Of a DNA stretch of 64,000 nucleotides, positions 1-64,000 are shown in pieces. Under the pieces are notes generated by a model, which made no database searches, was not told the origin of the DNA, and saw only the letters and a list, made by a program, of their open reading frames with translations. Both the position numbers and the translations under genes were made by a program. Origin of the DNA: Jiangella mangrovi (lineage in GTDB: Bacteria; Actinomycetota; Actinomycetes; Jiangellales; Jiangellaceae); contig NZ_JACHMM010000001.1 of assembly GCF_014204975.1 (NCBI RefSeq), forward strand, positions 2,790,001 to 2,854,000. Reading direction: 5' to 3'. How positions within the stretch are numbered: position 1 is the first letter of the stretch; the number at the start of each line of letters is the position of its first letter.

Positions 1-357
1 CGCGGGCAGCGCAAGCAGCCACCGCCCGGGCCCGCCGAGCCGCTCCAGGGTGGCGGTGGCGGCGGCTTCGACGGCCGTCGCGCTCAGCAACGCACCCTTC
101 GGCCGCCCCGTCGACCCCGACGTCGGCACGATGAACGCGACATCCTTCTCCAGCGGCTTGCGCGGGGCGAACTCGCTGAGGAGCTCGTCCCGGACCGCGG
201 TGGGCGCCGTCGGCAACGGCAGCAGTGCGGACCTGCCGGCCAGGGCGGCCGCCACCGCGGGCATCAGCCGCGGGACGACCGCGGGCCGCAACGGCACCTC
301 GACCGTGGTCAGGGCGCGGCGGGCCGGAGATCCGGAGGGCGGGGTCTGCGTCTGCAT
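1..357 (-). CDS. menE: o-succinylbenzoate--CoA ligase (MenE), N-terminal part, runs off the window
   Basis: Acyl-activating enzyme that ligates CoA to o-succinylbenzoate in menaquinone head-group synthesis, in the cytoplasm. Only the first 119 codons are in the window; the rest lies beyond base 1. I translated it from the ATG at 357. The P-loop-like signature of AMP-forming ligases, IVPTSGSTGRPKGALLS, is at about residues 75-91, unusually early, as in the short actinobacterial MenE proteins that lack much of the usual N-terminal domain. The assignment as MenE rather than another acyl-CoA ligase rests on the neighbouring menB, menD, menF and menG. An 83-bp gap separates it from the divergent DUF695 gene, so the two promoters share that gap. 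Confidence 0.82.
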   Translation of the reverse strand, partial: MQTQTPPSGSPARRALTTVEVPLRPAVVPRLMPAVAAALAGRSALLPLPTAPTAVRDELLSEFAPRKPLEKDVAFIVPTSGSTGRPKGALLSATAVEAAATATLERLGGPGRWLLALPA

Positions 358-440
358 CGCCCCTCCACCCTAGATGCCGGCGCGACGGTGCCGACTGCGA
401 CCCGGACGGAGATGTCCGGGGTGGGTGGAACGATGCCGGG

Positions 441-1484
441 ATGGCGTTGTTTCGCAGAGCCTCGCGCGAGGCCGAGCCGGCGGCGGCCGAGCCGGCCGCG
501 CCGCACCCGGTCACGGCGTTCTGGGCGTGGTGGGCGGACGAGGGGCACCGGATCGACCCGCATGGGCTGTCGCCGGCGACGGACGAGCTGACCCGCCTGG
601 TCCGGGCGATCCATCCCGATCTCACCTGGCACTTCGGCGCCGGTTCGGAGGCCGAGCACCGGCTGACGGTGTCGGCCGGCGGCGCCGCCGAGGTGCGGCC
701 GAGCGCCGAGCGATGGTTCCGCGCCGCACCCGCCCCCGACGCGACCTGGGAGTTCAGCCCCAGCCAGCAGGCCGATCCGGCCGCGCTGACGAATGCGCTG
801 GAGATCGGCGGGCATCGGCTCGAGCTGGCGGCGACCACGTTCCGGATCGAGGTGGCCGCCGACGAGTTCCGCGTCCACATCGGGGTGCACCATCCGGCCT
901 TCGCCGAGCTACCCGAGAACGTCCAGGGGCAGGTCACGTTCCTGGTCCTCGACTGGCTGCTCGGCGAGGACGCCGTCGAGCGCTGGCTCGGCCGGATCGA
1001 GCCGCTGCCGGTCGCCCCGGTCGGGTCCGCGCGCGAGTCCGGCGACGCCGTCCGGGCCGCCGTCGCCTCGATCGCGTCCCAGCGCGACCCCGACGCCTGG
1101 GTGCTCGGCCAGTGGCAGGACGACGAGGGGATGCCCGGCCTGGCGATCTACCGCAACGGGCTGCGCTGGCTCGACCACCCGACGCTCGACCGGCACCAGA
1201 GCGTCACCGCCCACTACGTCGCCCAGCCGAACGGCCTGCCGGCCGACTCCGGCGCCCTCGACCTGCTGCGCGAGCTCGAGTCCCAGCTCGAGGCGGCGCT
1301 CGGGTCGCGCGGCATCCTCATCGGCCACGAGTCGCACCGCGGCCTGCGGACCTTCCACGCCTACACCGACGGCGAGGACCAGAACGCCGACGCCGAGCTG
1401 GCCGCCTGGGCGTCGGGCCGCGGGGTCACCGTCGAAGCGGCGCCCGATCCGGCGTGGTCCCGGGTCCGGCACCTCACCGGCTGA
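441..1484 (+). CDS. DUF695 domain-containing protein of unknown function
   Basis: A 347-residue protein with no signal peptide or membrane segment, so probably cytoplasmic. The N-terminal half begins FWAWWADEGHRID, resembling a family of uncharacterised proteins in which this block precedes DUF695. The C-terminal half (about residues 215-345) has the DUF695 layout: NGLPADSGALDLLRELE, then an ILIGHESHRGLRTFHAYT strand pair and a final DPAWSRVRHL. I chose the ATG at 441 because the reading frame upstream of it is low-complexity and overlaps the divergent menE start. No catalytic motif is visible and the role is unknown. The next reading frame begins 15 bp downstream and is a decayed gene. Confidence 0.75.
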   Translation: MALFRRASREAEPAAAEPAAPHPVTAFWAWWADEGHRIDPHGLSPATDELTRLVRAIHPDLTWHFGAGSEAEHRLTVSAGGAAEVRPSAERWFRAAPAPDATWEFSPSQQADPAALTNALEIGGHRLELAATTFRIEVAADEFRVHIGVHHPAFAELPENVQGQVTFLVLDWLLGEDAVERWLGRIEPLPVAPVGSARESGDAVRAAVASIASQRDPDAWVLGQWQDDEGMPGLAIYRNGLRWLDHPTLDRHQSVTAHYVAQPNGLPADSGALDLLRELESQLEAALGSRGILIGHESHRGLRTFHAYTDGEDQNADAELAAWASGRGVTVEAAPDPAWSRVRHLTG

Positions 1485-1499
1485 GGGAGACTCGGCGGC

Positions 1500-1764
1500 A
1501 TGGCGAGAGTCCTGTTCGATGGGATCGTCCGCACCGACTACGGGCAGTTCGACCTCACCTGGTCCGACGACCTCGGGTTCGACGGCGACTTCGACCGGTT
1601 CTTCGCAGGTCAGGTCAACGGGCTGGCCGGCGCAGGCAAGTGAGGAGGGCGGGCGGCTCGACCTGCCGCAGGGCGCGTATCGCGTGCGCGTCAGCGCCCG
1701 TGGCCGCGACGCCGGAGCCGCAGGCGAGTTCGTCGACAGGACGGTCGGCAGCCGGCGCCCATGA
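1500..1764 (+). pseudogene. Decayed gene: intact N-terminus, internal deletion and frameshift, C-terminal fragment
   Basis: The ATG at 1500 opens a 47-codon frame ending at the TGA at 1641-1643. It encodes MARVLFDGIVRTDYGQFDL and FDGDFDRFFAGQVNGLAGAG, which reads like the well-formed start of a larger soluble protein. Immediately after the stop, in the +1 frame, comes GGRLDLPQGAYRVRVSARG, a conventional interior or C-terminal segment, running to a stop at about 1764. From memory these two blocks belong to one actinobacterial hypothetical family of roughly 150-180 residues, so the middle appears deleted with a frame change. Alternative: a genuine 47-residue protein with a chance downstream frame. 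Confidence 0.6.
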
Positions 1765-1815
1765 TCATCAAGGATTCACCCCGCCATAAGGGGTCGCATC
1801 CTTGATGATCATGGG
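1758..1815. repeat. Large perfect inverted repeat between convergent genes, terminator- or REP-like
   Basis: Two perfect 18-bp arms, CCCATGATCATCAAGGAT (1758-1775) and its reverse complement (1798-1815), enclose a 22-nt loop. The loop contains a second short stem, ACCCC (1778-1782) with GGGGT (1790-1794). It lies between the decayed plus-strand gene and the 3' end of menB on the minus strand, where a bidirectional terminator is expected. However, it has no T-tract and the arms are much AT-richer than the surroundings, so a dispersed palindromic repeat is equally likely. A partial copy of the arm (CATGATCAACAGG) recurs at about 1856. Confidence 0.7.
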
Positions 1816-1884
1816 GAAATGGGGGTTTCAGGTCACTCGGATGCCGCTCTTCTCCATGATCAACAGGAACCCTGGTCGGCGGCG

Positions 1885-2796
1885 TCAGTAATACCAGGGG
1901 AAGGGCGACCAGTCCGGCGGGCGCTTCTCGAGGAAGGCGTCCCGGCCCTCGACCGCCTCGTCGGTCATGTAGGCGAGCCGCGTCGCTTCCCCCGCGAACA
2001 CCTGCTGGCCCACCATCCCGTCGTCGACCGCGTTGAAGGCGAACTTCAGCATCCGCTGCGCCGTCGGGCTCTTGCCGTTGATCTTCTCCGCCCACTCCAG
2101 CGCCACCTCCTCCAGCGCGGCGTGCGGGACGACGGCGTTGACCATGCCCATGCGGTGCGCGTCCTCTGCCGAGTACTCCGAGCCGAGGAAGAAGATCTCG
2201 CGGGCGAACTTCTGCCCGACCTGCCGCGCCAGGTACGCCGACCCGTAGCCGCCGTCGAACGAGCCGACGTCGGCGTCGGTCTGCTTGAAGCGGGCGTGCT
2301 CGGCGCTGGCCAGGCTGAGGTCGCAGACGACGTGGAGGCTGTGGCCGCCGCCGGCCGCCCAGCCGGGCACGACCGCGATGACGACCTTCGGCATGAACCG
2401 GATCAGCCGCTGCACCTCGAGGATGTGCAGCCGGCCCGCCCGCGCGGGGTCGACGGATTCGGCGGTCTCGCCGCTGGCGTACTGGTAGCCCGAGCGGCCG
2501 CGGATGCGCTGGTCGCCGCCGGAGCAGAAGGCCCAGCCGCCGTCCTTGGGGGACGGCCCGTTGCCGGTGAGCAGCACGCACCCCACGTCGGGGGTCATGC
2601 GGGCGTGGTCGAGCACCCGGTACAGCTCGTCGACGGTGAGCGGGCGGAACGCGTTGCGCACCTCGGGCCGGTCGAACGCGATGCGGACGGTGCCGCGGTC
2701 GCGCCCGTCCTCGACATGGCGGTGGTAGGTGATGTCGGTGAGCTCGAAGCCCTCGACGGGGCGCCAGCGGGCCGGGTCGAACGGTGCGGTCGTCAC
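1885..2796 (-). CDS. menB: 1,4-dihydroxy-2-naphthoyl-CoA synthase (MenB)
   Basis: Crotonase-family enzyme that cyclises o-succinylbenzoyl-CoA to 1,4-dihydroxy-2-naphthoyl-CoA in menaquinone synthesis. At 303 residues it has the usual MenB length. It shows the crotonase core with GNGPSPKDGGWAFCSGGDQ, the oxyanion-hole stretch VVIAVVPGWAAGGGHSLHVVCDLSLAS, and the MenB-type FDGGYGSAYLARQVG and C-terminal PPDWSPFPWYY tail. I chose the GTG at 2796. A -10-like TAGTTT on the minus strand (2809-2804) ends only 7 bases before it, which would make the mRNA leaderless; this is common in actinobacteria. Longer upstream frames reach into the divergent lipoprotein gene and look non-coding. Confidence 0.95.
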   Translation of the reverse strand: MTTAPFDPARWRPVEGFELTDITYHRHVEDGRDRGTVRIAFDRPEVRNAFRPLTVDELYRVLDHARMTPDVGCVLLTGNGPSPKDGGWAFCSGGDQRIRGRSGYQYASGETAESVDPARAGRLHILEVQRLIRFMPKVVIAVVPGWAAGGGHSLHVVCDLSLASAEHARFKQTDADVGSFDGGYGSAYLARQVGQKFAREIFFLGSEYSAEDAHRMGMVNAVVPHAALEEVALEWAEKINGKSPTAQRMLKFAFNAVDDGMVGQQVFAGEATRLAYMTDEAVEGRDAFLEKRPPDWSPFPWYY

Positions 2797-2917
2797 CCTG
2801 GTCAAACTAGCCGGTCGCGCTCGGGAGGCATGTGTCCGGGCGCTCGGATAGCATCCGGCTCGGATGCCGACCTGGGTCACCGATCCCGGCGCGCCGAGAG
2901 ACGTTCGGGGGGACGGA

Positions 2918-3565
2918 ATGCGCGGGTCCGGCATGCGGTGGATGCTCGCCACCCTGGTGGTGCTGTCATCGATGACGGCGACGGCGTGCGCCGGCGGTGA
3001 CGGGGCGGCGGAGGCCGCATCGACACCGAGCCCGACGTTGGACACGCCGACCGCACCCGACGGGACGGTACCTCCACCGGTCACCCACAGCCCGGCGGCC
3101 ACCGCGGGTCCCGTTCTCGAATGGGCGCCCATCTGGGACGCGTCCGAGCGGGTCAGCGTCGGTCTGCCCGCCGGCGCCGAGGCCTTCGAGTCCACGGTCA
3201 CCCTGAACGACGGCAGCGAGATCGCGGTCACGGGCTACGCCGTATCCGACGACGAGGGCGCCATCGCCTTCGAGATCGCCACGGCTCCGTCGCCACGGGA
3301 TGGCGTCGAGTGGTACCTCGACATGCTCCTGGAGCAGGGCGGGGTCGACATCGAGAACTCCACCGTGCGCCCCGTCGAGGTCGGCGGGCGGGCGGGTGTG
3401 GACGCCGAACTCGTGCTCGGCGACGGAGTTCTGATGCTGCTCCGGGTCCTGCCCCTGGACGGCGACCACGAGGTGCTGGTCGTCGACACCATCGGGCCCA
3501 GCACGGAGCGCGAGCGGCTCGAGTCGGAGTTCGCCCGCCTCACCATCGGCACGTTCTTCGCATGA
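2918..3565 (+). CDS. Putative lipoprotein, first of three tandem paralogues (single-domain form)
   Basis: A 215-residue secreted protein with a hydrophobic signal segment, MLATLVVLSSMTATACAGGD. Cys at about residue 25 suggests lipid anchoring, although the lipobox (ATAC) is weak because Ala replaces the usual Leu at -3. A Thr/Pro-rich linker follows, then one globular unit that begins LEWAPIWDASERVSVGLPAGAE and ends ERERLESEFARLTIGTF. The same unit recurs in the next two genes. The ATG at 2918 has GGGGGGAC just upstream; an in-frame ATG at 2864 would place extra residues before the signal peptide. I do not recognise a characterised family, and the function is unknown. Its stop overlaps the next start (ATGA). 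Confidence 0.72.
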   Translation: MRGSGMRWMLATLVVLSSMTATACAGGDGAAEAASTPSPTLDTPTAPDGTVPPPVTHSPAATAGPVLEWAPIWDASERVSVGLPAGAEAFESTVTLNDGSEIAVTGYAVSDDEGAIAFEIATAPSPRDGVEWYLDMLLEQGGVDIENSTVRPVEVGGRAGVDAELVLGDGVLMLLRVLPLDGDHEVLVVDTIGPSTERERLESEFARLTIGTFFA

Positions 3566-4572
3566 GACGCGGGCGCTCAGCACTAGCCGTCGCCCTGATC
3601 GTGCTGTCATCGACGACGGCGGCAGCATGCTCGGGAGGCGACGAGCCGACGGAGCCCGCCGCGCAGACCGCGACCCCGACGGCGAGCGGCGACCTGTTCG
3701 ACTGGGTGAAGTTGGAGGACGAGACGAGCCCGGTCAGTGCGGCGTTGCCGGAAGGTGCGGAGCCGATCGCCAACAGCATCGAGGGTCCGGACAGTGCGAC
3801 CATCACCTCGCGCGGCCACGTCTACGAGCATCCGGGCGGCGTCATCGGGTTCGAGTTGATCGACGGGTTCGCGACCGTCGACGACTTCCGCAAGCTGGCT
3901 GAGCTCCTGGCCAGGAGTGTCGGCGGGACGGTGCGGTCGACCGCACCGGTCGACCTCGCGCAAGCCAGCGCCGTGGACGGCGAGATCGTCTACGGCGACG
4001 ACGAGATCATGCTCTTCCGCGTCGTCGTCCTGAACGAGCGAGGCGACGTCTGGAACGGCTTCGTCGGCGGGCCGGTAGCGGACCGCGACCGGCTGGAGTC
4101 CGAGTTCGCCCGGCTCACCCTCTCGCTCGACCTCCGCGACGCTCTCGACTGGGTGCCCATCACCGACGAGCCCAGCGGGGTAGTCGTGCCGTTCCGGACA
4201 GCAGTCGGGCCTCGTGGATTGACGGTGACTCTCCTCGATGGCTCGACGGCCGTGGGTCGGTCCTACTACGACCTCGGTTCGAGGCACGGCCTCATCGTGA
4301 TCGACACAGTGACGGACTCCTCCAGCATCGATGACGCGATCGCCCTGCGGTCCGGCGATCAGTACTCCACGCTGCGGAGCATCGAGCCGAGTGAGGTCGC
4401 GGGCCGCGAAGCGGTGGAGGCCCTGGTCGACCGCCGCGGCTGGACGTGGGTCAATCGTGTCGTCCTGCTGGACGAGCACATCGTGGTGATCTATTCGGGC
4501 AACGTCGCGCAGGACCTGGTCGGCGTCCGGGACTTCGTGGCGACGGTGAGCGACGCGGTCGTCCTTCCTTGA
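3562..4572 (+). CDS. Putative lipoprotein, second tandem paralogue (two-domain form)
   Basis: A 336-residue secreted protein, translationally coupled to the preceding gene by an ATGA overlap. Its signal segment is LAVALIVLSSTTAAACSGGD, with a candidate lipid-attachment Cys. The region after it, DEPTEPAAQTATPT, is identical to that of the third paralogue. Unit A (about residues 50-195) starts FDWVKLEDETSPVSAALPEG and ends DRLESEFARLTLSLDL. Unit B (about 200-336) starts LDWVPITDEPSGVVV and ends in VVLP. The repeat of the xDWV..DEPS opening shows an internal domain duplication relative to the first lipoprotein. No enzyme motif is visible. A role in envelope sensing or substrate binding would be pure inference. 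Confidence 0.7.
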   Translation: MRRGRSALAVALIVLSSTTAAACSGGDEPTEPAAQTATPTASGDLFDWVKLEDETSPVSAALPEGAEPIANSIEGPDSATITSRGHVYEHPGGVIGFELIDGFATVDDFRKLAELLARSVGGTVRSTAPVDLAQASAVDGEIVYGDDEIMLFRVVVLNERGDVWNGFVGGPVADRDRLESEFARLTLSLDLRDALDWVPITDEPSGVVVPFRTAVGPRGLTVTLLDGSTAVGRSYYDLGSRHGLIVIDTVTDSSSIDDAIALRSGDQYSTLRSIEPSEVAGREAVEALVDRRGWTWVNRVVLLDEHIVVIYSGNVAQDLVGVRDFVATVSDAVVLP

Positions 4573-4601
4573 GACCGGCCGAGCGAGTGTGTGGAGGACG
4601 A

Positions 4602-5657
4602 ATGAGCAGATCGAGCAGGCGATGGTTGCTGGGCATCCTGATCGCGCTGTCATCGATGACGGCGGCAGCGTGCGCGGGTGGCGACGAGCCGACGGAGCCG
4701 GCCGCGCAGACAGCGACGCCGACGCCGACCTCCGCGCTGCTCGGCGGGCCCAAGCCGCCGGCCGGACTCCGACCGGCCACGACCGCCAGCCCGCAGGCGG
4801 CGCGCTACGAGTGGGCCGAGTTCGTCGACGAGCCGACCGGCACCAGCGCGGCGCTACCGGAGGGAGCCGAGCCGATCGAGAACGCGATCCCCGGCCCCGA
4901 CGGCACGATCTTCCAGTCCCGGGGGTACGTGTTCGAGCACGCCGAGGGGGTGCTCGGGTTCGAGGTCATCGAGGAGGTCGCGACGCTCGACGACCTGCGG
5001 AAGCTGGCCGAGTTCCTCGCGGGCAGCGTGGACGGCAACGTCGGCGCAGTCGAGGAGGTCGAGGCCGGCGGCGCGGCGGGCATCGACGGCGAGATCCGCT
5101 ACGGTGACGACCACCTGATGCTGTTCCGCATCCTGGTGCTGAACGAGAACCGGGACGTCTGGAACGGGTTCGTCGGAGGGCCGGCCACGGACCGCGAGCG
5201 GCTCGAGTCGGAGTTCGCGCGGCTCACCATCTCGGCCGATCTCGAGCAGGCGACGGACTGGGTGCAGGTCATCGACGAACCGTCCGGCATCGTGGTCGAC
5301 CTGCCGGCGGAGCCGGAACCGCGCGACTGGTCCGGAAGCGTCCGCGAGTACTACACGCCCACCCCATCCGCTGGGTTCGAAGTCGCCGACGGCTGGCTGG
5401 ACGAGGCCGGCCTCGACGCCGCGCTCGCCGCCATGGCACCGCGTGTCGACGGCACGGTGCAGGATTCGTGGTCCGCCGAGCTGTTCGGCTACCCCGGTCT
5501 CGAAGGTGAGATCCGGGCGGGTGATGCGCTCTATCTCGTGCGGGTCGTCCCGGTCGAGGACCATGTGCTGACCCTCGTGGTCGCCGCACACCACAGCTAT
5601 CGCTCGTTCGCAGAGGAGCGTCTGGAGCAGGTCGCCGCTTCTGTCGTCCTTCCCTGA
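4602..5657 (+). CDS. Putative lipoprotein, third tandem paralogue (two-domain form)
   Basis: A 351-residue paralogue of the second lipoprotein, 29 bp downstream of it, with GGAGGACGA before the ATG at 4602. The signal segment ILIALSSMTAAACAGGDEP carries the candidate acylated Cys. A Thr/Pro/Ala linker precedes unit A, which starts YEWAEFVDEPTGTSAALPEG and ends RLESEFARLTISADLEQ. Unit B starts TDWVQVIDEPSGIVVDLPAE and ends AASVVLP, the same C-terminal motif as its neighbour. Unit A is close to that of the second paralogue (for example RDVWNGFVGGP versus GDVWNGFVGGP), so the duplication looks fairly recent. The family is not recognised. Confidence 0.7.
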   Translation: MSRSSRRWLLGILIALSSMTAAACAGGDEPTEPAAQTATPTPTSALLGGPKPPAGLRPATTASPQAARYEWAEFVDEPTGTSAALPEGAEPIENAIPGPDGTIFQSRGYVFEHAEGVLGFEVIEEVATLDDLRKLAEFLAGSVDGNVGAVEEVEAGGAAGIDGEIRYGDDHLMLFRILVLNENRDVWNGFVGGPATDRERLESEFARLTISADLEQATDWVQVIDEPSGIVVDLPAEPEPRDWSGSVREYYTPTPSAGFEVADGWLDEAGLDAALAAMAPRVDGTVQDSWSAELFGYPGLEGEIRAGDALYLVRVVPVEDHVLTLVVAAHHSYRSFAEERLEQVAASVVLP

Positions 5658-5754
5658 GATCGGAGGGAACGAATCGGGTGGTCCGAGCGTCCAAATCTGC
5701 GTGGGTGCGCCGGATAGGGGCCGACATGCGTCGGTGATCATGGAAAATAGACGC

Positions 5755-6894
5755 ATGAAGTACCGCGTGACGGCTGTGGCCGGTGTCCTCGCCCTCCTCG
5801 TGGCGGCCGTGTTCGCCATTCTCCAGGCGACGGGCGGCGACGAGCCGACGGCGAGTGACGGCGGGCCCGAGGCGACCATCGTCCAGGCCGCCGCGTCGCC
5901 GGCGCCCGAGCAGGTCGCCGGTCCCATCGCCGCCGAGCCCCCGGCCGAAGCCGAGGTGCTGCCGCTCACGCTCACCGCCCCGGCCGACGTGCGTCCGGGC
6001 GGCTCGGTCACGTTCGGCGCCGGCTGGGCCACCGCGGCCGGCGAGGCCATCAGCGGCGAGGTCGACCTGCAGCGTATCGAGGGCAACTCCTGGGCCACCG
6101 TCACCACGGTCCCGGTCGAGGGCGGCCACGGCGAGGTCGAGGTGCAGGTGCAGTCGTCGGGCATCTACCGGCTCGCCTACGGCGGCGGCCCCGAGGTCGA
6201 GGCGGTCGCATCGCACGAGATCGTCGTCACAGCCGGCACGCCGCTGGTCTCGCGCATCACCGCCACCGCCGAGAAGTCCGACGACGGCGTCGGCGTCACC
6301 GCTGCCTGGACCACCGAGGGCGGGGTCCCCATCGTCGGCGACATCGGCCTCGAGCAGCAGTCCGAGGACGCCGACTGGGCGCCGGTCTCCGCCGTCACCA
6401 CTACGGCCGAGGGCACCGCCGTCGCCGAGGCCACCGCCGAGCACACCACCCGGTTCCGGTTCAGTTACGCCGGCGGCAGCCGCTTCGGCGCCGTCGTCAG
6501 CGAAGAGGCCATCGCGCTCGGCGACGACGTCCGCACCATCCCGGTCGAGACCTGCGACGACGACGTCGACATCGACAACCTCGGCCGCGGCGTCGGCTGC
6601 CACTACACGCCGGTCGAGTCCGGCACGTTCGTCGTCGCGCACGACTACCTCGGCAACTCGTGGTGGAACTCCATCCCGACGGGCACCATCGTGCAGCTCG
6701 AGGGCGAGTTCACCGGCCTGTACGAGGTGGTCGACCGCGTCATCGCCCAGGGCCGCGGCTCCGCGCTCGGCTCCGCGTCCAACTGGACCTGCGGCGACGA
6801 GTGCGACATCGTCCTGCAGACCTGCCAGGGCAGCAACACCGGCTTCACCTGGCTGCGCAAGAGCTCCGAGGGCGAAGAGCCACCGCAGACCTGA
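5755..6894 (+). CDS. Membrane-anchored extracytoplasmic protein with a sortase-like C-terminal domain
   Basis: A 379-residue protein with an N-terminal hydrophobic segment (about residues 8-25), an acidic/Ala/Pro linker and two beta-rich repeats of roughly 90 residues resembling Ig-like domains (LTLTAPADVRPGGSVTFGAG and RITATAEKSDDGVGVTAAWT). The last 95 residues read like a sortase core: FVVAHDYLGNSWWNSIPTG, then a VQLEG...YEVVDR strand pair, IVLQTCQGS and FTWLRK. His296, Cys357 and Arg368 would be the catalytic triad, and the LQTC block matches the sortase TLxTC signature. This assignment is mine by motif, not a known family hit. An alternative start is the ATG at 5740. The gene follows the lipoproteins on the same strand with a 97-bp gap. 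Confidence 0.62.
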   Translation: MKYRVTAVAGVLALLVAAVFAILQATGGDEPTASDGGPEATIVQAAASPAPEQVAGPIAAEPPAEAEVLPLTLTAPADVRPGGSVTFGAGWATAAGEAISGEVDLQRIEGNSWATVTTVPVEGGHGEVEVQVQSSGIYRLAYGGGPEVEAVASHEIVVTAGTPLVSRITATAEKSDDGVGVTAAWTTEGGVPIVGDIGLEQQSEDADWAPVSAVTTTAEGTAVAEATAEHTTRFRFSYAGGSRFGAVVSEEAIALGDDVRTIPVETCDDDVDIDNLGRGVGCHYTPVESGTFVVAHDYLGNSWWNSIPTGTIVQLEGEFTGLYEVVDRVIAQGRGSALGSASNWTCGDECDIVLQTCQGSNTGFTWLRKSSEGEEPPQT

Positions 6895-6915
6895 CCCTCT
6901 CGATCGGCGACGGCG

Positions 6916-8208
6916 TCAGCCTGCGGTCCGGGGCGGGTCGCCCGCGCGGGACAAGCGGGCCGCCTCGTCGATCGACGCCAGCCGGCGCACCGGCGAGAAC
7001 GCCACCCACAGCGTCGCCAGCACCATGCCGCTCGCGCCCGCGACCATCGCCGTCCGGGCGTCGGTGACCGCGGCCAGCACGCCGCCGAGCGTCGCGCCCA
7101 CGGGGATCGCGCCCCACGAGATCAGCCGGTAGGCCGCGTTGACCCGGCCGCGCAGCTCCTCGGGCAGCGCCGCCTGCCGCAGGCTCACCGCGTGCACGTT
7201 GGCGATCCCGATGCCCACGCCCATGACCACGAACACCGAGCAGAACAGCACCAGGGTGCCGACGGCGTCCGTGCCGGCCAGCGCGACCAGCACCGGCGCG
7301 GTGTTGCCGAGGATCAGCGTGACCAGCAGCACCCGGCCGTAGCCGAACCGGCCCGTCACCCGCGCCCCGAACCAGGCGCCGAGGAACGAGCCGACGCCGC
7401 CCGCGGTGAACACGATGCCGATCTGGATCGGGCTCAGCCCGACCTCGCGCACCGTGAACAGCATCAGCCCCAGGATGAAGACCTCGTTGAACAGGTTGAA
7501 CGTCGTCGCCTCGCCGAGCAGGGCGCGGACGTAGCGGTTGCGCAGCGCCTCGCGCAGCCCGGCCGTCACCTCGGCCCACGACGGCCGGGCGGACGCCGTC
7601 GGGCGCGTCGTCTCGACGACCGAGATGCCGCGCAGACTGAACGCCGACACCAGGTACGTGACGGCGTTGACCAGCATCGCGACCGGTGCCGACGCCGCCT
7701 GGACCAGCAGCCCGCCGAAGCCGCGGGCGCCGATCTCGTTCGCCGACTGCGCGGCGGCCAGCTTGCCGTTGGCGTCGACCAGCTGGTGCGGCGTGACGAC
7801 CTCGGGGACGAACGCGAAGTCGGCCACCTGGTACAGCACCGTCAGCACGCCGGCCAGGAACATCACGACGTACAGCAGCTCGATCTCCGCGAACCCGGCC
7901 CAGACCGCCAGCGGGATCACCAGGATCAGCGCGAACCGCCCGACGTCGGCGCCGACCATGAGGGGCAGCCTCCGCCGCCGGTCGACCAGCATCCCGAGCG
8001 GCAGCGTCGCCAGCAGGAACGGCAGGAACTGCGCCGTGCGCAGCGCCCCGAGCTCGCCGGGCGTGGCGGCCAGGACGCCGATGGCCAGCAGCGGCACGGC
8101 CAGCTCGGCGACCTCCGACCCGAACGTCGACACCGCGGAGCCGGCCCAGAGCCGCCGGAAGTCGCGGCTCGCCCAGGCTCGGGTCGTCGGCTCCGTAACC
8201 GCTGTCAT
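6916..8208 (-). CDS. MFS transporter (enterobactin-exporter-like, MFS_3 type)
   Basis: A 430-residue integral membrane protein with about 12 hydrophobic segments. The first block (RDFRRLWAGSAVSTFGSEVAELAVPLLAI) and the LGMLVDRRRRLPLMVGADVGR loop are typical of the MFS_3 group of drug or siderophore exporters. The central region has NEIGARGFGGLLVQ. The substrate cannot be read from sequence. I chose the ATG at 8208 because it directly precedes the conserved RAWASRDFRRLW block; an ATG at 8217 would add three residues. Its promoter region is only 45 bp, shared with the divergent CGNR regulator and filled by an 11-bp-arm palindrome, which suggests that the regulator controls the exporter. Confidence 0.85.
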   Translation of the reverse strand: MTAVTEPTTRAWASRDFRRLWAGSAVSTFGSEVAELAVPLLAIGVLAATPGELGALRTAQFLPFLLATLPLGMLVDRRRRLPLMVGADVGRFALILVIPLAVWAGFAEIELLYVVMFLAGVLTVLYQVADFAFVPEVVTPHQLVDANGKLAAAQSANEIGARGFGGLLVQAASAPVAMLVNAVTYLVSAFSLRGISVVETTRPTASARPSWAEVTAGLREALRNRYVRALLGEATTFNLFNEVFILGLMLFTVREVGLSPIQIGIVFTAGGVGSFLGAWFGARVTGRFGYGRVLLVTLILGNTAPVLVALAGTDAVGTLVLFCSVFVVMGVGIGIANVHAVSLRQAALPEELRGRVNAAYRLISWGAIPVGATLGGVLAAVTDARTAMVAGASGMVLATLWVAFSPVRRLASIDEAARLSRAGDPPRTAG

Positions 8209-8211
8209 GAA

Positions 8212-8238
8212 TTCATAGGTTAGGCAGTAACCAATGAA
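8212..8238. promoter_or_regulatory. Operator-like inverted repeat in the MFS/CGNR divergent promoter
   Basis: TTCATAGGTTA (8212-8222) and TAACCAATGAA (8228-8238) form an 11-bp inverted repeat with one mismatch around GGCAG. It occupies most of the 45-bp gap between the divergent MFS exporter and CGNR regulator genes. The size and symmetry fit a homodimeric repressor site. That the CGNR protein binds it is inference from position. Confidence 0.6.
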
Positions 8239-8253
8239 GCGCACAAGAGGGTT

Positions 8254-8829
8254 ATGCTCGGTGATATGTCCGGAGCCAGCACGCCCGCGCCCGGCCGTCT
8301 CGACACCGTCCGGCGCTTCGTCAACACCCTCGACATCGAGTCGGCGACGGACGCGCTGACGACGCCGGCCGACCTCACGGCCTGGCTCGCGTCGGCGTCG
8401 TTGCTGGCCGGAGGCTCGGAAGCCGGGCCGGACGACCTCGGCCGGGCCGTCGCCGTCCGCGAGGCGCTGCGCGACGCCTTGGCCGCCAACCACGGCGGCG
8501 ACCCGATCCCGGCCGGCGCGCTCGCCGTCCTCAACGATGCCGCCGCCCGCTCCCGGCTGACGGCGACCCTGACCGCGAGCGACGGCTGGCGTCCCCGCCC
8601 CGCGGCCGACGGCGTCGACGGCGCGCTGGGCGGGTTGCTCGCGCTGGTCGGCGACGCCATGGCCGACGGCACGTGGTCACGGCTGAAGGTGTGCGTCAAC
8701 GACACCTGCCGGTGGGCGTTCTACGACGAGTCGCGGGCGCGGTCGGGCAAGTGGTGCTCCATGCAGGTGTGCGGCAACCGGGCCAAGCAGCAGGCCTGGC
8801 GCGACCGCAGGGCAGAATCGACCACGTGA
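8254..8829 (+). CDS. CGNR zinc finger domain-containing protein, probable transcriptional regulator
   Basis: A 191-residue protein with the ABATE-type N-terminal domain (RLDTVRRFVNTLDIESATD... LAVREALRDAL) and a C-terminal CGNR zinc finger. The finger reads LKVCVNDTCRWAFYDESRARSGKWCSMQVCGNRAKQQAWR, at about residues 147-186. Its four Cys and the CGNR signature would bind zinc, and basic residues follow for DNA contact. Members of the family are treated as DNA-binding regulators, but few are characterised. Starts at 8254 (ATG) and 8266 (ATG) are both possible. AAGAGG lies very close to the first. Its stop overlaps the menD GTG (GTGA), although a functional link with menaquinone is not obvious. 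Confidence 0.85.
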   Translation: MLGDMSGASTPAPGRLDTVRRFVNTLDIESATDALTTPADLTAWLASASLLAGGSEAGPDDLGRAVAVREALRDALAANHGGDPIPAGALAVLNDAAARSRLTATLTASDGWRPRPAADGVDGALGGLLALVGDAMADGTWSRLKVCVNDTCRWAFYDESRARSGKWCSMQVCGNRAKQQAWRDRRAESTT

Positions 8830-10493
8830 ACCCCTCGACGTCGGCGGCCCGCACGGTGGTCGCCGAGCTGGTCCGGCGCGGCGTCCGGCACGTGGTGCTG
8901 GCGCCCGGGTCGCGGTCGGCGCCGCTGGCGCACGCCCTGGCGACGGCGTCCGCGCGGGGCGACCTGCGCCTGCACGTGCGCATCGACGAGCGGGTCGCCG
9001 CGTTCACCGCGCTGGGGCTGGCCCGCGTGGCCGGACCGGTCGCCGTCGTGACCACCTCCGGGACGGCCGCGGCGAACCTGCACCCGGCCGTGCTCGAGGC
9101 GTCGCACTCCGGGGCGCCGTTGCTGCTGCTCACCGCCGACCGGCCGCACGAGGTCCGCGGGACCGGCGCCAACCAGACCACGGACCAGGTGCGGCTGTTC
9201 GGGTCCGCGGTCCGGTTCTTCGCCGACGTCCCCGCCCCGTACGGGCGCCCCGGCGAGGAGGCCGACCTGCGGGCGCTGCTGACCCGCGCGCTGGCGGCCG
9301 CCGCCGGCACCCGGTCGGGCGACCCGGGCCCCGTCCACCTCGACCTCGCCTTCCGAGAGCCGCTGGTCCCCGACGGCGACGCCGACTGGCCTCCGCCCGG
9401 TGACGGAGCGCCCGACGTGGTCGACGCCGTGACGGAGCCGGCTCCGGTACTGCTCGGCCCCGGGCCGCGAACGGTCGTCGTGGCCGGCGACGGGGCCGGT
9501 GTCGCCGCACGTGTCTACGCCGAGGCGGCCGGTGTCCCGCTGCTCGCCGAGCCGTCGTCGGGCACGCGGGCCGGAGCGAACGCCGTCGGCCCCTATCGGC
9601 TGCTGCTCGACCAGCCGTCCTTGGGCGGACGGATCGAGCGGGTGGTCGTGTTCGGGCACGCGACGCTGTCGCGGCAGGTCAGCGCCTTGCTCGTGCGCGA
9701 CGGCGTCGAGGTGGTCGCCGTCGCCGGCCGCATTCCGGACTGGCTCGACCCCGGAAGCCGCGCCGCCCGCGTGGTGTCCGCGGTCGCCGCATCGGAGCCG
9801 GGCGACGGCGAGTGGCTGGCGTCCTGGCAGCGGGCCGCGAAGGCCGCCCAGGACGCCGTCGACGACGTGCTCGCGACCGGCCCGGCCTCGGGGCCCGCGG
9901 TCGCCGCGCTGGTCTGGGCCGCCCGCCGGCCCGGCGAGTCCCTGGTGATCGGCTCGTCGAACCCGATCCGCGACGCCGACCTCGCGGCCGCCCCTCCGGT
10001 GGGTGACGGCGCCGCCGGAGCCGACGGCCGCGTGCTCGCCAACCGCGGCCTGGCCGGCATCGACGGCACCCTGTCGACGGCGGCCGGCGTGGCGCTGGCC
10101 TCGGGCGCGCCGGTGCGGGTGCTGGTCGGCGACCTCACCTTCCTCCACGACGTGGGCGGCCTGCTGGTCGGCCCGCTCGAGGACCGCCCCGACCTGCAGA
10201 TCGTGGTCGTCAACGACGACGGCGGCGGCATCTTCGCGCTGCTCGAGCACGGCGACCCGGACCACGCCGAGCGGTTCGAGCGCGTCTTCGGCACCCCGCA
10301 CGGCGCCGACCTCGCCGCCCTCTGCGCGGGCTACGGGGTCGCCCACCGCCGGGTGGACGACCTGGCGTCGCTTCGTGAGGCGCTGGCCGAGCCGGTCGCC
10401 GGCCGCAGCGTGCTCGAGGTCCCGGTCGCCCGGGCCGACCTGCGCCAGCTGCACGGCCGCATCCGCGAGGCCGTCACCACCGCCCTCGGCTAG
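8826..10493 (+). CDS. menD: 2-succinyl-5-enolpyruvyl-6-hydroxy-3-cyclohexene-1-carboxylate synthase (MenD)
   Basis: Thiamine-diphosphate enzyme that adds 2-oxoglutarate to isochorismate in the first committed step of menaquinone synthesis. At 555 residues it is the normal length. The N-terminal domain has HVVLAPGSRSAPLAHALA and the catalytic-Glu region HVRIDERVAAFTALG, then VAVVTTSGTAAANLHPAVLEASHS and LTADRPHEVRGTGANQT. The C-terminal ThDP-binding part has ANRGLAGIDGTLSTAAG, VGDLTFLHDVGGLL and VNDDGGGIFALLEHG. The GTG at 8826 overlaps the CGNR stop. Isochorismate comes from menF, which is convergent 13 bp downstream. Confidence 0.96.
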   Translation: MNPSTSAARTVVAELVRRGVRHVVLAPGSRSAPLAHALATASARGDLRLHVRIDERVAAFTALGLARVAGPVAVVTTSGTAAANLHPAVLEASHSGAPLLLLTADRPHEVRGTGANQTTDQVRLFGSAVRFFADVPAPYGRPGEEADLRALLTRALAAAAGTRSGDPGPVHLDLAFREPLVPDGDADWPPPGDGAPDVVDAVTEPAPVLLGPGPRTVVVAGDGAGVAARVYAEAAGVPLLAEPSSGTRAGANAVGPYRLLLDQPSLGGRIERVVVFGHATLSRQVSALLVRDGVEVVAVAGRIPDWLDPGSRAARVVSAVAASEPGDGEWLASWQRAAKAAQDAVDDVLATGPASGPAVAALVWAARRPGESLVIGSSNPIRDADLAAAPPVGDGAAGADGRVLANRGLAGIDGTLSTAAGVALASGAPVRVLVGDLTFLHDVGGLLVGPLEDRPDLQIVVVNDDGGGIFALLEHGDPDHAERFERVFGTPHGADLAALCAGYGVAHRRVDDLASLREALAEPVAGRSVLEVPVARADLRQLHGRIREAVTTALG

Positions 10494-10506
10494 CCGCCGG
10501 AGGGGC

Positions 10507-11760
10507 TCAGGACGACAGCGCGTCGCGCATGGGGACCAGCTTGGCGACGCTCTCGGCCAGCTCGGCGGCGGGGTCGGAGCCGGCCACGATGCCGCAGCCG
10601 GCGAAGAGCCGCAGACGGTCGCCCGACACCTCGGCCGAGCGCAGCGCGATGCCCCACTCGCCGTCGCCGCGGGCGTCCATCCAGCCGACGGGGCCGGCGT
10701 AGCGGGCGCGGTCGAGGCCCTCGATCTCGCGGATGACGTCCAGGGCCACGGCCGTCGGGGTGCCGCCGACTGCCGCCGACGGGTGCAGCGCGGCGGCCAT
10801 GGCCAGCGCGGTGGCGCCGTCGCCGGCCGCGTCGGTGACGCCCGCGAGGTCGGTCGCCAGGTGCATGACGTTGGGCAGGTGCAGCACGAACGGCGCCTCG
10901 GGCACGTTCATGCTGGAGCAGAACGGCGCCAGCGCGTCGGCGACGGAGCGGACGGCGTACTCGTGCTCCTCGAGGTCCTTGCTCGACCGGGCCAGCGAGG
11001 CGGCCAGCGCGAGGTCGTGCTCGTCGTCGCCGGTGCGGCGGATGGTGCCGGCCAGGACGCGCGACGTGATGAGACCGCGCTCGCGCCGGATCAGCAGCTC
11101 CGGCGTCGCGCCGATCATGCCGTCGACGCTGAAGGTCCAGCAGTGCGGATAGCCGGCCGAGAGCCGCTGCAGCGGCCAGCGGATGTCGACGGGCTCGGGG
11201 CACTCGGCGACGAGGTCGCGCGCGAGCACGACCTTCTCGAGCTCGCCGGCGGTGATGCGGCGGACCGCCTCGGCGACGATGCCCTGCCACTCGGTGCCCG
11301 AGCGCGACCCGTCGCCGTAGACGACCGAGAGCGGCCGCCGGGCCGGCGACACCGCGGGCAGCGCCGCCCCGCCGGGCAGGTTGCCCGTGACGTCGATGGT
11401 GGTGACCCACCAGCGCCCGGACCGGTGCCCCACGACGGTGTCCGGTAGGACCAGCGAGGACGAGCCCGGGACGTCGTCGAAGGCGAAGGAGCCGAACGCG
11501 ACCGGGCCCGTGCCCGGCAGCCGCACCTCGTCGCGGACGACGGCGGTGCCGACCATGCGCCGCCACCAGCGGTCGGCGGCGACGAACCGGTTGGCGCCGA
11601 TGGTGTCGAACCGCGCCGCCTGCCCCCAGCCCACGATGCCCTCGCCGCGGCGGACCCACGCCATGGGGTGGTCCTCGGGCAGCAGCTCCAGCAGCGGCCC
11701 CGGGTCGGGGACCTCCGTGGTGCGCACGACCATCGGCGCGGAAACGGGCAGCGTCGTCAC
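10507..11760 (-). CDS. menF: Isochorismate synthase (MenF-type)
   Basis: Chorismate-binding enzyme that converts chorismate to isochorismate, the substrate of the adjacent MenD. At 417 residues it has the size of monofunctional isochorismate synthases. The chorismate-binding C-terminal domain contains GELEKVVLARDLVAE, ATPELLIRRERGLITSRVLAGTIRRTGDDEHD, LARSSKDLEEHEYAVRSV, LHPSAAVGGTPTAVALDVIREIE and GWMDARGDGEWGIALRSAEV followed by LFAGCGIVAGSDPAAE. I chose the GTG at 11760, preceded by TTGGAG on the minus strand; an ATG at 11733 is an alternative. It could be annotated EntC or DhbC, but the men genes on both sides favour the menaquinone role. Confidence 0.92.
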   Translation of the reverse strand: MTTLPVSAPMVVRTTEVPDPGPLLELLPEDHPMAWVRRGEGIVGWGQAARFDTIGANRFVAADRWWRRMVGTAVVRDEVRLPGTGPVAFGSFAFDDVPGSSSLVLPDTVVGHRSGRWWVTTIDVTGNLPGGAALPAVSPARRPLSVVYGDGSRSGTEWQGIVAEAVRRITAGELEKVVLARDLVAECPEPVDIRWPLQRLSAGYPHCWTFSVDGMIGATPELLIRRERGLITSRVLAGTIRRTGDDEHDLALAASLARSSKDLEEHEYAVRSVADALAPFCSSMNVPEAPFVLHLPNVMHLATDLAGVTDAAGDGATALAMAAALHPSAAVGGTPTAVALDVIREIEGLDRARYAGPVGWMDARGDGEWGIALRSAEVSGDRLRLFAGCGIVAGSDPAAELAESVAKLVPMRDALSS

Positions 11761-11820
11761 GATCTCCAAGCGTAAGGCCGAGTCACCGGGACGGCAGTGG
11801 CCGCGGTTACAGTGATCGGC

Positions 11821-12513
11821 GTGACTCGCGCCTCCCTGGACAAGCAACCGCACGAGGTGGCGGCGATGTTCGACGACGTCGCCGAGAAGTACGACCGCAC
11901 CAACGACGTGCTCTCGCTCGGCCAGGACCGCGCCTGGCGGCGCCAGGTCACCGCGGCCATCGACGTCGCGCCGGGGGAGCGGGTGCTCGACCTCGCCGCC
12001 GGCACCGGCACCTCGAGCGAGCCGTTCCGGGCCCGCGGCGCGTTCGTCGTGCCGTGCGACTTCTCCCTCGGCATGCTCCGGACCGGATGGCGGACGCATG
12101 CGGACCTGCCGTTCGTGGCCGGCGACGCCACCCGGCTGCCGTTCGCCGACGACGTGTTCGACGCCGTCACCATCTCCTTCGGCCTGCGCAACGTGAACGA
12201 CCCGGTCGCCGGGCTGCGCGAGATGCTGCGGGTCACCCGTCCCGGCGGCCGGCTCGTGGTCTGCGAGTTCAGCCACCCGACGTTCGCGCCGTTCCGCAAG
12301 GTCTACGTCGAGTACCTCATGCGGGCGCTGCCACCGGTCGCCCGCCGGGTGTCCAGCAGCCCCGACGCCTACGTCTACCTGGCCGAGTCGATCCGCGCCT
12401 GGCCCGACCAGCGCGGTCTGGCCGACCGGCTGCGCGAGGCCGGCTGGGGCGACGTCCGCTGGCGCAACCTCAGCGGCGGCATCGTCGCGCTGCACCACGC
12501 CGTCAAGCCGTAG
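11821..12513 (+). CDS. menG: Demethylmenaquinone methyltransferase (MenG/UbiE)
   Basis: SAM-dependent C-methyltransferase for the last step of menaquinone synthesis. The 230-residue protein has the UbiE signatures: [29 protein letters not shown]-binding motif [42 protein letters not shown] and the C-terminal [15 protein letters not shown]. The GTG at 11821 gives the normal N-terminus; frames reaching further upstream would overlap the menF leader. Divergent from menF, with a 60-bp gap holding both starts. Confidence 0.95.
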
Positions 12514-12533
12514 CCGCCCGCTACGATCGCCGC

Positions 12534-13358
12534 ATGGCTGGGGGGCGAGCGGCGCGGCCGCCGGGCGACGACGACCGCGCCCGTTACACGACGGTGCTCG
12601 ACGCCGCCCGCGCCGAGGGCCGCATCGACGACGCCGAGCTGTCCCGCCGCTCGTTCACCGTCCGCTACGCGCAGACCATGGGCGAGCTCGACGCCGTCGT
12701 CGACGACCTTCCGGGGCCGACGGCGGCAGCTGCGGCCGGGCGGTCGCCGCTGACGTGGGCGCTGGCCGGGATCGCGGTGGCCGCGGCGGTGGTCATCGGC
12801 ATCGTCGTCGGCGCCCGTGACGGCGAGGGTGAGGACGACACCCCGGCCGGCGGCCAGGTCGAGGTGGTCGATCCGCCGCCGGTCGCCGAAGAGGAGGCCG
12901 CCCCTCCCGACATGTACTCCCTCGCCGACCTGACGGCGATGTGGGACGCGCTCGGCACGGCGCAGGTCCCCGGCGTGCTCAGCGTCTACCTCCACTCCGA
13001 GTGGGCCGACCTCGACGTCCAGGCCGACCCCGGGGTGCCGTTCTACGACGAGGCCGAGTACGACGGCGAGCTCCAGCCGTTCGAACCCGGCGGCCAGGTC
13101 TCCGGCGAGCCGGAGGCCGAGTTCTTCCCCCTCGACGCCGTCGACCCGGCCGTCGTCGCCGCCGTCGCGGACCGCGCCGACGACGTCGCGGGATACGCGG
13201 GGCGCCCGATCTCCCTCATCGTCGTCGAGCGCGACGTCTTCTACGGCGACATCGTGACGATCCGCGTGCACCTCGAGGCCGACGCCTACGGGGTCAGCCC
13301 GTCGCTCACCTGGGACGCCAGCGGACAGCACCTGCTCGACGACGGGAGCGACGCGTGA
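12534..13358 (+). CDS. DUF1707 domain membrane protein, first of a tandem pair
   Basis: A 274-residue protein. The N-terminal DUF1707 (SHOCT-like) block reads DRARYTTVLDAARAEGRIDDAELSRRSFTVRYAQTMGELDAVVDDLPG. One transmembrane helix follows at about residues 75-97 (WALAGIAVAAAVVIGIVVGA). The remaining acidic C-terminal part is predicted outside the membrane, with a beta-rich ending that closes SLTWDASGQHLLDDG. DUF1707 is widespread in actinobacteria and often precedes a single TM segment; its biochemical role is not established. Only 20 bp after menG, so probably co-transcribed. Its stop overlaps the next gene's GTG, and the two proteins share the same plan. Confidence 0.8.
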   Translation: MAGGRAARPPGDDDRARYTTVLDAARAEGRIDDAELSRRSFTVRYAQTMGELDAVVDDLPGPTAAAAAGRSPLTWALAGIAVAAAVVIGIVVGARDGEGEDDTPAGGQVEVVDPPPVAEEEAAPPDMYSLADLTAMWDALGTAQVPGVLSVYLHSEWADLDVQADPGVPFYDEAEYDGELQPFEPGGQVSGEPEAEFFPLDAVDPAVVAAVADRADDVAGYAGRPISLIVVERDVFYGDIVTIRVHLEADAYGVSPSLTWDASGQHLLDDGSDA

Positions 13359-14230
13359 GCCGCCCGGACCGCCGGTGGCGCCCGTCCGACGCCGACCGTG
13401 ACCGCTACGCCGGCGCCATCTCGCAGGCGTTCGCCGAGGGCCGCATCGACGCCACCGACATGGAGAGCCGGACCGCCCTGGTCTACGAGGCGACGTCGAT
13501 CGCCGACCTCGACGCCCTGGTCGAGGACATGCCGGCGCCCGCACCCGCCGCCACGCCGGCCCCGGCGGTGCAGCACTCCGCGACGAGGTCGTCCGGCATC
13601 GGCGTCGGCTGGGTCATCGGGGCCGTCGCGATCGTGCTGGTGGTCATGTTCGCGGTGCTCAGCACGATCACCAGCGGCACCGACAGCCCCGAGCCGCCGC
13701 CACCCGCCGTCGCCGCTCCGCTGCCCGAGCCGCTCGAACCGCCCGAGCCGCCGGCCCCGGACCCCGCCGACCTGCCGGACATCGCCACCGATCAGCTCGG
13801 GCTGTTCACCGTCGAGGGCCTGCGTGAGCTCTGGACGGCGGTACCCGCGGCCGGTCACACCGACGTCGAGAGCATGACGATCTTCGCCGACCGGGCCTAT
13901 CTCGTCGTGCGGGCCGACTCGTCGCATCGGGCGCTGGCCCGGTTCGACTACCAGGGCGGGCTGGCCATGCCGGCGGAGCCGTATCGCGACCTCGGCGACT
14001 ACGAGACGGACGCGGAGACGTTCTTCTCCTGGGGCGACGTCACGCCGGAGGCGGTGATGGCGGCCCACGACGCGATGCCGGCCGTCACCGGACTGCCAGA
14101 TGTCACCGTCGCGCACATCAGCGTCGACGAGGACGCCGACGGCGTCACCATCAACGTCTATCCCGAGGGTGACACCGGCATCGGATACGTCAAGTTCGAT
14201 GCGAGCGGGCAGCTCATCCGCACCTACTGA
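13355..14230 (+). CDS. DUF1707 domain membrane protein, second of a tandem pair
   Basis: A 291-residue paralogue of the preceding protein, coupled by a GTGA overlap. The DUF1707 block reads DRDRYAGAISQAFAEGRIDATDMESRTALVYEATSIADLDALVEDMP. A single TM helix lies at about residues 87-109 (VIGAVAIVLVVMFAVLSTI). A Pro/Glu-rich spacer and an extracytoplasmic domain follow, ending GYVKFDASGQLIRTY, which matches the WDASGQHLL ending of its neighbour. An ISVDEDADGVTINVYPEGD segment parallels the VVERDVFYGDIVTIRVHLE segment of the first protein. This shows duplication with divergence. The function is unknown. The GTG start follows directly from the overlap. Confidence 0.8.
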   Translation: MSRPDRRWRPSDADRDRYAGAISQAFAEGRIDATDMESRTALVYEATSIADLDALVEDMPAPAPAATPAPAVQHSATRSSGIGVGWVIGAVAIVLVVMFAVLSTITSGTDSPEPPPPAVAAPLPEPLEPPEPPAPDPADLPDIATDQLGLFTVEGLRELWTAVPAAGHTDVESMTIFADRAYLVVRADSSHRALARFDYQGGLAMPAEPYRDLGDYETDAETFFSWGDVTPEAVMAAHDAMPAVTGLPDVTVAHISVDEDADGVTINVYPEGDTGIGYVKFDASGQLIRTY

Positions 14231-14241
14231 CACCGGCAGAA

Positions 14242-14265
14242 TTACGCAACGATGTTGCTGCGTAA
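14242..14265. promoter_or_regulatory. Nested inverted repeat downstream of the DUF1707 pair
   Basis: TTACGCA (14242-14248) pairs with TGCGTAA (14259-14265), and inside it GCAAC (14246-14250) pairs with GTTGC (14254-14258). The two pairings have slightly different centres, so they compete. It sits 11 bp after the stop of the second DUF1707 gene and about 140 bp before the next start. It could be a weak terminator (no T-run) or a binding site for the downstream operon. Confidence 0.45.
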
Positions 14266-14336
14266 ATCCGCAGGTCAGAGCAGGTGACCCGGGGTGAGTG
14301 ACAGGAGGGGGAACCCCTACACTTGGGTCCGAGTGT

Positions 14337-14362
14337 GCGCTCGTGAACGGATTCACGAGCGC
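14337..14362. promoter_or_regulatory. Probable Rex (NADH/NAD+ sensor) operator upstream of the nuo operon
   Basis: A perfect 11-bp inverted repeat, GCGCTCGTGAA (14337-14347) and TTCACGAGCGC (14352-14362), around CGGA. Its centre, CGTGAACGGATTCACG, matches the Streptomyces Rex consensus TGTGAAC-N3-TTCACA at all conserved bases except the outermost pair. A -10-like TACACT (14318-14323) lies just upstream, so the site would fall close to +1 of a transcript entering the quinone reductase and nuo genes, a repressing position. No good -35 is visible. The start codon is 43 bp downstream. Confidence 0.68.
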
Positions 14363-14405
14363 CCATGCCCGAACCGAACAGTGACACGCACCCGAGGACC
14401 CTTCG

Positions 14406-15731
14406 ATGAGCCAGCGCACTGGTCCTGAGCGACCGAGCGCCCCGAGCCGCACCGCCGGCGAGGCCGACGTCATCGTCGTCGGCGCCGGACCGGCCGGCTC
14501 GACCACCGCGTACTACCTGGCGAGAGCCGGGCTGGACGTGCTGCTCCTCGAGAAGGCGTCGTTCCCGCGCGACAAGGTCTGCGGCGACGGCCTGACCCCG
14601 CGCGCGGTGCGCCAGCTGGTCCGCATGGGCATCGACACCAGCGCCCCCGGCTGGATCAAGAACAGGGGCCTGCGCATCATCGGCGGCGGCATGCGCCTGC
14701 ACCTGCCGTGGCCCGAGCTGGCCAGCTACCCCGACTACGGACTGGTCCGCACCCGCACCGACTTCGACGAGCTGCTCGCCCGGCACGCCGCCACCGCGGG
14801 CGCCCGGCTGCACGAGCGCACCAACGTCACCGGCCCCGTGGTCGACGAGCGCACCGGCCACATCACAGGCGTCACCGCGAAGCCGCTGGACGAGCGCGGC
14901 CGGGCCGTCGGCGAGGCCGTCACCTACCGTGCGCCGCTCGTGGTCGCCGCCGACGGCACGTCGTCGCGGCTCTCGACCGCCATGGGCATCCACAAGCGCG
15001 AGGACCGGCCCATGGCCGTCGCCGTCCGCACGTACTACAAGACCCCGCGCCACGACGACGACTGGATGGAGTCGTGGCTGGAGCTGTGGGCCGAGAACCC
15101 GTCCGGCGGGCGCGACCTGCTGCCGGGCTACGGCTGGATCTTCGGCACCGGCAACGGCACCAGCAACGTCGGCCTCGGCATCACGAACACCTCGAAGGCG
15201 TTCGGCCGGGTCGACTACAAGGACATGCTGCGCCGCTGGGCCGCGCAGACCCCGCCTGAATGGGGCTTCACCGAGGAGAACCAGATCGGTGACATCCGCA
15301 GTGCGGCGTTGCCGATGGGATTCAACCGTCAGCCCCACTACAGTCGTGGCCTGCTCCTGGTCGGTGACGCCGGCGGCATGGTCAACCCCTTCAACGGCGA
15401 AGGCATCGACTATGCGATGGAGGCGGCCAACCTCGCCGCCACCGTGATCGCCGACGCGCTGTCACGGGACGCCGCCGGTCGGGAGCGGGTGCTGCAGGGC
15501 TATCCTGCGGCGCTGAAGCACGAACACGGTGGCTACTTCACGCTCGGCCGCATCTTCGTCAGATTGATCGGTGACCCACGGATCATGAGAATCGCCCGGA
15601 ACCACGGCCTGCCGCGCCCCTGGTTGATGAAGTTCACCCTGAAGCTGCTGGCCAATCTGACCGACCACCGCGACGGCGACGCGTACGACCGCGTCATCAA
15701 CGCGATGACCCGACTCGCTCCGGCGGCGTGA
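14406..15731 (+). CDS. Geranylgeranyl reductase family flavoprotein, probable menaquinone side-chain reductase (MenJ-like)
   Basis: FAD-dependent oxidoreductase of 441 residues. The dinucleotide-binding motif VIVVGAGPAGSTTAYYLARAG is at about residues 21-41. The KVCGDGLTPRAVRQL block is typical of geranylgeranyl reductases, and the second FAD motif is LLLVGDAGGMVNPFNGEGIDYAMEAA at about 315-340. Family members saturate isoprenoid chains; MenJ of mycobacteria hydrogenates the beta-isoprene of menaquinone. That function is inferred here from the position directly before nuoA in a genome region rich in men genes. It is the first gene after the Rex-like site and is separated from nuoA by 49 bp, so it probably leads the operon. 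Confidence 0.85.
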   Translation: MSQRTGPERPSAPSRTAGEADVIVVGAGPAGSTTAYYLARAGLDVLLLEKASFPRDKVCGDGLTPRAVRQLVRMGIDTSAPGWIKNRGLRIIGGGMRLHLPWPELASYPDYGLVRTRTDFDELLARHAATAGARLHERTNVTGPVVDERTGHITGVTAKPLDERGRAVGEAVTYRAPLVVAADGTSSRLSTAMGIHKREDRPMAVAVRTYYKTPRHDDDWMESWLELWAENPSGGRDLLPGYGWIFGTGNGTSNVGLGITNTSKAFGRVDYKDMLRRWAAQTPPEWGFTEENQIGDIRSAALPMGFNRQPHYSRGLLLVGDAGGMVNPFNGEGIDYAMEAANLAATVIADALSRDAAGRERVLQGYPAALKHEHGGYFTLGRIFVRLIGDPRIMRIARNHGLPRPWLMKFTLKLLANLTDHRDGDAYDRVINAMTRLAPAA

Positions 15732-15780
15732 GGAGCCCCATGCAGGACGTCAAGAACCCCGTGCAGAGGAGTGGCCCGGC

Positions 15781-16140
15781 GTGAACGCCTACGCACCGAT
15801 CCTCGGCCTCATCCTGCTCGCCGCGGTCTTCGCGGTGGGCTCGGTGGCCTTCTCCGTGGTGGCCGGCCCGAAGCGGTTCAACCGCGCGCGCCTGGACTCC
15901 TACGAGTGCGGCATCGAGCCGACGCCGCAGCCGGTGGGTGGTGGCCGGTTCCCGGTCAAGTACTACCTGACCGCGATGACCTTCATCATCTTCGACATCG
16001 AGATCATCTTCCTGTACCCGTGGGCGGTCCGGTTCGACCACCTGGGGGTCTTCGGCTTCGTCGCGATGGTGACGTTCATCTTCCTGATCACCGTGCCGTT
16101 CATCTACGAGTGGCGGCGCGGCGGGCTCGACTGGGACTAG
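15781..16140 (+). CDS. nuoA: NADH-quinone oxidoreductase subunit A
   Basis: Membrane subunit of proton-pumping complex I. The 119 residues contain three hydrophobic helices. The signature between TM1 and TM2 is SYECGIEPTPQPVGGGRFPVKYYLTAMTFIIFDIEIIFLYPWAV, including the Cys-bearing loop and the FDIE motif conserved in NuoA. The GTG at 15781 starts the conserved first helix. First gene of the standard nuoA-N order; nuoB begins 9 bp downstream. Confidence 0.96.
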   Translation: MNAYAPILGLILLAAVFAVGSVAFSVVAGPKRFNRARLDSYECGIEPTPQPVGGGRFPVKYYLTAMTFIIFDIEIIFLYPWAVRFDHLGVFGFVAMVTFIFLITVPFIYEWRRGGLDWD

Positions 16141-16149
16141 AGGCGAATC

Positions 16150-16704
16150 ATGGGTGTTGAAGAGAAGCTGCCGTCCGGGGTCCTCCTGGCCACCATGGAG
16201 AACCTGCTCGGCTACCTGCGCAAGGGCTCGGTCTGGCCGGCCACGTTCGGCCTGGCCTGCTGCGCCATCGAGATGATGGCGTTCGGCGGTCCCCGCCACG
16301 ACTCCGCGCGCTTCGGCATGGAGGTCTTCCGGGCCTCGCCGCGGCAGGCCGACCTGATGATCGTCGCCGGCCGGGTGAGCCAGAAGATGGCCCCGGTGCT
16401 GCGGCAGATCTACGACCAGATGGCCAACCCGAAGTGGGTGCTGTCGATGGGCGTCTGCGCCTCGTCCGGCGGCATGTTCAACAACTACGCCATCGTGCAG
16501 GGCGTCGACCACGTCGTGCCCGTCGACGTCTACCTGCCCGGCTGCCCGCCCCGGCCCGAGATGCTGATCGACGCCATCCTCAAGCTGCACGACCAGATCC
16601 AGCACACCAAGCTGGGCGCGCACAAGGTCGCGGCCGACGCCGAGGCCGAGCGGCTGGCGCTGCGGGCCGAGGCCACGCACGAGATGAAGGGCCTGCTCCG
16701 GTGA
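16150..16704 (+). CDS. nuoB: NADH-quinone oxidoreductase subunit B
   Basis: Peripheral-arm subunit that carries cluster N2, the last iron-sulfur centre before the quinone. In its 184 residues the N2 ligands are visible: the tandem Cys in [13 protein letters not shown], then [14 protein letters not shown] and LPGCPPRPE. The C-terminal tail (about 25 residues) is charged and helical. The ATG at 16150 fits, with AGAGGCGA just upstream. The stop overlaps the nuoC GTG by 4 bp, so the two are translationally coupled. Confidence 0.97.
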
Positions 16705-17611
16705 GCGACGACGAGAAGCGGACCGACGCCGCCGACAGCGCGGACGACGCGCAGGGCATGACCAGCGGCACGCAGCACCCCGACGACGTCGCGGAGGCCG
16801 CGGAGACCCGCTCGGAGTCCAGCCCGACCGAGGACCAGAAGGCGGCCGAGGCGCCGGCGGACGAGCCCGAGGCCGTCGCCGAGGAGCCGGCGGAGCCCGA
16901 GGAGGAGTCCCTCCCCGCCGAGCCCGAGGGCCCGGCCCTGCCGCCGGAGCACCCGTCGCGCCGCGGCATGTTCGGCGCCTACGGCGGCAGCGGCGACACC
17001 TCCGGCTACGGCCGGCTGGTGGTCCGCGACACCAACCCGGTCCGCGGCGGCTCGACCCCGCGGCCGTGGCCCGAGGACCTCGAGAAGCTCGGCGACGACG
17101 TCACCGCCGCCCTGCAGGAGGCCGGCGACACCGACGCCGACGTGTTCGACAAGGTGCTCGTCGACCGCGGCCAGGTCACGTTCTTCGTGAAGCGCGAGAA
17201 GCTCGCCGAGGTCGCGCGCACGTTCCGCGACGACCCGCTGCTGCGGTTCGAGATGTGCATGGGCGTCAACGGCGTGCACTACCCGGAGGAGACCGGGCGC
17301 GAGCTGCACGTCCACATCCAGCTGCTCTCGATCACGCACAACCGCCGGGTCAACCTCGAGGTCACCTGCCCCGAGACCGACCCGCACGTCCCGTCGATCG
17401 TCCACACGTACCCGTCGGCCAACTGGCACGAGCGCGAGACGTACGACTTCTTCGGGATCCTGTTCGACGGCCACCCGTCCCTCACCCGCATCCAGATGCC
17501 GGACGACTGGCCGGGGCACCCGCAGCGCAAGGACTACCCGCTCGGAGGCATCCCCGTGGAGTACAAGGGCGCGACCATCGCGCCGCCCGACGAGCGGAGG
17601 GCGTACAACTG

Positions 17612-17612
<1 letters not shown>
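16701..17612 (+). CDS. nuoC: NADH-quinone oxidoreductase subunit C with long acidic N-terminal extension
   Basis: Peripheral-arm subunit of complex I. The conserved C-terminal part contains [62 protein letters not shown] and the family signature LPDDWPGHP-like [26 protein letters not shown]. The first 85 or so residues are a low-complexity, Glu/Ala/Pro-rich acidic stretch not needed for the fold. The GTG at 16701 overlaps the nuoB stop, so this extension appears genuinely translated. With it the protein is 303 residues, longer than NuoC of most bacteria. The stop shares one base with the nuoD ATG. Confidence 0.95.
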
Positions 17613-18969
<1,357 letters not shown>

Positions 18970-18973
<4 letters not shown>

Positions 18974-19670
18974 CCGACGTGAACGACACACAGGCTGCTC
19001 CCGCCGCGCTCGACGACACCGTCCGGGCCGAGATGGCAGAGATCATCGCCCGGTACCCGGAGCCGCGCTCGGCGCTGCTGCCGATGCTGCACCTCGTGCA
19101 GGCGCACCAGGGGTACGTCACCCCTGAGGGCATCGAGCTGTGCGCCGAGGTCCTCGACATCACCGAGGCCGAGGTCGCGGCGGTCGCCACGTTCTACACG
19201 ATGTACAAGCGCCGCCCCGTCGGCGACTACCACGTCGGCGTCTGCACCAACACGCTCTGCGCGATCATGGGCGGCGACGCCATCTGGGACGACCTGTCCG
19301 AGTACCTGGGCGTCGGCCACGACGAGACCACCGACGACGGCAAGGTGTCGCTCGAGCGCGTCGAGTGCAACGCGGCGTGCGACTACGCCCCGGTCATGAT
19401 GGTCAACTGGGAGTTCATGGACAACCAGACGCCGCAGTCCGCGCGCGAGCTGGTCGACCGCCTCCGCGCCGGTGAGGCCGTGAACTCCACCCGCGGCCCG
19501 CGCATCTGCACCTGGAAGCAGGCCGAGCGCGTGCTGGCCGGGTTCCCCGACGGCCTGGCCAATGACGGCGTCGCCGCCGGCCCGGCCTCGCTGGTGGGCC
19601 TGGAGCTGGCGAACGAGAACGGCTGGACGGCGCCCGAGGGCGGTCAGCGCGAGCTGGGAGGCAGCACCAA

Positions 19671-19674
<4 letters not shown>
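18970..19674 (+). CDS. nuoE: NADH-quinone oxidoreductase subunit E
   Basis: 24-kDa-type thioredoxin-fold subunit with a [2Fe-2S] cluster (N1a). The four ligands are visible as CTNTLC (C-x4-C, about residues 92-97) and CNAAC (C-x3-C, about 133-137). The N-terminal helical part reads [39 protein letters not shown]. At 234 residues it is longer than the E. coli subunit (about 166), with an extra C-terminal 60 residues that look partly disordered. The ATGA overlap with nuoD and the GTGA overlap with nuoF indicate coupled translation. Confidence 0.96.
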
Positions 19675-20980
<1,306 letters not shown>

Positions 20981-20981
<1 letters not shown>

Positions 20982-23437
20982 TGACCGTGACGACCAACTC
21001 CACGTCCGACGCCGTGGAGCCGCAGCCGAACCTGGTGACGGTCACCATCGACGGCTTCGAGGTGAGCGTGCCCGAGGGCACGCTGGTCATCCGCGCCGCC
21101 GAGCTCATCGGCATCCAGATCCCGCGGTTCTGCGACCACCCGCTGCTCGAGCCCGTCGGCGCCTGCCGCCAGTGCATGGTCGAGGTGCCCGACATGGGCA
21201 ACGGCCGCGGTATGCCCAAGCCGCAGGCGTCCTGCACGCTCACCGTCGCTCCGGGCATGGTGATCAACACCCAGTTCTCCTCGCCGGTCGCCGACAAGGC
21301 ACAGCAGGGGATCATGGAGTTCCTGCTGATCAACCACCCGCTCGACTGCCCGGTCTGCGACAAGGGCGGCGAGTGCCCGCTGCAGAACCAGGCCATGAGC
21401 AACGGCCGCGGCGACTCCCGTTACGAGGGCAAGAAGCGGACCTACCCGAAGCCCATCAACATCTCCGCGCAGGTGCTGCTCGACCGCGAGCGCTGCGTCC
21501 TGTGCGCCCGGTGCACCCGGTTCTCCAAGGAGATCGCCGGCGACCCGTTCATCGAGCTGCTCGAGCGCGGCTCGCTGCAGCAGGTCGGCATCTACGAGAA
21601 GGAGCCGTTCGAGAGCTACTTCTCCGGCAACACCATCCAGATCTGCCCGGTCGGCGCGCTGACCAGCGCGGCGTACCGGTTCCGGTCCCGCCCGTTCGAC
21701 CTGGTGTCGGTCCCGTCGGTCGCCGAGCACGACGCGTGCGGCAGCGCGATCCGCGTCGACCACCGCCGCGGCACGGTCATGCGCCGGCTGGCCGGTGACG
21801 ACCCCGAGGTCAACGAGGAGTGGATCACCGACAAGGACCGCTTCGCGTTCCGCTGGTCCACGCTGGACGACCGCATCACGCACCCGCTCGTGCGTGACGA
21901 GGAGACCGGCGAGCTGGTCCCGGCGTCGTGGCCCGAGGCGCTGACGCTGGCGTCGCAGGGGCTGGCCCGCTCGCGCGACGCCGGCGGTGTCGGCGTGCTC
22001 ACCGGCGGCCGGCTCACGCACGAGGACGCCTACGCGTACGCGAAGTTCGCCCGGGTGGCGCTGGACACCAACGACGTCGACTTCCGCGCGCGGGCGCACT
22101 CGGCCGAGGAGGCCGGGTTCCTGGCGGCGCTGGCCGGCTCCGGGCTGGGCGTGACGTTCACCGACGTCGAGAAGGCGCCGGCGGTCCTGCTGGTCGGGCT
22201 CGAGCCCGAGGAGGAGGCCGGCGCGCTGTTCCTGCGGCTGCGCAAGGCCAACCGCAAGAACGGCACGCAGGTGCACGCCATCGCGCCGTTCGCCACCCGC
22301 GGCCTGACGAAGACCGGTGGCACGCTGCTGCCGGCCGCGCCGGGCACCGAGCCCGAGATCCTCAACGCCATCACGCTGGGCGACGACCGCGTCGCCTACC
22401 TGGGTGACGCGCTGCGCGAGAAGGGCGCCGTCATCCTCGTCGGCTCCCGGCTCGCGACCATCCCGGGCGCGCTGTCCGCGGCCGCCCGCGTCGCCACCGT
22501 CACCGGCGCCCGGCTGGCCTGGGTGCCGCGGCGGGCCGGCGAGCGCGGTGCGCTCGAGGCCGGCGCGCTGCCGAACCTGCTGCCCGGCGGCCGCCCGGTC
22601 GCCGACCCGGAGGCCCGGGTCGACGTCGCCGCCGCCTGGTCCGTCGCGACCCTGCCGTCGCTGCCCGGACGCGACACCACCGGCATCCTGTCCGCGCTGA
22701 GCAGCGGGATGCTGGCCGGCGCGCTGGTGGGCGGCGTCGAGCTGGCCGACCTGCCGGACCCGGCCGCCGCGAAGCGCGCGCTCGAGACCGCCGGCTTCGT
22801 CGTCAGCCTCGAGGTCCGCCGCAGCGAGGTCACCGAGCTCGCCGACATCGTGCTGCCGGTGGCGCCGCCGGTCGAGAAGGCCGGCACGTTCGTCAACTGG
22901 GAGGGCCGGGCCCGGCCGTTCCCGGCGGTGCTCGCGAACACGAACTCGCTCAGCGACGCCGCCGTGCTCGACGCCATCGCCGGCGAGCTGGGCATCGACC
23001 TGGGCGTGCGCGACGTCGACGACGCCCGCGCCGAGATCGCCGAGCTCGGCGTCTGGGACGGCGCGCGGCCGGAGTCCACCGACACCCCGCCCGCCGGCCC
23101 GCCGCGGCCCGGTGAGCGCGAGGCGGTGCTGGCCGGCTGGCGACTGCTGCTCGACGGCGGCCGCGGCCAGGACGGCGAGCCGCACCTCGCGGCGACGGCG
23201 AAGAAGGCCGAGGCGCGCATCTCGGCCGGCACCGCCGCCGAGGTCGGGGTCGCCGACGGTGACTGGCTCACCGTCCGGACGGGGACCGGCCAGGTCAGCG
23301 TCCCGGTGCGGGTGACGGACATGCCCGACCGCGTGGTCTGGCTGCCGGAGAACTCGAACGGCTCGACGCTGCAGCGGTCGCTGGGCGTCGGCGCCGGTTC
23401 CGTGGTCAAGCTCGCAGGGGGAGGGACCCCGTCGTGA
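20981..23437 (+). CDS. nuoG: NADH-quinone oxidoreductase subunit G
   Basis: Large Fe-S subunit, 818 residues. The N-terminal [2Fe-2S] domain has [19 protein letters not shown] and a later Cys in QASCTLTV. The His/Cys [4Fe-4S] site is [19 protein letters not shown] ferredoxin-like segment follows, with [13 protein letters not shown] and the final Cys in [11 protein letters not shown]. The region from about residue 230 is the molybdopterin-oxidoreductase-like domain, without obvious cofactor retention, ending in an MopB-type beta domain ([21 protein letters not shown]). The ATG at 20981 shares a base with the nuoF stop, and the stop overlaps the nuoH GTG. The extra N7 cluster Cys set of E. coli-type NuoG is not evident. 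Confidence 0.96.
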
Positions 23438-24747
23438 TCGCCATCGCCGCAGAGACGACGTCGGACCAGGTCGCCGGCTTCGGCAACGACCCGTGGTGGA
23501 TCATCGCCATCAAGGTCGTCGCGATCTTCGTGCTGCTGATCCTGCTGACGCTGTTCAACATCGTCTTCGAGCGCAAGGTCGTGGCGCGCATGCAGCACCG
23601 CCTCGGCCCGAACCGCACGGGCCCCGGCGGCTGGCTGCAGAGCCTGGCCGACGGCACGAAGCTGATGTTCAAGGAGGACATCATCCCGAAGGCGGCCGAC
23701 AAGGTCGTCTACGTCCTCGCGCCCATCGTCGCGCTGGTGCCGTCGTTCCTCATCCTCGCGGTCATCCCCATGGGCCCCGAGGTCTCGATCTTCGGCACCG
23801 AGACCCGGCTGCAGCTCACCGACCTCCCGGTCGCCGTGCTGTTCACGCTGGCCATCGCGTCGGTCGGCGTCTACGGCCTCATGCTGGCCGGCTGGTCCAG
23901 CGGCTCGACCTACCCGCTGCTCGGCGGGCTGCGCTCGACCGCCCAGGTCATCTCGTACGAGCTGGTCATGGGGCTGTCGTTCGTCGGCGTGTTCCTGTTC
24001 GCCGGCACCATGTCGACCTCGGGCATCGTCGAGGAGCAGGAGCGGCTCTGGTACGGCATCATCCTGCTGCCGTCGTTCCTCATCTACCTCATCGCCATGG
24101 TCGGCGAGACCAACCGGGCGCCGTTCGACCTACCCGAGGCCGAGGGCGAGCTCGTCGCCGGCTGGGGCACGGAGTACTCGTCGTTCAAGTACGCCATGTT
24201 CTTCCAGGCCGAGTACTTCAACATGGTCAACGTCTCGGCCATCGCGACCACGCTGTTCCTGGGCGGCTGGCGCGCACCGTGGCCCATCTCGGCCATCAAC
24301 GACGGCATGTTCAACACCGGCTGGTGGCCGCTGCTCTGGTTCCTCGGCAAGGTCATCCTGCTGATCTTCATCTTCATCTGGCTGCGCGGCACGCTGCCGC
24401 GGCTCCGGTACGACCAGTTCATGCACTTCTGCTGGAAGGTGCTGCTGCCGATCTCGCTGGTCTGGATCGTCGCGGTGGCCGGCATGCGGCTGGCGTTCAA
24501 CGAGGGCCTCGAGCGCAACCAGATCCTCCTGTACGGCGGCATCGCGGTCGCGGTGCTGCTGATCGGCAGCCTGCTGATCCCGGAGAAGAAGAAGCCGGCC
24601 GAGCCGGAGCCCGAGGAACGCGAGTTCGACGCGTTCGCGGGCGGCCACCCGGTGCCGCCGATGCCGGGCCAGGAGTTCGTGGCGGCCCGCATTCCCGCGG
24701 CCACCACCCAGACTGACGACCGTACCGAGGAGAGCAGTCGTGCCTAA
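23434..24747 (+). CDS. nuoH: NADH-quinone oxidoreductase subunit H
   Basis: Membrane subunit at the junction with the peripheral arm, lining the quinone channel. The 437-residue protein has about eight helices. The conserved loops are visible: [101 protein letters not shown] and [23 protein letters not shown] Pro/Glu-rich C-terminal tail of about 65 residues follows the last helix and is longer than in E. coli. The GTG at 23434 overlaps the nuoG stop. The 3' end overlaps nuoI by 8 bp. Confidence 0.97.
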
Positions 24748-25267
24748 GTTCCTCGACCCGGTGGCGGGCTTCGGGGTCACGTTCCGCAACGTGTTCCGAA
24801 AGCCGGTCACCGAGCAGTACCCGGAGCAGCCGCACCCCGTGGCGCCGCGGTTCCACGGGCGGCACCAGCTCAACCGGCACCCCGACGGCCTGGAGAAGTG
24901 CGTCGGGTGCGAGCTGTGCGCCTGGGCGTGTCCCGCCGACGCCATCTACGTCGAGGGCGCCTCCAACACCGACGACGAGCGCTTCTCGCCCGGTGAGCGG
25001 TACGGCCGCGTCTACCAGATCAACTACCTGCGCTGCATCCTCTGCGGACTCTGCATCGAGGCGTGCCCGACACGTGCGCTCACGATGACCAACGAGTACG
25101 AGCTGGCCGACCACACGCGCGAGAGCCTCATCTACGAGAAGAAGGACCTCCTCGCGCCGCTGCTGCCCGGCATGGAGGAGCCGCCGCACCCCATGCGGCT
25201 CGGCGACGACGAGCGCGACTACTACCTCGGCGCGGGCATCGGCCGCTCCACCGGTGAGGGGTCGTGA
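24740..25267 (+). CDS. nuoI: NADH-quinone oxidoreductase subunit I
   Basis: Ferredoxin-like subunit with two [4Fe-4S] clusters (N6a and N6b) that pass electrons to NuoB. Both motifs are complete: [20 protein letters not shown] and [20 protein letters not shown], each C-x2-C-x2-C-x3-C. The N-terminal basic, amphipathic segment ([19 protein letters not shown]) is typical. The 175-residue length is normal. The GTG at 24740 lies inside the end of nuoH with the upstream sequence GAGGAGAG, a good ribosome-binding site. Confidence 0.97.
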
Positions 25268-26091
25268 TGGGCGAGGCAGCCCTGTTCTGGATCATGGCGC
25301 CGATCGCCGTCCTGGGCGCGCTGGGCCTGGTGTTCTCGCGCAAGGCCGTCCACGGCGCCCTGAGCCTCGCCGTCACGATGATCTCGCTGGCGCTGTTCTA
25401 CATCGCCCAGGAGGCGCCGTTCCTCGGCGTCGTGCAGATCGTCGTCTACACCGGCGCCATCATGATGCTGTTCCTGTTCGTCATCATGCTGGTCGGCGTC
25501 GACTCCTCGGACTCCCGGGTCGAGACGATCCGGGGCCAGCGGGTCGCGGCCGTGCTGGCGGTCCTCGGCGTCATCGTCCTGCTGACGTCGGTGACGGTGC
25601 GGGCCACGCTCCCCGAGGAGCCCGCGGGCCTCGCGCAGGCGACGCCGGACGGCAATGTGGCGGCCATCGCCGACCTCATCTTCGGCACCTACGTCTGGGC
25701 CTTCGAGATCGTGGCCGCGCTGCTGATCACCGCCGCCGTCGGCGCCATGACGCTGACCCACCGCGAGCGGATCTTCAACCGGCCGACGCAGAAGGAACTG
25801 TCGATCAAGCGGTTCTCCGAGGGTCCCCCCGGAGAGGCCGCGGGCCTGCCGGTCCCGGGCGTGTACGCGCGGCACAACGCCGTCGACACCCCGGCCCTGC
25901 TGCCCGACGGCACCCCGAGCGAGGCGTCGATCAACCGGGTGCTGGTCGCCCGCGGCGCCGCCCGGTCCACCGAGGAGTTCCGGCACCATCCCACCCCGGC
26001 CGACATCGAGGCCGCTGCCGAGGGTGACGCCGACGAGCCGGCCGGCGAGATCGGTACCGACGACGGCGCATCCGGAGGTGAGCGCGCATGA
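25264..26091 (+). CDS. nuoJ: NADH-quinone oxidoreductase subunit J
   Basis: Membrane subunit with five predicted helices in the first 160 residues. The family stretch [58 protein letters not shown] is present. From about residue 170 a hydrophilic C-terminal tail of roughly 100 residues extends well past the E. coli length (184), as in many actinobacterial NuoJ. The GTG at 25264 overlaps the nuoI stop. The ATG at 25267 is an equally good start and gives one residue less. The stop overlaps the nuoK ATG. Confidence 0.95.
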
Positions 26092-26387
26092 ACCCGACCA
26101 ACTACCTGGTGCTGTCGATCATCCTGTTCTCGATCGGCGCCGCCGGCGTGCTCATCCGGCGCAACGCGCTGGTGGCGTTCATGTCCGTGGAGCTCATGCT
26201 CAACGCGGCCAATCTCGCGTTCGTCACCTTCGCCCGGATGCACGGCGACCTCGACGGCCAGATCGTGGCGTTCTTCGTCATGGTCGTGGCCGCGGCCGAG
26301 GTCGTCGTCGGGCTCGCGATCATCGTGACGATCTTCCGAACTCGCAGGTCCGCGTCGGTCGACGACGCCAGCCTGCTGAAGCTCTGA
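26088..26387 (+). CDS. nuoK: NADH-quinone oxidoreductase subunit K
   Basis: A 99-residue, three-helix membrane subunit that takes part in proton translocation. The second helix carries the conserved Glu in [20 protein letters not shown], and the third the Glu of [19 protein letters not shown]. Both acidic residues are the proton-path residues of the family. Coupled to nuoJ by an ATGA overlap. Sixteen bp separate it from nuoL. Confidence 0.97.
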
Positions 26388-26403
26388 CGGGCGTGAGGAA
26401 CCA

Positions 26404-28362
26404 GTGACTTCCACACTCAGCGCGCTGGCGACGGCTGTCGCCACCGAGGGCGGGCACGGCGGCGGCCAGGCGGTCGCCGAGGCCACCGGCGTCTTCGACC
26501 TGACCTGGCTGCTCATCGCGTTCCCGCTGCTGGGCGCCGCGATCCTGCTGCTCGGCGGGCGGCGCACCGACAAGGTCGGCCACCTCATCGGCTGCGCGGC
26601 GTCCATCGCCTCGTTCGTCATGGGCGTGGTGCTGTTCTTCGCCATGCTCGGCGAGCCCTCGGACGGCCGCGCGTTCACCTCGCAGCTCTGGGAGTACGTC
26701 AACGCGGGCGGCTACTCCGTCGACGTGAGCCTGCTGCTGGACCAGCTGTCCATCTCGTTCGTGCTGCTGATCACCGGCGTCGGGTCGCTGATCCACGTCT
26801 ACTCGATCGGCTACATGGAGCGCGACGAGCGGCGGCGCCGGTTCTTCGGCTACCTGAACCTGTTCGTCGCGGCGATGCTGCTGCTGGTGCTGGCCGCGGA
26901 CTACCTGGTGCTGTTCATCGGGTGGGAGGGCGTCGGCCTGGCGTCGTACCTGCTCATCGGGTTCTGGCAGCACAAGGACTCGGCGGCGGTCGCGGCCAAG
27001 AAGGCGTTCGTGGTCAACCGCGTCGGCGACATGGGCATGGTGCTCGCGATGTCGTCGATGATCCTGGTCTTCGGCTCGACGGCGTTCGACGTGGTGTTCG
27101 CGTCGGCCGAGGGCGCGTCGACCGGCTGGGTCACCGTCATCGGCCTGTTCCTGCTGCTCGGCGCCTGCGGCAAGTCCGCGCAGTTCCCGCTGCAGTCCTG
27201 GCTCCTGGACGCCATGGAGGGCCCGACCCCGGTGTCGGCGCTCATCCACGCCGCGACCATGGTCACCGCCGGCGTCTACCTGATCGTGCGGTCGGCGGCC
27301 ATCTACGACCTCGCTCCCGACGCGCGGACCGCCGTCGTCATCGTCGGCGCCATCACGCTGCTGATGGGTGCGATCATCGGTTGCGCCAAGGACGACATCA
27401 AGAAGGCGCTGGCCGGCTCGACCATGAGCCAGATCGGCTACATGACGCTCGCGGCGGGTCTCGGCCCGGCCGGGTACGCGTTCGCGATCTTCCACCTGCT
27501 GACGCACGGCTTCTTCAAGGCCAACATGTTCCTCGGCGCCGGCTCGGTGATGCACGGCATGCACGACGAGGTGAACATGCGCCGCTACGGCGGCCTGCGC
27601 ATCGTCATGCCGGTCACGTTCATCACGTTCGCCATGGGCTACCTGGCCATCATCGGCATCCCGCCGTTCGCCGGGTACTTCTCCAAGGACAAGATCATCG
27701 AGGCCGCGTTCGCGGACAACTGGATCACCGGCCTGGCCACGCTGCTCGGCGCCGGCATCACCGCGTTCTACATGACCCGCCTCATGCTGATGACGTTCTT
27801 CGGCAACCGGCGCTGGAAGCAGGACCAGCCGCCGCACGAGTCGCCGCCGGTCATGACCACCCCGCTCTGGGTGCTGGCCTTCCTGTCGGTGGTCGGGGGG
27901 TTCGCGCTGCTCTACCTGGGCGCCGGCATCGTCGACTGGCTCGCGCCGGTCACCGGTGAGGCGCACCACGACCTGCCCATGCCGCTGTGGCTGCTGATCG
28001 CGATCACCCTGGCCACCGTCGTCGTCGGCGTCGCCATCGCCTGGGTCATGTACGGCCGCCGCGCCGTCCGCGAGGACGTCCCGGCCGGCAACCCGCTCAC
28101 CGTCGCCGCCCGCAACGACCTGTACGGCGACGCCTTCAACGAGGCGGTGTTCATGCGTCCGGGGCAGTACCTGACCCGCTCGCTCGTCTACTTCGAGAAC
28201 CGGGGCGTCGACGGCGCCGTGGTCGGCACGGCGACCGCCGTCGGCGGCCTGTCGTCGCGGCTGAGGCGCCTGCAGACCGGGTTCGTCCGTTCCTATGCCG
28301 TGACGATGCTCGGCGGCGTCGGCGTCGTCGTGCTGGCCATGCTGTTGGTGAGGCTGCCGTGA
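26404..28362 (+). CDS. nuoL: NADH-quinone oxidoreductase subunit L
   Basis: Antiporter-like proton-pumping subunit at the distal end of the membrane arm. The 652-residue protein has about 16 helices, including [65 protein letters not shown] with the conserved Glu. It also has the [35 protein letters not shown] block, [17 protein letters not shown] and the long lateral-helix region towards the C-terminus. The GTG at 26404 is preceded by GTGAGGAACCA. The stop overlaps the nuoM GTG. Confidence 0.97.
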
Positions 28363-29900
28363 CCTTTCCCTGGTTGACCACGCTCATCGCCCTGCCGGCG
28401 CTGGGGGCGGTGCTCACCGCCCTCGTGCCGTCCGGGCGGGGCACGCTCGCCAAGCAGGTCGCGACGGGCGCCGCGCTGGTGACGCTCGTCATCGGCGCGC
28501 TGATCAGCATCCAGTTCCTCTTCGACGTCGACATGGGCGTCCAGGAGGAGACCTACGAGTGGATCCCCGAGTTCGGGGCCTCGTGGGCGCTGGACGTCAC
28601 CGGCATCAGCCTCGCGCTGGTCGCCCTGACCGTGCTGGCGACGCCGATCGTGGCCGTGGCCATGTGGCACGAGGCCGAGGAGGAGCAGCGCGACCCCAAG
28701 GCGTTCTTCGCGCTGCTGCTCGCGGTCGAGGCACTGACGCTGACGGCGTTCCTCGCGCAGGACGTGCTGCTGTTCTACGTCGTGTTCGAGGCCATGCTGA
28801 TCCCGCTGTACTTCATGATCGGCATGTACGGTGGCCCGCAGCGTCGCTACGCCGCGGTGAAGTTCCTGCTCTACAACCTGGTCGGCGGGCTGGCCATGCT
28901 GGCCGCCGTCATCGGGCTGTACGTGCAGTCCGTCGACGCCGGCAACCCGTCGTTCTTCCTGCCCGACCTCGTCGCCCTGGACATCGACACCACCACCCAG
29001 TGGTGGCTGTTCATCGGCTTCATGCTGGCGTTCGCCATCAAGGCGCCGCTGTGGCCGTTCCACACCTGGCTGCCCGACGCGGCGGCCGAGGCGACGCCGT
29101 CGAACGCGGCGTTCCTGTCCGGCGTGGCCGACAAGGTCGGCACCTACGGCATGATCGCGCTGGTGCTGCCGCTGTTCCCGGACGCGTCGCGCGATGCCGC
29201 ACCGGTCATCGTCGTGCTCGCGGTCGTCAGCATCATCTACGGCGCGCTGCTGGCCATCGGCCAGACCGACATGAAGCGGCTCATCGGCTACACGTCGATC
29301 TCGCACTTCGGCTTCATCGTGCTGGGCATCTTCGCACTGACCAGCCAGGCCGCGACCGGCGCGACGTTCTACATGGTGAACCACGGCCTGTCGACCATCG
29401 CGCTGTTCATCGTCATCGGCTTCCTCATCAGCCGGCGCGGGTCGCGCCAGGTCGACGACTTCGGCGGCGTGCAGAAGCCGGCGCCGAAGCTCGCCGGCGT
29501 GTTCCTGTTCGCCGGCCTCTCCGGGCTGGCGCTGCCGCCGCTGGCGACGTTCCTGTCGGAGTTCCTGGTCATCTCGGGGACGTTCCTGCGGTACCGGCCG
29601 GCCGCGATCATCGCGACGCTGGGCATCGTGCTGTCCGCGCTGTACATCCTCTGGCTCTACCAGCGGACCATGACCGGACCCGTGCGCCCGGCCGTCGAGG
29701 GCATGCCCGACCTGCGCACCCGCGAGGTCGCCGTCATCACCCCGCTGCTGGCGCTGCTGCTGGTCGTCGGCTTCTTCCCGAAGCCGCTGACCGACGCCAT
29801 CGACGAGGCCGTCGGCCCGACGCTCGTCGAAGTCGGCGTCGAACAACCCGAGCCGCTGGCTCCCGTCGCTGAACACGTCGAGGAAGGGACTGGCCGGTGA
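28359..29900 (+). CDS. nuoM: NADH-quinone oxidoreductase subunit M
   Basis: Antiporter-like proton-pumping subunit of 513 residues with about 14 helices. Family landmarks are [21 protein letters not shown] (conserved Glu), [41 protein letters not shown] (conserved Lys) and [25 protein letters not shown]. The GTG at 28359 follows from the 4-bp overlap with nuoL; longer frames upstream are out of register with the family. The stop overlaps nuoN. Confidence 0.97.
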
Positions 29901-31423
29901 ACGCCCCGACCATCGAGTACGCCGAACTGGCGCCGCTCATCACGATCTTCGGCGCCGCCGTCATCGGCGTGCTGATCGAGGCGTTCGTCCCGCGCAAGGT
30001 CCGGCACCCGGTCCAGGTCGCGGTGGCGCTGCTGGCCCTCGTGGCCGCGCTGGTCCAGGTGATCCTGCTGGCCGGCACCGACATCGTCGCCGCGGTCGGC
30101 GCCGTCGCCATCGACGGCCCGGCCCTGTTCCTGCAGGGCACCATCCTGGTGCTCGCGATCATCAGCATCGGGTTCTTCGCCGAGCGGCGGCTCGAGGCCG
30201 GTGGCGACGCGTTCGCCCCCGCCGCCTCGTCGCTGCCGGGCAGCGAGGAGGAGCGGGTCCTCGTCCGCGAGCGGATGCTGCAGACCGAGGTCTACCCGCT
30301 GGCGCTGTTCGCCGTCGGCGGCATGATGCTCTTCCCAGCCGCCAACGACCTGCTGATGCTGTTCATCGCGCTCGAGGTCATGTCGCTGCCGCTGTACCTG
30401 CTGTGCGGCATGGCCCGCCGGCGCCGGCTGCTCTCGCAGGAGGCCGCGCTCAAGTACTTCCTGCTGGGCGCGTTCTCGTCGGCGATCTTCCTGTTCGGCA
30501 TGGCGTTCGTCTACGGCTACGCGGGCACGCTGCGCTTCGGTGAGATCTCCGAGGCGCTGACGGCCAACGTCGGCCAGGACGGCATCCTGCTGGCCGGCAT
30601 CGGGCTGATGGCGGTGGGCCTGCTGTTCAAGGTCGGCGCCGTGCCGTTCCACTCGTGGACGCCCGACGTGTACCAGGGCGCGCCGACTCCCGTCACCGGG
30701 TTCATGGCCGCCTGCACCAAGCTGGCCGCTTTCGGCGCCATGGTGCGGCTGTTCTACGTCGCATTCGGCGGCATGCGTACCGACTGGCAGCCCATGCTGT
30801 GGGCCGTCGCCATCGCCACCATGCTGGTCGGCGCCGTCGTCGCCCTGACGCAGACCGACATCAAGCGGATGCTGGCCTACTCGTCCATCGCGCACGCCGG
30901 GTTCGTCCTGACGGCCATGGTCGCGGCGGACTCGTCGGCCACTGCGGCGATCCTGTTCTACCTGGCCACCTACGGCATCTCGACGCTCGGCGCGTTCGCC
31001 GTCGTGACGCTGGTCCGCGACTCCGGCGGCGAGGCGACGCACCTGGCCAAGTGGGCCGGGCTCGGCCGCCGCTCGCCGGTGCTGGCGGCGACCTTCGCGC
31101 TGTTCCTGCTCGCGTTCGCCGGCATCCCGCTCACGAGCGGCTTCGTCGGCAAGCTGTCGGTGTTCACGGCGGCCATCGACGGCGGCGCCGCGCCGCTGGT
31201 CGTGGTCGGCGTCATCGCCAGCGCCATCGCGGCGTTCTTCTACGTGCGGGTCATCGTGCTGATGTTCTTCAGCGACCCCGCGCCGGAGGGCCCGACGGTG
31301 GCCGTGCCGAGCCTGTGGACCGCGGTCGGGATCACGCTGGGGGCCGCCGCGACGCTGCTGCTGGGCATCGTGCCCGGACCGCTGCTGGACCTGGCGCAGC
31401 AGGCGTCGCAGTTCGTTCGTTAG
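29897..31423 (+). CDS. nuoN: NADH-quinone oxidoreductase subunit N
   Basis: Third antiporter-like subunit, 508 residues and about 14 helices. Landmarks are LFIALEVMSLPLYLLCGMARRRRLLSQEAALKYFLLGAFSSAIFLFG, VGLLFKVGAVPFHSWTPDVYQGAPTPVTGFMAACTKLAAFGAM and TQTDIKRMLAYSSIAHAGFVL. The GTG at 29897 overlaps the nuoM stop. It closes the nuoA-N set, all fourteen genes present in standard order with no insertion. Confidence 0.97.
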   Translation: MNAPTIEYAELAPLITIFGAAVIGVLIEAFVPRKVRHPVQVAVALLALVAALVQVILLAGTDIVAAVGAVAIDGPALFLQGTILVLAIISIGFFAERRLEAGGDAFAPAASSLPGSEEERVLVRERMLQTEVYPLALFAVGGMMLFPAANDLLMLFIALEVMSLPLYLLCGMARRRRLLSQEAALKYFLLGAFSSAIFLFGMAFVYGYAGTLRFGEISEALTANVGQDGILLAGIGLMAVGLLFKVGAVPFHSWTPDVYQGAPTPVTGFMAACTKLAAFGAMVRLFYVAFGGMRTDWQPMLWAVAIATMLVGAVVALTQTDIKRMLAYSSIAHAGFVLTAMVAADSSATAAILFYLATYGISTLGAFAVVTLVRDSGGEATHLAKWAGLGRRSPVLAATFALFLLAFAGIPLTSGFVGKLSVFTAAIDGGAAPLVVVGVIASAIAAFFYVRVIVLMFFSDPAPEGPTVAVPSLWTAVGITLGAAATLLLGIVPGPLLDLAQQASQFVR

Positions 31424-31476
31424 AGTGGATGCTCCTGCCGGGTGATCGTGCCCGGCTGACTGGGGAGGGGCCGGCG

Positions 31477-32469
31477 TTGAGCAACGGTCTGGGCATTCCG
31501 TCCGTCGACGCGGCCCTCGAGGCGGCCATCAGCGCGGGCCTCGACGACGTCGAGGCGCGGCTGCTGGCGGCGGTGAAGACCGACGACGCCATGCTCAGCG
31601 AGAGCTCCCGGCATCTGGCCCAGGCCGGGGGCAAGCGGTTCCGGCCCATGCTGACCCTGCTGGCGGGCGGCTTCGGCGACATCGACGCACCCAAGGTCGT
31701 GCCGGCCGCCGTGGTCGTCGAGCTCACCCACGTCGGCACGCTCTACCACGACGACGTCATGGACGAGGCGCAGCTGCGGCGGGGCGCGGTCAGCGCGAAC
31801 GCGCGCTGGGGCAACAGCGTCGCCATCCTCACCGGCGACTTCCTGTTCGCCTGCGCGTCGGACCTGCTGGCCGACCTCGGGCCCGAGTCTGTGCGCATCC
31901 AGGCCCGCACCTTCCAGCGGCTGGTGCACGGCCAGCTGCACGAGACCCTGGGCCCGCGCGACGGCGAGGACCCCGTCGCGCACTACCTGTCGGTGCTGTC
32001 GGACAAGACGGCCTCCCTCATCGCGGCGTCGACGCGCCTGGGCTCGCTGCACGCCGGTGTCGACCCATCGCAGGTCGAGGTGCTGGGCCAGTTCGGCGAG
32101 CGCATCGGCATGGCCTTCCAGCTCGCCGACGACCTCCTCGACATCGTCGGCTCCGAGCGGCTGTCGGGCAAGACGCCCGGCACCGACCTGCGCGAGGGCG
32201 TGGCCACCCTGCCCGTGCTGTACGCCCGGCGGGCCGCCCGGCCCGGCGACGAGCGGCTGCTCTCGCTCATCTCCGGCCCCGTGGTCGACGACGCCGACCA
32301 CGCCGAGGCCCTCGAGCTGCTGCGCGCCCACCCGGCCATGGACGAGGCCTCGGCCGACGTCCGCCGCTGGGCCGACGACGCCCGGGCCGCGCTGGCCGCC
32401 CTGCCGGACGTTCCGGCCCGGGTCGCGCTGCACGCGCTCTGCGACTCCGTCGTCACCCGGATGTCCTGA
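31477..32469 (+). CDS. Polyprenyl diphosphate synthase, likely for the menaquinone side chain
   Basis: Trans-isoprenyl diphosphate synthase that elongates isopentenyl units in the cytoplasm. Both Asp-rich motifs are intact: LYHDDVMDEAQLRRG (DDxxD) and FQLADDLLDIVGS, plus AGGKRFRPMLTLLAGG and the GEDPVAHYLSVLSDKTASLIAASTRLG helix pair. I chose the TTG at 31477 (330 residues), preceded by GGGGAGGGG at good spacing; an in-frame ATG at 31429 would lack a clear ribosome-binding site. It lies 53 bp after nuoN on the same strand. Actinobacterial nuo operons are often followed by such a gene, and a heptaprenyl or longer product for menaquinone is the likely role, although product length cannot be read here. 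Confidence 0.9.
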   Translation: MSNGLGIPSVDAALEAAISAGLDDVEARLLAAVKTDDAMLSESSRHLAQAGGKRFRPMLTLLAGGFGDIDAPKVVPAAVVVELTHVGTLYHDDVMDEAQLRRGAVSANARWGNSVAILTGDFLFACASDLLADLGPESVRIQARTFQRLVHGQLHETLGPRDGEDPVAHYLSVLSDKTASLIAASTRLGSLHAGVDPSQVEVLGQFGERIGMAFQLADDLLDIVGSERLSGKTPGTDLREGVATLPVLYARRAARPGDERLLSLISGPVVDDADHAEALELLRAHPAMDEASADVRRWADDARAALAALPDVPARVALHALCDSVVTRMS

Positions 32470-32490
32470 GCCCCGTTCCCGGTTCAAGGA

Positions 32491-32760
32491 TCACGCCGTC
32501 CGGGCCAGGACGGCGGCGGGCGGCGCGCCGATGCGCTGGACGCGGCAGCAGTAGCCGCCCGACGTGGTCATCCATGCGCCGAGCCGTTCGAAGCCGAGCT
32601 GGCGCAGCGTGACATCCCAGCCGCGCGTGCCGACGGTGCCGTAGGGCAGTGGCCGGTTGGCGAGCGTGGCACCGTCCTGATCGGTGACGACGATCACGTC
32701 GAGCTGGCGCACGGGTGGCCGGCTCCAGAGCAGCCAGCCGGTCAAGGTCTCCTCCTGCAT
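32491..32760 (-). CDS. Small hypothetical protein
   Basis: An 89-residue soluble protein starting MQEETLTGWLLWSRPPVRQLDVIVVTD and containing GGYCCRVQRIG near the C-terminus. It has no signal peptide, no membrane segment and no domain I recognise. Codon use matches genuine genes, and it is divergent from the GntR gene with 82 bp between the starts, so it may be a target of that regulator. The ribosome-binding site is poor. It could be a spurious frame, but the opposite-strand frames here are worse. Confidence 0.45.
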   Translation of the reverse strand: MQEETLTGWLLWSRPPVRQLDVIVVTDQDGATLANRPLPYGTVGTRGWDVTLRQLGFERLGAWMTTSGGYCCRVQRIGAPPAAVLARTA

Positions 32761-32787
32761 GGGATGACTTTAAGTGGCACTACAGAC

Positions 32788-32815
32788 CTTTGTATAGCTC
32801 AGTGTCTTTGTGCAG
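32788..32815. promoter_or_regulatory. Direct repeat and promoter-like region before the GntR gene
   Basis: CTTTGTATAG (32788-32797) and CTTTGTGCAG (32806-32815) form a direct repeat (8/10 identical) with an 18-bp period. The first copy contains a -10-like TATAGC. The stretch is clearly AT-richer than its surroundings. It lies between a small divergent gene and the GntR regulator, so autoregulation is a reasonable inference. Confidence 0.4.
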
Positions 32816-32842
32816 GTCAGCAGAGCTTCTATGGTGGACGGC

Positions 32843-33094
32843 ATGGGTGACGCCCCGGAGTTCCGGCCACAGGGCCACGAGCTGCTCTACGTCGCCATCG
32901 CCGACCACATCACCGCCCGCATCGAGGCCGGCGAGCTCAAGCCCGGCGCCCGCCTCGCCCCCGAGCGCGACCTCGCCGTCGCCTACCTCACCGTCCGGCG
33001 GGCCATGGTCGAGCTGCGCGAGCGCGGCCGCATCCTCACCGTGCACGGCAAGGGCACCTTCGTCGCCCCCGACCAGCCCTCTCCCGACGCCTGA
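32843..33094 (+). CDS. Small GntR-family transcriptional regulator (winged-helix domain only)
   Basis: About 83 residues that consist almost entirely of the GntR winged helix: YVAIADHITARIEAGELKPGARLAPERDLAVAYLTVRRAMVELRERGRILTVHGKGTFVAPD. The effector-binding C-terminal domain of full-length GntR proteins is absent, and there is no YtrA-type extension, so ligand sensing is not obvious. The start is uncertain: ATG 32843 (with GGTGGA upstream), ATG 32831, or GTG 32810. Single-domain versions like this are frequent in actinobacteria and are not necessarily truncated. It probably controls itself and the divergent small gene. Confidence 0.8.
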   Translation: MGDAPEFRPQGHELLYVAIADHITARIEAGELKPGARLAPERDLAVAYLTVRRAMVELRERGRILTVHGKGTFVAPDQPSPDA

Positions 33095-33126
33095 CCGGCT
33101 CCGCCGGTATGCGAAGCGCGAGCGGG

Positions 33127-34053
33127 TCAGCGGGAGGCGGTGGCGGCGGGGTCGAGGACCAGCCGGTCCAGCGCGGCCCGGCGATCGCGCCGCCGGCGGA
33201 CCAGGACCTCGGTCGTCAGGACGATCAGCGCGAGCCAGATCAGCGCGAACCCGAACCAGCGCACCGGCGGCACCGTCTCGTGGTAGACGAGTACGCCGAG
33301 CAGGAACTGCAGCGTCGGCGTCAGGTACTGCAGCGTCCCGAGCGTCGTCAGCGGCACCCGCACGGCCGCCGCGCCGAAGCAGAGCAACGGCACGGCGGTG
33401 ACGATGCCGCAGCCGGCCAGCAGCAGCGTCGTGCCCCAGCCGGCCGAGACGAAGTCGCCGGAGCCCGTCGCGCCCAGCACCAGCAGGTACGCGAGGGCCG
33501 GCGGGAAGAGGACGGCGGTCTCGACGGCGAGGCTCTCGACGGCGTCGACGCCGGCCTTCTTCTTGACCAGGCCGTAGGTGCCGAACGAGAACGCCAGTGC
33601 CAGCGCGATCCACGGCGGGCGGCCGTAGTCGACGGTGAGGACGACGACGGCGACGGCGGCCAGTCCGAGCGCGGACCACTGCAGCCAGCGCAGCCGCTCG
33701 CCGAACACGAGGACGCCGAGCAGCACCGTCACCAGCGGGTTGATGAAGTACCCGAGTGCGGTCTCGACGACGTGGTCGTTGTTGACCGCCCAGATGTAGA
33801 CGCCCCAGTTGACGCAGATGAGCAGCGCCGCCAGCGTCAGCAGGCCGTACGCGCGCCGTCCGAGCGTCCGCAGCCGGCCGAGGTTGCGGGCCACGGCCAG
33901 CAGCCCGAGCACCAGCACCAGCGACCAGACCACCCGGTGCGCCAGGATCTCGACGGCGCCGGTCTCTTGCAGCAGCTTGATGTACAGCGGGAACATGCCC
34001 CAGAGCGCGTACGCCGTGACGCCGTACAGGACGCCGGACCGGGGGCTGCTCAC
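33127..34053 (-). CDS. rarD: RarD-type EamA family transporter
   Basis: Drug/metabolite-superfamily permease of 308 residues with ten predicted helices. The RarD (chloramphenicol-sensitive protein) signature is clear: GVTAYALWGMFPLYIKLLQETGAVEILAHRVVWSL at the N-terminus, NWGVYIWAVNNDHVVETALGYFINPLVTVLLGVLVFGERL in the middle and LGTLQYLTPTLQFLLGVLVYHE towards the end. The substrate is unknown for the family. The start is the GTG at 34053. Convergent with the GntR gene. Confidence 0.9.
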   Translation of the reverse strand: MSSPRSGVLYGVTAYALWGMFPLYIKLLQETGAVEILAHRVVWSLVLVLGLLAVARNLGRLRTLGRRAYGLLTLAALLICVNWGVYIWAVNNDHVVETALGYFINPLVTVLLGVLVFGERLRWLQWSALGLAAVAVVVLTVDYGRPPWIALALAFSFGTYGLVKKKAGVDAVESLAVETAVLFPPALAYLLVLGATGSGDFVSAGWGTTLLLAGCGIVTAVPLLCFGAAAVRVPLTTLGTLQYLTPTLQFLLGVLVYHETVPPVRWFGFALIWLALIVLTTEVLVRRRRDRRAALDRLVLDPAATASR

Positions 34054-34113
34054 CAGGGCATGCTACGACCTGCCAGCAACCACTGCTCGATTAGCTCATG
34101 ACGCGAGACGGCG

Positions 34114-35168
34114 TCAGCCCACCGTCCACGCGTCGTTGCCGCGCAGCAGGGCCTGCAGGTCGCCCTCGCCCTGCTTCAGCGCGGCCTCGTCGACCTGGGC
34201 GCTCATGAGGTCGCCGTAGGCCGGCCGCTCGACCCGGCGGAAGATGCCGATGGGGCTGCGCGCCAGTGTGCCCGGGTCGGCCAGCCGCGAGAGCGCGAAC
34301 GCCTGGGTGGGGTCGTCGGCGGTGGCGTCGTGGACCACCAGGCCGGGGTCGTCGCCGTCGCACACCTCGAGCGAGCCCGTGGCGGGGTTGCGGCGCACGC
34401 CGTGCTGGCCGTCGGTGCCGAAGCGCACCGGCTCGCCGTGCTCGAGCCGGATGAGAACCTCGTCGCGGCTGTCCTTGTTCTTGAGAATCTCGAACGCGCC
34501 GTCGTTGAAGATGTTGCAGTTCTGGTAGATCTCGACCAGCGACGTGCCGCGGTGCGCCGCCGCGGCCGACAGCACCGACGTGAGGTGCTGGCGGTCGGAG
34601 TCGATGGTGCGCGCGACGAAGGTGGCCTCGGCGCCCAGCGCCAGCGACACCGGGTTGAACGGCGCCTCGAGCGAGCCCATGGGCGTGGACTTGGTGACCT
34701 TGCCCTGCTCGCTGGTCGGCGAGTACTGGCCCTTGGTCAGCCCGTAGATGCGATTGTTGAACAGCAGGATCGTCAGGTTGACGTTGCGGCGCAGCGCGTG
34801 GATCAGGTGGTTGCCGCCGATGGAGAGCGCGTCGCCGTCGCCGGTGATGACCCACACCGAGAGATCGGGGCGCGACGCGGCCAGGCCGGTCGCGATGGCC
34901 GGCGCGCGGCCGTGGATGGAGTGCATCCCGTAGGTGTTCATGTAGTACGGGAAGCGCGAGGAGCAGCCGATGCCCGAGACGAAGACGATGTTCTCGCGCG
35001 CCAGGCCGAGGTCGGGCAGGAAGCCCTGGACGGCCGCGAGCACGGCGTAGTCGCCGCAGCCCGGGCACCAGCGGACCTCCTGGTCGCTGGTGAAGTCCTT
35101 CTTCGTCTGCTTGACGTCCGTGGTCGGGACGCCGGCGAGCCCGGGCAGGCCCAGTTCGACGGGTGCGG

Positions 35169-35172
<4 letters not shown>
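34114..35172 (-). CDS. korB: 2-oxoacid:ferredoxin oxidoreductase, beta subunit (KorB)
   Basis: Thiamine-diphosphate-binding subunit of 352 residues. With KorA it oxidatively decarboxylates 2-oxoglutarate or another 2-oxoacid to its acyl-CoA, reducing ferredoxin. The ThDP motif is TGDGDALSIGGNHLIHALRRNVNLTILLFNN. Four Cys that hold the [4Fe-4S] cluster are present in WCPGCGDYAV, GIGCSSRFPYY and YQNCNIFNDG. The GTG at 35172 overlaps the korA stop by 4 bp, so the two subunits are coupled. The 2-oxoglutarate preference is the usual annotation for this two-gene actinobacterial form, not readable from the sequence. Confidence 0.92.
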
Positions 35173-37028
<1,856 letters not shown>

Positions 37029-37141
37029 CGTGTGTCGACGCCTCCCTACGATGTGCGTGTCTCCGGGGTGTCCCCGGCTCGGATCACGACCATCCATGCT
37101 ACGGCGACTTTCCACAGGAACCGTCCCGGCGTCCGAAGCGT

Positions 37142-37153
37142 GAGAGATCTCTC
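37142..37153. promoter_or_regulatory. Perfect 12-bp palindrome in the korA/cstA divergent region
   Basis: GAGAGATCTCTC is a perfect palindrome located 15 bp upstream of the -35 element of the likely cstA promoter and 114 bp upstream of the korA start. A half-copy, ATCTCTCG, recurs at 37163-37170. The position fits an activator or repressor site shared by both genes; the binding protein is unknown. Confidence 0.45.
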
Positions 37154-37167
37154 GGGCGTCGCATCTC

Positions 37168-37196
37168 TCGACCGAACGGACATCTGCGCGTAATCT
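37168..37196 (+). promoter_or_regulatory. Probable cstA promoter
   Basis: TCGACC (37168-37173) and TAATCT (37191-37196) are separated by 17 bp, a good match to a housekeeping sigma promoter. Transcription would begin near 37203, leaving a short leader with CGGAGG before the ATG at 37238. Confidence 0.55.
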
Positions 37197-37237
37197 CTAC
37201 GGTCATGCCACTGGTCTAGATCAGTTCGGAGGTCGTC

Positions 37238-39424
37238 ATGGTCGACACCGTCCACACCGAGCCCGCCCCGTCCCGGGGACGTCCTCCGCTCAGATCGATC
37301 GTGATCTGGACGCTGGTCGCCGTCGTGGGCGCGGTCTCCTGGGCCGTCGTCGCGCTGGTCCGCGGCGAGGAGATCTCGGCGTTGTGGCTGCTGGCCGCGG
37401 CCCTGGGCTCGTACGCCATCGCCTACCGCTTCTACGCGCGGTTCATCACCCGGCGGGTGCTGAAGGTCGACGACACCCGGGCCACCCCGGCCGAGACGCT
37501 GCGCAACGACACCGACTTCCAGCCGACCGACCGCCGGGTGCTGTTCGGGCACCACTTCGCCGCCATCGCCGGCGCCGGCCCACTGGTCGGCCCTGTGCTC
37601 GCGGCGCAGATGGGATACCTGCCCGGCACGCTCTGGATCGTGGTGGGGGTGATCTTCGCCGGCGCCGTCCAGGACATGGTCGTCCTGTTCTTCTCGATGC
37701 GCCGCAACGGCAAGAGCCTCGGCCAGATGGCGCGCGAGGAGATCGGCGTCGTCGGCGGTGTCGCCGCGCTGGTCGGCGTGTTCACCATCATGATCATCCT
37801 GCTGGCCGTGCTGGCGCTGGTGGTCGTGAACGCGCTGGCCGACTCCGCGTGGGGCACCTTCTCGATCGCGATGACGATCCCGATCGCGCTGTTCATGGGG
37901 TTCTACCTGCGCACGCTGCGGCCGGGGCGGGTCATCGAGACCAGCCTCATCGGCGTGGCGCTGCTGCTGCTGGCCATCGTCGGCGGCGGCTGGGTCCAGG
38001 ACTCCAGCTGGGCCGACACGTTCACGCTGTCGCCCGAGGCGCTCGTGCTCGCGCTGGTCATCTACGGCTTCGTGGCGTCGGTGCTGCCGGTGTGGATGCT
38101 GCTCGCACCGCGCGACTACCTGTCGACGTTCATGAAGATCGGCACCATCGTGCTGCTGGCCGTCGGGCTGCTGCTGGCCCGGCCGATGCTGCAGAACGAG
38201 GCGATCACCGAGTTCGCGTCGACGGGGGACGGGCCGGTCTTCGCGGGCTCGCTGTTCCCGTTCGTCTTCATCACCATCGCCTGCGGTGCGCTCTCCGGCT
38301 TCCACGCGTTGATCGCCTCCGGCACCACGCCGAAGCTGATCGAGAAGGAGTCGCAGGTCCGGATGATCGGCTACGGCGGCATGCTCATGGAGTCGTTCGT
38401 CGCCATCAGCGCGCTGATCGCCGCGTCGGTCATCGACCCCGGCCTGTACTACGCCATGAACGCCCCGGCCGGCTTCCTCGGCGACACGCTGGAATCGGCG
38501 TCACAAGCGGTGGCCGGGCTGGGCTTCTCGATCTCACCGGACCAGCTGGCCGCCGCGGCCGCCTCGGTCGAGGAGTCGACCCTGGTGGCCCGCACCGGTG
38601 GCGCGCCCACGCTCGCCGTCGGCATGTCGCAGATCTTCACCGACGGCTTCGGCGTCGGCGCGCAGGCGTTCTGGTACCACTTCGCGATCATGTTCGAGGC
38701 ACTGTTCATCCTGACGACGGTCGACGCCGGCACCCGCGTCGGGCGGTTCATGCTGCAGGACACCCTCGGCAACGTCTGGAAGCCGATGCGCGACGTGTCG
38801 TGGAAGCCGGGACTCTGGCTCACCAGCGCCGTCGTCGTGGCCGCCTGGGGCTACTTCCTCTGGGCCGGCGTCACCGACCCGCTCGGCGGCATCAACCAGC
38901 TGTTCCCGCTGTTCGGCATCGCCAACCAGCTGCTCGCGGCCATCGCACTGACGGTGGCGACGACGATCCTCATCAAGTCCGGCCGGCTCAAGTGGGCCTG
39001 GGTCACCGGCATCCCCTTGTTGTGGGACGCCGCCGTCACGTTGACGGCGAGCTGGCAGAAGGTGTTCTCCGACGATCCCGTGCTCGGCTTCTTCGCCCAG
39101 CGCGAGCGGTTCTCCGAGGCGCTGGCCAACGGCGAGGTGCTGCCGCCGGCGCGCTCCCTGGACGACATGGAGCAGGTGGTGACGAACTCCACCGTCGACG
39201 GGATCCTGGCGGCGTTCTTCGCGCTGCTGGTCGTGATCATCATCGCCGACGCAGCCCGCGTGTGCGTCAAGGCGCTGCGCGACCCGTCGAAGGCCACCAG
39301 CACCGAGGCGCCGTACGTCGAGTCCACGATCGTCGCGCCGTCCGGGCTGATCCCGACCCGCCAGGAGCGCGAGCTCATGGCCGCGGCGAGCCGTTCCGGC
39401 GGCGACCGGGACGGCGGCAGGTGA
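37238..39424 (+). CDS. cstA: Carbon starvation protein A family transporter (CstA)
   Basis: Large inner-membrane transporter of 728 residues with about 16-18 hydrophobic helices. CstA proteins take up peptides and, in several bacteria, pyruvate. Recognisable blocks are GHHFAAIAGAGPLVGPVLAAQMGYLPGTLWIVVGVIFAGAVQDMVVLFFSMRRNGKSLGQMAREE, ACGALSGFHALIASGTTPKLIEKESQVRMIGYGGMLMESFVAI and TTVDAGTRVGRFMLQDTLGNVWKPM. The ATG at 37238 has CGGAGG at good spacing. The stop overlaps the YbdD-like gene (GTGA), the usual partner. Confidence 0.95.
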   Translation: MVDTVHTEPAPSRGRPPLRSIVIWTLVAVVGAVSWAVVALVRGEEISALWLLAAALGSYAIAYRFYARFITRRVLKVDDTRATPAETLRNDTDFQPTDRRVLFGHHFAAIAGAGPLVGPVLAAQMGYLPGTLWIVVGVIFAGAVQDMVVLFFSMRRNGKSLGQMAREEIGVVGGVAALVGVFTIMIILLAVLALVVVNALADSAWGTFSIAMTIPIALFMGFYLRTLRPGRVIETSLIGVALLLLAIVGGGWVQDSSWADTFTLSPEALVLALVIYGFVASVLPVWMLLAPRDYLSTFMKIGTIVLLAVGLLLARPMLQNEAITEFASTGDGPVFAGSLFPFVFITIACGALSGFHALIASGTTPKLIEKESQVRMIGYGGMLMESFVAISALIAASVIDPGLYYAMNAPAGFLGDTLESASQAVAGLGFSISPDQLAAAAASVEESTLVARTGGAPTLAVGMSQIFTDGFGVGAQAFWYHFAIMFEALFILTTVDAGTRVGRFMLQDTLGNVWKPMRDVSWKPGLWLTSAVVVAAWGYFLWAGVTDPLGGINQLFPLFGIANQLLAAIALTVATTILIKSGRLKWAWVTGIPLLWDAAVTLTASWQKVFSDDPVLGFFAQRERFSEALANGEVLPPARSLDDMEQVVTNSTVDGILAAFFALLVVIIIADAARVCVKALRDPSKATSTEAPYVESTIVAPSGLIPTRQERELMAAASRSGGDRDGGR

Positions 39425-39624
39425 GCGCCGTTCTCGGCGTGGTCGGACGCGCCGCCGCGGGGGTGTGGTGGTACCTGCGCGAGGTCAGCGGCGAGACCGC
39501 CTACGATCGTTACGTCGAGCACTGTCGCCGGCACGACGCCGACGTGCGGGTGCTGTCGCGGCGCGAGTTCGAGCGCCGCCGGCAGGACGACCGCGACCGG
39601 TCGCCCCAGCAGCGCTGCTGCTGA
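39421..39624 (+). CDS. YbdD/YjiX family small protein
   Basis: A 67-residue protein translationally coupled to cstA. It contains the family pattern VWWYLREVSGETAYDRYVEHCRRHDADVRVLSRREFERRRQDDRDRSPQQRCC. In E. coli, YbdD and YjiX are encoded next to CstA and BtsT and are needed for pyruvate uptake, which suggests an accessory subunit role here. Soluble, basic and Arg-rich. The GTG at 39421 is dictated by the overlap. Confidence 0.88.
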   Translation: MSAVLGVVGRAAAGVWWYLREVSGETAYDRYVEHCRRHDADVRVLSRREFERRRQDDRDRSPQQRCC

Positions 39625-39708
39625 GGCTCGGGGCGGGCGGGCGGTCCGCGAGGAACCCCGCAGGTCCACCGCGCGTTGACCCGCAGGGCGCCGTGACTCG
39701 GTGGACCG

Positions 39709-40569
39709 GTGCCCCGAGAGGTGGACGTGCAACGCAATCGTGTGAAGGCCGTGGTGCTGCTGGCCGGGCTGTCGGTGCTCGGCCTGCTGGCCGGCTCGTG
39801 GTTCGGCTCGGCCGGTCTGGCCGTGGCCGCGGTGGTCGTCGTCGCGCTCGACGCCTACATCGTGCTGCGCTCCGACGCCATCGCACTGCGCGCCATGCGC
39901 GCCTACCCCGTCAGCGAGGCCGAGCAGCCCGTGCTGCACCGGGTCGTGCGCGAGCTGACGGCGCCCGCCAGGGTGCCCATGCCGCGGCTCTACGTCAGCC
40001 CGACCCGCGCCGTGAACGCGTTCGCCACCGGCCGCGACCCCGGCCACGCGGCCGTCTGCTGCACCGAGGGCATCCTCGACCTGCTCGACGAGCGTGAGCT
40101 GCGCGCCGTCGTCGGCCACGAGCTCGCCCACATCCGCCGTGGCGACATCGTCGTCTCGTCCACGGCGGGCGCCGTCGCCAGCGTCGTCATGGTGGCGGCC
40201 GGGCTGCGGATGTTCGGCCGCCGCGACCGCGACCACGCCGGCCCCGTCGGGCGGGCACTGCTGGCCGTGCTCGGACCGGTGGCCGCCGCCGTCGTGCGCG
40301 CCACCGTCAGCGAGGACCGCGAGTACGCCGCCGACGCCGAGGCCAGCCGCATCACCGGCGACCCGCTCGGCCTGGCCGCCGCCCTGCGCAAGCTCGACGC
40401 CAGCACCCGCACGCTGGTCCTGCCGCCGGAGCGCGACATCGTCGCCACCAGCCACCTGATGATCGCCAGTCCGCTGCAGCAGACCGGCATCGCCAAGCTG
40501 TTCGCCTCGCACCCGCCCATGGCCGAGCGGGTGGCGCGGCTGGAACAACGGGCGGGCTACCGCCGCTGA
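39709..40569 (+). CDS. M48 family zinc metalloprotease (HtpX-like)
   Basis: Membrane-bound metalloprotease of 286 residues. Two helices near the N-terminus (about residues 13-50) precede the catalytic domain, with LYVSPTRAVNAFATGRDPGHAAVCCTEGILDLLDERELRAVVGHELAHIRRGD, where HELAH supplies two zinc ligands and the catalytic Glu. Another pair of hydrophobic stretches follows, then SEDREYAADAEASRITGDP with the third ligand Glu. HtpX proteins degrade damaged membrane proteins. It is about 286 residues, normal for HtpX. GTG starts at 39709, 39721 and 39727 are all possible; the choice alters only a few residues. About 85 bp separate it from the YbdD-like gene. Confidence 0.9.
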   Translation: MPREVDVQRNRVKAVVLLAGLSVLGLLAGSWFGSAGLAVAAVVVVALDAYIVLRSDAIALRAMRAYPVSEAEQPVLHRVVRELTAPARVPMPRLYVSPTRAVNAFATGRDPGHAAVCCTEGILDLLDERELRAVVGHELAHIRRGDIVVSSTAGAVASVVMVAAGLRMFGRRDRDHAGPVGRALLAVLGPVAAAVVRATVSEDREYAADAEASRITGDPLGLAAALRKLDASTRTLVLPPERDIVATSHLMIASPLQQTGIAKLFASHPPMAERVARLEQRAGYRR

Positions 40570-40607
40570 CCTCCTCGGGGCTTCCACACGAGACGAGGAG
40601 ACGGCGG

Positions 40608-41321
40608 ATGACGCTGGCGGGCAAGCGGGTCGTGATCACCGGCGGGAGCGGCGGCATCGGGGCGGCGACGGCGCGTGCGGCGGCCGGGCGCGGCGCGTCG
40701 GTGGTCCTGATCGGGCGCACGGAGGCCCGGCTGAAGTCCGTGGCGGCGGACCTCGGCCCGGCGGTCTCGTACCTCGTGGCCGACGTCCGCGACGGCGAGG
40801 CGCTCGCGGACGCGCTGGAGCAGGCCGGGCCGCTGGACCACCTGGTGACGGCCGCCGCCGGCGGCGTGGCCGGCCCGTTCGCGGACGTGCCCGAGGACGC
40901 CGTCCGCGACCTCTTCGAGACCAAGTTCTGGGGGCAGTACCGCGCCGTGCGGGCCGCTCTGCCTCGAATGGCGCCCGACGGCTCGGTGCTGCTGTTCTCC
41001 GGCTTCCTCTACCGCAAGCCCGCCGTCGGTCTGTCGGCCTTCGCGGCCGTCAACGGCGCGATCGAGGGCCTGGTGAAGGCCCTGGCCGTCGAGGCGGCGC
41101 CGGTGCGGGTCAACGCCCTCTCGCCCGGCCGCATCGACACCCTCGGCGGCGGCGACCCGATGCCGTCCGACGCCCGGCGCGAGTACGTCGCCATGGCCGG
41201 CCGCGAGGCCACGCTGGGCCGCATCGGGACCGCCGACGAGGTGGCGCACGCGGCCCTCTTCCTGCTGGAGAGCACCTACACCACCGGCATCACCCTGGAC
41301 GTTGACGGCGGCCTGCGCTGA
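40608..41321 (+). CDS. SDR family oxidoreductase lacking the YxxxK catalytic pair
   Basis: A 237-residue Rossmann-fold protein with the cofactor loop ITGGSGGIGAATARAAAGRG near the N-terminus, VLIGRTEARL and the C-terminal RIGTADEVAHAALFLLESTYTTGITLDVDGGLR. At the active site Ser131 is present (LLFSGF). The usual YxxxK is replaced by FAAVN, with Phe145 for Tyr and Asn149 for Lys. Subgroups of SDRs with the same NGAIEGLxKALA replacement exist, so this is probably a genuine non-canonical enzyme or binding protein and not a recent mutation. The substrate is unknown. A GAGGAGACGG ribosome-binding site precedes the ATG at 40608. Confidence 0.88.
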   Translation: MTLAGKRVVITGGSGGIGAATARAAAGRGASVVLIGRTEARLKSVAADLGPAVSYLVADVRDGEALADALEQAGPLDHLVTAAAGGVAGPFADVPEDAVRDLFETKFWGQYRAVRAALPRMAPDGSVLLFSGFLYRKPAVGLSAFAAVNGAIEGLVKALAVEAAPVRVNALSPGRIDTLGGGDPMPSDARREYVAMAGREATLGRIGTADEVAHAALFLLESTYTTGITLDVDGGLR

Positions 41322-41360
41322 CCCCGTCGCCATCCAGGTCGTTTGTCTCCGGATCGGCCA

Positions 41361-41677
41361 GTGACGCTGCACGCGTTCGTCGACGAGTCGTTCGCGGGCG
41401 ACTACATCGTCGCAGCTGCCATCGTTCCCGCAGGCGACGTGAAGGCCGGTCGCGCCGCCGTGCGCCGCCTGCTCGCACCCGGCCAGGCGCGTATCACTTC
41501 AAGAAGGAGAGCAACGCCCGCCAGGGGCAGATCCTTGCCGGCGACATGGAGTACCGGCACCTACGTGCTCGCGAGGACGTGTTGCTGTGTGTGGCCGATG
41601 CCGTCGCCTGGTGCTACACGAAGGGCGGCCGGTGGCGAGATCGGGTATCGGCGTACAGCACGGTGATCAGGGCCTAG
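41361..41677 (+). pseudogene. Decayed DUF3800-like gene (frameshift and internal deletion)
   Basis: The GTG at 41361 opens VTLHAFVDESFAGDYIVAAAIVP and continues to LLAPGQAR, a good DUF3800-like N-terminus (the DES motif of that RNase-H-like family). At about 41490 the frame shifts: the next frame continues YHFKKESNARQGQILAGDM and then, without the usual middle, DVLLCVADAVAWCYTKGGRWRDRVSAYSTVIRA to the TAG at 41675. The second block is recognisable as the C-terminus of the same family of roughly 180-200 residues. So both ends survive and about half the interior is missing. No single frame can make a whole protein. Confidence 0.7.
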
Positions 41678-41686
41678 ACAGCGCGA

Positions 41687-41723
41687 AGCCCCGCTCACCG
41701 ACCGTCCGGACGACTGCGGGGCT
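41687..41723 (+). terminator. Stem-loop after the DUF3800-like pseudogene
   Basis: AGCCCCGC (41687-41694) pairs perfectly with GCGGGGCT (41716-41723), with a 21-nt loop, 9 bp after the pseudogene stop. There is no T-run downstream. It is a plausible actinobacterial-style terminator for the SDR transcript, or a remnant. Confidence 0.4.
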
Positions 41724-41796
41724 CACTTCCGCGGGCTACTGCCCTGGCACAACCCACTTTACGCTCCGCCAGGCGACCCTGCCAAGGCGAAGGACG

Positions 41797-41831
41797 GCGC
41801 CCGGCCCGTGCGGGTGCACGGACCGGGCGCC
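41797..41831 (-). terminator. Stem-loop terminator of the phytase-like/GDPD gene
   Basis: GGCGCCCGG (41797-41805) and CCGGGCGCC (41823-41831) form a perfect 9-bp G/C-rich stem with a 17-nt loop. It lies 21 bp beyond the stop of the minus-strand gene at 41853. There is no clear T-tract, as is common in high-GC genomes. Confidence 0.6.
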
Positions 41832-41852
41832 GGACGGGCTCAGCTGAGGCCG

Positions 41853-44096
41853 TCAGTCCTCGAACTCCTCGACGGCGGCGTCGCCGCGGTCGGGGTTGTC
41901 GGTGAAGAAGCCGTCCATGCCGGCCTCGAGGAAGACCTGGATCTCACCCTCGAGGTCGCCGATCCCGTTCGGGTCGGCGGAGGAGCGGAACTCCGCGGGC
42001 AGGAACTGGTTCTCGCGGCGGAACGTCCACCCGTGCACCTCGAGCCCGGCGCGATGGGCGTCGCGGATGACGGGGGTGGGCGAACCCAGCGTGCCGGCGG
42101 CGGTCCGCGGGATCATGACGTTCTTCTCCAGGCCGACGCCGTCGGCGTAGCGCGAGACCGCCCGCAGGCCCGACGCCGTCGCGAGGTCGGCGTAGGTGCG
42201 CGGGTCACCGGCTGCGACGAGGTCGTACGGCGCACCGCTGGAGCTGATCAGCTGGGCGATCCGCACCGGCGTCATGCGGTCGAGCTGCTTCAGGTTGCCC
42301 GTCTCGAACGACTGCAGGATGACCGGAGCGTCCTTGTGGTTCATCCCGTTGGCCTTCAGCTGCGCGACCAGCGGCTCCTCGAGCGACAGCCCGATGGAGT
42401 CGAAGTAGGTCGGGTGCTTGGTCTCGGGGTAGACGCCGACCGGCTGCCCGTCGCAGGTGCGCGAGTTGCGGGCGAGGTCGAGCACCCCGTCGAGGGTCGG
42501 GATCATGTAGAGCCCGTCGAACGCGGCGTTGGCCGGCCGGGTCGCCGGGATGCGCTCCTTGGCCCGCAGCGTGCGCAGCTCGGCGAGCGTGAAGTCCTCG
42601 GTGAACCAGCCGGTGATGCTCACGCCGTCGATGACCTTGGTGGTGCGGCGGCCGGAGAACTCCGTGCGCGTCGAGACGTCGGTGGTGCCGCCGATCTCGT
42701 TCTCGTGCCGGGCGACGAGCACGCCGTCCTTGGTCGAGACGAGGTCGGGCTCGATGAAGTCCGCGCACTGCAGGATCGCGGTCTCGTACGCGGCCAGTGT
42801 GTGCTCCGGCCGGTAGCCCGAGGCGCCGCGGTGCCCGACGACGGTGATGCCGTCGTCCGTGGGGCGGGCCCTGCGCAGGTCGACGATCGCCATCTCGGTG
42901 TCGTCCGGGATGCCGGTGTTGCGCGCGTCGTTGCCCGGGTAGTTGTTGTCGTTGCCGATGAGCATGCGGCCGTCCTTCAGCCGCAGCACCGTCTCGAACG
43001 ACTGCACCGGCAGCGCGAAGGTGTCGCCGAGGCCGTAGCCCTCGCCGGCGTCGATGCCCTCGGGGTTGTCGATGCGCAGCGCGTCGAGGATCAGCGTCTT
43101 GCCGACGTAGCCGTCGCGGTCGCGGCGCTGCAGGTCGATCTCGTAGATGCGCTTCGTGACCGACTGGTCGCCCTCGAAGTCGTCGCGCTCGATGATCCAG
43201 AACGTGCCGCGCCCGACGGTGAACGCGTCACCGATGACGTTGGGCTCCTGGTCGGTCTGGTAGCTCCAGGTGCGCCCGGTGTAGCGGTCGCGGCGGGTGT
43301 CGAACTCGTGGATCTCGCGGCGGCGCTGGTCGGGGTCGTTGGCGTAGGCGCCCTCGACGATGGGGTAGAGGTAGCGGCCGTCGGGCGAGGCGGCCATGGC
43401 CTCGAAGCCGCGGCTGGAGCGCACCTGCGGGGTCTCGCCCGGCTGCAGGTACGGGCTCTGCGGCGACTTCAGGTCGCGCGGCAGCGGGACCGGCGACTCG
43501 AGCAGCGTGCCGTTGCGGTCGAAGTGCAGGATGAACGGACCGAACTCCTCGCCCACCCAGAACGTGCCGTCGCCGGCCCGCACGACCGACTCGATGTCGA
43601 AGTCGGCGCCGGTGAGCAGGCGCTCGGGCGTCGTCTCGTTGACGATCGGGAAGTCGAGCACGTGGTTGCGGTCGTTGTAGGAGACGAACCGCTCGACCTC
43701 GATCTCACCCGAGCCGCCGTCGCCGGTGTTCCAGTCCGGCCGGACCAGGTAGTTGCGCAGCAGGAAGTCCGCCGAGTTGCCCTTCGAGCCGAACCCGTTG
43801 TCGGGCTGGGCCCAGAAGGTGCCGTCGCCGTTGTCGACCATGGCCGAGAAGCCGGGGATGACCTGGCCGTCCCAGGGGCCCTGGCGGCCGTTGGCCGGCG
43901 ACGCCAGGGCGCCCGACGGCGGGCCCTCGGCCAGGTAGTCCGCGGACAGCGTGGCGCGGCCCTCGAGGACGGGGTGGGTGACCTGACCGCGCGAGGAGTT
44001 CCCGCGGTCGTGGTCTTCTCCGGCGGCCGCGGCTGCCGGGAGCAGCAGGGTCGCGGCGACGGCGGCCGCGACGGAACGCGCGAGTGGAGTTCTCAT
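41853..44096 (-). CDS. Secreted phytase-like esterase/glycerophosphodiester phosphodiesterase fusion
   Basis: A 747-residue exported protein with a classical signal peptide, MRTPLARSVAAAVAATLLLPAAAAAGED. Residues about 50-385 match the 'esterase-like activity of phytase' beta-propeller type: GFSAMVDNGDGTFWAQPDNGFGSKGNSADFLLRNYLV, GADFDIESVVRAGDGTFWVGEEFGPFILHFDRNG and GRYLYPIVEGAY. From about 395 a complete GDPD domain follows: VVGHRGASGYRPEHTLAAYETAI, CADFIEPDLVSTKDGVLVARHENEI and the closing GMDGFFTDNPDRG. It probably releases phosphate or glycerol phosphate from extracellular phosphodiesters. The ATG at 44096 gives the signal peptide directly; an ATG at 44129 would add 11 residues. Confidence 0.9.
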   Translation of the reverse strand: MRTPLARSVAAAVAATLLLPAAAAAGEDHDRGNSSRGQVTHPVLEGRATLSADYLAEGPPSGALASPANGRQGPWDGQVIPGFSAMVDNGDGTFWAQPDNGFGSKGNSADFLLRNYLVRPDWNTGDGGSGEIEVERFVSYNDRNHVLDFPIVNETTPERLLTGADFDIESVVRAGDGTFWVGEEFGPFILHFDRNGTLLESPVPLPRDLKSPQSPYLQPGETPQVRSSRGFEAMAASPDGRYLYPIVEGAYANDPDQRRREIHEFDTRRDRYTGRTWSYQTDQEPNVIGDAFTVGRGTFWIIERDDFEGDQSVTKRIYEIDLQRRDRDGYVGKTLILDALRIDNPEGIDAGEGYGLGDTFALPVQSFETVLRLKDGRMLIGNDNNYPGNDARNTGIPDDTEMAIVDLRRARPTDDGITVVGHRGASGYRPEHTLAAYETAILQCADFIEPDLVSTKDGVLVARHENEIGGTTDVSTRTEFSGRRTTKVIDGVSITGWFTEDFTLAELRTLRAKERIPATRPANAAFDGLYMIPTLDGVLDLARNSRTCDGQPVGVYPETKHPTYFDSIGLSLEEPLVAQLKANGMNHKDAPVILQSFETGNLKQLDRMTPVRIAQLISSSGAPYDLVAAGDPRTYADLATASGLRAVSRYADGVGLEKNVMIPRTAAGTLGSPTPVIRDAHRAGLEVHGWTFRRENQFLPAEFRSSADPNGIGDLEGEIQVFLEAGMDGFFTDNPDRGDAAVEEFED

Positions 44097-44186
44097 CGCC
44101 CGATCCCAACGGCGTCCGACGACGCTCATGCGACGTCGTCGTGAACGCAGCCCGGCGTGCGGCCGAAGTCCCCACGAACGGCCGCG

Positions 44187-44918
44187 TCAGGTCAGGTGCC
44201 GCGCGAAGAACCGGTTGCCGTCGTCACCCTCGAACGACGGGACGCCGGTGTGCCCGCCCATGTTGGCGTGCAGCGTCTTCTCCTTGCTGCCGAGGGCGTC
44301 GAACAGCTCCAGGGCCTGCTGCCGGTCGTTGCTTTCGTCGTCCCACTGCAGCAGGACCAGGAGCGGAATGGTGACCTGCCGGGCCTCCTCGACCATGGCA
44401 CGGGGGACGAAACTCCCGGCGAACAGCACGGCGGCCGAGATGCGCGGCTCGACCACCGCCAGCCGGACGCCGATGGAGATCACCCCTCCCGCGTACCCGA
44501 CCGGGCCGCCGATCTCGGGCAGCGCGAGGAGGGCGTCCAGGGCGCCCTGCCATTCCGGCGCTGCCCGGTCGACCAGCGGGAGGACGAGCCGGTCGACGAT
44601 CTCGGCGTCGACCCCTTCACCGGCTCGCACCGCGCGCTGCAGGTCGGCGCGGGCCTGCTCGGCGGCGGCGGAACGGGGCCGGTCGCCGCTCCCGGGGAGC
44701 TCGATGGTGGCCGCGGCGTAGCCCTGCTCCGCGCAGTGCCTGGCCCGGTCCACCAGCCGGGGGTACATCTTCCGCAGCCCGCCGGGATGGCCGAGCAGGA
44801 TCAGCGGGGCAGGCGCGGAGGCGGGGCCGGGCGTCCACAGGAGGCCGGGGATCTCGCCGAGGGTGAACTCGCGCTCGAGGACGGCGTCGTCGAGGCGGTG
44901 TTCGGAAGTGAATCGCAT
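44187..44918 (-). CDS. Alpha/beta hydrolase (dienelactone-hydrolase-like)
   Basis: A 243-residue soluble protein with an alpha/beta-hydrolase layout: LILLGHPGGLRKMYPRLVDRARHCAEQGYAAATIELPGSGDRP, then VGYAGGVISIGVRLAVVEPRISAAVLFAG where the nucleophile elbow is expected, LLVLLQWDDE for the acidic residue and NMGGHTGVPSFEGDD for the His. The elbow reads VISIG, not GxSxG, so the first Gly is not conserved, although Ser is. The substrate is unknown. GAAAGG precedes the ATG at 44918. The 159 bp between it and yajQ contain no gene I can support. Confidence 0.82.
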   Translation of the reverse strand: MRFTSEHRLDDAVLEREFTLGEIPGLLWTPGPASAPAPLILLGHPGGLRKMYPRLVDRARHCAEQGYAAATIELPGSGDRPRSAAAEQARADLQRAVRAGEGVDAEIVDRLVLPLVDRAAPEWQGALDALLALPEIGGPVGYAGGVISIGVRLAVVEPRISAAVLFAGSFVPRAMVEEARQVTIPLLVLLQWDDESNDRQQALELFDALGSKEKTLHANMGGHTGVPSFEGDDGNRFFARHLT

Positions 44919-45077
44919 GGTCGTGCCTTTCGGGAGTGCGCGTGGACGGCGCTCCCGGACGACCTATCGCCCGACCGTGACCCCGGAGGGGAGCACCCAT
45001 GTCGATACTGCGTTCACGGGGTACCACCTCCTCGTTCTCTCGCACGGCCTCCCGCAGACTAGCAGCCGGCCCGCCCG

Positions 45078-45572
45078 TCAGCGGTAGTTGATGAACTGCA
45101 CGGCGAAGTCGAAGTCCTGCTCGCGCAGCAGCGTCATGACTGCCTGCAGGTCGTCCTTGCTCTTCGACGACACCCGGACCTCGTCGCCCTGCACCTGGGT
45201 CTTCACGCCCTTGGGAGCCTCTTCGCGGATGGCCTTGGTGATCTTCTTGGCCTGGTCCTGGTCGAGGCCGTCCTGCAGGGTGGCAGTGATCTTGTACACA
45301 GTTCCGGAGGCGCGGGGGTCGCCGGCGTCGAGCGCCTTGAGCGACACCTTGCGCTTGACGAGCTTGTCCTTGAAGACGTCGAGGACGGCGTTGACGCGGT
45401 CCTCGGCGGAGGCCTCCATCTCGATGCCGAGCTCGCCCAGCCAGCGGATCGAGGCGCCGGTGCCGCGGAAGTCGAACCGCTGCGAGATCTCCTTGGACGC
45501 CTGGTTCAGCGCGTTGTCCACCTCCTGCCGGTCGACCTTGCTCACCACGTCGAACGAGGACTCGCTAGCCAC
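45078..45572 (-). CDS. YajQ family nucleotide-binding protein
   Basis: A 164-residue protein of the YajQ family, small cytoplasmic proteins that bind nucleotides (c-di-GMP in Xanthomonas). It contains [40 protein letters not shown] at the N-terminus and [37 protein letters not shown] at the C-terminus, both family hallmarks. Length is normal. The GTG at 45572 has GGAG upstream. Whether the actinobacterial proteins sense a nucleotide is unknown. It is divergent from the tRNA-Tyr gene. Confidence 0.93.
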
Positions 45573-45670
45573 GACGGCTCCTTCGGGATGTCTCGGGCGC
45601 GAACCGATTGTCCGGCGCCCTCCGCACTGATGTATTCTCTCACCGGTCCGAGCCGAAGGCCCGGAACCGC

Positions 45671-45752
45671 GGCAGGTTGCCCGAGCGGCCAAAGGGAGCT
45701 GACTGTAAATCAGCCGGCACAGCCTACGCAGGTTCGAATCCTGCACCTGCCA
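45671..45752 (+). tRNA. tRNA-Tyr (anticodon GTA)
   Basis: An 82-nt class II tRNA with acceptor GGCAGGT/ACCTGCC, anticodon loop ACTGTAAAT and a long variable arm as required for tRNA-Tyr. The T-arm is CAGGTTCGAATCCTG. CCA is not fully encoded. A -10-like TATTCT (45633-45638) lies 32 bp upstream. Confidence 0.97.
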
Positions 45753-45869
45753 CGCCTCTCGAGGACAGTGAGAGCACGTCCCGGTACCAGCCGGTTCGGG
45801 ACGTGAACTCCGAGCCGGAGGGCCGATTTCGCACCACGGCCCGAGGTCGTATACCCTCGTCTGGCGCAC

Positions 45870-45942
45870 GCCCCAATAGCTCAGTCGGCAGAGCGTCTCC
45901 ATGGTAAGGAGAAGGTCTACGGTTCGATTCCGTATTGGGGCT
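45870..45942 (+). tRNA. tRNA-Thr (anticodon GGT)
   Basis: A 73-nt tRNA with acceptor GCCCCAA/TTGGGGC, D-arm GCTCAGTCGGCAGAGC, anticodon loop ATGGTAA and T-arm ACGGTTCGATTCCGT. CCA is not encoded. A promoter-like TTCGCA (45828-45833), 18-bp spacer and TACCCT (45852-45857) precede it, placing +1 close to the mature 5' end. Confidence 0.97.
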
Positions 45943-45986
45943 CTGGTGAGGATGCGCCGCCATCTGCGGCGGCGCCGACTCCCCTC

Positions 45987-46063
45987 GGCGGGGTAGCTCA
46001 GGTGGTTAGAGCAAACGGCTCATAATCGTTGTGTCGCGGGTTCGAATCCCGCCCCCGCTACCA
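45987..46063 (+). tRNA. tRNA-Met (anticodon CAT), elongator type
   Basis: Acceptor GGCGGGG pairs with CCCCGCT (first pair G-U); the D-arm is GCTCAGGTGGTTAGAGC, the anticodon loop CTCATAA and the T-arm GCGGGTTCGAATCCCGC. The encoded CCA ends at 46063. The G-U at position 1-72 and the lack of initiator features favour the elongator. The Thr-Met-rpmG order matches other actinobacteria. Confidence 0.96.
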
Positions 46064-46163
46064 CCTGCCCGTCCGTCACACACTGCTCGATTGGGTGAGT
46101 CGTGACCAGGTCGGGTACCCTTGCACGGTTCCGACGATCCAGACGTCCCCGAAAGAGGCACCC

Positions 46164-46334
46164 GTGGCCGCCAAGAGCGCTGACATCCGTCCCAAGATCA
46201 CCATGGCCTGCACGGAGTGCAAGGAGCGCAACTACATCACCAAGAAGAACCGGCGCAACGACCCCGACCGGCTCGACTTGAAGAAGTTCTGCCCGCGCTG
46301 CCGCACCCACACCGTCCACCGCGAGACCCGCTGA
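46164..46334 (+). CDS. rpmG: 50S ribosomal protein L33
   Basis: Large-subunit ribosomal protein of 56 residues. It contains two CxxC pairs, [43 protein letters not shown], so this is the zinc-ribbon (C+) form. The GTG at 46164 is preceded by AAAGAGG at good spacing. It follows tRNA-Met and precedes hadA, as in Mycobacterium (rpmG2). Confidence 0.97.
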
Positions 46335-46405
46335 CGCGTTCGCGCGCAGGCTCGTGGCCAGGGTCTCCCGTCGGAGCCCGGCCCTGGTGACGGTAACGTC
46401 AGCGC

Positions 46406-46867
46406 ATGCCCATTGATCCCTCGGTCGTCGGACGGGTCTACCCTCCCCAGTTCTATGAAGTGAGCCGGGAGAAGATCCGCGAGTTCGCGGAAGCGATCGG
46501 CGACGCGAATCCGGCGTACGTCGACACAGCGGCGGCTCGCGGCTACGGGCACGACGACGTCGTCGCGCCGCCCACGTTCATGATGATCATCGTGATGAAC
46601 GGCTTCGACCTGCTGATGAAGGACCTGGGCATCGAGTTCGCCCGGGTCGTGCACGTCGACCAGCGCTTCACCTACGCGCGGTCGCTGCCGGTCGGCACGC
46701 GGGTCGAGGCGACCACCCGGCTCGACGGGGTCCGTGCCGTCGCCGGCAACGACCTGCTCAAGATCCGCACCGAGGTTCGGGACGAGGACGACACGGACGT
46801 CTGTCTCTCCGAGGCGACCCTGCTGGTGCGGCCCGAGGATTTCGACGGGGGAGACGCCAGTGACTGA
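46406..46867 (+). CDS. hadA: (3R)-hydroxyacyl-ACP dehydratase subunit A-like (HadA/MaoC N-terminal type)
   Basis: A 153-residue hotdog-fold protein of the MaoC N-terminal (UPF0336) family: VGRVYPPQFYEVSREKIREFAEAIGDANPAYVDTAAARGYGHDDVVAPPTFMMIIVMNG. The dehydratase His is not at the usual place, as expected for the structural HadA subunit, which pairs with the catalytic HadB encoded next. In mycobacteria the pair acts in FAS-II for mycolic acids. In non-mycolate actinobacteria the substrate is uncertain. Its end overlaps hadB by 8 bp. Confidence 0.88.
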   Translation: MPIDPSVVGRVYPPQFYEVSREKIREFAEAIGDANPAYVDTAAARGYGHDDVVAPPTFMMIIVMNGFDLLMKDLGIEFARVVHVDQRFTYARSLPVGTRVEATTRLDGVRAVAGNDLLKIRTEVRDEDDTDVCLSEATLLVRPEDFDGGDASD

Positions 46868-47306
46868 GCGGGTGACCGAGCAGCTGGCCGTCGGTGACGT
46901 CGTCGCCGACCACACGTACTGGATCACTCGCGAGAACCTGATCCGGTACGCCGGGGCCTCCGGCGACTTCAACCCGATCCACTGGAACGAGCGGGTGGCC
47001 ACGTCCGTCGGGCTGCCCAACGTCATCGCCCACGGCATGCTGACCATGGGCCTGGCCGGGCGCCTCCTCACCGACTGGCTGGGCGACCCCGCCGCCGTCG
47101 TCGAGTACGGCGCCCGCTTCGCCCGCCCCGTGGTGGTCCCCGACGACGACATCGGCGTGGCCGTCCGCGTGGCCGCCGCCGTCACCGAGGTCCGCGACGA
47201 CGGCCTGGTGGCACTCGAGCTCACCGTCAAGGTCGACGACCAGAAGGTGCTGACGCAGGCCCGGGCCCTGTGCCGGCTCCCGGCCGACCGGCCCGCGCCG
47301 TCGTGA
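46860..47306 (+). CDS. hadB: (3R)-hydroxyacyl-ACP dehydratase subunit B-like (HadB/MaoC)
   Basis: A 148-residue MaoC-type hotdog protein with the hydratase 2 catalytic motif GDFNPIHWNERVATSVGLPNVIAHGMLTMGL (Asp and His of the D-x-N-P-x-H pattern). It would be the catalytic partner of HadA. The GTG at 46860 lies within the end of hadA, and the stop overlaps murB (GTGA). The gene order rpmG-hadA-hadB is conserved in actinobacteria. Confidence 0.9.
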   Translation: MTERVTEQLAVGDVVADHTYWITRENLIRYAGASGDFNPIHWNERVATSVGLPNVIAHGMLTMGLAGRLLTDWLGDPAAVVEYGARFARPVVVPDDDIGVAVRVAAAVTEVRDDGLVALELTVKVDDQKVLTQARALCRLPADRPAPS

Positions 47307-48391
47307 ACGCGGGGGTCCAGTCGGTGCGCGAGACCTTCGACGTCCCCCTCGCCGGCCTCACCACCCTGCGGCTCGGCGGCCCGGCGAAGCGTGTCGTCGA
47401 GGCGACCACCGAGGCCGAGCTCATCGCCCTGGTCCGCGACGGCGACGAGCGCGGTGAGCCGGTGCTGCTGGTCGGCGGCGGCTCGAACCTCGTCATCGGC
47501 GACTCCGGGTTCGACGGGACGGCGGTGCGGGTCGCCACCCGCGGCATCGACGTCGACGCCAGCGCCTCCTGCGACAGCGACGCCCTGGCGGCCTGCGGCG
47601 GCGTGCTGCTGACGGCGGCCGCCGGCGAGCCGTGGGACGACCTCGTCGCCTACACCGTCGCGAACGAGTGGCCCGGCCTCGAGGCGCTCTCCGGCATCCC
47701 AGGCCTGGTCGGCGCCACCCCCATGCAGAACGTCGGCGCCTACGGGCAAGAGGTGCGCCAGACGGTCTGGCAGGTGCGCACGTACGACCGCCAGGACCGC
47801 CGTGTCCGCACTTTCGCCAACGCCGACTGCGGCTTCGCCTACCGCGACAGCCGGTTCAAGGGCACCGACCGCTATGTGATCCTGACCGTCAGCTACCAGC
47901 TGCGCGAGGGGAGCCTCGGCATGCCGGTGGCCTACGCCGAGCTGGCTCGCCGGCTGGGCGTCGAGGTGGGTGGGCGGGCCCCGCTGGCCTCGGTGCGGGC
48001 GGCCGTGCTGGCCCTGCGCGCCGGCAAGGGCATGGTCCTCGACGCCGGCGACCACGACACCTGGAGCGCCGGGTCGTTCTTCACCAACCCGGTCCTCACC
48101 GAGGCCCAGGCCGCCGCCCTGCCCGCGGACGCACCGCGGTTCCCGGCCGGCGACGGCCTGGTCAAGTCCAGCGCGGCCTGGCTGATCGAGCGGGCCGGGT
48201 TCGGCCGCGGCTACTCCGGCGGCCGTGGCGGCGTCTCGCTCTCGACCAAGCACACGCTGGCCCTGACCAACCGGGGCGAGGCCAGCACCGCCGACCTGCT
48301 CGGCCTCGCCCGCGAGGTGCGCGACGGCGTGCGCTCCGCCTTCGGCGTCGAGCTGGCGCCGGAGCCCACGCTCGTCGGCTGCACCCTCTAG
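47303..48391 (+). CDS. murB: UDP-N-acetylenolpyruvoylglucosamine reductase (MurB)
   Basis: FAD enzyme that reduces UDP-GlcNAc-enolpyruvate to UDP-MurNAc in peptidoglycan synthesis. The 362 residues include LAGLTTLRLGGPAKRVVEA, the PP-loop-like LLVGGGSNLVIGDSGFDG, LSGIPGLVGATPMQNVGAYGQEV and VLDAGDHDTWSAGSFFTNPVL carrying the catalytic Ser, and end in PEPTLVGCTL with the catalytic Glu. It is type I by length and the presence of the YxxxR insert (AYRDSRFK). The GTG at 47303 overlaps the hadB stop. Its last 4 bp overlap the end of the convergent MFS gene. Confidence 0.96.
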   Translation: MNAGVQSVRETFDVPLAGLTTLRLGGPAKRVVEATTEAELIALVRDGDERGEPVLLVGGGSNLVIGDSGFDGTAVRVATRGIDVDASASCDSDALAACGGVLLTAAAGEPWDDLVAYTVANEWPGLEALSGIPGLVGATPMQNVGAYGQEVRQTVWQVRTYDRQDRRVRTFANADCGFAYRDSRFKGTDRYVILTVSYQLREGSLGMPVAYAELARRLGVEVGGRAPLASVRAAVLALRAGKGMVLDAGDHDTWSAGSFFTNPVLTEAQAAALPADAPRFPAGDGLVKSSAAWLIERAGFGRGYSGGRGGVSLSTKHTLALTNRGEASTADLLGLAREVRDGVRSAFGVELAPEPTLVGCTL

Positions 48392-49803
48392 ACCCGCTCC
48401 AGCGCGGGCGCCGGCGAGCGCCGTCGGCGACGCAGGCCCGAGCCGGTGACCAGCACGCCGATGACCGCGCCGGTCAGCGGGACGAGCAGCGCGGTCCGGA
48501 AGGTGTTCAGGTCCGAGCCGCCCGGGCCGCTCCCGGCCACCACGGCCGCCGTCACGACAGCCAGCCCGAGCGCGCCGCCGAACTGGAACGACGACGTCAG
48601 CACACCGCTGGCCAGGCCCTGCTCCTCCTCGGCGACGCCGTCGGTGGCGGCGATGGTGAGTGGTCCGTAGGCGAGCGCGAACGCCAGGCTGAGCACGAGG
48701 AACGCCGGGAGCATGGCCGCGTACGTCCAGTCCGCGCCCACGCGCAGGAACAGGGTGTAGGCGACGGCGGCGAGGACCAGCCCGCCGACGATCACCGTCG
48801 CGTTGCCGAACCGGCGAACCAGGATCGGCGTCAGCGTCGGCGCCAGGATCGCGTCCAGGCCGAGGACCATCAGCGCGAGCCCGGTCTCCGTCTCCGACCA
48901 GCCGCGGAACTCCTGCAGGTACAGCACGGCGATGAACTGGAACCCGACGAACCCGCCGACCAGCATCATCGCGCCGATGTTGGCCCGGACCAGGGGAGCG
49001 GAGCGCAGCAGGCCGAGGCGCAGCAGCGGGGTCCGCGACCGGCGCTCGATCGCCACGAACGCCACCAGCAGCGCGACCCCCGCTGCCGCCGTCGTCGCCG
49101 TCGAGCCGATCGGCACCTCCGGCAGCATGACGACGGTGTAGACGAGCAGCAGCATCGCGCCGGTGAGGCTCAGCGTGCCGCCGAGGTCGTACCCGCCGGC
49201 GGTCCGCGCGGCCGGCACGTCGTGCGGGATCAGCCGCACCGCCGCGACCAGGATGAGCGCCGCCATGATGACGGGGGCGAAGAACACCCAGCGCCAGTCG
49301 ATCGCCGTCAGCAGGCCGCCGGTGACCATGCCGAGCGAGAAGCCGCCGGCCGCGATGCCGGCGTAGATCAGCAGCGCGCGGTTGCGCTGCGGTCCCTCGG
49401 GGAACGTCGTCGTGATGATCGACAGCCCGGCCGGCGTCATGAACGCCGCCGCGATGCCGGTGACGAACCGGGCGGCGATCAGCATCCAGCCGTCGGTCGC
49501 CAGGCCGCCGAGGCCGGAGAAGAGCAGGAAGACGACGAGCCAGAGAACGAACATCCGCCGCCGTCCCAGCAGGTCGGCCGCGCGCCCGCCGAGCAGCACG
49601 AACCCGCCGTAGCCGAGCACGTAGGCGCTCACCACCCACTGCAGGGACGACGTGGACATGCCGAGGTCGGCGCGGATCGAGGGGAGGGCGACGCCCATCA
49701 TCGAGACGTCGATGCCCTCGAGGAAGATCGCGCTGCTCAGCACGATCAGGACGGCCCAGCCTCGGGAGGTGAGCCGGTCGGACGGGGCCGGTGGGGGTGC
49801 CAC
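48388..49803 (-). CDS. DHA2-family MFS drug exporter (EmrB/QacA type)
   Basis: A 471-residue exporter with 14 predicted helices. The DHA2 signatures are LSSAIFLEGIDVSMMGVALPSIRADLGMSTSSLQWVVSAYVLGYGGFVLLGGRAADLLGRRRMFV and FVTGIAAAFMTPAGLSIITTTFPEGPQRNRALLIYAGIAAGGFSLGMVTGGLLT. The substrate is unknown. The GTG at 49803 has AAGGAGT upstream. The divergent HxlR gene starts 81 bp away and is the likely regulator. No helix is missing. Confidence 0.9.
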   Translation of the reverse strand: MAPPPAPSDRLTSRGWAVLIVLSSAIFLEGIDVSMMGVALPSIRADLGMSTSSLQWVVSAYVLGYGGFVLLGGRAADLLGRRRMFVLWLVVFLLFSGLGGLATDGWMLIAARFVTGIAAAFMTPAGLSIITTTFPEGPQRNRALLIYAGIAAGGFSLGMVTGGLLTAIDWRWVFFAPVIMAALILVAAVRLIPHDVPAARTAGGYDLGGTLSLTGAMLLLVYTVVMLPEVPIGSTATTAAAGVALLVAFVAIERRSRTPLLRLGLLRSAPLVRANIGAMMLVGGFVGFQFIAVLYLQEFRGWSETETGLALMVLGLDAILAPTLTPILVRRFGNATVIVGGLVLAAVAYTLFLRVGADWTYAAMLPAFLVLSLAFALAYGPLTIAATDGVAEEEQGLASGVLTSSFQFGGALGLAVVTAAVVAGSGPGGSDLNTFRTALLVPLTGAVIGVLVTGSGLRRRRRSPAPALERV

Positions 49804-49833
49804 GGGCGGACTCCTTCATGGTTATCGAACAGA

Positions 49834-49934
49834 GGGTCGGTTACTTCTTGTGCCTGATCGCATCTTCCGGCACCATGGCTGACCATGGAAGAAGGCACTT
49901 CGAAGTCACCCGGGTACACGGCGGTAACCGACCC
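49834..49934. promoter_or_regulatory. Widely spaced perfect inverted repeat around the HxlR start
   Basis: GGGTCGGTTAC (49834-49844) in the MFS/HxlR intergenic region and GTAACCGACCC (49924-49934) inside the HxlR coding sequence are perfect 11-bp inverted copies, 79 bp apart. They could be two operator half-sites for HxlR dimers with looping. The second copy encodes VTDP and might also be constrained by protein sequence. Confidence 0.4.
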
Positions 49935-50328
49935 CGAGTACTGCCAGAAGTGGGACCCGCGCGAGGACTGCGAGGTCCGGCAGATCCTCGACCGCATCGC
50001 CGACAAGTGGTCGCTGCTGGTCATCGCCCTGCTCGACCTGCGCAGCCTGCGGTTCACCGAGCTGCGACGCGAGATCGACGGCATCAGCCAGCGCATGCTG
50101 ACGGTCACCCTGCGCCAGCTCGAGCGCGACGGCCTCGTGCGCCGCACCGTTCACCCCGTCGTGCCGCCCCGTGTCGACTACGAGCTGACTCCGCTGGGCG
50201 CCACGCTGCACGACACCATCGAGGCGCTGGTCAACTGGACCGAGGCGCACCGGCAGGAGATCGCTTCCGCCCGCGACGACTACGACCGCCGCGCCGCTGC
50301 CGCTGCCGGAGAGCTCGTCGACGCCTGA
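49885..50328 (+). CDS. HxlR-family winged-helix transcriptional regulator
   Basis: A 147-residue DNA-binding protein with the HxlR fold: CEVRQILDRIADKWSLLVIALLDLRSLRFTELRREIDGISQRMLTVTLRQLERDGLVRRTVHPVVPPRVDYELTPLGATL. One N-terminal Cys (YCQKWDPREDCE has two) may be redox-active, as in some HxlR proteins such as QorR/YodB, but this is speculative. It is divergent from a DHA2 exporter, the usual arrangement for a dedicated repressor. Confidence 0.92.
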   Translation: MEEGTSKSPGYTAVTDPEYCQKWDPREDCEVRQILDRIADKWSLLVIALLDLRSLRFTELRREIDGISQRMLTVTLRQLERDGLVRRTVHPVVPPRVDYELTPLGATLHDTIEALVNWTEAHRQEIASARDDYDRRAAAAAGELVDA

Positions 50329-50342
50329 GCGCGAATTCCGGG

Positions 50343-50371
50343 TGCACAAGGGAGCGGGGATGTGGCAGACT
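50343..50371 (+). promoter_or_regulatory. Promoter of the poly-Cys leader/PIG-L transcript (leaderless)
   Basis: TGCACA (50343-50348) and CAGACT (50366-50371) are separated by 17 bp. Transcription would begin at about 50379-50380, that is at the first base of the GTG of the leader peptide. Leaderless starts of this kind are common in actinobacteria. The -35 matches 4 of 6 consensus positions. Confidence 0.5.
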
Positions 50372-50379
50372 CTGCGCTC

Positions 50380-50451
50380 GTGATCAGCATGCCGCTCCGC
50401 ACCGCCGTCCCGGCGGTCGTCGGCATGCCCTGCTGTTGTCGCTGTCGCTGA
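50380..50451 (+). CDS. Poly-cysteine leader peptide upstream of the PIG-L deacetylase gene
   Basis: A 23-codon frame from the GTG at 50380 to the TGA at 50449-50451, ending PCCCRCR: four Cys within the last six residues. It fits the leaderless polycysteine small ORFs described in mycobacteria, which stall in the absence of charged Cys-tRNA and control operons of cysteine and sulfur metabolism. The deacetylase gene starts 73 bp later, and the intervening sequence can form a CCGGC/GCCGG stem (50474-50478 with 50494-50498). That this peptide senses cysteine and controls the deacetylase is inference. It could be a chance frame, but four Cys codons next to a stop are improbable. Confidence 0.55.
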   Translation: MISMPLRTAVPAVVGMPCCCRCR

Positions 50452-50524
50452 ACCTCTCCCGCGACCCGACCCTCCGGCGGGCCAGGCTGTCAGGCCGGCC
50501 GCCCTCTTCCCACAGCAGGCAGGA

Positions 50525-51328
50525 ATGTTCTCGAACCACTCGTCCCTCAGCGGGCGCACCGTCCTCGTCCTCCACGCGCACCCCGACGACGAGGCCATCT
50601 TCACCGGCGTGACGCTGCGCCGCCTGGCCGACGCCGGCGCGCGGGTCGTGCTGGTCACGGCCACGCTGGGCGAGCTGGGCGAGGTGCACGTGCCGCTGGC
50701 GCCCGGCGAGACCATGGCGCAGCGCCGGGTCGCCGAGCTGGAGGCCGCGGCTTCCTTGCTGGGCGTGTCGCGGCTGGTCCTGCTGGGCGCGCGCGACTCC
50801 GGGCTGCCCGGCGCCGCCGACAACGTCCACCCCGACGCGCTGGCCGCGGCCGACCCCGCGCGCGTGGCGCGGCGCATCGCCGCCCTGATCGAGTCCGAGG
50901 GCGCCGAGGCTCTCGTCCACGACGACGGCCGCGGCATCTACGGCCACCCCGACCACCTGGCCGCGCACCGCATCGGCGCCGCGGCCGCCCGGCTGACCGG
51001 CGTCGTGGCCTACGAGTCCACGGTCGACCGCGACCACCTGCACGACCGCGCCACCCGCTCCCACCTCATCCACGCCGCCGCCGAGGCGACCGGTCTGCCG
51101 TTCGGGGTGCCGTCCGGCGAGGTCGCGCTGCGCATCGACGGCTCCGCCGCCGAGGTGAAGGTCAAGCGGGCCGCCATCGGCGTGCACGCCAGCCAGGTCA
51201 GCCCCGACTCCCTCGGCCACGCCGGCTTCGACGAGGCCTACGGCTACGAGTGGTACCTGCGATCGGGCGCTGGTTCTGGGATCTTGGACGAGCTGGCCGT
51301 GCCGGCCGTGGTCGGTGCCCCGGCGTAG
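50525..51328 (+). CDS. PIG-L family zinc-dependent deacetylase (MshB/LmbE-like)
   Basis: A 267-residue N-acetyl-sugar deacetylase. The zinc site AHPDDEAIFTGVTLRRLADAGARVVLVTATLGE (His19, Asp22) is near the N-terminus and GRGIYGHPDHLAAHRIG (His144) in the middle. The plan is that of MshB/Mca, which act in mycothiol synthesis and detoxification. Whether this is the mycothiol deacetylase or a relative with another substrate cannot be decided here, since the C-terminal region is shorter than in MshB (about 300). The upstream poly-Cys leader suggests a link to thiol metabolism. The ATG at 50525 has AGGCAGGA before it. Confidence 0.85.
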   Translation: MFSNHSSLSGRTVLVLHAHPDDEAIFTGVTLRRLADAGARVVLVTATLGELGEVHVPLAPGETMAQRRVAELEAAASLLGVSRLVLLGARDSGLPGAADNVHPDALAAADPARVARRIAALIESEGAEALVHDDGRGIYGHPDHLAAHRIGAAAARLTGVVAYESTVDRDHLHDRATRSHLIHAAAEATGLPFGVPSGEVALRIDGSAAEVKVKRAAIGVHASQVSPDSLGHAGFDEAYGYEWYLRSGAGSGILDELAVPAVVGAPA

Positions 51329-51340
51329 GTTCGTGGGGTT

Positions 51341-51444
51341 GCGTCATGGTCTGCCGTCACGTGCTGGTCTGGCGTCACGCGAAACGGTCGAATTCGGCCC
51401 CAACGCGTGACTGGGGACCAGGACGTGACATCAGACCAGGACGG
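51341..51444. repeat. Four-unit repeat: two 18-bp direct repeats facing two inverted copies
   Basis: The left arm (51341-51381) and the right arm (51404-51444) form a 41-bp imperfect inverted repeat (32 of 41 match) around 22 nt. Each arm is itself two tandem 18-bp units: on the right CGTGACTGGGGACCAGGA (51406-51423) and CGTGACATCAGACCAGGA (51424-51441). It lies between the convergent PIG-L and adenosine deaminase genes, where nothing else is encoded. It may be a bidirectional terminator, a protein-binding array or a dispersed repeat. Confidence 0.65.
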
Positions 51445-51480
51445 TGCCGCAGCGGAGCCGACCTCAACCCCGGCAGAACC

Positions 51481-52509
51481 TCAAACCCCGGCCAACCAGG
51501 CGTCAACGCCTTCCAACAACTCCTTACGCACGTCCGACGGCGCGGCCGAGCCCTCGATGGAGCCGCGCGCCAGCGCCGCCAGCTGGGTGTCGCTCAGGCC
51601 GTGCACGTGCCGCGCCGTCTCGTACTGGTCGAGCAGGCGCGACCCGAACAGCAGCGGGTCGTCCGCGCCGAGCGCAACCCTGGCGCCGGCGTCGGAAAGG
51701 ACCCGCAGCGGGACGTCCTCGGGCGTCGAGTACACCCCGAGCGCGACGTTCGAGGCCGGGCAGACCTCGAGGGTGATCTGCGACTCGACGATGCGCTCGA
51801 GCAGCGCCGGGTCCTCCGTCGACCGGATGCCGTGGCCCAGCCGGGCCGCGCCGAGGTCGTCGAGGCAGGCCCGGGCGCTGTCGGGGCCACGCAGCTCGCC
51901 GCCGTGCGGCGCCGAGATCAGGTCGGCGCGCGCGGCGATGGCGAAGGCCGGCGCGAACTCGGCGATGACGCCGCGGCGCTCGTCGTTGGAGAGGCCGAAG
52001 CCCACCACGCCGCGCCCCGCGTACTGCCCGGCCAGCCGGGCCAGCGTGCGCGCGTCGAGCGGGTGCCGGGTGCGGTTGGCCGCGATGACCACGGCGATGC
52101 CGACTCCCGTCGTCGTCGACGACACGCGCGCCGCGTCGAGCACGAGGTCCGTGAACGCCGTGATGCCGCCGAACCGGCCCCCGTACCCGGACGGGTCGAC
52201 CTGGATCTCGAGCCAGCCCGAGCCCTCGGCCGCCTCGTCCTGAGCGGCCTCGAGCACGAGCCGGCGCACGTCCGACTCCGTCCGCAGCACCGACCGCGCG
52301 ACGTCGTAGAGGCGCTGGAACCGGAACCAGCCCTTCTCGTCGGCGGCCGACAGCAGCGGCGGCCAGTCCTCGCGCAGCGAGTCGGGCAGCCGCACGCCGT
52401 GCTCGTCGGCGAGGTCGAGCAGCGTGGAGTGCCGCATCGACCCGGTGAAGTGCAGGTGCAGGTGCGCCTTGGGCAGGGCCCGCAGGTCGCGAGGAGCCGG
52501 TTCGGTCAC
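51481..52509 (-). CDS. add: Adenosine deaminase
   Basis: Purine salvage enzyme that converts adenosine to inosine, zinc-dependent. The 342-residue protein shows ALPKAHLHLHFTGSMRHSTLLDLADEHGV with the His-x-His metal ligands, DLISAPHGGELRGPDS (third His and the catalytic Glu), ARLGHGIRSTEDPALLERI and GARVALGADDPLLFGSRLLDQYETA with the final Asp. It could deaminate adenine or related compounds instead; the family is not separable by eye. The start is the GTG at 52509. The aminotransferase starts 11 bp upstream on the same strand. Confidence 0.92.
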   Translation of the reverse strand: MTEPAPRDLRALPKAHLHLHFTGSMRHSTLLDLADEHGVRLPDSLREDWPPLLSAADEKGWFRFQRLYDVARSVLRTESDVRRLVLEAAQDEAAEGSGWLEIQVDPSGYGGRFGGITAFTDLVLDAARVSSTTTGVGIAVVIAANRTRHPLDARTLARLAGQYAGRGVVGFGLSNDERRGVIAEFAPAFAIAARADLISAPHGGELRGPDSARACLDDLGAARLGHGIRSTEDPALLERIVESQITLEVCPASNVALGVYSTPEDVPLRVLSDAGARVALGADDPLLFGSRLLDQYETARHVHGLSDTQLAALARGSIEGSAAPSDVRKELLEGVDAWLAGV

Positions 52510-52519
52510 GCGACGGGGC

Positions 52520-53746
52520 TCAGCCGAGCAGCCGCTGGATCCGGCCGACGCCCTCGGCGAGGTCGTCGTCGCCCAGTGCGTACGACAGCCGCAGGTAGCC
52601 GCTGGGGCCGAACGCCTCGCCCGGCACCACCGCGACCTCGGCCTCCTCGAGGATCAGCTCGGCGAGCTCGGCGCTGGTCTTCGGCGTGCGCCCAGCGATG
52701 GTCCGGCCGAGCACGTCCTTGACCGACGGGTAGGCGTAGAAGGCGCCCTCGGGCACCGGGCAGAACACGCCGTCGATCTCGTTGAGCATGCTGACCATGG
52801 TGCGACGGCGCCGGTCGAACGCCGCGCGCATGTCGGCGACGGCGGAGAGGTCGCCGGCGACGGCGGCCAGCGCGGCCCGCTGCGACACGTTCGACACGTT
52901 GGACGTGGCGTGCGACTGCAGGTTGGCGGCGGCCTTGATGACGTCCTTGGGGCCGATCATCCAGCCGACCCGCCAGCCGGTCATGGCGTAGGTCTTGGCG
53001 ACGCCGTTGACGACGACGCAGGTGTCGGCCAGCTCGGGCACCTCGGTGACGATGGACGAGAACGTCGCGTCGCCGTAGACGAGGTGCTCGTAGATCTCGT
53101 CGGTGACGACCCACAGGCCGTTGGCGTGCGCCCACCGGCCGATCTCGCGGACCGCCTCGGGCGAGTACACGGCACCTGTGGGGTTCGACGGCGACACGAA
53201 CAGCAGCACCTTGGTGCGCGGGGTGCGGGCCGCCTCGAGCTGCTCGACGCTGACGCGGTAGCCGGTGGTCTCGTCGGCCAGGACCTCGACGGGGACGCCG
53301 CCGGCCAGCGCGATGGACTCGGGGTACGTGGTCCAGAACGGCGTCGGCATGAGCACCTCGTCGCCCGGGTCGAGCAGGGCGGCGAAGGTCTGGTAGACGG
53401 CCTGCTTGCCGCCGTTGGTGATGAGCACCTGGCCGGCCTCGACCTGGAAGCCGGAGTCGCGCGCGGTCTTCGCGGCGACGGCCTCCTTCAGCTCCGGCAG
53501 GCCGCCGGCTGGGGTGTAGCGGTGGTTGCGGGGGTCGCGGCAGGCCTCGACGGCGGCCTCGACGATGTAGTCGGGCGTCGGGAAGTCGGGCTCGCCGGCC
53601 CCGAAGCCGATGACCGGCCGGCCCGCCGCCTTGAGCGCCTTCGCCTTCGCATCGACCGCAAGAGTTGCCGACTCGGTGATGGCGGCGATGCGGGCAGAGA
53701 CGCGGGTGGCGGCGCCGGCGGGCGCAGGCGAGATCATGCGGTCCAT
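52520..53746 (-). CDS. Pyridoxal-phosphate aminotransferase, class I (aspartate aminotransferase-like)
   Basis: A 408-residue fold-type I aminotransferase. The cofactor Lys is in [22 protein letters not shown], with [18 protein letters not shown] and [20 protein letters not shown] preceding it and the substrate-binding Arg in [13 protein letters not shown]. It resembles AspC/AspAT of actinobacteria that lie between the secE/nusG region and murB. An alternative start is the Met at 53737. The gene order is aspC-like then add, the two separated by 10 bp. Confidence 0.9.
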
Positions 53747-53807
53747 CCTGGCATCATCTCGCCGCGCCGCGCCAAGGGGTTGAGCGTTTCAGCCGCCGGA
53801 CACGAGG

Positions 53808-54443
53808 TCAGCGCTGCTTGCCGCTCCGTGCCGCGTAGTACGCGCTCGACTCGGGCCGGTAGAGCAGGTACAAGATGTACCCGGCCAGTGCGATCGACAC
53901 CAGGTTGACGACCAGCCCGATGCCGCCGCCCCCGGTGCCCAGAGAGAGCACCGTGAACAGGATGTTCAGGCCACCGAGCACGGTGGCGACGACGCGGGCC
54001 CAGGACTTGCCGGCCTTGTTCGCCGACGCCATCCACAGCCACAGCGCGACGCCGATGAGGCCGACGACCACGGCGATGCCGACGCTGACGTTGGCGGCGG
54101 AGTCGATCTCGTCGGCGCTCAGGCTGCTGTCGGCGTCGGCGATCGCGTCACGGATCGAGTCGCGGAACAGCAGCGGGATCAGCGCCGTGACGGCCGAGAT
54201 GGCCGCGCCCACGTACATGAGGATGGCCGCGCGCTGCAGCGTCTGCGGCGGCTCTGCCGGCACGGCTGGGTCGCCCCAGCCGGCGCTGCCGCCGTCGACG
54301 GGGCCGGTCCACGCGGGCGGGCCCTGGGGCGGCGGCGCGGACTGCTGCCACGGCTGCTCCGGCGGCCGGCCCTGGCCGGACTGCGCGTAGGGGTTCTCTT
54401 CCTCGCCTGGACCGGAGCCCGGCGGAGGGGTGGTGCCGCTCAT
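53808..54443 (-). CDS. Membrane protein of unknown function, first of a paralogous pair
   Basis: A 211-residue protein. The first 70 residues are Pro/Gly/Gln-rich and probably disordered. Then come four hydrophobic segments (about 75-210) with the motif LQRAAILMYVGAAISAVTALIPLLFRDSIRDAIADADSSLSADEID before the second helix, GKSWARVVATVLGGLNILFTVLSL and the C-terminal YILYLLYRPESSAYYAARSGK. The next gene upstream, 54489-54962, has the same plan. The family is widespread in actinobacteria without a known role. I chose the ATG at 54443, since upstream residues are unconserved. Confidence 0.75.
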   Translation of the reverse strand: MSGTTPPPGSGPGEEENPYAQSGQGRPPEQPWQQSAPPPQGPPAWTGPVDGGSAGWGDPAVPAEPPQTLQRAAILMYVGAAISAVTALIPLLFRDSIRDAIADADSSLSADEIDSAANVSVGIAVVVGLIGVALWLWMASANKAGKSWARVVATVLGGLNILFTVLSLGTGGGGIGLVVNLVSIALAGYILYLLYRPESSAYYAARSGKQR

Positions 54444-54488
54444 GGTCGAATCTCCATCGTCTGGACGGGTACCTGTAGGCAAGGCACC

Positions 54489-54962
54489 CTAGCTGGTCGG
54501 AGGCGTCCGTGAGGCGAACCAGCGCCGTGCCTCCGGGCGGTACAACAGCCAGGTGACGGCGACGGCCACCACGGCGACGAGTCCGCTGACGACGTTGTAG
54601 GCGTCGAATCGCGGCGCACTCACCAGCGTGGCGAGCGTCGCCAGCACGTACACCGCCGCGAACACCGTCGCCAGGACCCGGTACCGGCCCCTGCCGCGAC
54701 GGCAGCCGCGCGCCACCAGCAGCCACAGGCCGGCCACGACGAGCAGGAAGAACAGGTACGTGCCGCGCATGCTGGCGCCGGACACCTCCGTGCCCGCGGA
54801 GTCGGCGAGCGCGTCCTCGAAGGCGTCGGGGTCGAGCGCCCGCAGCACACCCATCAGTGCCGTCAGTGCCGCACCCAGATACATGAGGCGCACGGCGGTC
54901 AGGATCTCGCCCGGCGGGCGCAGGACGCTCACGCCGTCGTTCCCCGGCACCGTGGCGCTCAT
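54489..54962 (-). CDS. Membrane protein of unknown function, second of a paralogous pair
   Basis: A 157-residue paralogue with four hydrophobic segments. Shared motifs are TAVRLMYLGAALTALMGVLRALDPDAFEDALADSAGTEVSG, YRVLATVFAAVYVLATLATL and the closing TWLLYRPEARRWFAS. It lacks the long disordered N-terminus of its neighbour. The ATG at 54962 is used; an ATG at 55001 would add 13 residues. The two genes are separated by 45 bp and are probably one unit. Confidence 0.72.
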   Translation of the reverse strand: MSATVPGNDGVSVLRPPGEILTAVRLMYLGAALTALMGVLRALDPDAFEDALADSAGTEVSGASMRGTYLFFLLVVAGLWLLVARGCRRGRGRYRVLATVFAAVYVLATLATLVSAPRFDAYNVVSGLVAVVAVAVTWLLYRPEARRWFASRTPPTS

Positions 54963-55062
54963 GTCGGTCTCCGTCGGGTCGCCAGCACGTACCATCGACA
55001 CTAGAGATCACCGGGCCGGAGCGCCACCGATCGAGCGGCGAAGAACCTCCTCCGCAGCGAGT

Positions 55063-55092
55063 TCGACCAGGACGCCCCTCACCCCGTACACT
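55063..55092 (+). promoter_or_regulatory. Probable promoter upstream of tRNA-Trp
   Basis: TCGACC (55063-55068) and TACACT (55087-55092) are spaced by 18 bp. The tRNA starts 79 bp further on, so a short precursor leader would be trimmed. Moderate match. Confidence 0.4.
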
Positions 55093-55171
55093 CTCACTCT
55101 TGGGTGGTCGTCCGACCCCCAGCCGAAGCGTGCCCACACATCTTTGGCAGGGGATCACCACGTCCGCCCGA

Positions 55172-55244
55172 AGGGCAGTAGCTCAATTGGTAGAGCACCG
55201 GTCTCCAAAACCGGCGGTTGGGGGTTCAAGTCCCTCCTGCCCTG
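55172..55244 (+). tRNA. tRNA-Trp (anticodon CCA)
   Basis: A 73-nt tRNA with acceptor AGGGCAG/CTGCCCT, D-arm GCTCAATTGGTAGAGC, anticodon loop CTCCAAA and T-arm GGGGGTTCAAGTCCCTC. The discriminator is G. CCA is not encoded. It precedes secE and nusG as usual in actinobacteria. Confidence 0.97.
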
Positions 55245-55298
55245 CGAGGTCGCACAACTCAGCGGCCTGACGTTGTTCCAGAGTCAGCGAGGTAGCAC

Positions 55299-55547
55299 GT
55301 GACGGAGACCAGCGGCAAGACCGCTACACCCGAGCGTCCGCGTTCGCCCCGGCGCCGCGGCCCGTTCGCCCGCCTGTCGCTCTGGACCCGCCAGGTCGTG
55401 GCCGAGCTGCGCAAGGTCGTCTACCCGACCCGCAAGCAGCTGGTGACGTACACGGCGGTCGTGCTCGTCTTCGTGGCGATCATGATCGCGGTCGTCTCGT
55501 TGCTCGATCTCGGCCTGGGCTGGGCGATGTTCGAGATCTTCGGCTGA
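55299..55547 (+). CDS. secE: Preprotein translocase subunit SecE
   Basis: An 82-residue subunit of the SecYEG channel with an N-terminal basic stretch, then [54 protein letters not shown]. This holds the amphipathic helix and a single TM segment. GTG start. It follows tRNA-Trp and is 44 bp before nusG. Confidence 0.96.
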
Positions 55548-55591
55548 GCCGGTCCGTGGTCAGCCGCACCCAGGAGGAAGAAGCGCACACC

Positions 55592-56347
55592 GTGTCCGAG
55601 CACGAGTCGACCATCGAGGACGTCGAGACCGAGGAGTCGCCCACGGGCGAGCCCGGTCCGGCTGAGGCTGCCCCCGAGGCGGAGCCCACCGAGGCGGACG
55701 AGTCCGCTGAGGACGAGGCCGCCGAGGACGAGGCCGCCGGCAGCGTCGAGTCCGAGGAGTCCGACCCGCTGGCGGAGTTCCGCCGGGCACTGCGCGCCAA
55801 GCCTGGCGAGTGGTTCGTGGTCCAGACCTACTCCGGTATGGAGAACCGGGTCCGGGCCAACCTCGAGAACCGCATCGGCAGCCTCAACATGGAGGACTTC
55901 ATCTTCGAGATCGAGGTCCCCACCGAAGAGGTCGCCGAGATCAAGAACGGCCAGCGCCGCATGGTGAAGCGCAACCGCTTCCCCGGCTACGTGCTGGTGC
56001 GTATGGACATGACCGACGAGTCGTGGTCCGCGGTCCGCAACACCCCTGCCGTCACGGGGTTCGTCGGGCACGCGCACCAGCCCATCCCGCTGGACCTCGA
56101 CGAGGTCGAGCGCTGGCTCGCTCCGCAGGTGGCCGAGCAGGCCAAGCCGGCGGAGGAGAAGAAGCAGGTCGAGGTCGTGGACTTCGAGGTCGGTGACTCC
56201 GTCATGGTCGTCGACGGACCGTTCGCCACTCTGCACGCGACCATCAACGAGATCAACGCCGACTCCCAGAAGATCAAGGGACTCGTCGAGATCTTCGGCC
56301 GCGAGACCCCCGTCGAGCTCTCGTTCAACCAGATCCAGAAGCTCTGA
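55592..56347 (+). CDS. nusG: Transcription termination/antitermination protein NusG
   Basis: A 251-residue transcription factor that binds RNA polymerase. The NGN domain has [23 protein letters not shown], the conserved [36 protein letters not shown] and KOW motif [54 protein letters not shown]. The first 65 residues are an acidic, low-complexity extension, common in actinobacterial NusG. I chose the GTG at 55592 (AGGAGGAAG upstream at longer spacing); a GTG at 55556 is possible. Confidence 0.95.
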
Positions 56348-56413
56348 CGGACCCCCGCGCGCGCCGTCCGGTGCGCACGGGACAGCAGCACCATCACGAC
56401 AAGGACCCGAGGA

Positions 56414-56845
56414 ATGCCAGCGAAGAAGAAGGTCGCAGGCCTGATCAAGCTCCAGATCAAGGCCGGCCAGGCGACCCCGGCACCGCCAGTCGGCCCCGCG
56501 CTGGGCCAGCACGGTGTCAACATCATGGAGTTCTGCAAGGCGTACAACGCGGCCACCGAGTCGCAGCGGGGCGACGTGGTCCCGGTGGAGATCACGGTCT
56601 ACGAGGACCGTTCCTTCACCTTCGTCACGAAGACCCCGCCGGCCGCGAAGCTGATCCTCAAGGCCGCCGGCGTCGAGAAGGGCTCGGGCGAGCCGCAGAA
56701 GACGAAGGTCGCCTCGATCAGCCGCGAGCAGCTTCGCTCGATCGCCGAGACGAAGATGCCCGACCTCAACGCCAACGACATCGAGGCCGCCGAGAAGATC
56801 ATCGCGGGCACCGCCCGGCAGATGGGCGTCACGGTCGCCGACTGA
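56414..56845 (+). CDS. rplK: 50S ribosomal protein L11
   Basis: A 143-residue ribosomal protein of the GTPase-associated centre. It reads [48 protein letters not shown] at the N-terminus and has the [25 protein letters not shown]-terminal motif. ATG at 56414, with CGAGGA upstream. It starts the ribosomal pair L11-L1. Confidence 0.98.
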
Positions 56846-56934
56846 CAACCCGGCTCGGTCATCACGAGCCGGCCAGTGGGAGGGTCCCAGCGCTGGGCCC
56901 GCACCACGACTCCACAGATCCACGAGGAGATGAC

Positions 56935-57645
56935 ATGAAGCGCAGCAAGTCCTACCGCGCCGCGGCCGACAAGATCGACCGCGAGCGCCTGTACAACCCG
57001 GCCGAGGCCGTCAAGCTCGCCCGCGAGACGTCGACCACCAAGTACGACTCCACCGTCGAGGTGGCCCTGCGGCTGGGCGTCGACCCCCGCAAGGCCGACC
57101 AGATGGTCCGCGGCACCGTCAACCTCCCGCACGGCACCGGCAAGACCGCTCGGGTCCTGGTCTTCGCCGTCGGCCCGAAGGCCGAGGAGGCCAAGGCGGC
57201 GGGTGCCGACATCGTCGGCGGCGACGAGCTGGTCGAAGAGGTCCAGGGCGGCCGGCTCGACTTCGACGCCGTCGTCGCGACGCCGGACCTCATGGGCAAG
57301 GTCGGCCGGCTGGGCCGCGTGCTCGGCCCGCGCGGCCTGATGCCGAACCCGAAGACGGGCACCGTCACCATGGACGTCGAGAAGGCCGTCTCCGACATCA
57401 AGGGCGGCAAGATCGAGTTCCGGGTCGACCGGCACGCGAACCTCCACTTCATCATCGGCAAGACGTCGTTCACCGAGCAGGCCCTGGCCGAGAACTACGC
57501 GGCCGCCCTCGACGAGATCAACCGGCTCAAGCCGTCGGCATCGAAGGGCCGCTACATCCGCAAGGCGACGCTCACCACCACCATGGGCCCGAGCATCCCG
57601 CTCGACCCGTCGAAGGTGCGTGCGGCGGAGGCTGCCGAGGCATGA
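56935..57645 (+). CDS. rplA: 50S ribosomal protein L1
   Basis: A 236-residue protein of the L1 stalk. It shows [30 protein letters not shown], the signature [25 protein letters not shown] and [21 protein letters not shown] at 56935, with CACGAGGAG before it. In many bacteria L1 autoregulates the L11-L1 operon; no leader target was looked for in detail here. Confidence 0.98.
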
Positions 57646-57655
57646 GTTCCGCCCG

Positions 57656-59434
57656 GTGAGCCGTTCGCTGACGACTCACCGCTCCGCGACCGCCGCGAAC
57701 CAGTCCGATGGCTCGCGGCGGTCGCGTTTCGCTGCCCGGATCCGGGAGGTGCCGGTGCTGGGCCGGTTCCTGGCCTGGCTCCGCCCCGACTACGGCGGGC
57801 TGATCGGCGCGGCCTGCTTCTTCTGCTGGTCGCTGACGCCGACGCTGCTGCCGCGCACCTGGGTCTACCAGGCCATGGTGAGCGGGCTGACGGCCACCAT
57901 CGGTTACGCGCTCGGTGTGCTGCTGGCCTGGCTGGTGCGCCTGGTGCTGCGCCGCGCGCGGCCCGCCTGGCTCACGCCGTCGCCGCGGACCCGGCTGATC
58001 GCCTGGTGGGGCCTGGGGGTGACGGCGGCAGCTGCGGTGGCGTGGTACCTGGCGTCGAACGCGGCCTGGCAGACCGAGTTGCGCACGCTGATGGACGTCG
58101 AGAGTCCGGGGCCCAACCACTACCTGCTGATCCTGCTGGTCGCGGGCGCGATCTTCGTCGTCTTCCTGGCGCTGGCCCGGCTGCTGCGCGGCGCGTCGCG
58201 GCGGCTGCGGCGGTTCTTCGCCCGCTGGGTGCCGCCCGTCGTGGCGCTGGTCGCGTCGGTGCTGTGCGTGGGCGGGCTGGCGTTCTGGTCCTGGACCGGC
58301 CTGCTGTACCCGAGCCTGCTCGACGTCGCCAACGACGCGTTCGCCGCGGTCAACATGGAGACCGAGGCCGGCAACAACGCGCCGTCGTCGGCGACCCACT
58401 CGGGCGGGCCGGGCTCGCTGGTCACCTGGGACTCGCTGGGCCGCAAGGGCCGCGAGTTCGTGTCGTCCGGCCCTACGGTCGAGGAGCTGACGGCGTTCAG
58501 CGGCAGCCGGGCGCTGGACCCGGTCCGCGCCTACGTCGGCATGGACTCCGCCGAGACGCCCGCGGGGCTGGCCTCGCTCGCCGTCCGCGAGCTGGAACGG
58601 GCCGGCGGCTTCGACCGGCAGGTGCTCGTGGTGGTGACGACGACGGGGACCGGCTGGGTCGACGGGGCGGCGGCCGACGCGCTCGAGTACCTCTACAACG
58701 GCGACTCCGCGATCGTCGCGCTGCAGTACTCGTACCTGCCCAGCTGGATCTCCTTCGTCGCCGACCAGGAGCAGGTGCGCCTGGCCGGCCGCGCGCTGTT
58801 CGACGCCGTCCACGACGCCTGGCTGGAGCGCCCGCCGTCGGAGCGCCCCAAGCTGATCGTCTACGGCGAGAGCCTCGGCGCCATGGGCAGCGCGGCCGCG
58901 TTCGACTCCCTGGGCGACCTGCGGTCCAAGGTCGACGGCGCGCTGTGGGTCGGCTCGCCCAGCCGGCACTCGCTGCGCCGTGAGCTGACCGCGGACCGCG
59001 ATCCCGGCTCGCCGGCGCGACTGCCCGTGTACGACGGCGGCCGCGAGGTCAAGTTCTGGGGCGGCTGGCAGGAGCCGCTGGACCTCGAGTTCGAGGAGGG
59101 CCCGCCGGTGGTGTTCCTGCAGCACGCCTCCGACCCTGTCACGCTGTGGTCGTGGGACCTGCTGCTCGAGCGGCCCGAGTGGATCGACGAGGAGCACGGC
59201 CCCGACGTCCTGCCCACCCTCGACTGGTATCCGTTCGTCACGTTCTGGCAGGTCACTGCCGACATGGCGCTGTCGGCGACAGTGCCGGCCGGGCACGGGC
59301 ACAACTACGGCGGCGAGCTCGTCGACGCCTGGCTCGCGGTCGCGCCGCCCGACGACTGGCCGGACGGGCGCACCGAGGAGCTGCGCGACATGGTGCACTC
59401 GTTCCAGGACCAGAAGACGGGCCCCTTCGGCTGA
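57656..59434 (+). CDS. Alpha/beta-hydrolase membrane protein (Abhydrolase_9 type)
   Basis: A 592-residue protein with five hydrophobic helices in the first 240 residues and an extracytoplasmic hydrolase domain. The first part has FLAWLRPDYGGLIGAACFFCWSLTPTLLPRTWVYQAMVSGLTATIGYALGV (the Abhydrolase_9 N-terminal family). The catalytic part has the elbow IVYGESLGAMGSAAAFDSLGDL with Ser in GESLG, followed by GALWVGSPSRHSLRRELTADRDPGSP and the final His in PAGHGHNYGGELVD. The substrate is unknown. Two GTG starts are possible, 57620 (inside rplA) and 57656; I prefer 57656 because it follows the rplA stop by 10 bp. It is inserted between rplA and the L10 leader. Confidence 0.85.
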   Translation: MSRSLTTHRSATAANQSDGSRRSRFAARIREVPVLGRFLAWLRPDYGGLIGAACFFCWSLTPTLLPRTWVYQAMVSGLTATIGYALGVLLAWLVRLVLRRARPAWLTPSPRTRLIAWWGLGVTAAAAVAWYLASNAAWQTELRTLMDVESPGPNHYLLILLVAGAIFVVFLALARLLRGASRRLRRFFARWVPPVVALVASVLCVGGLAFWSWTGLLYPSLLDVANDAFAAVNMETEAGNNAPSSATHSGGPGSLVTWDSLGRKGREFVSSGPTVEELTAFSGSRALDPVRAYVGMDSAETPAGLASLAVRELERAGGFDRQVLVVVTTTGTGWVDGAAADALEYLYNGDSAIVALQYSYLPSWISFVADQEQVRLAGRALFDAVHDAWLERPPSERPKLIVYGESLGAMGSAAAFDSLGDLRSKVDGALWVGSPSRHSLRRELTADRDPGSPARLPVYDGGREVKFWGGWQEPLDLEFEEGPPVVFLQHASDPVTLWSWDLLLERPEWIDEEHGPDVLPTLDWYPFVTFWQVTADMALSATVPAGHGHNYGGELVDAWLAVAPPDDWPDGRTEELRDMVHSFQDQKTGPFG

Positions 59435-59447
59435 CGTGGTGACCGAT

Positions 59448-59477
59448 TTGGTGGGCGGGGGCCGCACCCCGTACCAT
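59448..59477 (+). promoter_or_regulatory. Promoter of the rplJ/rplL transcript
   Basis: TTGGTG (59448-59453) and TACCAT (59472-59477) are separated by 18 bp and lie just after the hydrolase stop. Transcription from about 59484 would produce a leader of roughly 195 nt before rplJ, matching an L10 leader. Confidence 0.6.
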
Positions 59478-59485
59478 TGACGCTG

Positions 59486-59680
59486 CCAAAGACCGCCGGT
59501 CTCACGATCGCCCGCCGATCGTGACGAAGGTCCCGCAGTGATGTGGTCGGCCCGCGCAGGTGAGAGACGAAGGTCCGTCGTCGGCCGTGTGCCGTCGGTT
59601 TCCTCCGCCCCGCGCCTGCGCCGGGGCGTTTTTCATGTCTGTGGGTCCCTCCGGCACCACCATCCGGAAGAAGGAGCCCC
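59486..59680 (+). ncRNA. Ribosomal protein L10 leader with intrinsic attenuator
   Basis: This 195-nt leader precedes rplJ. GCGCAGG (59554-59560) pairs with CCTGCGC (59615-59621), enclosing a loop with GAGAGACGAAGG-like sequence. Adjacent to it CGCCCCG (59606-59612) pairs with CGGGGCG (59622-59628), followed by TTTTT (59629-59633), a rare clear intrinsic terminator for this genome. The two stems overlap in use of 59615-59621, so formation of one may affect the other. L10(L12)4 binding to the leader of its own mRNA is the established mechanism in bacteria. Confidence 0.72.
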
Positions 59681-60361
59681 ATGGCGAGGCCTGACAAGGC
59701 AGCCGCGGTCGCCGAGCTCGCGGACGAGTTCCGCGCCAGCAACGCGGTCGTGCTGACCGAGTACCGCGGCCTCACCGTCAAGCAGCTGACGGAACTGCGT
59801 CGGTCGCTCGGTGGGAACGCGTCCTACGCCGTGGTGAAGAACACGCTGACCAAGATCGCGGCGCGCGAAGCCGGGGTCTCGGGGCTCGACGACTACCTCT
59901 CCGGCCCGTCGGCCATCGCCTTCGTCAAGGGCGACCCGGTCGAGGCCGCGAAGGGCCTGCGTGACTTCGCCAAGGCGAATCCCGTCCTCGTCGTGAAGGG
60001 TGGCCTGCTCGACGGCGCCCCGCTCACCGGTGAGGAGATCAACAAGCTCGCCGACCTCGAGTCGCGTGAGGTCCTGCTGGCCAAGCTGGCCGGTGCGATG
60101 AAGGCGTCGCTGCATAACGCGGTGTCGCTGTTCGCCGCCCCGCTGGCGCAGACCGCTCGCGTCGTCGAGGCGCTGCGGCAGAAGGCCGAGGCCGACCCGA
60201 GCATCCTCGCCGGAGGCGCCGGCACGCCGGCCGTCGCCGACGAAGCGCCGGCCGAGGAGGCGCCCGCTGCCGAGGCGGCCGCCGACGAGGCACCTGCCGA
60301 CGAGGCACCCGCCGCCGAGACCGCTGAGGCGGCCGAGGCGACGGAGCAGAACGAGGGCTGA
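59681..60361 (+). CDS. rplJ: 50S ribosomal protein L10 with acidic C-terminal extension
   Basis: A 226-residue ribosomal stalk base protein. The core is [42 protein letters not shown] and [17 protein letters not shown]. From about residue 180 an Ala/Glu/Asp/Pro-rich tail of 45 residues ([20 protein letters not shown]-like) extends beyond the usual length (165-180). ATG at 59681, with GAAGGAG upstream. It is preceded by the L10 leader and followed by rplL. Confidence 0.97.
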
Positions 60362-60439
60362 ACGCCCGGGGGTCGTCACTCGACCCCGAGCCCGTACGAC
60401 AACCCGGCATTCAGCCGACCACAGAAAGGAACCGCCACC

Positions 60440-60832
60440 ATGGCGAAGCTCAACACCGAGGAGCTCCTCGACGCGTTCAAGGAGATGACTCTGATCGAGC
60501 TCTCCGAGTTCGTGAAGAAGTTCGAGGAGACCTTCGAGGTCACCGCGGCCGCTCCGGTCGCCGTCGCCGCCGCTCCGGGCGCCGGTGGCGCGGGTGCCGC
60601 CGCTCCGGCCGAGGAGGAGAAGGACGAGTTCGACGTCATTCTCGAGTCCGCCGGCGACAAGAAGATCCAGGTCATCAAGGAGGTCCGCGCGCTGACCTCC
60701 CTCGGCCTGAAGGAGGCCAAGGACCTGGTCGAGGCCGCACCGAAGCCGCTGCTCGAGAAGGTCAACAAGGAGGCCGCGGACAAGGCCAAGGAGGCCCTCG
60801 AGGCCGCCGGCGCCACCGTCTCCGTCAAGTGA
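60440..60832 (+). CDS. rplL: 50S ribosomal protein L7/L12
   Basis: A 130-residue stalk protein that recruits translation factors. The N-terminal dimerisation helices [29 protein letters not shown], an Ala/Pro/Gly-rich hinge and the C-terminal domain [69 protein letters not shown] are complete. ATG at 60440, preceded by AAAGGA. Confidence 0.98.
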
Positions 60833-60855
60833 GTCTCTGACCCACTGGCATCCGG

Positions 60856-60891
60856 CGGGCCCGGTACCCCTTCACGGGGGTGCCGGGCCCG
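60856..60891 (+). terminator. Strong stem-loop terminator after rplL
   Basis: CGGGCCCGGTACCCC (60856-60870) pairs with GGGGTGCCGGGCCCG (60877-60891) through a 15-bp stem with one T-G wobble and a small loop, 24 bp after the rplL stop. There is only a weak T tail. Confidence 0.8.
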
Positions 60892-60904
60892 TTCGCATGT
60901 CCGG

Positions 60905-61028
60905 ATCGGTGACACCGCGCCTTGACACGCTGGACGTGACCCAGCGCGCCCGGAATGTCGCGTATGTGGAACGCCACGGCGTGCCAAGGCCATCGGTGAC
61001 ATCGGGCCGGGCGTATCGGTGACATCGG
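60905..61028. repeat. Repeated ATCGGTGACATCGG motif in the rplL-rpoB gap
   Basis: Identical copies of ATCGGTGACATCGG lie at 60992-61005 and 61015-61028 (23-bp period). A divergent copy, ATCGGTGACACCGC, lies at 60905-60918. All are in the same orientation, in a region of about 590 bp without a gene between rplL and rpoB. They may be binding sites or the remnant of a mobile element; I see no transposase frame. Confidence 0.5.
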
Positions 61029-61274
61029 CCGACGCCTCCGAGAACGGCCAGCGGGCGTCCGAAACGTGGGAACGAGCACGCATCTGTTCGCCCACAGTGA
61101 AATCCGGCAGCCGTCGCGAGGACCCCTCGGTCTGCCCCGCCGCAGCGCCCGGCCCCCGGCAACCCACCCGCCGCGCCACTGGATCGTACGTTCGGATGAG
61201 TTGTTGATCAGCCTCTGAGCACCGCGAATGCGGCAAAACAGGGGACTCTTCCGGGATTCCGGGAGCGTCGGTGC

Positions 61275-61304
61275 TTGACGAGAGCGACCTCGTGACGAGA
61301 TGCT
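61275..61304 (+). promoter_or_regulatory. Candidate upstream rpoB promoter
   Basis: TTGACG (61275-61280) and GATGCT (61299-61304), 18 bp apart, form a moderate promoter about 180 bp before the rpoB start. The -10 is poor. Confidence 0.35.
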
Positions 61305-61361
61305 GATCGGGCAGTGGGGTGGGGGATGCGAGACAGAAGGAAGCGCGGAGTGGCTGACCAC

Positions 61362-61391
61362 TCGACAGCAGTGTGCCCTTTGGGTTAGACT
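61362..61391 (+). promoter_or_regulatory. Probable main rpoB promoter
   Basis: TCGACA (61362-61367, five of six consensus) and TAGACT (61386-61391) are separated by 18 bp. Transcription would start near 61398, giving a leader of about 83 nt to the TTG start. Confidence 0.65.
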
Positions 61392-61480
61392 GCAGCTTTG
61401 CGCTGCCCTTCGCCGATGCTGCCCGCTTGGGTTGAGGACCGCGCGTGCATTCCGACCGTGTGCCCTCGGAAGGACCCCTG

Positions 61481-64000
<2,520 letters not shown>

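Follow-up and report, generated by a model that had tools for sequence, protein, structure and literature searches.

A conserved polycysteine leader, probably a cysteine-responsive attenuator, upstream of a PIG-L deacetylase gene in Jiangella mangrovi and other actinobacteria

A short open reading frame (ORF) ending in a polycysteine tail is conserved upstream of a PIG-L deacetylase gene in Jiangella mangrovi and its relatives. Judging from sequence comparison and RNA modeling, we consider it probable that this leaderless short ORF exerts cysteine-responsive translational attenuation on the PIG-L gene. A leaderless, cysteine-responsive attenuator had been proposed in an earlier, sequence-only reading of the locus, and the proposal appears well supported by conservation, by codon choice, and by a predicted pairing that would sequester the Shine-Dalgarno (SD) sequence of the deacetylase gene. 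The locus lies in a 64,000-nt stretch of the J. mangrovi genome (NZ_JACHMM010000001.1, positions 2,790,001 to 2,854,000; here, the window), the numbering of which is used for its features (Table 1).

Table 1. Positions in the window of the leader, its putative control elements, and the target gene
Feature	Positions	Strand	Basis or remark
Weak candidate -35, TGCACA	50343..50348	+	By eye; 4/6 to TTGACA, 17-nt spacer
Extended -10, TG-G-CAGACT	50363..50371	+	8 nt before GTG; kept in relatives
Polycysteine short ORF, MISMPLRTAVPAVVGMPCCCRCR then stop, GTG start	50380..50451	+	Read in sequence; putatively leaderless
Hairpin A within short ORF	50387..50428	+	Predicted fold
Stem B left arm, CCTGCTGT	50429..50436	+	MFE and centroid prediction
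Cys codons 18-20 (TGC TGT TGT)	50431..50439	+	Read in sequence
Cys codon 22 (TGT)	50443..50445	+	Read in sequence
Stem B right arm, ACAGCAGG, containing deacetylase SD	50512..50519	+	MFE prediction
MshB-fold PIG-L/LmbE-like deacetylase	50525..51328	+	Pfam 84.6 bits; HPDD and HPDH metal motif kept

The short ORF and its conservation

The 23-codon GTG frame described in the sequence-only reading, with a PCCCRCR tail before TGA, is present exactly at 50380-50451 (GTG ATC AGC ... CCC TGC TGT TGT CGC TGT CGC TGA), between an HxlR-type regulator gene (49885-50328) and the PIG-L gene (50525-51328). The pattern TGYTGYTGYCGNNNNCGNTGA has a single match in the 7.16-Mb single-contig genome, at the short ORF (forward, 1; reverse, 0; reversed-pattern control, 0). 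The gene order in Jiangella is murB, then a divergent MFS efflux gene and the HxlR regulator gene (48388-50328), then the leader; in Phytoactinopolyspora, murB apparently lies directly upstream of the leader (its C terminus was judged by eye).

The same reading had placed a -35/-10 pair so that +1 would fall on the GTG, and this claim needs correcting. No canonical -35/-10 pair was found in a consensus scan of 50300-50600, and the -35-like hexamer showed no conservation in the relatives inspected; the conserved element is an extended -10, 8 nt before the GTG. Across the window and the 57 loci that passed the strict test described below, the end of the -10 lies 6 to 8 nt from the start codon (5 to 8 nt being permitted by the test), the start codon is GTG in 48 and ATG in 10, and an SD-like motif upstream of the short ORF occurs in 2 of 58. 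The -10 hexamer begins with C in 55 of these 58, and in 49 a single G separates it from the TG; neither feature is a requirement of the test. We infer that the short ORF is leaderless, with transcription starting at or next to the GTG.

Conservation was assessed in the best 80 of 253 PIG-L relatives found in genome contigs, among which the closest six at the PIG-L locus are Jiangella species (86 to 91% protein identity). The strict test called for an ATG or GTG frame of 12 to 45 codons no more than 400 nt upstream, three or more Cys among the 10 C-terminal residues, and an extended -10 (TG, and a hexamer with its A and T) ending 5 to 8 nt before the start. In addition to the window, 57 of the 80 loci passed, and one more leader, slightly beyond the 400-nt range (L058), brings the total to 58. 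Hand reading added seven weaker but recognizable leaders (L059, L062, L064, L066, L073, L076, and L081). Four loci (L037, L042, L065, and L080) have too little upstream sequence to judge. The leader is thus present in 65 of 76 assessable loci and absent in 11 (L033, L038, L070, L074, L075, L078, L082, and L085 to L088). As a control, 430-nt tiles from both strands of the 80 loci were scanned; 1 of 2,213 matched, and this was the orthologous L058 leader itself, leaving no unrelated match.

Leaders were found in Jiangella, Haloactinopolyspora, Phytoactinopolyspora, Pseudonocardia, Actinocatenispora, Frankiales metagenome-assembled genomes (MAGs), and Kineosporiaceae. We use the term Jiangellales type for the first three genera together with a similar MAG locus, L019 (14 loci and the window; n = 15). 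An RNA model derived from these 15 leaders detected exactly one copy per genome in 20 of 22 genomes from the family to which the window belongs; the two genomes without a copy are 75% and 81% complete. The leader had no match in Rfam up to E = 1.

The peptide itself drifts. In the leaders of the strict-test loci, the middle and N-terminal part varies and the Cys tail and promoter are retained, with three to eight Cys per leader and several tail layouts (CCCRCR, CCCCR, and CCPGCCRCC). Codon choice is distinctive: the leaders use TGT and TGC in a ratio of 197:103 (300 codons) versus 65:619 (684 codons) in the long ORFs of the same loci (n = 237), which is an excess of TGT with a Fisher P of 2.5e-72, kinship ignored.

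Predicted RNA pairing and the level of control

In the mechanism that we favor, RNA polymerase would start at or next to the GTG, and ribosomes would load straight onto the 5' end and translate the 23 codons. When cysteinyl-tRNA is plentiful, ribosomes would clear the Cys codons, terminate, and depart, and the Cys-codon RNA would then pair with ACAGCAGG and so mask the PIG-L ribosome-binding site. Under cysteine scarcity, a ribosome would presumably stall on the UGC/UGU run and keep this arm open, and the deacetylase would be made. We infer the cysteine response itself, the gene probably being switched on at cysteine shortage.

The leader in the window is predicted to be more stable than any of 200 shuffled sequences (minimum free energy [MFE] z, -3.3). 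A stem that can form before the deacetylase gene had been noted earlier, and such a spacer hairpin is indeed predicted; the telling pairings are instead hairpin A and stem B. All 15 Jiangellales-type leaders are predicted to form hairpin A (z versus shuffles, -0.2 to -7.9), the arms of which differ among lineages but covary (matched versus permuted z, -4.4; 0/2,000; kinship ignored). For stem B, the window fold joins CCUGCUGU to ACAGCAGG by eight Watson-Crick pairs in a neighboring register. The spacer between the short ORF and the deacetylase gene is 61 to 73 nt long in the 15 leaders (73 nt in the window), and its sole fully invariant block, CAGCAGG (15/15), lies right before the deacetylase start. 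Over six pairs, all 90 cells of the alignment pair between the Cys-codon RNA and CAGCAGG when U-G is counted, with U-G at one pair in 10 sequences and at another in 2. RNAalifold returned for the Jiangellales alignment only a six-pair helix between the Cys tract and CAGCAG, without compensatory changes and in a register one codon off the window MFE because the tract is repetitive.

Other measures speak against stem B. None of the six pairs has a compensatory change, and matched Cys tracts and start regions of the Jiangellales type paired no better than permuted ones (z, -0.9; 362/2,000). Because the Cys tract is repetitive, the helix slid by -3 columns still pairs in 86.7% of cells. Duplexes between Cys tract and spacer were no stronger in energy than those with dinucleotide-shuffled spacers (mean z, -0.42; 1 of 15 below -1.5); 14 of the 15 leaders have their best duplex on the Cys tract, L045 favoring another site.

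We also modeled a ribosome on the leader with a partition-function approach. The predicted openness of CAGCAGG was 0.04 in the free RNA, 0.06 when the ribosome occupied the first codons, and 0.48 when it occupied the first Cys codon in the tail region, the rise being seen in 15 of 15 leaders. In the model, this change on stalling is the behavior of a translational attenuator. Occupancy of the stop codon by a ribosome is likewise predicted to expose the start region, so that control must depend on dwell time. In the 43 leaders outside the Jiangellales type, the modeled change was small (0.44 to 0.51).

The Pseudonocardia leaders usually have a CCPGCC tail followed by further Cys. Before the PIG-L start, we saw by eye no SD-like motif and instead GTCTGCGATCACC or similar. 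In L022, L030, L036, L044, and other Pseudonocardia loci, GCGATCACC(TC) stands directly before this start and has complementarity to GTGATCG, with which the short ORF begins; we take this element to resemble the 3' end of 16S rRNA. Permutation tests on 34 sequences (kinship ignored) indicated covariation of the short-ORF 5' end with the PIG-L start region (z, -3.6) and of the Cys tract with the region after the stop codon (z, -3.8; 0/2,000). A covariation of the Cys codons with the pre-start region that had been suspected by eye found no support (z, +0.8). In the permutation tests as a whole, control pairs (coding start, mid-spacer, etc.) ranged from -0.9 to +3.2. For the Pseudonocardia alignment, RNAalifold predicted a local hairpin and a five-pair helix between the Cys tract and the spacer.

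These data also bear on a mechanism with the same Cys sensor in which the output would be transcription elongation, through a Rho-dependent terminator or a U-less hairpin terminator before the deacetylase gene. Spacer hairpins are predicted among the leader folds listed, the covariation of Cys tract and post-stop region recurs more weakly in Jiangellales (z, -2.7; 12/2,000), and the Cys tract and the start region lack covariation in the permutation test, all of which would suit such a mechanism. However, a scan of 50300-50600 found no intrinsic terminator with a U run, and the conserved complement of the Jiangellales Cys codons is the SD sequence itself. We regard control of elongation as unlikely, and attenuation of translation as the better reading of the leader.

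The target gene and its neighborhood

The target has the metal motif HXDD plus H that an excerpt of PMC4101496 gives for LmbE-like proteins, with H19, D21, D22, and H144 invariant among 16 aligned sequences. Its predicted structure superimposes on MshB (4ewl) with a Z score of 23.6 (rmsd, 3.0; 235 aligned; 31% identity), and its fold and HPDD/HPDH motif are shared with MshB (TIGR03445) and Mca (TIGR03446). Around the first motif, the target family keeps HPDDE-x-IFTG, whereas the MshB and Mca of the same genome have HPDDE-S-IGTG and HPDDE-S-SKGA, respectively. By sequence, the target is a member of a distinct PIG-L family and a third MshB/Mca-like paralogue.

The sequence-only reading had linked the deacetylase to mycothiol synthesis, in which case the target would be the biosynthetic deacetylase MshB, governed by the cysteine supply of its pathway. 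Both the nearest fold and the nearest NCBIfam model are indeed those of MshB, and the substrates of MshB and Mca overlap according to the same excerpt of PMC4101496. The scores speak against this assignment: the window protein reaches 118.2 bits with the MshB model (cutoff, 224.35) and 78.3 bits with the Mca model (cutoff, 277.15), and all 10 orthologues tested also fall below the MshB cutoff (nine at 85 to 128 bits and one under the listing threshold). Moreover, a separate MshB (360.8 bits, at 0.56 Mb) and a separate Mca (474.5 bits, at 0.68 Mb) are encoded elsewhere in the genome, and no such leader was found at its mshB, mca, or mshA. An MshB role is improbable, and the gene should not be named mshB. 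It is more likely that the target serves cysteine supply or thiol turnover rather than the committed MshB step, and a cysteine-linked function is plausible.

Elsewhere in the J. mangrovi genome, similar leaders were lacking at all 7 PIG-L loci examined among the 9 others and at two genes of the PAPS reductase family, and none of the PIG-L type was found within 600 nt of two cysK-like genes; an unlinked Cys-containing frame lies 1.27 kb upstream of mca. A sulfite reductase gene is preceded (L107:795-881 and 778-825) by what is probably a leaderless leader peptide, MLSVIPLLLVSRRHVDYGRMDSMLCLAF, which belongs to a different class and has TGGCACGAT located 7 nt upstream of its ATG. A Cys-rich stretch of 15 codons, MARCSTCCPSFLCCW, overlaps this peptide in another frame and lacks a recognizable -10.

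Downstream of the target, the next gene is on the opposite strand in the window and in most Jiangellales-type loci (adenosine deaminase in the window and in L016), and no inverted repeat was found after the deacetylase gene. Pseudonocardia loci often have lnt and a family-2 glycosyltransferase gene downstream of the PIG-L gene in the same orientation (BLAST groups of 28 and 29 loci; both genes are named in L051 [L051:2983-6231]), and the leader may therefore govern a longer operon there. A dienelactone-hydrolase-like gene follows the PIG-L gene in five Frankiales loci, two of which carry the name. A Kineosporiaceae MAG (L076:3001-4939) has a single Cys-tailed leader, the PIG-L gene, and then, about 250 nt downstream on the same strand, cysK (456.9 bits to TIGR01139).

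Could the leader instead encode a small, Cys-rich peptide with a trans-acting role, e.g., in metal or redox balance? The number of Cys per leader would suit such a role, but the variable N-terminal half and tail layout, the location of the frame in cis upstream of the PIG-L gene, the codon bias, and the RNA complementarity make it very improbable. A chance open frame is ruled out by the conservation of the full leader across orders; the bare motif TGYTGYTGYCGNTRA does occur six times in the genome, versus four times for the reversed control, but none of the six matches reads as a promoter-linked short ORF.

Known leader peptides and significance

Cysteine-responsive control in Mycobacterium smegmatis, in which stalled ribosomes expose a hidden ribosome-binding site, was reportedly described by Canestrari in 2020. 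Such an attenuator is how we read the PIG-L leader as well. In mycobacteria, leaderless Cys-rich short ORFs upstream of cysA2, Rv0485, and nirA have been put forward as attenuators (Shell 2015; excerpt of PMC4633059), and such ORFs and cysteine-dependent attenuation are treated in excerpts of PMC4633059, PMC9031893, PMC9094748, and PMC13236596, the last of which describes translation attenuation in general as the freeing of a hidden ribosome-binding site by stalled ribosomes. The PIG-L leader has in common with the mycobacterial attenuators its leaderless geometry, its C-terminal Cys cluster, and its site upstream of a gene or operon. It differs in its target, a PIG-L family gene rather than the three genes named in the excerpt of PMC4633059, and in its hosts, i.e., Jiangellales, Pseudonocardia, Frankiales, and Kineosporiaceae rather than mycobacteria. 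In the structural features compared by sequence and model, the Jiangellales-type leader matches the mycobacterial design; the Pseudonocardia leader departs from it in its CCPGCC-type tail and in its predicted pairings.

For Streptomyces lividans, the consulted portion of PMC8079986 lists eight amino acid leader peptides, several of them leaderless and without a clear terminator. Like the PIG-L leader, they are short and contain codons of the sensed amino acid; none of the eight in that portion is assigned to cysteine, and none precedes a PIG-L gene. The metL leader, assigned to methionine (Table 4 of the same source), ends in ARCMCRRMCAF, which contains as many Cys as Met (three each), and may be a cysteine sensor.

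Within the portions of the literature searched, with the target list of the main 2020 study outside the comparison, a PIG-L gene and a Cys-rich leader were not joined; as far as these portions go, the target family and the host orders are new. A broader scenario, which we offer tentatively and think less likely than not to hold in full, is that a third family of MshB/Mca-type amidases across actinobacterial orders releases cysteine, or precursors of it, from stores of mycothiol or another N-acyl-cysteine compound at times of low cysteinyl-tRNA and that the attenuator was rebuilt at least twice with different RNA pairings (CAGCAGG in Jiangellales and CCPGCC in Pseudonocardia). Attenuation of translation by polycysteine leaders would extend to further actinobacterial orders and to a target outside those named in the portions of the literature compared, and the leader would point to cysteine supply as a clue to the function of a conserved PIG-L family that has MshB as its closest curated model but scores below the cutoff of that model.
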